A DNA stretch of 64,000 bases from Pempheris klunzingeri (Eukaryota; Chordata; Actinopteri; Acropomatiformes; Pempheridae), in NCBI RefSeq assembly GCF_042242105.1, contig NC_092013.1, positions 13,385,618 to 13,449,617 of the forward strand, in the 5' to 3' direction. The notes under the pieces were generated by a model, which made no database searches, was not told where the DNA came from, and was given only the letters and a program-made list of their open reading frames with translations. Positions 1 to 64,000 of this stretch are shown here, piece by piece. The translations under genes were made by a program, and so were the position numbers. How positions within the stretch are numbered: the first letter of the stretch is position 1; each line of letters begins with the position of its first letter.

Positions 1-1410
1 AGTGAACATTGGTTTTACAATTGTGACGTGGACAATTTTAAATGAATGCTTATGTTGCTACGTTTCTGCTGGGTGTGTAATGGGCATGCTTGCACATTCA
101 CCCCACCCCATTGGTATAAAATTTTCACCTGGCAGTAAAACTAAACTCTTCTTTTTCTTCTTCTTTTGATTTTTGGCCCTACTGTTGATTGTTTTTATAT
201 TTACACTCTACTCTGCTACTTTTACTTCAGTATACTTCTTCCACCACTGCTAAAGCATGATGTCAAGGTCAAGTGTCTTTTAAAGGAGTTAAGGTGATAC
301 TTCCTTTCTGGTCTGTTCAGGGACCTCAGAAGCCAGCATGTGATCAGCAGTGTGAATCATTCTCCGTTTCAACATGCATGCAAATATCTTCGCAGTTAAC
401 GTAGACTGTGTTTTGACACATACTGAGACTGGGATTATCTCACTGCATGAGAACTCCCTCACCTCCATCTGTTAAACATATAACAGGAATTTCTGTCCTT
501 CAAGAATAAGGTCCAGTGGGCCTATTATGTAAATGGCCGGGAGCAACACAGACTGAGATTTGATATGGATAGAGTTTCGTAAATCTCATGAATAGCTTGA
601 AGCCTTATTACTACATTACACCGCTGAGAGCTCCCTTGTATCGATTTCATGGATATCATCTGTCTCTGTCTAATATGAGACACAGATGTAGGGTCTCTTT
701 CCCACATTGGAGATGCACTGTGTTATAGATTAAATACTGTAGCTGGGGATTGATTGTTTGCTTTACCTCTGCTCCTACAGTGGAAAAGAAGCAAGTAGCC
801 ACAGTGGACAGTGGCATCACGCTACAAGAGTCTTATGGGTAAAAAAGCGCTGAGGGATGAAGGACTAAATGTGTTTAGACATCCACGCACGCTACCACTC
901 TGTAGTCTGCATTCCTTACCTTGCCTGAGGATACGCAAAGAAAATGATTTCATAAAGCAATTTCTTTTGAATTTCTCAGAAGTTGATTGTATTTTTGTTC
1001 TTTTGCACTCACATTTTTGATAACTAACTTCCTTAAAGCAATTGTATTTGTTATGTAAGAAACTACAATTTGCTGTACAACCAATTTTCCCCTTTAGCCA
1101 AACCGCTCTGTGTAGCTCTGTGGATGGCGAAGCCAGCCTGTCAGTCCAGGGTGAATTATCTCTACAGCTTCTAGTTTGATTGCAGTGGCATTTGGTGCAA
1201 ATATGCATGGCGCCCTGATTTGTCCTCTAGCGCCACCATCAGGTCACATTTTAAAGTTGCTATTTGTTTACATGCTGATGTTAACATTTGCCTCACAGAG
1301 CTGATAGCATAGATGAGGACCCATCGTCTTGTTTATTGCTCTTTACTGTAAACTGCAATGTCACATATTAATGCACTCATTCGAAAATGACCAGATTGAA
1401 AGAATTCACC

Positions 1411-1413
<3 letters not shown>
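1..1413. other. Intergenic sequence, no supported gene
   Basis: AT-rich spacer. The short open frames here show no recognisable domain. The only exon-like signal is at 781-838, where a pyrimidine tract ending in CTCCTACAG precedes 58 nt followed by GTAAAA; one frame is open through it. I do not recognise the encoded peptide and do not annotate it as a gene. Confidence 0.6.

Positions 1414-1491
<78 letters not shown>
1414..1491. repeat. Compound microsatellite (GA)n-(GATA)n
   Basis: An uninterrupted GA run of about 18 units passes directly into about ten GATA units. The open frame read from the other strand here encodes only Ser-Leu and Ile-Tyr-Leu-Ser repeats and is an artefact of the microsatellite. 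Confidence 0.95.
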
Positions 1492-2929
1492 GTAGCAGAG
1501 TTTGTTTGACTGCCCCGGGCTTTAAGGCCATCCTTGCAAAATAAAAAGCAGATCAGTCCTCTTTTATGCACAATTTTCCACAGTTGCATCAAAGCAACTC
1601 AAGTGCTCAAGCTAGCTTTTTTTCACTGTGCATACAGTAATGACTTTTTAGGCCTAAAAAAGCCATCTAGATGTTTTTCTTAAGGCTTGATATGAAACAC
1701 AGACCCATGTCAGACCCCATTCATAATCAGGATCTGAAGTTTCAAATTACAGCTAAATAACCATACAATGGTAATCCTTGCAAACAGTTTGCGCAGCTCA
1801 GCATGTAAATATTTAGAATCTGTTACCAGGAATTGAAGGAAAAGATGTGAGAGCTTTCCTTTATTCCTCTTCTCCTCCATACTCATCCAAAAATCAGGAG
1901 ATGCAGTTCAACTTTACAGATTCACTCCAGACATGCTATGAAGACCAAATTTGACTCATCTTACATAACAACTACAACTCCTGTTTGGAGATAGCTGTCA
2001 TGTCAACATGCTGTGATGAGTTGAACACTGACATTTTTGAAGAGCTGCACAAATTGTCTCACAACGAGAGAGAATTTTTATTTGTCCCTTCCAGTAACAT
2101 TGTAATAATTCTTTTCATTTTTATTCTACAACTTGATGCTAGAAGAAGTGCAGAAGACTTTTTTCATCTCATTTATACAAATGTTTGACACTCATCAGAT
2201 TTATAAATGTAGATGCTTATACATGCTAAATGTACATTTAGCATGTTGTGCTCTCTTAAAAAAGGGAAGATCCAATGTGTTTGTGATTAGCCAAAGAGCT
2301 TTGGGGTGCTGTTTAGTATCTGGATTTGTTTGCTCAGATCTAAAGAGGCAGAACTGGAAAAGCTGATTATATTTGTTTACTTATTGAAATGACCACCAGT
2401 CTGCAGGGATCTGCTGGGGAGAGAATCAGTGAAATACATGACACCAGGAACTAAAAATATCTTGTGATTTTCCTTTCGGTAGAAGGACTGCATGTTAACT
2501 GAAAGGGGTTATATAAATCAAAGAAGGCTTTTCCTTTGATCTGACTAATGATGTTAGATCAGTAGAAAGTGTCTGATCAGACAATTTGAACATGGAAACA
2601 ATGAGAGTTAATTCATTATATAGAAAAGGATGTTTATGTTAAGGAAACAGTTCTGAATTGCATGTAAAGTCTATATGATTCTGACATCTTTTGCACTAAT
2701 ATCATGGTCATTTGTCATGGTACTGTCCTGCCGTACCGGGAAGAATTTCACTGCCACTTTTTAAGTGAGTTCTATAATTATACAGCCTCTAATGTACATT
2801 AAAGGTTCTCAAAATATGAATGTAGCATATAACAACCATTTAATATGTAAACATGTGGTAGTAATGTCATGGCTACTGTCATGAGTAATTGTGTCCTGAG
2901 CAAAGAAAGAAATTACACTTTGTTGTAAT
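1492..2929. other. Intergenic sequence, nothing recognised
   Basis: Unique-looking AT-rich DNA with only short, compositionally random open frames. I see no splice-bounded exon, RNA gene or transposon end here. Confidence 0.5.
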
Positions 2930-3580
2930 CCAACCGTCTCTGTTTTTTGTTTTGGTTGTCAAATGGCCGTGTGGGCATGTTAGCACATGTTGCAAGTAAA
3001 TGTTGCACGCATGTGAGTTTTTCAATGTTACCATATTGCTAATTATTAGTCATATTCCTATTGTCAGCACTACAGTTGCTGTTATTATTTTGGTTGCTGT
3101 TTGTTTTATCTCTCTCTCTCTGTCTGTCCAACCTCCACCCAACATGGACCCCAACAGAAAGCAGCCCACCACTGAGCCTGGTTCTGTTCGAGGTTTCTTC
3201 CCGTTAAAGGGAAGTTATTCCTGCCATTGTTGCCTAATATAATATCTGATGCTGCTCATGTGGGGATTCTTGAATCATTAATTTGGAATTCCTGAATCGT
3301 TGGGTTTCTCTCTTAATCAAAGAGTTTGGTCTAGACCTGCTCTTTATGGAAAGCGTCTTGAGATAACGCTGCTATGAATTGGCGCTATATAAATAAAGAT
3401 AAAGAGTCGCCACATACACACTCACACATGTGCATATTAGTGCATTTAAGTCCTTAAGTTGTAGGGTAAACTAGCGCTGTGCACGCACACACAGAGCTGC
3501 GGCGCAGAGACAGACTCAGTCCGGTGAGTGAGCTAACACATGAGCTAACACGATAGCACAGTAACTTTACAGACAAAAAC
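2930..3580. repeat. Dispersed repeat, copy 1, split by a LINE-like tail
   Basis: The part at about 2934-2995 (containing TTTTGTTTTGGTTGTC) and the part at about 3424-3575 (containing GCATATTAGTGCATTT and GTGAGTGAGCTAACACA) match, in the same order, adjacent parts of a second copy at about 6530-6730. In this copy they are separated by the retroelement tail at about 3100-3405, so the copy was probably interrupted by an insertion. I cannot assign the family. Confidence 0.55.
3100..3405 (+). mobile_element. Non-LTR retroelement 3' end (LINE-like tail)
   Basis: The words GGTTCTGTTCGAGGTTTCTTCC and GGCGCTATATAAATAAAGAT, separated by TTGGGTTTCTC, are hallmarks of a very common fish LINE 3' tail that I recognise by its wording. 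No reverse-transcriptase coding sequence accompanies it, so it is a 5'-truncated copy. The exact clade is not assigned. Confidence 0.6.
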
Positions 3581-4495
3581 GGCTATTGGAAGAGGACATG
3601 CCAGGGCGTCTAACTGATGCTATCTTTGGTTACAGAGCTCTGTGGTTGTGGAGGAAAGCGAGGAAGAGGGTGGAGAAAGGACAGCCGCGGAGAGGGTATG
3701 TAAATATAACACTATATATAAATATAACACTATGTTATAAAACACTTTTCAAAACAGCAGTTACAAAGTACTGAGCTGCTTCCAGTCCAGTAACCAAGCA
3801 GGAGTTGATAACTAAAATAAGGCCTCATCCTATGCCATATGTTACCTATAAATATACAGTACATCTCTTTTGCGTTAATCTAGTGTCACTACATTTCAGG
3901 TTTTCCTGTGGTTTTAGTTACTCTCACAAATAAAGAGTTGAATGAATGCTAAGAAACAAAGTCTCTCTCTCCAAGCCTGGCAGATATTAATGGTGAACTC
4001 ATCGTAGACACACTATGCTGCGGCAGGCAGGAGTCACTGAAACATGATTTATGCTTTGGTTGACTTTTCTGGACCTAAAATGTTTTCTTCACTTTGACAA
4101 ATATTTTCAAAGCTAATTTGTCTGGATGCCATTGGTAGAAATGTCAATTAATGGCCAGGAATGCCATATCTAAAGAAAACATCTGACTTTGATATACTTT
4201 TGGAGATAAGAGAAACACAAATACAGATCAGTTGTCAACCACTTTTCATCACAACTAAGCTGGTAAGTGGATGTGTTGTTAACCTTTGTGTTGACATGTA
4301 AGAAGGCCTGGGCTTGGTAATAGTGATTTATTGTTGTTTGACCAAGTTAACCCCAAAACAGCAAAAGTTTACATCCAGTCTGGGACATGGGTGATTTTTT
4401 TGTTTTTAGGTTATTAAGCACAATGAAAACATATATATTGTTGTGATCCATCTAAAACAGCACTTTTCCATTTTCTTTTATCTACAGAATATTTA
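3581..4495. other. Intergenic sequence, nothing recognised
   Basis: AT-rich DNA with a short tandem echo near 3700-3740 (AATATAACACTATATATA repeated once with change). There is no gene I can support. Confidence 0.5.
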
Positions 4496-4817
4496 CAGTG
4501 GGTACGGAGAGTATTCAGACCCCTTCACTTTTTCCACATTTTGTTATGTTACAGCCTTATTCCAAAATGGATTAATTTCTTTTTTTCCTCATCAATCTAC
4601 ACACAATACCCCATGATGACGAAGTGAAAAAGTTTTTTAGAAATTTTTGCAAATGTATTAAAAATAAAAAACTGAAATATCATATGTACATAAGTATTCA
4701 CACCCTTTATTCAGTACTTTGTTGAGGCACCTGTGGCAGCGATTACAGCCTCAAGTCTTCTTGGGTATGATGCTACAAGCTTGGCACACCTGCTCTGAAT
4801 ACTTTCCGTACCCACTG
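4496..4817. mobile_element. Internally deleted Tc1-type DNA transposon
   Basis: The left end starts CAGTGGGTACGGAGAGTATT after a TA dinucleotide. The right end finishes ATACTTTCCGTACCCACTG before TA, so the outer ends are inverted and flanked by the TA target duplication typical of Tc1/mariner. The interior carries TGTTATGTTACAGCC and CTTCTTGGGTATGATGCTAC, wording known from Tc1-like elements of fish. At 322 bp it lacks nearly all of the transposase gene and must be non-autonomous. Confidence 0.85.
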
Positions 4818-6529
4818 TACATCTCAGAGGGTGTAAATCCTCCTTATATGATTAGTGGGAAAAGTTGCAACAGCATTTTGTTTGTCAGCAATTCTAATGT
4901 GTGTAAATCAATAGGAAATAAATCCATGTGCATTTACATATCTGACTGAATACAACATGTTTAAAGGAACATTCATTCAAATGAATCCTGTGAGAGCTCA
5001 CTTAGAGGATGATCGAAGTAAACCACGGTTGGGAAACTGTAATTTCCTCTTGTGTGTTGCTATCTTATTTTATTCTATAAACATAACAACCGCCTGTGAC
5101 TAACTCTCATTTCCTTCAGTGATGTAGTGATAAGTTACAGGCAGAAAATCAAAACAAGAGTTGATGTGAAAAAGTTAAATTAAATCATGATGTTAGTTGA
5201 GAACAGCTTTTGCATTGCTCATGCCAGTGTTGCTGACAAAAAAGGAAAAGTTTCATACCTGCCTGGCAGATAATGGTACATAAACACGCCTGCCATTCTC
5301 TGGTATGAATTGAATTGCATTCTTTTTCCATCTGGTATCGTTACGTTTATCATATGTATTAGACTTTTATACATTTGCCACGTTTATTGTTGTTTATTGT
5401 CACTGTATATTTTCCTCAGTAGATGAGACAGTAAATTCACTTGCTACAGCATAGGAACTGCTGTCTATTAAACTGGAGGAGCGATTGATAACATAAGAAG
5501 AGGCCGTCTGGCTTGTGGCATAACTGCATTAGGCTCTGTTTGCTTCTTTCTTTCTTTTTTATAACTAAATCACAATTAAATATTTATTGTATACTGGTTT
5601 CTAGTTTTAGAGAAGACGTTTGATACCACTCTTATAGTCTTTAGGCTTATAATAAGGCTAGCCAACAGATGGTTAGCTTAGCTCATCATAAAACACAATA
5701 CACCTACCAGCACCTCTAAAGGTTCAAGTTCAAAGCCAAACTCTGAAAGCAAAATATGTGATTTTATTGCTCGAACATGCTGGAACTACTTCTTAGCTTG
5801 GCCAGTGAGTTAATGTTAAGCTAGCTAATCATCTGCTCTAGCTTTTTAGTTATCATACAGGTATAAGTATGGTGTCTCATCTACCTGTTGGTAACAAAGA
5901 AAATAAACATGTTTCCCAAAGTATTGACCCATTCCTTTGATTCATTAAGAATTTGTATTTGAACTTGTTGCATCTTTTCTCCTTCTATATTCTCACATTT
6001 CTCATTTGCTTGAATCGGAAGGTTGAAAGATATTTGCTCACTGAGCCACATGATAACATGTTTCATAGCATGTTGTGAAACTGCCTCAAAGAAGGAAAAA
6101 GACATAAATGGACAAGGTAATAAGCACCATATGTAACAGGCCTTCAGATTTCACTGAAGATTAACCACTTACTCCTAAATGTGAGCTATAAATTGAATTT
6201 TCCTGTTAAAATTTAATCACCCCAGAATGTTGAAGAGGGTGCCATAGATCCCTCAAGATTTTATTTTTAGCTCATGTCCTGATAAAAACAAAATACTGCT
6301 ACTGTATTACTTTCAAAGTGTATCTGGGTCTGTTTCATAAATGTTTTTATGCTGGACTGTATGCAGTATATTGTGCTTTTAAAACAATCTATATTAAACA
6401 CATGGACTAATTTAAAGGTTATCTGTACGAGATTTAGAACATTAATAGCATTAAACAACTGTTTACTATGTAAAGATATAGAGGAGTGATGGCAACTTGA
6501 GCAGGGAATTACGTATGTACGTTATGTGT
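4818..6529. other. Intergenic sequence, nothing recognised
   Basis: AT-rich DNA. Open frames on the minus strand (for example 5881-6105 and 6267-6458) have no domain signature or splice context. No repeat family was identified with confidence. Confidence 0.5.
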
Positions 6530-6730
6530 TGTGATCTGAGCTTCTCTGTCTTTTGTTTTGGTCGTCCGGATGTTGGGGCATGCATATTAGTGCATGTGAG
6601 TCCTCGAATCTTTCAGTGAGTGAACCTGTAGCACAGAAACTGAGCTGAAAATCGAGTCAGAGCCACTGCCCAGCGACAGACTCAGCTAAGTTACTGAGCT
6701 AACACAGTAGCGCAAACTACAATGGTGTCC
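6530..6730. repeat. Dispersed repeat, copy 2
   Basis: This is the uninterrupted counterpart of the repeat at 2930-3580. It shares CTTTTGTTTTGGTCGTC, GCATATTAGTGCATGTGAGTCC and AGCTAACACAGTAGC in the same order. The intact copy shows that the LINE-like segment in copy 1 is foreign to this repeat. Confidence 0.55.
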
Positions 6731-8084
6731 GCACAAAAGAGAGGCTGTCAGTCAGAATGAATAAGAATGAGCTGGAGAGAGGGGGGAGGTGCACATTTGT
6801 TACTTTATTCTTATAAAACATTTTTGCACTAGTTTCATGCACACAGTTTATTTGTTTCGTTGTCCATAAGACAATACAAACTCATGTTTTGTTAACAACC
6901 TTTGTGTTTCGTGTTCATGCACACAACTTCCCAAGATCCCAACATTTCCGAAAATACGTGAGCCAGAAATTCTGCATAAGATATATAGAATATTCCCATT
7001 TAAAGTAATGGTGCAGCCATAGAAAAACTGTGTCTTGGCTTTAAATAGTTCACTCAATGAAGTGGTGGAACAGGCAGATACAAAATATGTAATGTTGTCA
7101 GACATATATTTGAAAAGCTATGTATGGGGAAACTTTAAGGGGAAAGCCAGGGTTCAGAAGGTTAAGGAAACATACATGATCTGATTACAGATACTTACTC
7201 TGTTTTGCATTGCTTATCAACCCACCACACTACATGTGCTGTCATCACATTATGTGACAGATAGCATTGATTTATTTTACACTGTTTTCACATACTCTTG
7301 GCCTGGGGCAACTAACACCCACTCTTTCCATTTTGGTTACGGCCTGAGTCTGAGAACATCTCAGAATACCCTACGACAAGGTAAAATTAGACTGACAATC
7401 ATTAGGCACTGACAGGCACTGATAAAATGGAAAAAAAGATTGTTTTTTTTTATCATTTTCAGTACTGCTAAAGTTATTAGCTGGTTCCTAAGTGGACCAG
7501 TTCTACAATTAATTCATTTGTTAAGACACAGTCTGGTATCAGTTCATGTAAATGTTGGAAGTTAACAGCACCATGATATTTAGTCTGAAATATTATTTAT
7601 TAAATCCATAAATGAAAAATGGAAATGAGCACATACTGCTCTAGAGTGGAGGCACTTCTCTCTGAACAAAGACAGACTACAAAAAGGACTATTACAATTC
7701 AGATGTATGCTATTATATGTAAAGCAAACCGATTAGTGAATAGTTCCTGATTAACTCTGATTCAAGAGTTTTTTACACATTATACACGTTATTTTGAAAA
7801 TAGGCTGTGATGCACATGAACCTAATAATTAGCTGCAACTGTATTGTTTCCAATTAAATCTTTAAATTGAATGAATTAGTTAAATGTACAAAGGTGTTAA
7901 ATGGTGATAAGCAAATTATATTTCATATACATACTGTATAGAACTGAGATATTAGGAATAGATCATGAGGGTGTAGCTTATTGTCAGCCTAACCATCTGA
8001 CATTTAGTTTTTCACTGGGAATGCAACAATAATTCATGAATTACATGAACTTGTAGTCTAAATATGATTCTCCTTTCTACTTTA
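6731..8084. other. Intergenic sequence, nothing recognised
   Basis: AT-rich spacer without a supported exon, RNA gene or transposon terminus. Confidence 0.5.
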
Positions 8085-8330
8085 ACCATTTTAAGAGGTT
8101 ATTTTGTAAAGATACATTTTTTGCCACCGTCTCAGTTGGTCGGTGCACCACTTTGGTCCAAACCAAAATATCTCGAAGGCTATTAGATGGATTAAGATAC
8201 AATTTTGCACAGACACTTGTGGTTTCCAAAGAATGTCTGGTGTTTTCACTTATTGTGTGTTTTGACTCTAAGGTTATGTTGCTCACTCTTGGACTCTGGC
8301 TGTAGATAAACCACCTCAAAGACACTTTGC
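8085..8330 (-). repeat. Dispersed fish repeat (contains CACTTTGGTCCAAACC)
   Basis: The run from GGTGCACCACTTTGGTCC through AATATCTCGAAGGCTATTAG to TTTGCACAGACACTTGTGG resembles a fish interspersed repeat whose usual wording, on the other strand, is about target-like blocks such as CCATCCAATAG and GGACCAAAGTGG. Related fragments occur at about 24690-24770, 25385-25480 and 30950-31200. I do not assign a superfamily. Confidence 0.5.
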
Positions 8331-9149
8331 TAGATAACGAAGAAGGAATAACAACTTTCTGTTGAATGTCTTTGATGTCTTAAATTTATGTTTTATCGTC
8401 CCAAAGCGTTAATATTTTTTTAAATGAAGCTTTCTAACTGACTGCCTCTAATTCCTGGTTAGCTTAGTTGATAGCTCTTAGATTGAGCTCTTTTGCAAAA
8501 GGAAAATCTTTTTCGCCTTTTATACTCATTGACTGTGGATTTCTTTCATTTCACACACCAACTCTTTAAACACAATATCTTCTTTCATTTGTAAATACAC
8601 AGATCTGACTGAAACCAAGTGAGCAGCCAAGAAATGTCTCTCTGACATACTCTGCTCTATGTGACAAAGTATGTTTGAATTATTTCAGACTGGAATGCAC
8701 TCAATATGAAGCTAGAAGCCAGAGGTTTTGTTTTACTACAAAATTTGATGGGCTGTTGATGGACAGATAAAAAGGGTACGATCTTGCTCTCTTAATTGTT
8801 GCAATGAAAACAAAAAGTGTTAATACAATGAGACCAGTCTCAGTTCTTTTTTTGATTTCAGAATTTGGGTTCTACCTTTTGTTATTTCAAAAAAAATCAG
8901 TAATACACAGAACATTGACAGTGGAAACTGTCATGCTACAATACATAGACTAAGAACAACACATAAACAACAAAATATCTATAAAGCACTTGGGAACAAA
9001 CAACAAATTCATTCTTTATCTAAACCCACGGGCATGCACTTTCATATCCATCCATCCAGCCATCTATCTTGTAAGAGGGTTGAACTCTACTGAATTTTAA
9101 AAACAATAAATACAATCTTCAATTCAATCTAATTCAATTTCATTCTGAG
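8331..9149. other. Intergenic sequence, nothing recognised
   Basis: AT-rich DNA with no supported gene. A short CATCCATCCA run near 9045-9065 may be the remnant of a retroelement tail. Confidence 0.4.
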
Positions 9150-9470
9150 ATTTATCACATTACTGTTGCACTGTTGCCTCACGGCAAGAAGGTTGTGGGT
9201 TCAATTCTGCTGGCCGACCGGTTTGTGGTTTGAACCTTGAACCTTTCTGTGCTAAAGACATGCAGGGCAGGTAAACTGGTGACTATAAATTGCCTGTAGG
9301 AGTGAGTGTGAGCTTGAATGGTTGTCTGTCTCTATGTGTTGGCTCTGTGATTGACTGGTGACCAGTCCAGGGTGCACCCTGCCTCTCACCCAGTGTCGGC
9401 TGGGATTGGCTCCACCCCCCCGTGACCCTTAAGGATATGCAGTAAAAACAATGGATTGATTGATTTATCA
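9150..9470 (+). mobile_element. SINE/LINE-like retroelement with TGATTGAT tail
   Basis: Diagnostic wording of a very abundant fish retroelement is present in order: GCACTGTTGCCTCACGGCAAG, GGTTGTGGGTTCAATTC (similar to a tRNA B box), CTAAAGACATGCAGG, GGTTGTCTGTCTCTATGTGT, CCAGTCCAGGGTGCACCC, and the 3' tail TGGATTGATTGATT. The simple-repeat tail marks the 3' end, so the copy reads on the plus strand. A fragment of the same family in the opposite orientation lies at about 25655-25745. Confidence 0.65.
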
Positions 9471-10932
9471 CATTACAGACTCACTCCAGCACTTCATGGT
9501 GTTAGATGCTCAAGGACATGCTCCATGCAATGTGAAAACCCTTTCCCATATTGGTTGTATAATAGGACATTCCCACATTTCATGGAGGAGGTTACTGTGC
9601 TTCTCCGCATCTCAAACACATCTTATCCTGGCTCGGCCACATCTGGTATAATTTAATGGGTGTGAAGTAGGAGAAAGTAGAATATGATCTCATTGTTTTA
9701 TATAATACTTAACCACAACTCTATCTATCATACTTCATATCATTTGATTGTTAAATTGTTGAGCATTTCTCCCTGACAGCCTGTCTCTAGTGCTAATTAA
9801 TGGCAGGTGATAGTGTAAGCATGGGCCTCAAGCAAAGCCTGCTGTAGCTAACCACTGCTCACAAATAGATGTCAGTGTCAGATGCAGATGAGGAAATTCC
9901 CCAAGACGTTCCTCCTCAACTTTGGCATTAGTGTGAGAAGAAGCTGTGAGAAGAAACTGTTGCGACCAGGTGAAGAATTACTACTCTAAATTGCACTGAA
10001 AAGAGTTTGAATCATTGTCATTTCAATTCACACTTTCTTTTTGTCTTTTGTGATCATCGTAGAAGTTTCTGGCTCGCTGTGGCCATTTCTGCTGTCCTTC
10101 ATATCTTGTCATGACCAATTCTACTGTCATTCATATCCTCTCAGGGTACTTCAAGTCCAGTTTGAGTAACAGATTCATGAATTCGAAGGCATGTCGGGAC
10201 ATTTAACACTGCACAGTGGTTTATTATATTCAGAGACACATTTTTACAATATATCAATGCTGCAACTATTTTGTCCTGTTTTCATTTTTTCTGTTTTATC
10301 TTCAAAAGGTAGACAGTAGAAATACAACATTCACCTTTGCACAAAGTAACCCACCAGGATTGTGCACCTTCATGTATAAGATTGGCCAAATCAGCACCTT
10401 GCCAGGTGATGTAATGGTACATTGCAGCAAAACCTGAGTCTGATTCAGCTTTTTCGCCCTGCATTTTTTAAATTATTTGCCACAGCCCTCTGGATTGTCT
10501 GCTCAGGTGTGTCGCTAGACTGTCTCATTCAAATAAGTAAGAGGCGTGCAAATATTTACCCAGGACGCAGTGTCTGTACAAGAGGAAGGTAGTCATTGTG
10601 ATTATAGGTTGGGGATCTAAGAACAGGTTGTCTTCGATTCAGATTATACTGTGTGTTTCCATAACAACAACTTTTTAAAATTAGAAAATTTGTTTAAGTA
10701 TGAGAATACACATTACTATTTCTCTCATACAGGTACGAGCAAGCAAATCGAGCAGTGGTAAGTTAGTCTCCCTCCACCACAGTTTGACGTTGCACAACCT
10801 TGAAATTAATTGACTGTGAGTATAGTCTCATGTCAGGTCAAATTGACCAGGACGAAACAAATCATGTGATTTGAGGTTACATCTGCAGTTAAGGTTGGAT
10901 GTCACAGGAAATAACAAATGACCATAGAAATA
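9471..10932. other. Intergenic sequence, nothing recognised
   Basis: No supported gene. Overlapping short frames at 9456-9656 and 10216-10464 lack domain or splice support. Confidence 0.5.
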
Positions 10933-12298
10933 CACTCCTGATCAAAATCTTAAGACTGGGGGAAAAATTACAAGAATTCGCATTTCGCATTGCTGGATTG
11001 TAAGGAGGTTGCAAGAAGAGCTTCAAAATACAAAAAGAAGAAACAGTAGCAAGAGACAAAAAATAGAGAGTAGGCAATTTAATGAAAACTGCATTTAAAC
11101 TCAAACAGGCTGTTTTCAGCTGATCAAAAGTTTAAGACCATAGCCCAAAAAAACCCCAAAACAGAACTAAAAATTTGTTCAGGCATGCTTGATGAGAGTG
11201 TTTCCAGGAGGCTGGTGGGAACGTTCCTCCATGTGGTGAAGATGGCTACACGACGGGCATCCATGGTCTTGAACTGACGTCCGTTTTTGTAAACTTCCCT
11301 CACCATCCATCCCTAAACATTCTCAATGAGATTTAGACCAGGGGAACACGCAGGATGGTCCAAAAGGGCAACGTTATTCTCCTGGAAGAAGTCCTTCATC
11401 AGACGGGCGCTGTGACCTGCAGCATTGTCCTGATGAAAGACCCAGTTACCCATTACCCATTACCACACAGACGAGGGCCCTCAGTCAAGAGGGACGCCCG
11501 CTGCAACATCTTCACATAACCAGCCGCCGTTTGACGTCCCTGCACAACCTGAAGCTCCATTGTTCCACTGAAGGAAAAAGCATCCCAGATCATGATGGAG
11601 CCTCCTCCACTGTGCCGCGTAGAAAACATCTCCAGTGGGATCTCCTTGTCATGCCAGTAACGTTGGAAGCCATCAGGACCATCCAGGTTACATTTTTTCT
11701 CATCAGAGAATAAAACTTTCTTCCACCTTTCAATGCCCCATGTTTGGCGCTCCCTTGCAAAGTCCAAACAGGCAAGTTTGTGGCGTGGGAGGAGACGTGG
11801 CCTTTGAAGACGTTTTTTGTTCTTTAAGCCCTTCTCTCGCGGATGCTGTCTTATGGTTATTGGGCTGCAGTCAGCATCAGTAACGGCCTCAATTTGGGTC
11901 GAGGATCGGCCTGTGTCTTCATGGACAGCCCCGTCAGATCCCCCGGCTTAGCGCAGGTGAAATTTTTTTGGGTCTACCACTTGACTTTTTTGTCCCATAA
12001 CCCTCAGGATCCTTTAAGAAATGTAAAATGAAATGAATGAAAATGACATGAAAGCCAGATTTTTGTGCAGATTTTGACATTTTAAGGCTATGGTCTTAAA
12101 CTTTTGATCAGCTGAAAACAGCCTGTTTGAGTTTAAATGCAGTTTTCAATAAATTGCCTACTCTCTATTTTATGTCTCTTGCTCCTGTTTCTTCTTTTTG
12201 TATTTTGAAGCTCTTCTTGCAACCTGCTTACGATCCAGCAATGCAAAATGCGAATTCCTGTAATTTTTCCCCCGGTCTTAAGATTTTGATCAGGAGTG
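10933..12298 (-). mobile_element. Tc1/mariner DNA transposon with about 210-bp inverted ends
   Basis: The left end begins CACTCCTGATCAAAATCTTA after TA, and the right end finishes TAAGATTTTGATCAGGAGTG before TA. The inverted repeats run from 10933 to about 11146 and from about 12087 to 12298, and they share internal words such as GATCAAAAGTTTAAGACCAT near their inner edges. Length (1366 bp), TA flanks and a Tc1-type transposase relic on the minus strand fit the superfamily. Small differences between the two arms and the broken transposase show that it is an old, immobile copy. Confidence 0.92.
11150..11990 (-). pseudogene. Tc1-type transposase relic
   Basis: This is the decayed DDE transposase of the surrounding element. 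On the minus strand a frame at 11453-11767 carries WKKVLFSDE (the region of the second catalytic aspartate), RYWHD and [12 protein letters not shown], all typical of Tc1 transposases. The frame ends near 11453, at an ACCCATT repetition (11440-11462). Beyond that point the downstream part, including the HQDNAAGHS-like third catalytic region, continues in another frame. A further piece at 11124-11306 reads FKTMDARRVAIFTTW and seems to be the C-terminal end. The N-terminal helix-turn-helix region is poorly preserved. It is not expected to make an active enzyme. Confidence 0.85.
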
Positions 12299-14469
12299 TA
12301 TATGATAAATAATAAATCCAAACATTTGAGGGAAATGTTAAGAGTTTAATGCTCTCAAAACCCCTTTTAGTTGAATTTTACTTGCTAAAGGAATTAATGT
12401 TCCTCTAATATATCCCACAGAACTCTGAGCTCACAGACAAGGTAACAAATGGCACATCACCAAGAGGTACCATGCAGATCATCTACTTGGATGCATGTGA
12501 GTGATTTTCTATTAATTGAGCTCAGCTGCAAATGCTACAGATACTGCGAGGAGTATGCTATCCGGCAAGAACAATGCCAGAGGCTAGTGGCATACACTGC
12601 TATCTTATGGATTCTCTGAGGACTTGGCTTTTATCCCTGTTATTTTAAATTGTGTCCACATGCTGGTGCAGTTGTTGAAACTGTTGGCTCCAAAACAAAG
12701 TGAATATTACTTTCCCACACTCTCTCAAGTATCTAATAAGGATAGTCTGACTTTCCTTTAGCTCCTAAGTCATAAAAGTACAGCATTATCTTTTGTAATA
12801 CTTTATTAGTATCTCTGCGTGTTATCAGTTTAAAGATCAGACCAGATCTCAACAGTGCTCATGTCCTTTCTTTGGCTCTCACAAATCACAGTTTTCATAG
12901 ATCCATAGAAACAAGTGGTGCAAAGAGACATTATTCAAGATTACTGTAACAGAGATCCTGTATGAGATTAAACTTCTTTAGTACACATTAAATCCATTCT
13001 GCAGAATAAAAGAATCGTTTTCTGACAACACTGAAAATCTGAAAAGATTATTGGCTTTTTCACACCAGACATTTCAACATTTCATAGCAGGAAAAAGGCA
13101 TATACATATTGAACATAATTTGCAATGATCTGTGGCAACACGATATCTGGAGGCCATTTTAAATTGTTAACTACCCAAATTATGTTATTGATTACTGTAT
13201 GTTCAATAAATTGTGATGATGAGAGAAAGCAGGGGGGTCTTTTTATCTTTCAGAGGTATTCTAAATATTAAAAAAAACACATGCACTAGAGAGAAAAAGT
13301 TAACCTTAAGCGTGTCATACACATAACCGGCACATTGATGTGAAAAAAGATCGTATTTTAGAGACAGTGTTTGCTTTGGTTGGCAGTGTTCACAAAACCT
13401 TGTGTTAGTCACGCTAACATGATTTAGTTCTGCATGTGATTCCTGACCCTTCCACCACCACACACATGCTTCAGGTTAGGAACAAGAGAGTGACTGCTGG
13501 TTTATACCTGTGTGAGTGCACAGGAACCACAGGGCAGCTGTACCAACACACGGATTTGTTATCCTTGTATTGCAGTGACCCTCATGTGCTCAGGCATTCC
13601 CACAGCAGGATGCCTCCACACTTACATCACCAAGTCAAACGACTGTCACAACACGCCAACTTCATTTTAAAATATACTGATGAACTGATGATGCATAGAA
13701 ACGCCAAGTTTGCTTGAATCAGTGTCAGACAGAGTTTATGTGTGGTCAGGATTGTAACACCGGATCCATTCTCCATCTACGAACATGCCAGTTTCCATAC
13801 TGGAGACCCCTCATTCTGACACTCATCTGTTTTATGTCAAGTTATTTGTGTGAAACTAAATATTTTGACCATATATTTGCCTGCTCTATATCATACTGTA
13901 TTGGTCCTGGTGTGCTATGTGTGAATGTAATTCACTTGTGCTGTTATCAGTGGAGTTACAGTAAAATTACCAGAATGTATGGCAAAGTGACAAAAGCATA
14001 TCCTACATACATTGTAAGTGCTACAGTATGAGGTGAATGTGGTGTTTGGTCGTATATGTTATTGAAACCAGATAACAGGGTATATATAGACAGACAAAGA
14101 TTAGGTTGTATATACACAACTTTTGTAATGCAGCTCTGGCAGTTCCTTATAAACACAATAAAGAATGTGTACGTTTTTAGTATGAGAAGCTGCCAAGGCC
14201 AAAAATGAAACCTCCCCCCGGAGGCTGGCTGCAGCAGACTAAAGATCATAAAGCCCGCCCCCGCACGTTAGCCGATAGCAGATCATGCTGAGCTATGTTC
14301 AAGTGTTCATTTTTCTGATCAGTCTGGTTTTAGTTACATCGTGATTGACAGCCCGCTCTAACCCGTGATTGGGTCAGGAGGTTGGATTTGGAGCCAGAGT
14401 CTGCATACATTGCAGACATCCAATCTTAGTCTGGGACGGTCAGAATGTATATGAGTGTTCTTAGTATGT
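12299..14469. other. Intergenic sequence, nothing recognised
   Basis: Several stop-free stretches (13203-13463, 13436-13717, 13714-14031, 13956-14249) overlap on both strands and none shows domain motifs, a good start context or splice signals in register. I regard them as chance frames. Confidence 0.5.
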
Positions 14470-14745
14470 ATGTCAACTCGTGAAGGTGCAGAACATCTCA
14501 CCTCTGCTTCCCCCCTCTGAACAGAAATGAAGCCAAAATATGGCCGCTGCCGTCTTGTGCTTGTGACTTTATTGCAAAATAGTAAAGCAGAGCAGAGCAC
14601 AAGACGGCAGCTTGTGACTTGTGACTTTATTGCAAAATAGTAAAGCAAAGCAGAGCACAAGACGGCAGCGGCCATATTTGGGCTTCATTTTTGTTCAGAG
14701 GGGGGAAGCAGAGGTGAGATGTTCTGCACCTTCACGAGTTGACAT
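14470..14745. repeat. 276-bp near-perfect palindrome with internal tandem unit
   Basis: The left arm starts ATGTCAACTCGTGAAGGTGC and the right arm ends with its reverse complement, GCACCTTCACGAGTTGACAT. The arms also share AGAACATCTCACCTCTGCTTCC and the block CGCTGCCGTCTTGTGC. The middle carries two direct copies of a unit with GTGACTTTATTGCAAAATAG followed by CAAGACGGCAG. A further short inverted pair, GTCAGAATGTATA at 14439-14451 and its complement at 14858-14870, may be an outer remnant. The structure is that of a foldback or miniature inverted-repeat element; there is no coding capacity. Confidence 0.85.
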
Positions 14746-14790
14746 CATCACTGTAGCGCTATGGTGCCTTCTAGATACATGTATGCTCAA

Positions 14791-14791
<1 letters not shown>

Positions 14792-14836
<45 letters not shown>

Positions 14837-14890
14837 GTACATATTCAAGCACAAACGTATACATTCTGACACACACACACACACACCCAT
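14792..14890. repeat. (CA)n microsatellite, interrupted
   Basis: About 20 CA units run to 14833. A second shorter CA run lies at 14869-14886 after an intervening unique stretch. Confidence 0.95.
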
Positions 14891-15539
14891 ACATTCTCAC
14901 ACTCACATATCCTTAAACTGATACACACATATTCCCCCTGTATGCATTAATGTGTTTCATATAAACATACATATGGGATATATGTACATATATATGATTG
15001 TTCATCATTCATGATGGTATCCATTTATGTGCAAGTGATCAGTATCAGTATGTCTGTGCAAGTGAAATATTCAATTTTGGCACATTTTAGGTATTTTGCT
15101 GTTGAAACAGCACCCACTATTGTTAACCATTGTGTCATGCAGGGGTCACATGAGATAACATGTTAGTAGATTTCTGGCTAGGGTTTTGACAAAGCAGGTT
15201 TGGTTATTTCCAAATAATCAGTGAGTCAAAGTGTATGATGAGAGTTTAGCAGAGCATTATCCTGGCAAGCTAACAGCCAGTAATGGAAGTAATAAAACAA
15301 AAAAACGTGCAAAAGTGGATATCCCCAGAAATCCCATGAGTCTCTTCAAGATGTCTTTTTTGTGGGAATATTATGACCTCTGTATGACATGTGAACATGT
15401 CTGCTTTTTGGTTCTGTTCTGGCTTGATCTTGATCCTCAAATGGGAAAGAAGTTCTGAGCCACATTCATCCGGTCAATAGTTCTGAAAAAGTTTAAGTTT
15501 AAGCTTAATATTAACTTCACAGATACGTTAAAAGGCAGA
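14891..15539. other. Intergenic sequence, nothing recognised
   Basis: TA- and CA-rich DNA without a supported gene or repeat assignment. Confidence 0.5.
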
Positions 15540-16640
15540 GTTTATCATTATCAAAATCTAGTGTAATGTCTAAATACACTAAATGTTTGTACATTACAGC
15601 ACACCAAGGTGTACTTACTTGCATGAGTGTCTGCACTTTCACCTGACCTGATCTTTCCACATAACAAGTGCGCTTAAAACACATTTGAAATATTATAATT
15701 TACATTGCAAATCTGTTTGTAACATTCTTCACATTTTTGCAGAGTACATTTAAGTATGTTGATACAGTTTGAAGTCAGTTTTAGGAATATTAATTTACAC
15801 TTATCGTGTACTGGGAATACTGAAGCAGTACTTAAATATAATAATGTAAATATACTTGTACTCCATTAGTGATGCATCTCACGTGTAAGTGATTTGTAGT
15901 GTACACTTTAAAGTCTCCCTATAAAACTTTCAAGTACACTCACAGTATATTGGAAATGCTCAAGCAGTATGTGGAAATACTGCAGATATATATAGCAGAT
16001 TAATGTACTGTATATGTATTTTTTTTCTATTAATGTAAGATTTTATGTACATTCAAAGCACAATTTACATTATATAATTATAAATGTATTTCAGCTGTAC
16101 TGTAATTTGAAGAGTGAACACAAAATATTTAGTACGTTTGCTCAATATACTTAAAGTTGTTTCATTTTTGCACAATCATGTTAAATACAATTTAAGTTGG
16201 TCTTTTGTGCAACTTTAACACTATGAAAGTGTAATGAGTTCAAAATTGGTTGTTCCCTTTTAGCACACTTAAAGTGCCCTGCACTATTTAATCATCTGAA
16301 CACAAGCACACTTAAGTGCACTGTTGCAAACATTTAATATACTTAATTGTATTTTTTTCTACGCTGGGGGTGGCAAGGTGTACAAGTTGGATATATTGAA
16401 GTATAATTTTAAGAGTACATTTGTAAAGCGTTTTGTGTAAAACACACGTCAGTATGAAATTTGTCCAGTAAATGAATTTTGTATGAGTGCAATTTAACAA
16501 CACTATCAGGCCGATATCTAGAAAAAACATTGAAAGCAATTATCTTAAAAGTGCACTTTAAACATTGAACTCGTGTTTTACTAAAAATATACATTTGCAG
16601 TAGTGTATGTATTGATGTATGTTTCACTTTTTACGGTAGT
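15540..16640. repeat. AT-rich block dense in AAGTNNACTT-like words
   Basis: The block repeatedly uses short inverted words built on AAGT...ACTT, such as CACTTAAGTGCACTG, AGTACATTTAAGTATG, ACACTTAAAGTGCCC, TATACTTAATTG and GTACACTTTAAAG. No coding frame is recognisable. The density of these motifs over about 1.1 kb suggests an old DNA-transposon-derived or palindromic repeat rather than unique sequence. The limits are approximate. Confidence 0.45.
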
Positions 16641-17259
16641 GTGGTAAAGATATGCTATTGAGTATTTGATGGCAGCATAATATTTATATACTTTCATTCT
16701 ATTTACAATAACTTCACTTAGTTAGTAAGTAAGTAAAACAAATCACAGGGCGTACAAAAGATTAATTGATACTCAAATTTATGAAGTTTTTGTCATAAAG
16801 AACTTGACTTTCAACCTAAATATATCTGCAAAGGTCTATTGTGATTTATTAGATTTTAAGGGCAATTTGATTGTCATGATATATTTGTCTGCAAACTCCT
16901 TTAGATGTCAGACAAGCATGGTAGGTTTTATAAATGCACTATGACACTGAAAAATTATGTAAAAAAGCATGTGAAAATTGTTTCAGTCCAATTAGAATTA
17001 GCCATTAGTCATTTCACATGAGAATATTAAGGAATACCTCGTCCTTAAATAACCATGTCTGGCAGATCCTTATTATTAGTATTCACCTGTCTCTGTTAAC
17101 GTTTTAAGATGGATTACCTCCTTTATGAAAATGATTAATTCTCATACACAGATAATAACTGACCAGAGCATTTTGAGGCAGGTTAATTTTCAAGACGTGG
17201 CTTCTGATGAATACTAAACCCTAATGTGAGAGGAGCCAGGCCCTGAAACAGAGATGGTA

Positions 17260-17474
17260 CACTGTTGCCCATAAAGTTGGAATAAACTGTTTTTTACCTC
17301 TTCTCATGAAATAATTGTGACAATGTGATTTATTCTTGATAAATAAAGTGTATATCTTCTCAACTTTATTGATCACAAAAACTTAAACCACAATTAACCT
17401 TTGCAAACTGTGTATTCAGGCTTTAACAAAATTGGGGGTATTGAACAATTATTCCAACTTTATGGGCAACAGTG
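17260..17474. mobile_element. Miniature inverted-repeat element (TA-flanked)
   Basis: The ends are CACTGTTGCCCATAAAGTTG and its reverse complement CAACTTTATGGGCAACAGTG, each bordered by TA. The interior of about 160 bp is AT-rich and non-coding. TA flanks and length (215 bp) place it with Tc1/mariner-derived miniature elements. Confidence 0.88.
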
Positions 17475-20400
17475 TATTATTGAGAGTATTCCCCAGATTT
17501 TAAGCTGCACTTGATGAAATGTCTCATTAAATTTGATTTTACGAGAATATCCCTTATTGTTTTATAGCCCAAAATATTTTTCAGAAGGTTTTGTTGTGGT
17601 TTCATGACCTTCTTTGGAATGAGTTAGTGCAACATGTCGTAACTTGTTTATGACCATACTGTTGAAGGATCTTGTAAATTAGCTGTTGCTTTGTAAATAT
17701 CACACAGCAGGACAGCAGGAGTGCCAGTGCTTGGGGGTTTGCCCAGCTGCTGACATTTAGTATAGTACCAGAGGTCAATACAACTTTATATGACACAGTA
17801 TGTGTTGTACATGAAAGCCCCCAGAATGCCCCCATAGTGCATGGTACCATTCATTACCTAATGTCTGACACCTAATATTGTATTGTGCTTAAGCGGATAG
17901 TCACGACAAAATCACTGATGTCTTCAGATGCTTTTGAATGAACGATAAACACTGTGTCCAGCGTGTTGGCCGATACATTCAGAGTCAGCCTGAAGCATAA
18001 ACAAACTAAGTGGCTGCTTTGGGCCTTGCAGTCATTATAGTTTAATATAACCAACCACATTGACTTCATGGAGGATTCAGAAACTGCTTTTGATAGCTCG
18101 TAAATGTTCCATGTATGTCGGTGCTTCATGCATTGTGTGAGTGTGTGTGAGAATGTGTGTGAGTGTGTGTGTGAGAATGTGTGTGTGTTATCTGAACTCA
18201 GTTAGGAAAAAGTTGATGGCACATATCCATTTATGCGTCAGTCAAGATGTAACACCATTTGAATCAAAATGTGTCACTGTCTGTCAATCAAATCTGATCA
18301 AACCACACCTTCACAGTACTGATGAATAAATTAGCCACGTTTTGGGTGGGAACTCATATGCAATACTTAAGATTTAAAAACATGTTTACAGCTGCAGCTC
18401 CTTCGTTTACACATTTTCCATGCAACCTCCTCAACTTGTTTTAAGGAAGTGTGGATGATGTCTTGACCATAAATGTCTATTTTATTTACCAGAACTTGAA
18501 TATGACAGATCTATCAGTTCACACCGTCTTATATTGATTTAGGAATATAATTTATATCAACCATATGACATACGTCCTGGAATGTGTCCCAACATGTCAG
18601 AAATTCTCCTTTCGCTCTTTCATTTACTGTAAAAGGGCCGTTTGGGTCACTGCACAGTCAGAACAATGAATTATGAGATGCCATGAGACTATTACATACC
18701 CTTCATTCTGCTTTTTGTGCATTTCCCTTGAGCCATTCCTTTCATAAAGATCTCTGGACCTGTGACAGACCTTATCACCTCATCTGCAGCACCCCCTTTT
18801 TTCTGTTTTTGGTCTCTTGTTGAATCTCTTGGCCCACAGTGTCCAACCCTGGGACCTTCAAGGCTTCCTCTTTGGTGAACAAGCAATCTCACCTCCTTCT
18901 CCCCGGAGAAGAGGTCTGCAATCTTGAATCCAGCAGGTAACCTTGGAAACAACAAGTCACCTTGGAAACCTCCAGTCCTCCACATTTAGGAAATATATTC
19001 AGAGCAGCTTCATTATCTACTCAATTAAGACACATTGTAATTCTCCAGACTGCCGTACAGAACACTTTTCAGTGATTACTTTTGTGTAGCCCATCAAAAC
19101 TGGTTCAATCAGGTGTTTAACATCTTTTACCTGGGGATGAGTGTTACATTAGCGACGTAAAAGTGTTTGAATCGTTTCCAGTTATCGATCATACAGTAAG
19201 AAGTTTCATTAAAACCAGAACTGCACATTCAGCCTGTTACATACTTTTACGATCATGTGGTATGAATTACAAAGAGTTGCTGCAGACAGATATATCATCT
19301 AACTCAGAGACAGAGATGGCTGATGCCAGCAACCCCAGTAGCAGGTCAGTTATTCACTGTGGATATCAATATGTTTAAAATTCACTTTCATTAATTCAGT
19401 CATTTTTTACATGGTCATTTTCCAGTTCACTGCAAACTATGATGAAAAAAGTTAATGATTATTCAAGCAGAACAAAACCTTGACAAATTAAAATGCAAAA
19501 CTGATTGTATTCAATTGAATTGTCTCTTCTTGGTTTGGTAGTTTGCAGCATTTTATTTTCTAGTAGCACTGTGTTTGAGTGCTTCACATCAGAGTGAGGG
19601 TGCACAAAAACATAAACTTGTACAGTATGTTATGGAAAAAAGAGACCCATTTATCTGTCAACATGTCTGGTCAGATTGTACCTAGCACACATACATCTCT
19701 TATGGGGGCTATTCATGTGAACAAATGGCTGATAAGACAGCACCTGCAAATGTTCAACTGAGTGTGTCAAATGAATCGACAGGAACCAACGTTTTCCACA
19801 CTGTACATGTGATGTTCACATGCTGTATTATAACTCAGAACAATACATCTTTTTGTGGCTGAACCAAATAAGAAACACCCACTTTCACCAAAATGACTGA
19901 TAACAGACTGATAGATCTTTAAAACAGATGATTTAGAATTATTTGTTAATGTAATATATGTATGTCAATTTCAGAAACAGATGCAGGCTAGATAATGTTT
20001 TGTTTTCCTGTTCAGAAGACAACTATGATCAGGTTATTTCCAAATGTAATGAAGAAAAACAATCAAATGATTAGATGTGAGTGAATAAATAGAAAGTTTC
20101 AGTCAAAAACAAGATATCTGGCATTTAAGCACATTGAAACATGATGGTTGTTTATGGTATTTAAATTAACTTCTGCCTCAGTGTACTGTATAGGCCTGAA
20201 AAAAGGGAGATTATTTTGAGTTGGTATTCAGTTTAGTGTAGGACTCCTGTCTTTACGACTTCCCGTGAGCAATTCTGGGAAGCCCTGGGGAGTTATTGGT
20301 TATTTTGACAGCAGTTTGATATGATTCTGTTTGGACACAAACAAATACTGCAATCACTCACATTAATCCTCCTTTCACATGTTTGATAACCAGTCAGATT

Positions 20401-20860
20401 TAGTGACTCACTTTATGCTTTTTGACTTCACCTGTAATCATCCCTGATTGAGCCTGTGCATAAAGTGCCAGTTGACAGCAGCATCACAGTCTTAGATGTC
20501 CTTAGATGTCCAAACAAAGCATACTGCTCCAGCTCCAGATAGCATCTTTCTCCATATTTTATGGCTTTCTTTGGAAAACAAGTGACTCTCTTAGACTTTG
20601 TGAGGTCAGATTGGACTTTTCCTACTTTTGAGTCTAAAAAGTGTTCACCTCAAATAATGTAGATTGCTAAAATCACTGTACAATACGAGATAGCATCACC
20701 GAAATGTTGGTAAGGGGCATTTGATCTTTACAAAGCACAAAGCACAACCCCACAATCTCAAATCTAAAGTCGATGCACAGGGGCAAGGAGAGAGTGAGGA
20801 AGAGAGAGAAAGAGTTACAACGTGGAGTCTGCTCAGACTCAACCCAAATAGTTTCCCTCC
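17475..20860. other. Intergenic sequence upstream of oxtr
   Basis: A GTGTGTGA-type simple repeat lies at about 18135-18190. A minus-strand stop-free stretch at 18692-18985 lacks motifs. I see no exon, RNA gene or transposon end. Regulatory elements of oxtr may be here but nothing in the sequence alone identifies them. Confidence 0.5.
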
Positions 20861-20948
20861 GAGGACATAAAATGAGGGGAGGGGGTAACTGACATTGGTT
20901 GGATTCAGAGCCTCTGCAAAGCAGACATCAAACTTGACTCAGCGCGTG

Positions 20949-21214
20949 ATGAGGACGACGGGGCTCAGAGGTCTCAAGATAACTGTGCGAAGTATCGCAG
21001 TAAAGGTAAGCCAAATCTAAACAAAATCACTTGGTATGATTATGTGGTTTTATATGAAGTTTTAATAGTTCAAAGGCTTGAGATGGATGTGTTATGAACA
21101 AAAGTACCACGTTTTGTTTCTCTGCAGATTAAAAGAGTTCCAACTTTTGGATTACAGCGATTTAACCAGAGAGCAACTCACAAAACCAGCTGTAACGGGG
21201 TGAGCTGGCAGTAA
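20949..21214 (+). promoter_or_regulatory. Spliced upstream open reading frame in the oxtr leader
   Basis: An ATG at 20949 opens 19 codons to the donor at 21005. After removal of 21006-21127 the frame continues for 28 codons from 21128 and stops with TAA at 21212-21214. The frame crosses the intron exactly in phase. If the transcript starts upstream of 20949, ribosomes would meet this 47-codon frame before the receptor ATG. I recognise no peptide similarity, so a regulatory rather than protein role is the simpler reading. Confidence 0.45.
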
Positions 21215-21272
21215 ACTGCGCAGGGCAGCTACGCTACCATACAAAAGAATCTGAATCTGTACCTGTTTTGTG

Positions 21273-21278
21273 ATGTGA
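21273..21278 (+). promoter_or_regulatory. Start-stop upstream element (ATGTGA)
   Basis: An ATG directly followed by TGA sits 41 nt upstream of the receptor ATG. It is the only ATG between the leader acceptor and the main start. Such minimal upstream frames are known to hold initiating ribosomes in other genes. Its effect here is inferred. Confidence 0.5.
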
Positions 21279-21313
21279 CCGCCGGCTGCGCCAAAGTGGC
21301 GCTTTTACGCACG

Positions 21314-24300
21314 ATGGATGCCCTTTTACGCGAGCAGACTAGTTGGGCGCAGAATGTTTCCTGGAGCAACTCAAGTCGTGGGAATGACAGTCATTTAGGA
21401 AACACCACGGTGAATCCTTTGAAGAGAAATGAAGAAGTGGCCAAAGTGGAAGTCACCGTCCTGGTCTTGGTGCTGCTGCTCGCTCTGACCGGCAACCTGT
21501 GCGTCCTGTTGGCTATCCACGCCACCAAGCACAGCCAGTCTCGGATGTATTACTTCATGAAGCATCTGAGCATCGCAGACCTTGTCGTTGCAATCTTTCA
21601 GGTGTTACCACAACTCATTTGGGATATCACATTTCGCTTCTATGGGCCGGATTTTCTGTGCAGGCTGGTCAAATACCTCCAGGTCGTGGGTATGTTTGCA
21701 TCTACCTACATGCTTGTCCTGATGTCTATTGACAGGTGCTTAGCAATCTGCCAGCCACTTCGCTCCGTGCACAAGAGAAAGGATCGCTTCTGTGTGATCG
21801 CCTCCTGGATGCTCAGCCTGATATTCAGCACTCCTCAAGCTTACATATTTTCCTTGCGGGAGGTCGGGAACGGCGTGTATGACTGCTGGGGGGACTTTGT
21901 ACAGCCATGGGGTGCCAAGGCATACATCACATGGATGAGTCTCAGCATTTACATTTTCCCCGTTGCAATTTTAAGCGTTTGCTATGGCTTGATATGCTTT
22001 AAAATATGGCAGAATTTCAATTTAAAAACCCGGAGGGAGCACTTCTTGGCTCTCACTCCAAAGCCCTCCAAAGGCGCTTATCCCCTCTCTCGTGTGAGCA
22101 GCGTGAGGCTCATTTCAAAAGCAAAGATCCGTACAGTGAAAATGACTTTTGTTGTGGTCGTTGCCTACATTGTGTGCTGGACTCCCTTCTTCTTTGTCCA
22201 GATGTGGTCTGCATGGGATCCTGCTGCACCAAGGGAAGGTAAAGGCACACTCAGTTTGTATTAATTTCTTTATTTATGATGCTGTTTGAATTATAATCCC
22301 AACATGAATCTATTTTGCATCATATATTTAATGGTTTGTGAAAATGTTATAGATTGCTCAGTTCATATCATCCTTGAATAATATAGAATATCATTTATAT
22401 TGGCGAATTTATTGCACATAAACCTGTTGATGTAAAAACAATATTTCAGCACCAATGTCTTATACATACAAAAGTTAGTCCTCCACCTCACAGATATCTC
22501 TGGGAACACATAAGCAATCCGCTTCACGTCCAAGGCAACACAATAGTGTTTAACTTCAGACTTCCCTCCAGTGTACACAGATGAATGGGAGTGTCATTTA
22601 CAGTAGTTATCAGCTCAGAGAAAGTCAGAGGGAGAGTAAATGTACCAGGACATCAAAGAGTTTCTATCTCTGTTCCCAGTGGTAGTTTATGTAATTTCCA
22701 TTTAACTACACAGTGCGTTCAGATTTACCCCTCCTATCATTTGAGTTTGCCATTAAAGGGGGCAAGAGCAGGGGAGCAGATGTGCTCCATAACCTTTCAA
22801 GTGGGGATCTGAGCAAAACAGGAGAAGTGCTCATTTAGATATTTAGATATTTCTTAAATGGGCCCAACTCAGCCAGACTAAGCTAATCTCTCTGTTTTAA
22901 TCTTCTTCCACAGAGTTTTGTGCAAAATTAGGAAAACAAACACATTAAAGCCAAGAATGCATGCACTGTGCACTACACTACTAAAAGTGTTTGTTGTAAT
23001 AGGGGCCTCCTTATTGTTTGGTTGGATGGATTCAACCACTTGACTATTTCTTATTACTGTTTAGCATTGTAAACATTATTGGTCACTGGTTATCGTATAA
23101 CATTAAGCGATTAAAACCCAAATCATTGTTTGATGTACTCTTTAGTACTTTTCAGCCACAAATGCACATTAAACATATAATAAGTCAATTATGAGAACAA
23201 AAAAAGAGGAAACAAGTATACAATTAACATATGTGCATGGGAGAGAGAAGAAGAGAGGGAAAGGTCAAAGAAAGCTTTTCAAAAAATAGCTTCTGTCCAA
23301 AGCCAAGATGTGAAAGTAAAGATAATTCAAATATTCTCTGACTTATTGCATTCACTTTGAAGTAACGCCATTCAGGTTAAGACTTCATGTAGGTGAGTTT
23401 CTTGTTGCCGAGGGCAGAAAACGAACGCACTCCCTCAGGGCCTGAGCATCAGTCATATCACCACGTTTTACAACCTGCAGTAGATCCACTGATAGTGATG
23501 GAGAAGCTGACTTCATGCACCCATGTAATGTTTGTTTAACATTTTTATTCTCAGAATTATCTTTGATTGACTTCATATCTTAATCAAATAAGTGATGGCA
23601 GTATCATCACAGACCTGCTTTTGATTTCAACATCACGCTCATTTTTCCATCTTCGCTCTCAGAAGAGCTGTACATCACGGTATTGCACAAGACCAGCCAA
23701 GATGAATGTTTTTCTTTCATTTCTGGCAGCACAAGAAAGCGGTGAATGTACTAAACTCAAATTGAACAGTATCAGGGTAAAAAGAAAAACATTTGAATGC
23801 TGTCATTTTGTGGTATTTACCCTGTGGAGAACTGTACTCCCCGTGGCACTAAATGAGACTGGGTGTTTGACTTATCTGTTGAACACATCTCATAATTCTT
23901 TCTAGCCATTTGGTTGACACTGCGTACAGCACACCTCTCACAATAAAGCATAGGACTATAGGGAGTCACTGCACCATGAACAGAGCAGGTCAGCATTTTC
24001 ACTTTAGGAGAGAAGAAGACAACGCGCACTAAATCTCTCTCACCCCATTAAAGATTAAGAAAAAAAACCTGGAAGTCTTCCACTTTCCACTGTTCAAATG
24101 GCGTGCCTCTTCAATGTGCTCTGTGCCTCTAACGATTGGAAATTTAATCACTTGAATGAATGAAAGAATAAGGTATATTTTTCCACCCAGGACAGCCTCT
24201 TCTAATTGAAGCCATGCATCACGTTTGTGTCAAACATTTTAAAATCCTATCTGTGTGGCATCAATCAACGTTCCATATTTTTTTTAGCTGTGATCCCAAA

Positions 24301-24798
24301 TGTTTTGGGGGTTCTCTGAAATATTTCAACATGACAGTTCATATATTTCTCTATAAATTATGTGTTATGTAAGTGCAGCTGCCTTGAGCAGGGATGGAGC
24401 GTTATAAAGTAGAAATGAAACCTGTCCAGAGGTGATTTGATCGTGACACAATCTGCCACCTGATTGTACGTGTACGCGTGGCTTGTGACCTCTTATCCTG
24501 AATTTAACACACTTGAACAAAGGGGCTCTAGTCGCTTCTCAACATCTCTTATAGCCTATTAGCATATTAACCTGTGCTGATTACAAGACAGTGCATCCAA
24601 GGCTGATAGGAACGGCATTAGTTGTGCAAGTATTTTGGCCATGAACTGAACTGAACTCAAATGAATTGTTGATGATGATGGTACAAGATGAAAGGTCATG
24701 GGATCAAAGTTATTACAATTCAAGCTAGGGACCATAAATGTCTGTTCCATATTTCATGGCAATCAATCCAACAACAACAATAATAATAATAATAATAA

Positions 24799-24829
<31 letters not shown>

Positions 24830-26332
24830 AAGAAGAAACTTTATTTACATAGCACATTTCAAAACACAGTAAAAACAAACAGTTGTTACAATTGTAAAGA
24901 AAATACACACTGTAAAACACAAAGGGAGTAAAAGGCAGGGTTAAAAGATTCCAAAAATAAGCAAGAAATTGAAACAAATAAATTCAAGTAAAAAGGCAGG
25001 CAGTTCAAGTAAAATCAGGAAATGCTTTCTGAGTAATGTTTGTTTTGAACGTGGACACTGACTTTGACAGATGGCAGGTCATTGCAGAGCCTCTGGGCCC
25101 TGCTGGCAAACGGTCTGACCCCCTCAGTTTTCAGCCTGGACTCTGGAAGAGACAGGAGACCTCTGCCTGAGGATCTCAAACCACACAAAGGCTCCTAGGG
25201 CACTAAAAGGAACTGTAGCCAGGCCACGAATAGCCTTAAAAGTAATCAATAATATCTAAAGATCAATCCGAAATAGTTGCTATACATCGCTGTTCCAACA
25301 AAACTTTGGAAACAACTTGATAGTGGTGCTAGAGGGAAAGCTAAAGAGATCTTCAAAGTCAATGGATTAAATCAACTGGGAACCATGAAAATTTCATGGT
25401 AACCCATCCCATATTTGTTTAGATATTTAAGTCTTGCCCAATGTGGCAGACAAACAAACAGACCAAAATCGACATTTTCACCCCCTCAGCCATGACGCTT
25501 GATGTTAGACAGACTTCAAAGTGCAGCCTGAAAGACCAAACAAAGCACACACACTGAGTTTGGTTTTAGTCTGGTTTCATCTTACTGGAATGGAAAGAAA
25601 ATTTGCTACTTGAGTGGCTTTTTACGTGTCCATTCCTTTTCAGAACCTCTTATCCTATTCAGGGTAGCTGGAGGCTGGAGTCTATCCCAGCATGCACTAG
25701 GTGAGAGGCAAGGTACACAGTGGACAGGTCATAGACAGGGCTGCTTGTTAATCTACATTTTTGTTCTTGCCAACAAATCCCATGAAAAGTCCAAAAGCAA
25801 CACTTTAGTTCCCATGTTAATACTTTCTGACTTTCGTACGCTGTCTGTGGCACACAGCTCCAAACTCACTGGTTCCTCCTGGGAGTGAAATTAAAGCTGG
25901 CTCATGCAAACATATAGTTAGTAGTATAGTAGAAGAACATGTTACTCAAACAGGAGGTAATTGTGTATTTCTTGGGACAATTTTCAGGTACTTTTCTCAG
26001 GTAATCTTTAAAAAATACAAATATCCACCAAAAGATAAAGCTCATGTTCTTTTCTGTCTCTCTTCCTAGACATGGCCTTCATCATCGCCATGCTGCTGGC
26101 CAGTCTCAACAGCTGCTGTAACCCCTGGATCTACATGTTCTTTGCTGGTCACCTGTTCCGTGACCTGATGCAGTGCTTCTTCTGCTGCTGTGGACGGTAC
26201 CTGACGGCCTCCTCCTGCAGCTGTGACCGACAGTGCAGGCACAAAAGGAGCTCCTCCACTTACATTTCCAAAAACACCAGCAGCCAGAGGAGCCTATCGC
26301 ACACATCCAGCACAGGGGGACCGGGACACTGA
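21314..26332 (+). CDS. oxtr: Oxytocin (isotocin) receptor, two coding exons
   Basis: Class A receptor for the neurohypophysial nonapeptide isotocin/oxytocin, acting at the plasma membrane mainly through Gq. Coding exons 21314-22238 and 26070-26332 join in phase (1188 nt, 395 residues; human OXTR is 389). The N-terminus has four N-glycosylation sequons (N14, N19, N24, N30). The family-diagnostic run [17 protein letters not shown] and GMFASTYM spans TM2-TM3, followed by DRC in place of DRY, as in this receptor family. TM6 has [11 protein letters not shown], and TM7, in exon 2, has NSCCNPWIY. The tail has a Cys cluster (FFCCCGRY, likely palmitoylated) and a Ser-rich end. The intron before TM7 sits where mammalian OXTR has one. 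The frame is open upstream to 21275, but only as GTG; ATG 21314 is the first usable start. Duplicate assignment (oxtra or oxtrb) is not possible here. Confidence 0.96.
22239..24771. other. oxtr coding-intron, left part
   Basis: This is the first part of the 3.8-kb intron before TM7. No exon of another gene is seen. A fragment of a dispersed repeat (GACCATAAATGTCTGTTCC, TTTCATGGCAATC) lies at about 24690-24770. Confidence 0.6.
24772..25270 (-). mobile_element. LINE-like 3' end with trinucleotide tail, inside the oxtr intron
   Basis: The plus strand reads (AAC)n(AAT)n(AAG)n at about 24772-24838 and then AACTTTATTTACATAGCACATTTC, followed by GCAGAGCCTCTGGGCCCTG and GAGACCTCTGCCTGAGGAT. I recognise this order from a common fish retroelement read in reverse, so the trinucleotide run is its 3' tail on the minus strand. 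No coding sequence is left. The poly-Ser and poly-Tyr frames around 24720-24977 are products of the trinucleotide run. Confidence 0.6.
25655..25745 (-). mobile_element. Fragment of the SINE/LINE-like family seen at 9150-9470
   Basis: GGAGTCTATCCCAGCATGC, AGGTGAGAGGCAAGGTACAC and GGACAGGTCATAGACAGGGC match the 3' half of that family in reverse orientation. It is a short, diverged fragment in the oxtr intron. Confidence 0.6.
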
Positions 26333-27639
26333 CCAGCCAGCTGAATGCAATTTAGGCTTCCTGTGGCCCAGTAATCATCATCAGTCATCAACTCCCCCAT
26401 TTCAGGCATTTAATTATCTGCGGCGGCACAGTGATTGCCACTGCAACGTGTTTTAAATTGAGCGGAATAGAGACTGTAAAAATCCAGACAATACCCTGCA
26501 GCCTTCAGTAACAAAAAGTGCAGAGCACAATGTCTTGGAGTTAAAAATGTGATGTAAGGTGAAGCTTCTGCACCTGTGAAATCTCTATGAATGTTTGTCC
26601 TCGGCTTTCCACCGCTTTCCTTTCGGACTCCCTCTGCACTGCAATCACTCAAATCTTATCTTTCTCTTCTATTGTAGGCTTTAGTATTTTAAGGTCTATC
26701 CTCTGTCTCTCTTTATAAACAACCATGAGCATTTACAAAGTTGTCTGTATGCTTCTTCCCCTCAGTCTTCTTGTTCCAATAGATGTTTTCCTGATTTGAT
26801 CTTAGTTGATGAGCAGTTGTCACTGTTATACTGATGTTGTACAAGGAGATTCTTTCTACAAAGCAAAGCAAAGTTCTTGACTGCATTTTAAGAAAGAATG
26901 CCAGAAATGAAAAAGGTCTTTGCCCTGCACAAATGGACACTAATGCAGTTATTGCTGTGATTGTTTGCCCTTTAAAACAGCATTAAAAAGCAATTTGTAG
27001 TTCTATTATTATATTTTACGGGTGGTGAAACAAAATGTTGATATGCATGAATGATAATAAGGTTATTAGGATAATATTCACGCTTGAGGTTAGACTTAAT
27101 CCAAATATCACCATAGTAACAACACAACAAAAATTCATCAACCAGGCAAAATCCATAAGGAATGCATTTTATATCAAGGAAGCTGGTTTAAGTGCTTTCA
27201 GTGTTTTTTCCTGCGCTACACATCAAACAATGTTTGTCCTTTGTGATGTAAAATGAAATTCACTTTATAAATAGTCTCCTCTAGCTCCTCTAGTGTATTT
27301 ACGTGCCATCATTTTTAGCAGCTCCATCTCTTCTTCTTTAAGAAATTGTTGGTGTTTTTGGGTGGTCAGTGCATAACAGTCTTGGCAAATGAAGCACACT
27401 GAATCTATCTGGGCTCAAATGAGAATAATGGCTCCCCCTAGTGGCCAGACTGATAAACCAGACCCAAGCCTTACTTTTCTGCTCTGTTTCTGTTTCTGCT
27501 CTGTTTACACTCAACACAGGCTACTGTGGTGGGCAATAAACATTAAAATTTCCCAAGGGGAGTTCTTCAAGGGGTCACAAAAGATGTGATAACTATCATC
27601 ATCATAGTAGTAAAAAGAAAAGCACTTTGTAAGGTTTTT
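26333..27639 (+). other. Probable oxtr 3' untranslated region and spacer
   Basis: Non-coding sequence follows the receptor stop. Candidate poly(A) signals are ATTAAA near 26982 and AATAAA at 27535-27540. Which one is used cannot be told from sequence. Confidence 0.45.
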
Positions 27640-27740
27640 GCCGTTCATTCACCCATTCTGCCACACACCCTCACACACCAGTGCAGTTTGGGGTGGATGG
27701 GAAGTTGACCCACTTTATCTCCTGAGCCACAGCCGCTCCT
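27640..27740. repeat. Short dispersed-repeat fragment
   Basis: GCCACACACCCTCACACACC followed by TTGACCCACTTTATCTCCTGAGCCACAG resembles a fish LINE-derived fragment. Weak call from wording only. Confidence 0.35.
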
Positions 27741-28690
27741 AAACATCATAAAAGTCATCTCAGCTTCACAACAAGACATTTAAACTTAAAACTTAAAAAT
27801 GCATTGTTTTGCCTCTATACTCCGCACACGCTTTTCAGTGTATATTATTGTGTTATTTAAAATGATATATTAAAGTTTCTCTCACTCATGGCTCTCAACT
27901 CTCACTTTCACCACCACATCCAGACTGTGTATGCCAGCAGGCTCTGCGATCACATCTTCAAAACTGACCTTAAGTTCACAGAGAGGGTTCATTTATTAAC
28001 TGTGTTTGGTTATACTGGCTTAATGGCTCAGTTCACACAAATAAATATGTTTTCCATCTTTCTCCAGGCAGTGTCTAGCCGTGTGTTACAGCGCACATAC
28101 ACAGACCTCTCCGTGAGAACTCAAGGACATAATATCATAATATTATAATAGTTCATGTAATGATGAAAACTGTTTATAGTGTGGACTGTGGAAGATCCTG
28201 AGTGAGAGACATTATTTATGGAAACAGATTTTATAAAAGTATCTTTTTTGTTTCAATGCTTTGAGAGTCACTAAAAAAAATCCTATTTATGTCTATTGAA
28301 TCAGCAGCAGAGATTTTTAACCCTCTGCAAATAAACAATGTCACATAGTGCTCATAGTCAAAGCTTATATACTGTAGGGGGAAATATGTTGCTTTGGCAT
28401 CTGGGTAAACTGAGCCTGTAAGGATTTACTTAAAGCTTCAGACTTAACCAAAATCAACCCTTTAAAACCTCCAAGTTAACAATCAGGAAGCCGATAATCA
28501 CTTCTAAAATTTTCCATAAATTTACAGTAAAACTCAACCATGAAATGCATTGCAGATCTTTAAACCAAGGAACGTGCTATAAGTGATAAAGAAACACACC
28601 AGGATCTTCAACTTTTCTCGAAGCAAAACATTTAATGTGTTTGACATGAAGTTAAATCTAATTTCAATCATTGCATCACAAATGCATTCC
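27741..28690. other. Spacer where a caveolin second exon would be expected
   Basis: I searched this stretch on the minus strand for the conserved caveolin second-exon features (FEDVIAEP, a hydrophobic hairpin, HIW) and found none. No stop-free stretch of adequate length is present. Nothing else is recognised. Confidence 0.6.
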
Positions 28691-28840
28691 TCAATTCATG
28701 CATCTCTGTGACAATACAGTAATTATTTGCATCTTGGCCACTTCCTCTATGATTTGCTTGACGTCCCAGTTGTAGACGTCGATCTCGGTGTGGCTGTTCC
28801 TGCTGATCATTGGCTCCTGGTTCTGGTCAGTTTCAGCCAT
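28691..28840 (-). pseudogene. Orphan caveolin-3/1-like first exon, no second exon found
   Basis: The minus-strand frame starts at ATG 28840 in an excellent context (ACCATGG) and encodes 49 residues to a stop at 28691. The first 36 residues resemble the first exon of caveolin-3: an acidic start, then HTEIDVYNWDVKQIIEEVAK, compared with the family pattern EIDLxNRDPKxINEDxVK that precedes the exon junction. At the expected junction (AAG ending at 28733) the next bases are ATGCAA instead of a GT donor, so a single G-to-A change at the first intron base would explain it. The frame then reads 13 unrelated codons. No FEDVIAEP exon is found downstream. Position (convergent with oxtr, in tandem with a caveolin-2-like gene) matches CAV3 synteny. 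It may be a pseudogene, a gene using an unseen splice, or a source of a short peptide. Confidence 0.6.
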
Positions 28841-28965
28841 GGTCCTGATCTCTGACTGAAGGAGCAAGCTGAGGCTGAAGCTGAGATAATGAAGCAAGAG
28901 AAGCCCAGATGAGAGAGCGGGTGTGTGGCCAGTCAGACACACAGCGGGCCGCGGTGGGGAGTGCC

Positions 28966-28975
28966 AGTTTATAAA
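28966..28975 (-). promoter_or_regulatory. TATA-like box upstream of the orphan caveolin exon
   Basis: The minus strand reads GTTTATAAAC about 130 bp upstream of the ATG at 28840. It is a good TATA-type match at a plausible distance. The palindromic core reads the same on both strands, so orientation rests on the exon. Confidence 0.4.
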
Positions 28976-29062
28976 CTGAATACCAGCAGGCAACTGCCAG
29001 CAATAACTATCTCAAACTGTCACAGACACAGAAGGCACTGCTGACGTACCATATGAAGTGTA

Positions 29063-29070
29063 GACACACA

Positions 29071-29102
<32 letters not shown>
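29063..29102. repeat. (CA)n microsatellite
   Basis: About 20 CA units with one TA interruption. Confidence 0.95.
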
Positions 29103-29103
<1 letters not shown>

Positions 29104-30177
29104 TACATTCATTCATTTTTACATACATTTCTCAGAGAGGTAAACAGGATCATGTTGAATATCACAGCGCTCGAAGAAGGTGTCATACTGCACCATGAAT
29201 TCAGTACATAAGTGATGATCTGAGGTGAGATCATGTAGGATGTTTTATTAACTTCCATCCACGTGTACACAGTGATACTCGAATGTTGCACATATAAACC
29301 TATATAAAACCCAAGTTATCAAATACACAACTTAGCAAGAATGTTTGCTCTCAAGCTTAAAACAACTTCATGAATAAAATTATGACTGTTATTATGCTGT
29401 AAAACTTACAAATCAGTACATGGTCCTGCTGACCTTCAAACCCATTGCCTCTCACTGGCCCTTCACTTCATTTAATAAAATATTAATTAATTTAATAGAA
29501 ATCGTGTTAAGAGCTAAAATTATTCCAAACAAAAAAAAAAAACAATTTAATGCATATCTTTTAATGCCATTTCCCCTCTTAAGAATATATCTTTCTTAAG
29601 TGGCTCTTCTTCTCTACAGAACTAAATATTCTTATGTTTGAAATCAGTAACTTCAGACTAGATTAGAAGTAGTCTTACATTTCTGTTCCTTGACCTTAAA
29701 CTCTAAACTGCAGTTTAAAATCTATCATAGTTAAAAGCCAAACCCCTGGATTATAACATAAAGAGGATACATCTTAAAAATTATGCTGAAATTACTAAAA
29801 AATTCTAAAAAAAAAAAAAAATTCCAGTTTTAACCCCACTATGATGCTGGTGTGAGAAAAATGCTTAACAAAAGTTTTCATCATTCTTGTTTTCTTCAAA
29901 TCAATCACTGTAACTGAGGATGACATTAAGAATCACATCACCTTCTTTTTATCACTGTGTCAGCTTCAAATTATTGTTTGAAAATGTGACCAGCCTTGTA
30001 TATTCATTAAAAAAAAAAGCCAGCTGATACTGTGGGACATTACAGTATCTTAACTGTGGAAAACATGTTTGTTTTTTTAATTTTGAATTAATTATTAAAG
30101 AATCAAATATCAATGCCCACAAGAACACTATTGCACATGTGCACGTAACGAATAATCCCGGTCTGGATGTGTGAGTC
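29103..30177 (-). other. Probable 3' untranslated region of the caveolin-2-like gene and spacer
   Basis: AT-rich non-coding DNA with A runs near 29530 and 29808. It lies immediately downstream of the caveolin-2-like stop. No other gene is seen. Confidence 0.4.
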
Positions 30178-31964
30178 TCATTCTTTGGCCAGGTGAATAC
30201 TGAAGCCACAGCATCTCCCGGCACTCGAGAGGAGGGGACGAACAATGATGTCCAGCACGATGCTCCATATGCTCTGCAGCCAGTGTGTGCCGATAAACAT
30301 ACACTGCATACATGGACCAACCATCCTGTCACAGAGAGAAACACAAAAATTACAAGTCACACAAATCACAAAAAGAAAAACATCACAGTGGTACCACATC
30401 CTTCTGAAATTAATGCATCTTTAACCTTCTGTCGTACTGATGTGTCCACCTGCTGCTATTGTCTTTCCCTGCACATCTTGGATCCCCCTGTATTAGTTAG
30501 ATACTCAAGACCAATTAAAGGTGCACTCCAACAAAATTAGTATTGCACTTCCATAAAGTTGGGGGACTAACGAGACACATGGTCAAATAAGAATGATAAA
30601 AAAATGAGCACAGCAGGGGCTGAGATATCCTGACTTTTAGTCCCTAGTATTAGTCGAGCTCCTACATTTCCCATGATGTCTTTCATTAGATCCCCCCTGC
30701 CTAGTAAGCACCAACATAGCACTGACATCCATCCTCATTCACTGGTACTACCAAAGTAGGTTGCTATTTTTTGCTTTCAGTGACATGTCTAGATAATTAT
30801 TGGATAGATGCCTGGTTCCCAGAAGATAAATCCTAATTACTTGCTCTCCTGAATTTTCCATTTACCATTTGTGTTTCTCAGTGAAATATTTCTACAGCTT
30901 TTGAAGGGAAAACATTAAGTAGTGCAGTGACATTAAAATTCCCCACAGGATGAATTGTAATAACTTTGGCAATCCCTTCATCATTTGGTCAAAATTTTAA
31001 TTTGTCCAATATTTTGGTTCATAAATAAATACCCACATTCCCATCAGAAATAATATGATGGCAAATATTAGCAAGCTAACATGTTAAACTACAATGTTGA
31101 ACACGTTGAACATTATTCCTGCTACACATCAGCATGTTGGCCTTCTCAACATGTTAGTATACCGGCGGAGGCAGGCATTCCAGAGATGGATATCTCAAAA
31201 TGTAGTCAAATCAAATCTAAATCATCTGTGTAGTAGTAAATGAGAAAACATTTTTACATGTTTTCCCTTGATATGTATGTAAGGCCTGATCTAAACCTAC
31301 CAGATGTGGAAGCAGCTGAGGATGGCGAAGAGGAGACCAGAGATGATTGACATGGGAATGGCGAAAAGCACTGTGACTACCCTGTAGATCCAAACCCTTG
31401 ACACCTCAAACAGGGCATTACTCCAGATCCACACTCTGTCTCCACTGCGCACTGACACCGGCTCAGCTATGACATCCTCAAACGTCACCTGGAGACACAA
31501 AGAGAAAGTGATGCTGAGGCTATAGAGGTGCACTGTTAAGTCATGTTCCTGATGGACTTGATTCACTTTCAAAAAATAGATTATATCCACTGGAGGGCAC
31601 TGCAGCCAGCTAAGCTGTTTCATAGTTCTACATGCCAATGATTTTGGGTAGTCTTTTTTTAATCAGCTGATTCATGACAAATGCTCAAATGGTCCATAAA
31701 AAAGGACAATAGAACCACTGCATAGGAATGCAATACCTTGAGGCAGTCATTGATACCTCGGGGGTCTCTGACATTAATCAGAGGCTTGGTATCACTGATT
31801 TCCACTAGTGTAGAAGTATGAATGTTTTCCTCTTCGTCCACAATAGGAGGGGCCCTCCACAGCATCTGAGGTTCGTCCCCATTATCAAATTCTTCAGAGT
31901 CACTCGAGTCCCCCAAGTCAATCTCTACTTCCTCTGAATCTTCCCCTTTCATCATGGTGTCCAT
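30178..31964 (-). CDS. Caveolin-2-like protein (caveolin-2-related), three exons
   Basis: Integral membrane scaffold of the caveolin family, expected in caveolae or Golgi-plasma membrane traffic. Exons 31737-31964, 31301-31488 and 30178-30325 join in phase (564 nt, 187 residues). Residues 1-76 are acidic and unlike mammalian CAV2. Exon 2 opens with [13 protein letters not shown], containing the caveolin signature FEDVIAEP, followed by [13 protein letters not shown], which resembles CAV2 (VWICSHALFEISK). The intramembrane hairpin has [21 protein letters not shown]. The last exon ends [20 protein letters not shown], again like the CAV2 end. A three-exon layout is that of CAV2, whereas CAV3 has two. 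ATG 31964 is the likely start; ATG 31955 and 31952 are alternatives and the frame is open further upstream. Its tandem arrangement with a caveolin-3/1-like exon mirrors CAV2-CAV1. Cysteines near the end may be acylated (inference). Confidence 0.9.
30520..30730. repeat. Dispersed repeat, copy in intron 2 of the caveolin-2-like gene
   Basis: It shares GACTTTTAGTCCCTA, GAGACACA after a GGGACTAAC block, CCTACATTTCCCATGATG and CTGCCTAGTAA in the same order as a copy at about 40500-40715. Both are diverged. I cannot name the family. Confidence 0.55.
30950..31200. repeat. Diverged dispersed repeat in intron 2 of the caveolin-2-like gene
   Basis: GGCAAATATTAGCAAGCTAAC, ACATCAGCATGTTGGCC and GGCAGGCATTCC are words I associate with a common fish interspersed repeat related to the fragments at 8085-8330 and 25385-25480. 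Limits are approximate. Confidence 0.4.
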
Positions 31965-34900
31965 CCAAACATGTGAAGAAAACACAATCCAGAGAGCAGA
32001 GTGGGTGCCTGTCACTTCCCTTTCAGCTCAGACTGAGGCCGCTGACCAAACCCCTCAGCTGGCTGCACAGTCAGGTTATATTGGGAACGTTACGGTGCCC
32101 TGGATGGTATTTGCAGATGGTCTTTCAAGTGAAGATCATTTTCCGGTGCTGTGGGAGGATAGGACGGATAGGGGAGGGATATAAATACTCTAAGCATGGA
32201 GACGGCTCTGTATACACTGATACACCCAACTGGGAATGTAACCACACAGACACACAGACAGCTTGAGACAGATCTGCAAGTATGCGAGCAAAAGTAAAAC
32301 AGAGCTTGGAGTGCAAATCATGCAACTTGCAAGAGGGAAATTTAATGATACTGGAATGCTTGCCTCACTGATAGCGGGATTTCATTCAGTACTAAATCTC
32401 ATTGTAACTCAAGAGAAGAGGCTTTGTGTCAGAAAAGGGGTTGTCTTGAAAAATAATGCTGCCTCCCTCTGGCCTGTAATGGAAAATTAAGTCTCTTTCT
32501 CAGAGCAATCAGGTGTGTCTGCGCCCCATTCTTGAGTGAAACACTGACCTAATAGTTAGTGTGTAATTATATATTATTATGAAGCTTTTGAATATTTACA
32601 TCTGACTTATAACTACAAGTGCACACCCTGTTTATATAATGTCCAAGCTATCCTTCATGTAAAAGCTTTGCTTTTCTGTTAAGATGTATAATGAGCTACC
32701 ATAGACTAGTTCAAAAAAATGTCTATATTTATATTTTTTTACTTTCAATTACTGACAACAAAAATCCAAGTTTATTTCTCAAAACTGACACTGATCCTAT
32801 TCTTGTCGTATTCAACTTAATGATCTTGATATGAACACGTTGTCTACAGTATCTAACTGTGGGATAAGAAAATAAATAACTAAATGAATAAATAAATAAA
32901 TAATGCTTAACCATCCCCATTTTATAATTTTATACCATCCATTACAGAAACATGCTGTGTAGTAGTTCCGCTGTGAAGATGCATTACTGCCTCTTTTTGC
33001 TCTTTCTACTTCCCCAGCAGCATCAGTCACAATGTGGAAGCAACAGGAGATGGAGTGCATGTTATCACATTATCCTCCTCGAGGCCCAGTTAGTATGAAG
33101 AGCGTTCTCAGGTCACTGCACTCTGTCTGGTGTAAAACATGTTTCACAACATGTTCTTAAGGAAAAATCCTTTCACCTCTGTCCACCTTTGGACCCATTA
33201 ACCAGTCATCCTCACTTCTATTAATAGGTCAGCTATGAATCCACAGAGTTAGACCTTATCAGACTCTTCTCAGCTACCCACGAGACCTTCATCGCACGCC
33301 CTTCTCACACTGCTCTCATCATCATCTTCACCAGATAATGGCCCAGTACAGCAGCTGGCAATGTGATAACTTATTGAAATACATACATATAGAAAACAAC
33401 TCCTGCAGAAATGTCCTCATATTACCCATCATATCTATCTGTGAAACATGTCCCACAAAATAAGATTTAGATGACTGATTGTATGCTACATTCATTTTAA
33501 GAACTATACATCCAAGAGTTTAACTTATGCACTTTTGCAAATCACTGACAAGAGAAGAATATGATGCATATGATGTGCAACAAACTTCTACATTGCACAT
33601 AACAAACTGTAAATCTGTTCAGAGTTTAACGTCAGTGAGGGACTCTACGATGACCACTGCACAGTCGCCATGGTAATGACAATTTCTGCGTCCTGGATGA
33701 TGACAGAGAGAACGCAGTGTGTCGATGACAGAGAGTTTCCTGTGTCTTTGCTAGAGACAACGGTATGCTAATGGACTGCATACCTCGCCAGATGGGGTTT
33801 GTTTGTGTCCATGGGTGCACAGGTGAGGTCATCGGAGAGTGTGAGTGTGTGAGAGTGCAAGAGATAGAAGGAGGAAAAATAGAGGAAAAGATTTCCGGGG
33901 GGTTGCAAGATAAGTTACTGGACAGAGAGCAAAATAGTCTTCACCTGAACTGTGCATTTGAACAAACAACTACTAAAAACACATTTGTTAAAAGAACTTT
34001 TTTTGTATATTTTGTATGTGATGTAAAGCAATGAAAACCTTAAATCAAATAGTCAATACAAAATAAGCAACAATTTAGTTCAAGTTAAACAAAAAAAATG
34101 TTTAGGCGTTAAAACTGGGCATGATTTGATGAGATTTGATTGACGGTGATCTGCCAAAATGAGTCCCACCAGCTTTAAATGAGCTAGAAATTCAAAAAAA
34201 CAAAAACAGCTGACGAAAAATCTTTCATGTGACATAACCAAAAGCAAAACAACCAAAACCCCATTGCAAGAGCTGATTTAAAAAGTAGGAAGACAAAATA
34301 TACATTAAATGTTCATATGAAAAATGCACATTTTATAGCAGATATAATTATAGACAGATTTTTTTTATCTTCTTTTTATATTTAACAGGTGTTGTAACAG
34401 GTTTGCAGGCCCAAAGAGAAAAGGTAAGACCTGCTGTCTCAGACGACAGACACACAGACACATATTATTCTTAATCATAATGGAGAAAATATACGTATAC
34501 TTTTTTATCTTGTGCTTTGATTGAACTCCAACCACGGTTCGTACCCTCTGTTCCCAACAGCAGCAGTTTATTTGGGGCATGAGGGATGATGGACAGTGTT
34601 CCTGCTCAACACCTGTCAGTCCAGCTGTTTTCAGCACAATAGGTCAGACTGATTATCAGTCATGTCTAGTTAATAATACAAATCACCAATTCAGTGCCTC
34701 CCATCAAACACGACAACCCGAAAAAAGGGGGAAATATATTTATAGCACTGGATTCTCTGTACAAAATCCCCCTCAAATGCCAAACAGCATTATCACAAAA
34801 TGAGTTGCAGTTTGCTTTCAGTATCACATTATTCATGTGGAGATGAAATTAAGCTTTGAATGAATGATATAAATATAAACAACTTAACTAGTACTCCCAT

Positions 34901-37900
34901 GTGCATGAGATCTACTTGTTTTAAACACCTGTGATAAAAAAAAAAGATATATCATCTAATGTGGATCTTATCTGAGAAGAAGGAATGATTCCTGATATCT
35001 AAATAAGAACGCTTTCAAATATATGTAGCTGATTGGTTGAAAGTCATTGGCAAGTTGTTGTGACAGCGTTTATTCCACAGACAATTATTATGTGGCTGTG
35101 CCTTTGTGTGTCATGTCAAGTTGAGGACCCGCAGTAGGTGAAGCAGATGATGGGGTGAGGCTTCAAAATATAGAAATATTGTTGCTGCTTCATGGCAGGA
35201 ATATCTGTGTGAATTTATGTAACTTGCTCTCCTAATTTTGGCCTTTACTTTGACACTAAGGAAGTTGAGCTACCATTATTTCACACGATCCCTTACTTAT
35301 CTAAAAGTTGTCAATGGTTCAATTCAACAGGAGAGTGATGTTGATTTTCTTATCTAAGTCTCAGCAAGAAAGCAAAGTGTGTTTCCCAAAATGTCAAACT
35401 AGTTTTTCAGAGAGCCTGTCATGTGCAAAGTTGTGTCTCATCCTGGCTTTGGGCCCTTTAGTAGTTTGTAGGACCTGAGGGCACCAGACATGAAGTTGTT
35501 GTGTGTGAGCTCTGTGTTACACGTGTACATGCAGTTGTCATGCTGTTACAGTTTGGAATAAATTATGAGATAATGTGGTTCACTCTGTCAGACAGCACCA
35601 TCAATCACCCCATCTCCCTTTGATTCTTCAGGGGTGGCTCTCTTATTATCGCTGTCTGTTCAACAGAGAGTGTCATCAAGTTTAAAGCAAACAGACAGCA
35701 CACGGTTCAGCACAATGAAGAACATAAGGTCTTCTCAGGTTTACCATTAAGTACGGCGGAATAACAAACTGCACTTGGCTGAGCTCAGGCCACGAATCCT
35801 CATTTTCTACAGAGAGTGGGCTTGTGTTTGATCTGCAACGAATATCCTCTGCAAAAGACATGCACAGTTGATGTTATTGTCTTGAAAATAAAAGCCGCGA
35901 CTGAGGTAGGAGGTCCTTCACTTTAATTAGCAACTTATAAAGACTGCTCAGGCTCAAATATTCATTACACTGAATTACACACTTTGGAGGCCAAATGATG
36001 CAACAAGCAGTCATCTCTTTGAACTGTACTGTTATCAGTGATATCGACCCTTTTTCATATCATAGTTTTACATACACTATTTCATGTTGGAAAGAAATGA
36101 TGAATAGTGTTTGAATATTCAGGTTCATTGTTTTGTTCAGTTGTTATAGAAAAGGTGCCAAAAGCTTGATTAATGTGACTCTGCATGTCTCGGTTTTCTT
36201 TTTGGCTTATGGGTCTCTTACGGATCACAAAATGCCCATCATACTTTTTTTTTTATTATCCCTTCACATTCAGTTTCCATAATGTCTCCTTTGAGCAGCT
36301 TTAAAGCTGGGAAAATAATCCTACACGTTGTCTCATTGAGGCTACATGACGTTTGCACTGAGTGAAATATTCAAATTCAAGACTTCACGACAAGATTGCT
36401 GCACCCCTTCATTAAAAGGACATATTCTAGATGTCTTATGCATTGGCATTGAAATTCAGCAAGACATACAGTATTTGGTACCTTTGGCGACTTTTTGGTC
36501 TTGCATACAATTTGAAATAAAACTCTGCTAGTTTGAAATTTTTTTTGACTCAGAGTTTTTAATGACTAACATTGACAGCATTTAAGAGTTTACTAAAGTA
36601 GATATGAGTATATTAGTTGAACTAGTATAGAGTTCAACCTGTATGAGAAGATCAGCATAAACATTTTTATATCTGTTTAAAAAAAAATTCCAGTAATAAA
36701 TATTCTTTCTATGATTGTGTGCGTGTGTGTGTGGATGAGGGAGAGAGAGTGTAAGTTCATTATCTGTTTGTGTACAATAGACCTCCATGTAAGTGTGCCA
36801 GGTCATATTTGTCACACTGTGTACACTACTGCTTGCTCTTGGCTGTATTTTATTGTGTTGGCTTTGATAACAATACTTGGCTGTAGTCTTATCAAAGTTG
36901 CACTGGTACTCTGCAGCACTTACATGAATGTGTTAACAGCCGGGGACCATAAAATGGCACATTGTTCTCTTGCTTTTAACATATCCAGATGTCTATAAAT
37001 TGCTTTTCATGTCGGTTTCTATGTGTGTGTGTTGTATATCGTCGTCTCTGCTGCCTGTCAGTACAGTTGTCACTCCTCCTATTGTTATTTCTCGCTTCAC
37101 TGGTATTACAGTGACAAGCCGTTGTCACTGGAATGCTACCAGACAGCAAAGCAGGGGTTATTTTTACACATTTCTCCATTTAATCTGTCTATTTGTTTAC
37201 TGATTTATGATTACATCTCTAGATGGTGTTTAGAGGGTTAGTGAAAGCAATGCTGCTCTCTTCATTTGTCACCATTTATCAGCTTATCTATCCGATGGTA
37301 TCCCATAAGTCTAATCTGTTTGTGTATTCCCTCAGAGATACATTTTACCTTCTAACTGTCTTTACTGATTGATCTGTAAAGGATATTGACGATTAACCTA
37401 GCTTAACAAGAACAAACTGTATCTGGCATTATGTACACAGTGTACATTATTTGATAAGTAGGTCATAGCCAGACAGACGTATGGAGGAATAAATTATTTG
37501 CTGTTAATCTGCCAGTGTACACATATTAAGAGGGTATTACAGACGACCACCTCAGCTGTTATGAAATGGTATTTTCTCCTTATATAATCATGTGTTAACT
37601 GGGCTCAGTCTTAGTCCCGTGCTTTTTCATAAATGGACAGGAGGTCAGGTCCCAGAGAGCCGAAGGCTGCTCATCTGCAGAAACTGTCAAACATCCACAG
37701 AAAACGTACACATACAGGTACCGTGATACTGATGTAGAGTTCTCCTTTTTAGTATAGTTTTTCAAGATAGACATAGGAAGTTAACTTCTACATTTGCAAG
37801 CATTTAGCTGGCACACGCATTCAAAGCGACTTAAAGAGAGAGGTCAAGGATACTTTGACAGGACACGTGATGGACTTTTAATGGGAGGCTGGCTGTTGAT

Positions 37901-38768
37901 CTCATGGTAACAGGACAGTCTCATCAGCCGGCTGCCCTCTTGTTACAGGCTATCCCCGTAAGAGCAATGATTATAAATGAACAGAGAGTAGTTAATCATT
38001 CCCTGCTCTGAAAAAATACAAAATTATTGATGAAGGAAAACATTTACATGATTGACTGTTCAATCGTATGTCACCTTCTTGCCCAGAGACAGCTGTGTAC
38101 ATATGAACTACGTAAATAATCAAAATAACCAGTGTTTATTTGCACATTCAAAGCAATGAGAAGCAATACATTTTTGAACAAAAACCGATGTGTCTCTTGA
38201 GTAAAATAAATAAAATGTACATAAAGTCCTGCAACATAAATACACTATGACAACACTGAATTATTTTTACAAAGAATATTGCTGCTATTTTCATATCTCA
38301 TGTAAAAACAAGTAGTCTTAGCAACTCATCAGAAACATATGACTGTTGACACTCTCATCCTTGTTATAAATCCCTCATTTCTGAGATGGTATTTACCTGG
38401 AGATCTGTATACTGATTATATTTTGATGACTTATTGTTCAAGTATAATGTAATATTTGTGTTGAATACTTTTTTTTTAGAAAATAGATAGAATAGACGTT
38501 TACTTCAGTAGCCAGTAAAAATACTACAAATACAGTCACAGCAATTTAAGAAACGATGTCCATTAGCTTTTCCAGTGTCTTTAGACAAGAGGAAAAAGAT
38601 GTGACAAGTTTTATGAACAAAAACTGAGCAATTATTCCTTCATGGTGTATTTTAGCTTTTACTGTAAAATTCAGTTTACAGACATTAAGTACTATAGATC
38701 TCTTTTTATCTTGTAAACTATTATAATCCTGCAGGTTACAAATGCTGCCACACAATAGTGAGGTATAT
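31965..38768. other. Spacer between the caveolin-2-like gene and the GPR61-like gene
   Basis: It holds a GGGATATAAATACTC sequence at 32178-32191, about 215 bp upstream of the caveolin-2-like start, which is a TATA-like word of uncertain orientation. AATA units lie at about 32880-32902 and GT-rich runs near 36715-36730 and 37021-37035. The part nearest 38768 is probably the 3' untranslated region of the receptor gene. No stop-free stretch shows protein motifs or splice context. Confidence 0.5.
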
Positions 38769-40049
38769 CTAACTGAACTCTTCTGGGATCTGTCCTGGTA
38801 TCCTGAAACCAGTCTGCCCAGTTTGATCCAGAGTGCTTCTAGGACTGGATGTGGCAAAGCTGGCACGTGTCTCTATGGTGCAGCTGGTCCTCTGGAGGAA
38901 CTGCAGGAAGTTCTCGTGGCCTGAACCCTCATGGCTGGAAACGGCCAGCTCTACAGGCCGGGCTGAGTAACAGCGCCGCAGCTTCCAGAGTTCCTCCCTG
39001 ATCTGTCGGTTAAGTAGCCCATAAAAAAATGGATTAATAGCAAAGGAGGAATATGCCAGCCAGGTGACTGCTTCCTCCAGGTCATCGGGAATCCTGGGTG
39101 TCGCTTCTAGTGTCAGATGAAGGTGAAATGCAAAGTAAGGCAACCAGCAGATCAGAAACTGGCCAACAATAACCACCAGAGTAAGAGCGGCTTTGCCTCC
39201 ACCAAAAGGCCGGTCACGTATAATCCTACGTGGGATGCTGCGGGTTGTGATGATAGTAGTCTGGCTGTTTATTGAGTCAGAGCGATTTTTCATTTGACTG
39301 TTCGTCCACAGGGGCAGAGGTCCGTGCTGGCGGGCAGCCACTCTGGCCACCTTGTACACATTACAGTAGACAGCAAAAATCACAACAGCCGGCAGGCAGA
39401 AACAGGTGACACTAAAGAGCACAGAGAAGACCCGTCTGTGGTCACTGTGGCTCCAGTGCAGTGAGCAGTGTGCAGCACTGATGGAGCTCAGGCTGCCGTA
39501 GGACGGCCACCCAAACACGGTCGACAACCCCAGCACAGCAGAGGCCACCCACACTATCACTATCACAGCTGCAGTTAGCTTCAGCGTCATCTTGACCTCA
39601 TAGCGCATGGGGTGGACGATGTAGTAGTAACGCTCAACACTGATGGCTGTGATCGTGAAGATAGAAGCAGCTATGAGGAATACGTTGAGGAAGACATAGA
39701 CCTGGCACTCCAGTACAGTGAACACAACACCAGCAAAGTACGGAGAGCCAGACACAATCCCAAGGGGCATGAGCAAGATGGCACACAGCAGGTCGACTGT
39801 ACACAGGTGGCACACAAAGGCAAATTTCCTGAGATGAGGGGCCTTTATGACAACCACCAGAACAGCGGTGTTGGCTAGAAGTGCCAGTACATTCAGGGTC
39901 ACCATGAAAAATATCCCTGTCAGGTCCTTGAAGCGTGTCTGCGGGTTGGGAAGGATGCCCAGCTGTCTGCTGGGAGCTAAGGGCATCGGTGCCCAAACTG
40001 TGGTGCTGTCATTGTACTCGGGGATCACAAATGAACTGTTTTCCTCCAT
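38769..40049 (-). CDS. gpr61l: Orphan class A receptor of the GPR61/GPR62 group, intronless
   Basis: Orphan seven-helix receptor; mammalian GPR61 and GPR62 signal constitutively (family knowledge, from memory). The single frame has 426 residues from ATG 40049. Two N-glycosylation sequons (NSS at 4, NDS at 14) precede TM1 (about 45-68). TM3 ends in SVERYYYIVHPMRYEV, so the DRY position is ERY. Cys residues in VLECQVY and AHCSLHW can form the TM3-loop bridge. The third loop carries RVAARQHGPLPLW and FGGGKAAL, both GPR61-like; TM6 has CWLPYFAFH and TM7 AINPFFYGLLNRQIREEL. The tail has GHENFLQFLQ and FRIPGQIPEE, as in GPR61, but stops two residues later, where mammalian GPR61 continues. The closest wording is GPR61; the neighbours rrp9 and grm2 suggest instead the location of GPR62. 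Symbol is therefore tentative. Confidence 0.88.
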   Translation of the reverse strand: MEENSSFVIPEYNDSTTVWAPMPLAPSRQLGILPNPQTRFKDLTGIFFMVTLNVLALLANTAVLVVVIKAPHLRKFAFVCHLCTVDLLCAILLMPLGIVSGSPYFAGVVFTVLECQVYVFLNVFLIAASIFTITAISVERYYYIVHPMRYEVKMTLKLTAAVIVIVWVASAVLGLSTVFGWPSYGSLSSISAAHCSLHWSHSDHRRVFSVLFSVTCFCLPAVVIFAVYCNVYKVARVAARQHGPLPLWTNSQMKNRSDSINSQTTIITTRSIPRRIIRDRPFGGGKAALTLVVIVGQFLICWLPYFAFHLHLTLEATPRIPDDLEEAVTWLAYSSFAINPFFYGLLNRQIREELWKLRRCYSARPVELAVSSHEGSGHENFLQFLQRTSCTIETRASFATSSPRSTLDQTGQTGFRIPGQIPEEFS

Positions 40050-40499
40050 GATTCATAGTGAAGGTTTCAAAGTAAAAGTGCACATGTGTATTCCAGACTC
40101 ATTGTTCAGAAATGAGGCCGGAGGATCCTTTAAATGAGACGCTCTTCATTCCTGTGTTGGAGAAAATAAAGTCCATTAAAGCAAGATACTTGTTTTTTAT
40201 GTCAAATCATGTTGAATACAAAGTACGTGAACTCTTTCAACTTTCAATAACTAATTCTTTAGCCGCTTAAGTGAAGGGAAACAAGCTGTGAACACAACAC
40301 TAACATATTATCACCTCGTAAGTTGATAAAGAGACCAAGTGAGCAAACAGGTTCCTATTTACACATCCAGCGGATACTGAGAAACATCAGAATTTATCTG
40401 GAGTCATGCTTGTGTCCAAGTCCAAGGGTTCACTCTCTTTTAGTTCTTTTAAGCAGATAAACGCATTCAGTAATGTTGAAGGATACAAAGGGTTACTTC
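40050..40499 (-). other. Upstream region of the GPR61-like gene
   Basis: Probable leader and promoter-proximal DNA. No TATA element or splice acceptor stood out clearly. Confidence 0.4.
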
Positions 40500-40715
40500 T
40501 TTTAGTCCCCGAACTTCTAGAAAGTGGGGGTACTCATGAGACACAGATTTTAAAAGAAGGGTGAAAAATTGAGGGAGCAATTCTTCAATTTTAATGTCTT
40601 GACTTTTAGTCCCTAAATCCCTAAAATGGGCCAAGCTCCAAAAAAGTTAGTTCCTACATTCCCCATAATGTTACTCCTATCATCTTTTTGTAGACCCTCA
40701 CTGCCTGGTAAATGA
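40500..40715. repeat. Dispersed repeat, second copy
   Basis: Counterpart of 30520-30730, with TTGACTTTTAGTCCCTAAA, CATGAGACACA, CCTACATTCCCCATAATG and ACTGCCTGGTAAATG in the same order. Confidence 0.55.
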
Positions 40716-43517
40716 CTACATATTACAAACTCTGTACCTCCAGTTTGTAATGGAGGCTCTCTCAGGGCTGAGATAACCCTGATGACATCATTATGACATC
40801 ATCAGGGTTGACAAAGCTCCTCCAGACAACATTATACAACTGTTTTATTTATTCATTTCATCGAGTGTTGTTACCCGTGACAAGTAGGCCTAAACTGTTC
40901 TTTCAGTGTGTGATACTTACTATGTAATCAAAACAGGAATTTGAATTGATTACATTAATACTGAATTACATGCAGTACTAAAGGCTGATTTTATGCATTA
41001 TTATTCACTAGTGACAGATATCAAATGTGTAAATGTAAACACCCAGACACCCTCACTGCAACCTCATAACCTCCATGGGAACAAACACACACACATACCT
41101 TAAAGGTATTGGCAAGTTAATCAATATCTTCTTGCATTTGGGGAGAATATTTAAAGAGGGGTGTGCGCTCTCTCTCTCTCTTAGCGAGGGAGAGACGTGA
41201 TCAATAGGAATAATTCATGGAGGACACCCTCTCCTCCATCCATCCCCAGCCTTTTGAAATGAAAGATAATGAGTGTGCTTGTTTTAGCCCAGCTGCAGGG
41301 AACTGGCTGCATTGATTAATATGTGTTCAGTGTCACCCTGCATCGCACCATCAAAGAGGAAACATCCAACCACGTCAGATTTGACCCCCGATCCTGGAGT
41401 AATTCCTTATGAAAAATAACCAGACAGCACTGACTAAATATATACCATGTTTTTACTGTACATTTGGGATCAAAATGCCAGCGGTGACATGCAATAATCT
41501 TCTTTACGTTTCACAGCCTTTCTTCTCTTTCTTTAATGTGCCTCCCCATGCACACATCTGCCATCTTGTGCTGATAATCATAATCAGGTTTCAAAAGTGG
41601 AGGATGCTGTGCCCTAAATACATGTGCTTGCTCTCTGCCAGTGATCCACTGATGCTCTCCCCTGCTGTAATCTTCTCTGGTGGCCAGCTATTGGCATGCC
41701 ACGTTTGCAGTGAGATTTATCCCCAGGAAAGGACTGGTACATGTACATTCTCATGCACATTATGTAAGGATGTCCTCGTTTTTCATCACGTTCCACTTGC
41801 AGTGCGGCATATGCTACATCCTTTAAGTCCACGTTTTACTCCTGAACAAGATGATCAGTCATTGCCAGTTTATTTCGTTCTCTAAAACCTTTTGTAAGTA
41901 TTCAACAGCTAAACGTGTTGTGGGAAATCTCTCTGCTGCTGTGGTTCTTCTCTGTTAATACTTTTGTAGCAGGAAGAAATCGTCATTTACTTATCATTTT
42001 TTTCCTACATTATAATGAGGATGAGGGAATTAAGCAGCTCCTCTAATCTCCATAAAGCTGTGTTACAGAGCATTTTACTCTTTACAGGGAAACCCTGTAA
42101 TCCCACTCTTTGTGAGGACCTTCTCAATTATGTTAATAACCAATTCAGTTAATATATTCCACATGGTTACCATTCATTTTATATCAAAAGAAATAGTCAT
42201 ATTTAGCATTAAATATCTTACAAATTTCAGAGACAAAATGGGGTGTTGTACTGAAAAAATAAACAGAATTTATGGAGTTTAGTTAAACATAGGATATTGA
42301 AAATGACAATGTGAATTGCATTACTTTAGATTATAATTAGCCTCGGTTACACTGAGGGATAAAAGTCATATTGATAAATTGCAGTACATTTTCATTATTG
42401 AATATAGTAACACCTAAGACATCAAAGTGAAATGGCAGTTAGCAGTAGGCCCCATCCTAACCTAATGGACTTTAGTCATTTATTTATTCATTATAATTTG
42501 TTATCATAGATTCCTTTGTGGTCCAACTTTCTCCAGATTGCAATTTGCCAAGACCATACAGAGGTCTGTAATGCATGATGAAAGCCATCAGTAACTTTTA
42601 TGTGTCCTTTTCACAATATCTGTGTTGTGTGTGTCTTTCACACATAAACCTTTTATGGTGTTTTATGCAGAACTACTTAACATGTTCTTAGACTCAACTC
42701 CCTCTGTCTCTCTGATCGTGTATACCAAAGTATGACTTGTAACTCTGACTATTTGTTGTCTTAAGCATCCTGTCATCCAACATCCTCAAACACATGTACC
42801 TCAGTACTGAGCTCGAACCATTTAGCTGGTAATTCTCAGGCCTTCTGTTTATTTCAATGATGATTAATACCTTGATACCTTGATAAGGAAAAACATTTAA
42901 TCATTAAATGCACCAAATATATTGCCAGCATTTATAATCCTTAATCTCTACTTCACTGATCATCAAAGCAAGGTTAATCTAACTTTCATAACTACTAAAA
43001 CAAAAATGTACCAAGAAAATCTTACATTTTGAAAATTGTCTGAAGCTCCTCCAAAGAATTTTCTCTGCGTCTTGTAAAGTTGAGTACTTCCGAATCATGG
43101 CGGTGACTCCTTTGAAAGCATCAAACTCAGTGCTCAGGTGTTGTTTTCAGGTATATAAGAGTGATGGTCCAGTTTACAGAGATCTATCAAGAACAAAACA
43201 AAAACTTGCAATAAACCGTGAAAACAGTAGATTTCCCAAAGAAGCAGATATACAGGTCTTGGAAAAGCACCCCAGGGAGAGCTGATACAAACAGAGGGAG
43301 AGGTGATGTGTTGTGCGTCCACTGAGGCAGCACAGCTGGCTTGGGTGAAAGGGAGGAGGAGGAGCCAGCAATTGGTGATTGTTCAAATCACATCTTTTAA
43401 GAGAGGATGACTCTATCAAACAGCCACCCACTAACATTAACCATGTCCCACACACACGCTCTTTCATCAGTCAGTATGCGGCCGTGACTGTCACACGCTG
43501 TCCACTGTGCTTCTGTC

Positions 43518-43519
<2 letters not shown>
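40716..43519. other. Spacer, no supported gene
   Basis: The longest unassigned frame of the window lies at 41409-41885 (plus, 158 codons from an ATG). It is rich in Cys, Leu, Phe and His without a domain pattern or signal peptide. A frame at 43097-43285 begins in a fair start context but has no recognisable product. A CT-rich run lies at 41168-41183. Confidence 0.5.

Positions 43520-43549
<30 letters not shown>
43520..43549. repeat. (AC)n microsatellite
   Basis: Fifteen AC units. Confidence 0.95.
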
Positions 43550-43550
<1 letters not shown>

Positions 43551-44483
43551 TCTCTATTCTCCTCTCAGGAGCTTCAGAGAGAATAAAACAGACCCTGAAG
43601 TACTGGTTTGATTTTTTTTTTTTTTAATCAGTCCATTCAGAAATGTACACATAGTATTTCATCCTTTAGATGGAGTATTTCTTTATTCCGGAAACAGAAA
43701 CCTTAATTTCTCAGTTGTTGCACTGTTTTTAAAGAGTTCATACTTGCAGACAGAGTAGCATGAAACGGGGCTCAGCACTGACATCTGTTGGTTTCTGTGG
43801 AAACAAAACTGTATTCCTGTGAGATCACACTGTATTTACTGTGGTGATGTAAGGAAGGGTTTGAGTTACGATAATGGGGGGACATCGGTCCCAAAACTTC
43901 ATTGGCTCTTATGTAGTTAAGCACAAGAAACAGAGAGGTGATGAAGGGGATGTTGTAGAAGCAGGAAGACTAATCATCACTTACAGCATATTTCGCAACT
44001 GTAAAATAACTATTATAGAAACACTGTGTCACTTGGTGTAATGCACACTTTGTTATGAGCAACAAGGATACGAATGACCTGCCACTTACTTTAAACATTC
44101 CCGACTCTCAAACACATGAAGGCCTCCTGACTGAAAAACCAGTATAAACAAAGGCCAACTTCAAAGGCCGACTTCGAATTCAATAAGAACACTCGTTTGT
44201 TTTTACCACTGATGATTACACATGCAACATTTTCTGGTGCTGCTCAGCGTCTTAGTTTGGTCACCAGGTTAAACATTACGTTTTTTTGAACGCACACTAG
44301 ACAACGACAGCTGTCACAGTAGAAAAGGAAGAGTTCTAAAAAGTGTTTAAAAAAAATTACTAAGTTCAAGCACTAGATTTCAATACTGAACAAACAAAAC
44401 GTAGATTAAAAAAGGCAATCTGTCACACATTTCTATCAGACGTGAAATACTGGTGACCAACAGATGAAGGCAGATTTAAAAGG
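43550..44483 (-). other. Probable 3' untranslated region of the BEN-domain gene
   Basis: Non-coding DNA downstream of the stop at 44484. A minus-strand AATAAA signal (TTTATT on the plus strand) lies at 43682-43687 and would give an untranslated region of about 800 nt. A T run at 43611-43625 follows it. Confidence 0.4.
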
Positions 44484-46733
44484 CTATAGCTGAGAATCAT
44501 TTGTCATTTCTGCTTCATTTTCAGGCAGGAGTGAAGCATCTTGGGAAAAGCTTTGATCAAGGATGCCTTTGTTTTCAGTTTTAATCAAACCCAGTCTCTT
44601 CTTTAATAGTTTGTCCTCGTTGTTCAACTTTGTGCGGATTGCAGTTTTTATTTGGCTGCTATCCACGCCAAACTTGAGTGCCACATGATCTGGAAGAAGA
44701 AACATGAAAAAAAAAAATCTCCATTTTGCATTCTTCACTAATGAGAATCCACAAAAGAAGGTCTGTGTGCTTAAAATTCAATAATACAAAATGCTCTTTC
44801 ACGTACCGATTATACCCCTTAAGATCTCAGGTGGGAGTTGAGGTTTGTGGCATTCCTCTCCAGTGAAGGCGTTCCTCCGGCCCTGCAGGGAGTGTGTGGC
44901 CAACGTTTCTCTGTCAAAAAGTATCATCAGCAGTGCTGACGTGTACTTCTTGTAGTCCGCGATCTCTGCGATGCGCTCGTAAAGATTTTTTGGTACTTGA
45001 AGATTCTCAGAGAGGTACAAGAAGTTGTGATCGTCCTGAGGGCAAAACAGGAGCACTGACATGATCTTCGCTGTCCAATCATACCAAAATGCAACTGAGC
45101 TGAACAATCTTTCCAAAACTGTGCCATTATAAAAAGACATGCAGTATATGAGCTCTGACCTCTGGGATATTATGAACCGCTCTCATGTCCGCCTCAGGCT
45201 CATTCAGGAAGGAGATACTTTCATCTTGAGAGTTCTGTGGCACCGCTGTATCGCCTCCTTGGAGAACGTGATCCAGAGTGACTCGTAGTTCATGTGCGGT
45301 GTGCCTCATCTGCATCATGAGAGTGTTCATCTCTGTAAAAAGTGTCAAATCACTTTAGAAACCCGAAGCGGAGCTCGTTTATTTACCGAATAATTCAAAT
45401 TATTTGATAATTAGATGATGATTAGACATTTACAGCAGGGCCTTAGCCAGGACTTTATCCGAACCCCTCCCACCTAAAACCCTTTTAGCAAACCAAGAAC
45501 CAAATGAAAATCACAAAAACATTTTACACTTCATTTATCTCCCTACATTGTGGTCTAAATGTTATATCAAAGCCTTTTTTAGACTTATTTACACATCTGT
45601 AAATGCAATTTTCTAATAATTTCCTACAAAATGTCTTGAAAAAAATTATATGCACAACTGAATCTAAAGGAAAATAGGTAAGTCCTTGGAGAAAAAACTC
45701 AATTTAAAACACAGATAAATATTATTTCATTTGTTTATGAATTACTGGACACTTGATTCTCAAAAATATTTTATCTGTAGGATGTTAATTTTTTAAATGA
45801 TCAGCTGACATGCTGTGCACTAACTAAAAGACTCTCTAAGTTACATCAGCGATTAATTATAACTGAATAACTGGACGTGGATCACTTAAATAAACAATTG
45901 TTTTTCCTTTATTTAGTACCATTTTTTTTGGGAAACCTCTTGTAAATTATTCAGAAATTATGGACATGCTGTCTAAGTTGTTTTGGTCTAAAAAAAAAAA
46001 AACAAATGTATCAGAATCAACATTGACAAGCCCAACATCTGCAATGTGTGTATAATCATAGATTGTAAAATTGGGTAATAAACCCCCCCCCAAGTTTACA
46101 TAAATAAGACCAATGGCATAACCTGTTCTGACTGTGGTTACAGTGAGTCACATACAGCAATTAGACTGTGTGATTTTAACTTTTTTTTTTTTTTTTTAGC
46201 ATATTAATTAATAAATTAGTCATCTTTTTCCACCTACCTTTCAGCTCCCTCAGCTCCCTCTCCGCCAGGATTCGACATCTGCGTTCATATTTGAGTTGTG
46301 CCTGCAGTTGCTCTATCTTCATGAGCAGAGTGATGGTGTCTGTTCTGATGCCTGGACTTGTAATATTTTCTTCATCAAATTCAGCATTTTCTTGCTGCCA
46401 AAATGAGAAGTAAGTGCATGAGCAATTTTCATATCTAGTGAGGTAAAAAAAAAAAAAAAAAAACTACAACAATAAAACAGATGTTTTTTTCCTGCACAGT
46501 TCAGCTGCATAAGCCCTCACCTCATTGTTGGGAAAGGGTGAGTAGCTGGACTCCTCAGACTTGTACTTGTCCTCCATTGGATCACAGCCAAACTCTTGTG
46601 CCTCAGTGCCGATTTTAATCATCTTGACTGGTGTTTGTGTTGGAGTCTCTCCTGCGCCTCTCTTAGGTGGCATGGGGCTACACTTAAATCTGGGGAGAGT
46701 GCGAGAAAGCTGCTCAGTTGACACACCAGACAT
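44484..46733 (-). CDS. BEN-domain protein with coiled coil, five exons
   Basis: Likely nuclear chromatin or DNA-binding protein; BEN domains bind DNA or mediate corepressor contacts (family knowledge). Exons 46521-46733, 46238-46394, 45160-45332, 44807-45035 and 44484-44689 join in phase (978 nt, 325 residues) with GT-AG borders. Residues 1-71 are basic-to-acidic and low in structure (PPKRGAGETPTQTPVKMIK). Exons 2-3 encode a coiled coil at about 95-140 (LLMKIEQLQAQLKYERR, ERELRELKEMNTLMMQM). The BEN domain spans about 195-290: VPKNLYERIAEI, LLMILFDRETLATHSLQGRR, KPQLPPEILRGII, IKTAIRTKLNNEDKL. ATHSL and KLNN recall BEND6. The layout of coiled coil plus one C-terminal BEN domain resembles single-BEN proteins, but I cannot name this member. 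It shares an 888-bp head-to-head interval with rrp9. Confidence 0.85.
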
Positions 46734-46859
46734 TGCTTTTCTACACAGGATGGAGTGAAACTTTAAGTCAAACTTTTCAGTCGGTCGACCGTGTTGGTCT
46801 TTTCATTTCAAACTCATTCATGCGAGACAATAATGGAAAGTTACTTCACATCGCACCTC

Positions 46860-46935
46860 TCCACCCCTCCCTCCCTACCTACCTACCTCCCTACCTCCCT
46901 TCCTCCCTACCTCTCTCTCTCTCTCTCCCTGCCTC
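46860..46935. repeat. CCT/ACCT pyrimidine-rich low-complexity run
   Basis: CCTCCCTACCTACC-type units pass into a (CT)n stretch, upstream of the BEN-domain start. A repeated pyrimidine tract of this type could precede a splice acceptor or be promoter-associated; nothing decides this. Confidence 0.8.
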
Positions 46936-47210
46936 CGGACCCCTCCTACTAGCCTCCAGCTGGACCCACTGACAGATATCAAACTGTCTGCCAATTCATC
47001 ACTAAAATCATGTGGTGTGTGATGGTTCAGAGGAGGCTCACCTGGGCGTTCAGCTCGACTTCAGGGATGTACTGTAGGCACACTCACTGAGGACAGAGAC
47101 AGCGCAGTAAATGGAAATACTGCGTAGTAGAGGAAGTAGTAGTACTACTGCAGTAGTGCAGTACATAGATCCTGATACAATTACGGCTGATTTTTAACAG
47201 CCGCGCATAA

Positions 47211-47474
47211 CATTTCCGGTTAAATATGTGCGAAATACTGCTCCTATATTTATCTCTCACGGTGTGTGGTCCACGTGTGTATAAGATTACTGTGTTGTGA
47301 AATTTATATTTTTACAGTTATGCGCGGAACAAAGCTGCGAAAACTTATTCCCCGAGGGAAGTATTTTGCCCCAGTACAGTTTCCTGCTCATCTAAATCCT
47401 CACTTTGGCCAATGGGAAATCAGAATTTTCACAAAAGGCGGGACATTGAGGAGAAACTGTGACTATCAGCCAAT
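47211..47474. promoter_or_regulatory. Shared (bidirectional) promoter of the BEN-domain gene and rrp9
   Basis: Between the two divergent starts (46733 and 47621) lie CATTTCCGGT at 47211-47220, an ETS-type site read as ACCGGAAATG on the minus strand, and CCAAT boxes at 47409-47413 (GGCCAATGGG) and 47470-47474 (GCCAATCAGCG). GGCGGGA at 47437-47443 is a GC/E2F-like word. No TATA box stands out. Paired CCAAT boxes 61 bp apart and an ETS site are typical of TATA-less housekeeping bidirectional promoters. Confidence 0.6.
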
Positions 47475-47620
47475 CAGCGTCTGCGCTCAAACCTGATTCA
47501 GCGTGCAGGTTTGGTTGCAGTGTACCCATGTGGGTTCAATGTTGACTTGCTCAGAAACTTGTGGACTAAACTTACTTACAATTATCGTTTACTTTGAGAC
47601 GCTGTCTGTCGCGCTTCAAC

Positions 47621-50600
47621 ATGTCTTCGTCTTTCTTTATAAAGACAAAAGGAAACCCCAAATTAGCTAAAAAGGGGAAAAATACGGCGGTGCAAAGAAA
47701 GGTAAGTGAGACGGACTGTTAGCAAGTATGGCTAAATCTTAGCTAACTGACTCAGACTGCTTACCTGAGCTAACCTGCTCTTTTAACGCGTTTTACACAG
47801 TTTCAGGCACTAATGTAACCTTACTGTGTATCACTACAACACCCATGTTTTTGTTTTATTGCAGGGTGATGGGGACTCGGGTGGAAAGAGCAAAGTACGA
47901 GAGAAGAAACCCAACTCCAAATACAACGAGGAGATCTCCAGCGACTCCGAGACGGAGAGGTACATTTCTGATGGGCTCACTTGTGCTTGTTTGTTTGAGG
48001 ATTTGATGCTTTGATGCGCAGAAATAACAGTGTCTTGTTGTACAGTCCTGTAGTGGCCAAGAAAAGGCAGTCCAATGAAGAAAACGAATATGAGGAAACG
48101 CCACAGGAGAAGAAGCTGAGATTAGCCAAACGTTACCTCGACCAGCTAAGGCAAGAAGGTAAGCATGCATTATCCATACCTGACAGAGATCCATCATACG
48201 GTCTGCGCATGTGTGTGTTTATTGTGTGATCAAATCTCATCAGAGGATAATAAAGCAGAAGAGGACTCCTTTGAGACTGATCTCATTGCTGGAAGACTTC
48301 AGGAAGAAGTGGTAAGAGCGTTTTCTGTATTAAGATAAGATAAAATCAACTTTATTCATCCCGAAGGAAATTATTTTGCCAGAATACAAATACAAAAGTT
48401 GAAGCGGTATACACAATTACAGAAAGGAATTAATAAAAATCAAAATAAGTATACAAAATGTAAAGTATTAAAGGGTGTAATTACCTCTGGGGACATTGGA
48501 TGTGACCTCCCTCACTTTTCATAATCCTGTTTCGTCCACCACCACTGCTTTGTGTTGTAATAGTTTAGTGACAGTGTAGATTCAGTTTGATAATTACAAC
48601 ACCCTTTACAATGTTCTCTTACTCAACAGCAAGCACTAGACAAAAAGCAGATGAAAAAAAAAAGTTCATATGCTCATAAATAAGATAAGATATTCAATTA
48701 TTAGTCCTATGATGGGGAAGTTAACAATGTTACAGCAGACAGGATATAAAAGAATATGTGCAGTTTGGACGGAGGAAGTATAAAGAGAGAAACAATATAT
48801 ACATAGAGGGAATGTATTTTTATTTTTTTTAAAGCACGGGAGATATTAAAAAAGTACTGCACATTGCAAAGTGAAAATTAATAAATGAACAGATAAATAA
48901 ATGCGACCCATTTAAAAATGCATGAATGTTTTATGTGGACTTCTCAGGCAGCATGTAGGCTGCCTTTCTCTCTGTTTGGAGGACGTTTTTGGAGTTGACA
49001 GTACTGCCACTAATGATGGGGGAAAATAAAGCTTTCTGAAGCAACACGTTTAAGGCAGTTGTGTTGGAAATGATTTGCTGTTTTGGAGTATTTGATACAG
49101 TCAAATTGCAAAATCTGCCGGCCAGAATGTTACATTTTCAAAACCAGCATGAAATCGGCCTGGTGTGAGTGTGACAAGTGTGACAAGGCATCGTTTGGGA
49201 TTGTCGTGTGGCATCGAAATGTCTTGCTGCCTTACTCATGGTTTGAAAGGTCGATACTGTGTCAGGTAGTCTGTTTTCTTGTCTGCACATAGTGTTTAAT
49301 CTTTTTTTTTTTTTTAGGGGGGGTGTTGACTTCTTCTTCTTTACTGTACTCTCTCTCAAACCAGTCCTGCATCCTTGATCTTAAACTCAGTCATTCATTT
49401 TGAATTTAATATGTTGGATCAGTTGTGTGTATTATTGATCTTGAAGTGTATTTGATTTTCCCCACAGCTTGAACAAAAAGGAAAGCTTCAGCGACTTATT
49501 GCCAAAGATGTAAGTATAGGAATTTTCAGATCTTGAGTCTCCACTGCCACTGGAAAAAGCTGTTTATGAACGGTCTGACTTTTATTAAATTTTTGCCCTG
49601 TTTTTCAGCTCATTGCACCAGATCCTTCAGAGATCAGGGTGTTAAGGGGACACAAACTTCCAATTACCTGTCTGGTGATCACATCTGATGACAAGTACAT
49701 CTTTTCTGCTGCCAAAGACTGCTCCATCATTAAATGTTAGTATGCATTTGAAATTCAGGATATTCTTTTGATATATAAGAGAAGTGTGTGTGTGAAATAT
49801 GGACATACATGAAAAACTATCTTGTCTTTCTGCAGAAGCTAATGGTCTGATATGAGACAGTCAGTTCAGTGTTGTTCTTATATGTTCAGGGGATGCTGAG
49901 AGTGGGAAGAAACTGCACACAATACCAGGTGGAAGGAAAGGCACAGAGGATCGGCACGTTGGACATACCACTCACATCCTGTGTATGGCCATATCGTCAG
50001 ATGGAAAATACTTGGTGAGCAGTTCTCTCTCAGCATGTCCCTCTTTCGCCATTTTGCAAAACCAGCAGATTCATATTAATGTAACAGACACTTAAGGGTT
50101 TGTACAAAGTCCTGAAGGTTTGGAAAAAGCTTAATTTTAACTGTTAGGCTAGGAGTATGCTTAAACTTGAATATACCCAGTGAAAAATTGTCAATATAAT
50201 TTGGTGTGTCATCTACCCACTCACTCACGTAGAACAAAAATCTTTTTAATGTTTGAAATGAAACAATCCCATCATCATATTTGTTTGTCTCCTTGCGTCT
50301 CACACCAGAACTAGAACAGTGAAGTCAATAGTGTGCAGATCTCCATCAGGCAATCTCTGCTTTAGAATGATTTAGATGTGTGTGGAGAAAATTACCTTAA
50401 TTCTACTTTACAAGCTTCTTTCTCAACTTTCCCTTTTAGGCCACTGGAGACATGAACAAACTGATCATGATCTGGGAGGCGGAAACGTGTAAACATCTGT
50501 ATAAATTCACAGGACACAAAGGCCCTGTGTCGGTATGTTCTCCCTCTCTCAGTTGCTTGGCTTAACCTAAACCGTTATGTAGAATTTACTGTGGTTCTGA

Positions 50601-53600
50601 TGTCCCCCTGTGATTTATATCAAATGTCTCTTCCTTCTCAGGGCCTATCATTCAGGAAGGGGACTCATGATCTGTACAGCGCCTCTCATGATCGCTCAGT
50701 AAAGGTGTGGAATGTGGACGAGAACGCGTATGTGGAAACTCTGTGAGTAAACGGATCAGAAAATAACATGTCTCACTTCCAAACGTTCACATTCAGCTTA
50801 AATATGTGATTTTTAACTGTAATTGGGACTTGCTGTAGCTTTGGGCACCAGGACGCCATCACTGGACTGGACAGCCTGAGCCGCGAGTGCTGTGTGACTG
50901 CAGGAGGAAGGGACCGCTCGGTGAGGGTGTGGAAGATAGCCGAGGAATCACAGCTGGTGTTCCACGGCCACGAGTGAGTCTCTCTCCGTCTTCCCTCTGG
51001 TGTTTCTGTGACTTCAGATGTGCTGGTCTACTGGCAGATCCATGTGAAAACACAGTGGTGCACACCAGCTAATTAATGGAAACATTTTGAACTGGTGAAA
51101 TAAGAAAGTATTACTTTTCTTTAGAGTTATCAATGAAGGTTAAAACAATGGTGACAATATAAAAGAAAATCTAATGTTGGTGTAGGTTTATTGACTGTAA
51201 TGTTAGTAGATAATTATGTTCAATAGTTTTCACACACTGCTTTAGTGTATATGTTCCACATAGAGGTTTTTGTTGCCTATATGCTATACAGTATAGTGAT
51301 TATGCATGCAATTATTGATTAATGCAGACTGCTTAAGTCTTAAGAACTCATTTCTGAATATATTAAACAAATGAGAGAGAGAGAAAATAGTTTTGTCTAA
51401 GTTTATTCCTTTTAAAGAGAAAAAGCCTTCAAACACTGATGTAAACAGAAGAAATATTGACACAACAAACAGTAGATGAAAAGTGTCCTTTTGTTGAATT
51501 CCTTTGGCTGATTTGTATATTGAACAGCTTTGCAGTGAGTTAAGCACACAGGAGTCGGCCTTTGAAGATCCACTGGGAGCAAATCTGAAAACAGTATTGA
51601 ACAACAAAGTCAAGCCTCATGATTTCAAATCGGAAAAATATGGCACAAACTTGGTACAAAATTGTTACCATAACAAGAACACTGGATTCACAAAAACATA
51701 CATCAGTTATCAACAGCTACTTAGAAAGCTGTATTAGCAGTGCATTAGCTCCAGACAGCTATTATAGTGGCTAGCACAGTCAGCAGAGAATTAGCTGCAG
51801 AAAAAAACTAATCAACAGACACAAAGCAGATATAATTAAAAAAAAAAGTACCAACAGATAAACTATTGTAGAGTCTATTATATAGAGAGTATTGAATGAG
51901 AGGAGAGAGTGAGTTCAAACAAAGCAAATTTTAGTTAAACTGTAACTGCTACAGAGCTGTGACACTGAACTGGTATGGTACAGGAAAGACTTCCAGAATG
52001 TTTTAATACCTCATTTGACTTCAATAGTTTCATTTGATTCTCCCAAATTCATAGCAGAATTGACTTCAATAGAGAGCAATTGATTTTTGATCATCCATTA
52101 ATCTGTGTTTTTCCTGGTTTCTGTACTCTTCTATTACAGTAAACTAAATATCTTTGGGTTGTGGACAAAACAAAACTTCTGAGGAGACCATCTTGGGTCT
52201 CTGGAAACCCTGATTGCACTTTGCACCGTTTTCTGGCATAGACCAAACCACTAATTGACTAATCAAGAAAATAATCGCCAGATTGATCGACAGTGAAAAT
52301 AATTATTAGTTTTGGCCATAGTCAGCGTACAAAAAGACTAACGTCATCGGTTTTATATTTATTTTGTCTTCCAACAGGGGTTCAATCGATTGTGTCCAGC
52401 TGATTAATGAGGAGCACATGATAACAGGAGCTGATGATGGGTAAGACGGTTCCAGCTTTTCCAGCCACACTGTCTGAACAGCAGTTTTGTTCCAGGATGT
52501 AATCGCGTCAGCAGATACGTTCACTTTTCTCTTCCGTGCCCTCTCTCAATTTTCTGAACGACCCCAGCTCAGTGTCTCTTTGGAGTGTCAACAAGAAGAA
52601 GCCTCTCAGCACGGTGAAGCAGGCTCACGGTTGCCATGGTGACGCAGGGCTGGAGCAGCCTCATTGGGTCGTTTCAGTAGCGGCACTTCAGAACTCGGAT
52701 ACCGTCGCCTCAGGTGCCTCTGGCTGTGAGAGTCATCCTTACCAGCTTTCCAGCAACACAAATACACACACTTAATTATGCGCAGGACGCATTTAATTAC
52801 ACCTTTTCACCGTGATTCCAGATTTAATCAATATAATCAAAAGTGATGCTGATCAAGTGTCCTACACACTCGAAAGTAGAAAAGCTGATGACACCGTGTT
52901 TAGTAAAGCTGTACTTAAAGATGTTCTGCTGTCTGTAGTGATATGAAGTAACAGTGGTTCTTCTGTGCAGGTTCACACAACTCACAGGTGCAGCTGTGGA
53001 AGTGCAGCCAGAATTTCCGCGGACTGGAGCGTCTATTCAGTGTGCCAGTGGTAAGCTCTTACTCCCCCTTCTCTTTTCACAAGGGCCACATTTACATAAG
53101 ATGTGTCTCTTAGCTAATTATAGATGTGATTTGGAGCTGCCAAAGTGGCCGTCTCAAAACATCTGTTTTTGTCTCTTCGTCTGCTTCCTCTCCCAGTCTG
53201 GTTTCATCAACAGTCTGAAGTTTTCAAGCTCCGGGCAGTTCTTGGTGGTAGGAGTTGGACAGGAGCACAGGTAACTAAACTAATGGTCATGTTTCCATAG
53301 AAACTGTCTCTAGGCTTCCTATCAATTACTTAGATGTCAGGTGCATGTTTAGTGAATGAAATGTCCACTAGATGGCAGTGTTAATCCATCTCAGTCGCAG
53401 GTAAAAACACATTCACTGGTTACCAGTGCCGCCTCACTGGTTTCAAGTTGTCTTGAAATCTTAAAGTGACCACTGGGGAAACATGACATCAGTTGGTTCA
53501 AAGAATCTCTGAATAGTCATTGGGGAATATATTGTTTATTATCTATCGTATCAGACATTTCATTTAGGTGAATACCAGAAAAATGATATGTAATGATGAA

Positions 53601-54815
53601 GTTTGTCATTTAGGGTGTACACTGGACAATTTAAAAACCCTGTCACATACTTGGAAAAAGAATTTAGATTGCAGAGGTTGTTGTTGCTTCTGACAGCCCA
53701 TCTTAAAGATAGACTTGTGATCTTGAGGCCTCTTGAGTTTGTGTGGCAATTTGTAAAATTATAGATATTTCTCTTATGTGAATTCTGCATAAACAAACCT
53801 TATTCTCTAATAATGAAGAGACCGTACAGAGTCAGAGCAGTAAGCTGCAGACCAGATGAAGAGCACAAATCGTCTGTATGTTCATGCCATAGAGTTGTGG
53901 TGCAAAGCTCAGCAAATGGGTTGATACACTGTATGAAGCCATATTTAATGCTACATATGTGGCCTAAATGTAACATTAGTGTTATTTTCACATTGTTAGG
54001 GACCTTAAGAACAGTTTAGCATTTGATTTTGTGCCCACACTAACACGTCTATAAAAATGTTACCTTTTTAATTTGATTTAAAAAAAACGTATAAATGTGG
54101 TTTAAATCTCCAGCTTTCAGTTGTTTGATTTTTTTATTTGATTTTAAAAAAACGTATAAATGTGGTTTAAATCTCCAGCTTTCAGTTGTTATCAGTTTTT
54201 TTTTCTGCTGTCTAAAGTTAATAAAAGCACTCTGATAACAATCAGAGCTGACAGTCTGACCATGACCTGGAGGCTGAAGTGACTCATCAGACCAGACTGG
54301 CGGCCACATGCAAACTTGACAGTTCAATACGATTTCTGTAATTAGATCAGTTTTACATTTTATGATCCCACGCAAGCGTTTTAAATATCAGCAGGTATTT
54401 GCTCTGATTTCAATGTCTGGTTGACATTGATTGACTTTTTCCACAAGACTGGGAGACAAAAAGGTTTGAGGCGCTGCTAGAAAAGGTTCATACGAACAGC
54501 CTTACAAATATTGTTTGTTAGTGGATCAGAGTAAAACATAATTGTAATAGCACAATAGTCAAAATCCTGCAAAGGAGAGTGGAATATAAAAGAAGGTTTT
54601 ATGTTTTTTGGGGTTTTTTTTTTCCTCTTCCATTTTTTTGTGAAGTTATATCAAGATGATGTCTGTTTTTATCGATTACCCTCTTATGCTGGGTTTGTAT
54701 GTTTTTCTGCAGGTTGGGCCGATGGTGGAGAATAAAAGAGGCCAAGAATGGGATCTATATTATTCCTCTGAAAAGGAAAAACCCTAATCCAGAGGAAGCA
54801 AAGATGACTGAATAG
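47621..54815 (+). CDS. rrp9: U3 snoRNP-associated WD40 protein Rrp9 (U3-55K), 15 exons
   Basis: Nucleolar WD-repeat protein of the U3 box C/D snoRNP, needed for early pre-rRNA cleavages in 18S maturation. Exons: 47621-47701, 47865-47959, 48046-48158, 48244-48311, 49468-49509, 49609-49735, 49890-50014, 50440-50532, 50642-50742, 50839-50973, 52378-52440, 52568-52713, 52971-53050, 53197-53270, 54713-54815; all join in phase (1446 nt, 481 residues; human 475). The N-terminus is lysine-rich, then NEEISSDSE and EKKLRLAKRYLDQLRQ match the human protein. The propeller starts near residue 148: IRVLRGHKLPITCL, FSAAKDCSIIKW, HDRSVKVWNV, GGRDRSVRVWK, EEHMITGADDGS. The C-terminus has GFINSLKFSSSGQFL and VGQEHRLGRWWRIKEA. 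ATTAAA at 54846-54851 is a likely poly(A) signal. No defects seen. Confidence 0.97.
48331..48910 (-). mobile_element. Two LINE-like 3' tails in rrp9 intron 4
   Basis: The first starts near 48331 with AAGATAAGATAAAATCAACTT, then TATTCATCCCGAAGGAAATT. The second, from about 48676, has AATAAGATAAGATATTCAATT, ATGATGGGGAAGTTAAC, TTACAGCAGACAGGATA and TACTGCACATTGCAAAG. Both match a common fish retroelement end in reverse, with the GATAA run as its tail. They make intron 4 (48312-49467) one of the longest of the gene. Confidence 0.6.
50974..52377 (+). other. rrp9 intron 10
   Basis: Long non-coding interval between splice-supported exons. Frames at 51284-51613 and 51504-51737 have no motif support. 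Its 3' part contains the repeat at 52190-52320. Confidence 0.7.
52190..52320. repeat. Dispersed fish repeat (ACTAATTGACTAATCAAGAA)
   Basis: TAGACCAAACCACTAATTGA, AATCAAGAAAATAATCG and GACAGTGAAAATAATTATTAG follow a wording I know from a frequent fish repeat. It lies only about 60 bp before the exon 11 acceptor. Confidence 0.55.
54066..54190. repeat. 65-bp direct tandem duplication in the last rrp9 intron
   Basis: The block AAAAACGTATAAATGTGG...TCTCCAGCTTTCAGTTGTT occurs twice with a period of 65 bp (CGT at 54088 and 54153). The two units are nearly identical, so the duplication is recent. Confidence 0.9.
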
Positions 54816-56339
54816 TGGACTGTTAAATGTCTTTTTATTTTGTAAATTAAAGGTTTAAAAGCTGCTGTTTTTGTTCGTCCTCCTTTTAAGACAGAAATGA
54901 GCATATATCTACATTTTAAAAACCACCCAGAGTGACTTGTTTATACAGGTTTTAACTGTGAGTCTCCTCTGTTTTTGAAGAAGCTTTAGCTTTGGTGAGG
55001 GAGCCGGCTGCGTCTGGATTAAGCCACAAATAAGAAGAGGCTGTATTGTAGGAGTCTGCAGTCTGACCAAGACTTGTCTCTTACCATCTTATGAGCCAAA
55101 CTTTTCTTCTTCTTTTTTTTTTTTTTTAAGAGTCCTGGGAAAAGTTAACATTTTTTAAGATCACTGGGGGCTTCTTAACAAACGGAGTAAAGTTTGGGCT
55201 TTACCCTGACCTACATCGTCATGGTAACTGCCTTTGTGTGGGTTATTATCAGCCTGTCGGAGCCAAACATAAAACTCCAATTAGCTCTTCAGGAGAATCA
55301 ATTATCTCTGCTGGTAGAATACCTGCAGAGTTGTTTAAATCCTGCAAAATGCCACTGACAGAATATTAAGATTTGCATTTAAGGGAATGTGACAAGCAAT
55401 GAAAGACGGTGTACAGCAGCCCACACCACATATCAGATAGCGTTATTGGACTGTAGCTACCAATAAATGACATTTACAGTAGCATAAGGGTGCTGAAATC
55501 CTTTTTTATTACATTCATCAGGGTAACCCTGGGAAACATAAACCATTATGACGGCAATATATGAGACGCAGTGTGATAAGCCTGTTTAGTGTTGTATTTG
55601 CACTTTATTCATTTTTCCTGCAGGTGTCCTCTTTGGCTTTGGCAGAAGTATTATGTTCTTTTCACTGAGACATAATCATGTGTTGTTACTTGTCATGATT
55701 GTTAGCAGGGAATACCATTTGTGCCATATTCTCCACTTTTATAATCAAACATGTTGACACCGACATTTTATTTTGAAAATAAACTTGCTTCTGGATGGGC
55801 TGCAGGTTTATTTAATGTTCATTTAGCCTACAAAAACAGACCAGGCAGACAGTGGGGGGGCGTTGTTTATAGATGGTTGTTAGAATTAAAAATCAGGAAA
55901 CTCCGAGCAGTACAAAAGATGAAAAAGTCCAACTTGGGTGAATATATTTATAGGCACTGTACATGTATAACTGCACATACTCATCTAGTAGTTACAGTAA
56001 TAATTATAGCTTAGAGATCAGAGCACCAAATACAAGTATTGGTATTAGAGCAGAATTTAAAAAAATCATGCTGCACCAAATGAAAGAAGTTCACTTGAAC
56101 CTAACATCCTCAGCTTTTTTTTTTTCATACTGGTGAAATTAGTGGACGCAAGCCAATAAATTGATTCAACTAAGATAACAGACATTTTAAGTAAGTTAAT
56201 TTGATTTGAGGAGGAATAAAAAAAACAAAACAAATCCAGCATGCAACAAGCCCGTTGTTATTGTCTCTGAATAGCTGCATTTAGTTTAAATAGTGTCAAG
56301 AATTGCAAGTGTGAATCCAAACACAGCTGCATTTAATCT
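54816..56339. other. Spacer between convergent rrp9 and the grm2-like gene
   Basis: Only rrp9 3' untranslated sequence and AT-rich spacer. A T run lies at about 55113-55128. A plus-strand frame at 55751-56014 lacks motifs. Confidence 0.5.
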
Positions 56340-56926
56340 TTTAATAATAAAAAAAACATTTTATTTACATAAATTACAAGAAAGCACACACTGTTATACC
56401 AATCGACATTAACACACGTCCTTTATATTGTCTAGTTGCCTATTTTTCATCACGTTCACTATGGTTAGTCACACATTTTGTTAAACAGAAGGGCTAAATT
56501 CATTTCATAGCATTTTTTTTTGTCAGTGTCTACAACATTTGGATATATTCACAGCACTGTAAGGACAAGATAAGAACAGCCTTTTGTTTTGTATAACACT
56601 ATTGCTTCACAACCACCCATTTGACAACAAGACTCTTTAGGACAAGGCACGGTGCATTTAATCACATCTATCTGTAAACCAAGGAGATCACAGCATATTA
56701 AATCTATACAAAAAGGCTTTACAATTGATACATACTGCTCGCTGTAGGATCATCATTTAGCTTTCACAGTTAAGGGTTAACTTTGCCACGGTCAGTCACT
56801 CTGCCCAGACAGAGTTATCTCTCTGCAGCATGTCGGATGGCATGGGGGCTCCGTCACACACAGCCTTGTTTAATGGAGGGATGACTGATGATGGGATGGT
56901 CTCTTGTGCTTAGAGAGGAGCGTTTT
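56340..56926 (-). other. Probable 3' untranslated region of the grm2-like gene
   Basis: Follows the stop codon at 56927. A minus-strand AATAAA (TTTATT on the plus strand at 56360-56365) would end the transcript near 56340. Confidence 0.5.
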
Positions 56927-63934
<7,008 letters not shown>

Positions 63935-64000
63935 TCATTGGGTTTATCATATTGTTTTAAAGCGTCATTTCTTACTTAGAAGGCTTTTATTGATATATAT

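Follow-up and report, generated by a model that had tools for sequence, protein, structure and literature searches.

A probable caveolin-3 pseudogene standing tail to tail with oxtr in Pempheris klunzingeri

The 64 kb stretch of Pempheris klunzingeri DNA analysed here (the window) contains, on its minus strand, a caveolin-like locus that we read, at a probability of roughly 0.88 and from its sequence, as a caveolin-3 pseudogene at the ancestral place, converging on oxtr at one side and flanked on the other by a cav2-like gene that is intact. We favour this reading because the first exon ranks at the top of the window in comparisons with caveolins, a remnant of the second exon follows as it should in order, strand and phase, the splice donor between them is lost, and the remainder of the second exon is unmatched. 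The original prediction had left two options, a CAV3 gene in decay or an expressed N-terminal peptide. Decay is now supported more firmly than the prediction had grounds for, since part of the second exon survives behind its acceptor. The features of the locus and of its neighbours are collected in Table 1.

Table 1. Position, strand and basis of assignment of the features in the window
Feature	Position	Strand	Basis
oxtr, large coding exon ORF	21275..22264	+	human OXTR chains; Pfam 7tm_1
oxtr, last exon	26072..26332	+	assigned by eye from the ORF list
Run-on RVESHE and TGA stop	27882..27902	-	translation
Truncated cav3-like exon 2, first 22 codons	27903..27968	-	tblastn; pattern search; AG (CTTAAG) directly before
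Read-through of former intron start, 13 codons and stop	28691..28732	-	ATGCAA replaces GT donor; donor score, codon score
cav3-like exon 1, coding part, 36 codons, MAETDQNQEPMISRNSHTEIDVYNWDVKQIIEEVAK	28733..28840	-	rank against CAV3 1-38; coding log-ratio
TATAAA 5' of exon 1, candidate promoter element	28968..28973	-	sequence
E-box CAGTTG 5' of TATAAA, candidate; chance possible	28991..28996	-	one of four CANNTG sites in 28840-29300
cav2-like exon 3 with stop	30178..30325	-	tblastn CAV2, E 3e-4
cav2-like exon 2, Caveolin domain	31301..31488	-	Pfam PF01146, E 3.7e-28 on 31300-31488; tblastn
cav2-like exon 1, 73 codons	31737..31955	-	gene model; no Pfam match for the exon alone

An open first exon without its donor

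The first exon lies in an ORF of the minus strand (28993-28691) that is open throughout in the ORF list. From an ATG at 28840, in the context GGACCATGG, 49 codons run to a stop at 28693-28691 and encode the peptide HTEIDVYNWDVKQIIEEVAK; the ORF, the ACCATGG start, the 49 residues and a TATA-like box, here the TATAAA at 28973-28968, are as predicted. There are no frameshifts and no stops in frame within the exon. At the expected junction (28733) AAG is followed by ATGCAA, so that an A stands where a G belongs, again as predicted; with ATGCAA directly after codon 36, exon 1 lacks the GT that should follow it in a caveolin gene. On a scale computed, for all sites reported here, with a donor frequency table, the lost junction scores -6.39, and no GT in the first 50 codons from the ATG exceeds 0.21.

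Taken alone, the resemblance of exon 1 to caveolins is modest. It matched no Pfam family at E up to 10, and would be expected to span only about the first 23 of the 133 positions of PF01146, judging from the match of the cav2-like exon 2, which starts at position 25. Among PDB sequences the sole match at E up to 10 was a xylanase (E 2.2). For a ranking, the 1615 stop-free stretches of the window were cut into 1949 overlapping segments of up to 60 aa; the segment bearing exon 1 came first of the 1949 against both human CAV3 1-38 (score 56, next 38) and human CAV1 1-66 (score 45, next 38). Shuffled sequences attained the exon-1 score once in 5000 for CAV3, 11 times in 5000 for CAV1 and 53 times in 5000 for CAV2. 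The HTKEID stretch is one residue short, and at sites common to human CAV1 and CAV3 the exon reads NWDVK for NRDPK and DVVVK for DG(I/V)WK. The top rank and the rarity of such shuffles, yet with a residue missing and NRDPK altered, indicate a caveolin likeness that is real but eroded. The predicted likeness stands in the rankings and finds no echo in the profile search, and to call the exon well preserved, as the prediction did, was too strong.

Coding character was scored from codon counts of four coding stretches against a noncoding background of three stretches, chosen by us and all within the window. The 36 codons of exon 1 gave a log-ratio of +12.8 bits, a value that no stop-free noncoding segment of that length attained (147 segments, overlapping); the margin is narrow, as the top noncoding segment scored 11.7 bits. 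The 22 codons of the exon-2 remnant gave +6.8 bits, and the 13 read-through codons -8.2 bits. Past the lost junction, coding character is therefore gone; a former intron would look like this, whereas an exon lengthened for use would not.

These values bear on the second option of the prediction, in which a transcript that is left unspliced and ends within the former intron is read through the lost junction into a 49-residue N-terminal caveolin peptide. The open frame, the ACCATGG start and the TATAAA fit such a product, and an AATAAA at 27997 of the minus strand, past the exon-1 stop and before the remnant and the sole one on that strand in 26400-28993, could end the transcript. However, the 13 added codons have the composition of an intron, the contrast between their score and that of exon 1 counting against the peptide; residues common to CAV1 and CAV3 are changed, and the peptide would carry neither the scaffolding nor the membrane part. 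We find this option scarcely credible.

The remnant of the second exon

The prediction had described exon 1 as an orphan with no second exon before oxtr. This proved incorrect, as an exon starting with FEDVIAEP stands between the two, its codons beginning at 27968 in phase 0, right after an AG (CTTAAG/GTC). In tblastn searches of the window it was matched on the minus strand by CAV3 (27971-27903, E 7.4e-5), CAV1 (27974-27906, E 1.2e-4) and CAV2 (27974-27888, E 1.7e-4). A degenerate DNA pattern for FEDVIAEP, a signature of Caveolin (PF01146), places it at 27962-27940; the pattern has two sites in the window, this remnant and the intact cav2-like gene, and none in 100 shuffles. Of the two-exon structure of CAV3, with a GT-AG phase-0 intron after VK, the AG and the phase are kept and the GT donor is gone. 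Exon 1 and the remnant combined score 125 against CAV3, 112 against CAV1 and 67 against CAV2, and so are nearest CAV3 in a comparison of three human sequences.

About the first fifth of exon 2 seems to be left. The remaining codons, roughly 90 by the length of CAV3, had no match in the window with CAV1, CAV2 or CAV3 (tblastn, E up to 1), and a three-frame reading of 27968-26380 by eye recognised no further caveolin exon-2 sequence. Apart from the remnant, CAV1 and CAV3 matched exons 2 and 3 of the cav2-like gene to E 1, and CAV1 also matched once at 51597-51734 (E 0.88); the missing part of exon 2 was thus not seen. With all three queries, among the matches listed for the window at E up to 50 and against 26001-28700 at E up to 10, only weak pieces, non-collinear with caveolin, lay past the remnant. 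A weak CAV2 match at 26048-26146 of the plus strand (E 0.058; 8.6e-4 in the smaller search) was rejected; it overlaps the last exon of oxtr, on the strand opposite to the cav3-like locus. By the tblastn searches to E 1 and the frames read to 26380, neither a full scaffolding domain nor a membrane hairpin nor a C-terminus follows 27903. In 26000-29200 no repeats account for the truncation. Lacking the hairpin, the C-terminus and the greater part of the scaffolding domain, the locus would not be expected to yield a functional caveolin.

Two further sites might seem to offer a way around the lesions. Inside the remnant, a donor-like AAA/GTGAGA at 27905 scores 7.38, which is fair, and could turn the remnant into an internal exon of 63 bases, in phase; caveolin exons beyond it were not seen. 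The other, a weak in-frame GAA/GTGGCC at 28741, might splice exon 1 to the remnant and yield a truncated product of about 61 residues. In favour, this GT has phase 0 and the acceptor AG ahead of 27968 survives; against it, the site scores 0.21 where the best GT between the ATG and the remnant scores 7.31, and the product would be without the membrane-binding parts. Such a product is extremely improbable. Neither of these GT sites nor the AATAAA at 27997 brings back the membrane part of a caveolin.

Also on the minus strand, 27600-27745 resembles by eye an old SINE of tRNA origin (GGCTGTGGCTCAGGAGATAAAG). It had no second copy in the window (blastn, E 1e-3). Across 26000-32500, ARAGORN found no tRNA genes, and the four Rfam matches at E up to 1 were each under the gathering score.

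Intact neighbours on either side

The prediction had placed CAV3 beside oxtr, and oxtr was indeed found there, on the opposite strand. Over 21311-22237 the three top-ranking matches are human OXTR chains (best 7ryc, E 2.6e-131), above the V1a and V2 receptors; the short last piece of the gene (26072-26332) matched no Pfam family. With oxtr on the plus strand, its last ORF ending at 26332, and the adjoining cav3-like locus on the minus strand, the two genes converge, tail to tail. Mammalian CAV3 and OXTR are likewise convergent.

The C-terminal exon of this oxtr keeps a cysteine run, CFFCCC. Otocephalan Oxtrb has lost such residues, according to PMC9606234; on that basis the gene may be oxtra or a non-otocephalan oxtrb.

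Upstream of the cav3-like locus, the cav2-like gene (30178-31955, minus strand) has three exons with GT-AG borders and a joined frame open over 184 codons. Its exon 2 scored 85.9 bits with CAV2, 70.5 with CAV1 and 65.5 with CAV3 in tblastn, the CAV2 alignment extending into intron sequence. Judged by its frame and these scores, the gene is intact and closest to CAV2. It shares with the cav3 remnant the FEDVIAEP exon start, the strand and the block, and differs from it in being intact, in having three exons and in lying nearer CAV2 than CAV1 or CAV3. We take its name to be cav2r, which in the literature searched occurs solely as a primer name.

As an intact caveolin on the same stretch of assembly, the cav2-like gene is a useful control for the possibility that an assembly error mimics damage in a cav3-like gene which the animal carries complete. 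The lost donor is a small change, of a kind such an error could make. However, there are two separate lesions, with substitutions scattered over both exons, the window contains no N, and the adjoining gene has its long open frame and its splice borders in order. An assembly error is highly improbable.

Origin and fate of the locus

CAV3 is a two-exon muscle gene standing by OXTR, and the locus agrees with it in place, orientation, MAE near the start, the phase-0 junction and the FEDVIAEP start of exon 2; exon 1 has 36 codons here against 38 in CAV3. Unlike CAV3, the locus has no donor, its exon 2 stops after 22 codons, and residues common to CAV1 and CAV3 are changed. With the pseudogenes left by the teleost duplication it has in common readable remnants in the ancestral gene order between intact neighbours; both that label and a surviving sister copy are inferred here. 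The zebrafish cav3 gene, likewise of two exons, shows synteny with OXTR (PMC1851013).

The anatomy of the locus, its lesions and its neighbours are direct observations; we infer that a second copy exists, what caused the loss and in what order the lesions arose, the most likely cause being loss of a duplicate. Under the pseudogene reading, selection would have been relaxed on one of two cav3 copies from the teleost-specific genome duplication. The other copy, which would have stood beside the second oxtr, would carry on the muscle function and leave this one free to decay. Exon 1 has kept its open frame and lost its donor, and exon 2 retains its acceptor and 22 codons, followed by unrelated sequence with a stop; no working caveolin would be expected. 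According to PMC9606234, oxtra and oxtrb are present in every teleost assessed, and cav3a and cav3b are names in use in a coho salmon paper (PMC4521378).

Since exon 1 is open and coding-like in its codons, if by a narrow margin, its decay is either recent or slowed by something. In another reading the coding gene is dead, and the promoter region has been retained as a regulatory element in muscle or as a noncoding transcript. The open exon, the TATAAA and the E-box would suit this; against it, motifs this short arise by chance, and we regard it as unlikely. That selection has kept exon 1 and its promoter after loss of the caveolin core, in muscle giving either a short, soluble peptide from the caveolin N-terminus or a regulatory transcript, is very unlikely.

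The caveolin-3 pseudogene reading assigns this spare copy the ordinary fate, decay. The locus leaves our understanding of caveolins unchanged; it offers a small, clear example of a caveolin-3 copy dying in place by oxtr as its cav2-like neighbour survives, and could help to date gene loss after duplication in fish and to distinguish the two oxtr blocks. No report of this pseudogene was found in the literature searched, a scope that mostly excludes subscription papers on caveolin evolution, and CAV3 does not occur in the main text of PMC3826523. Pattern searches of viral and prokaryote contig collections, which are silent on fish, matched 15 stretches in the viral contigs with the cav2-like exon 2, and 4 stretches in the viral and 77 in the genome contigs with a CAV1 stretch; none of these matches encoded a relative.

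Elsewhere on the minus strand of the window, 11456-11767 resembles by eye a fragment of a Tc1/mariner transposase, with no Pfam match at E up to 0.01. A coding stretch at 44802-45140 carries a BEN domain (Pfam E 3.4e-7), and 61263-63910 holds exons of a family-3 GPCR (Pfam 7tm_3, NCD3G and ANF_receptor), by eye a metabotropic glutamate receptor.
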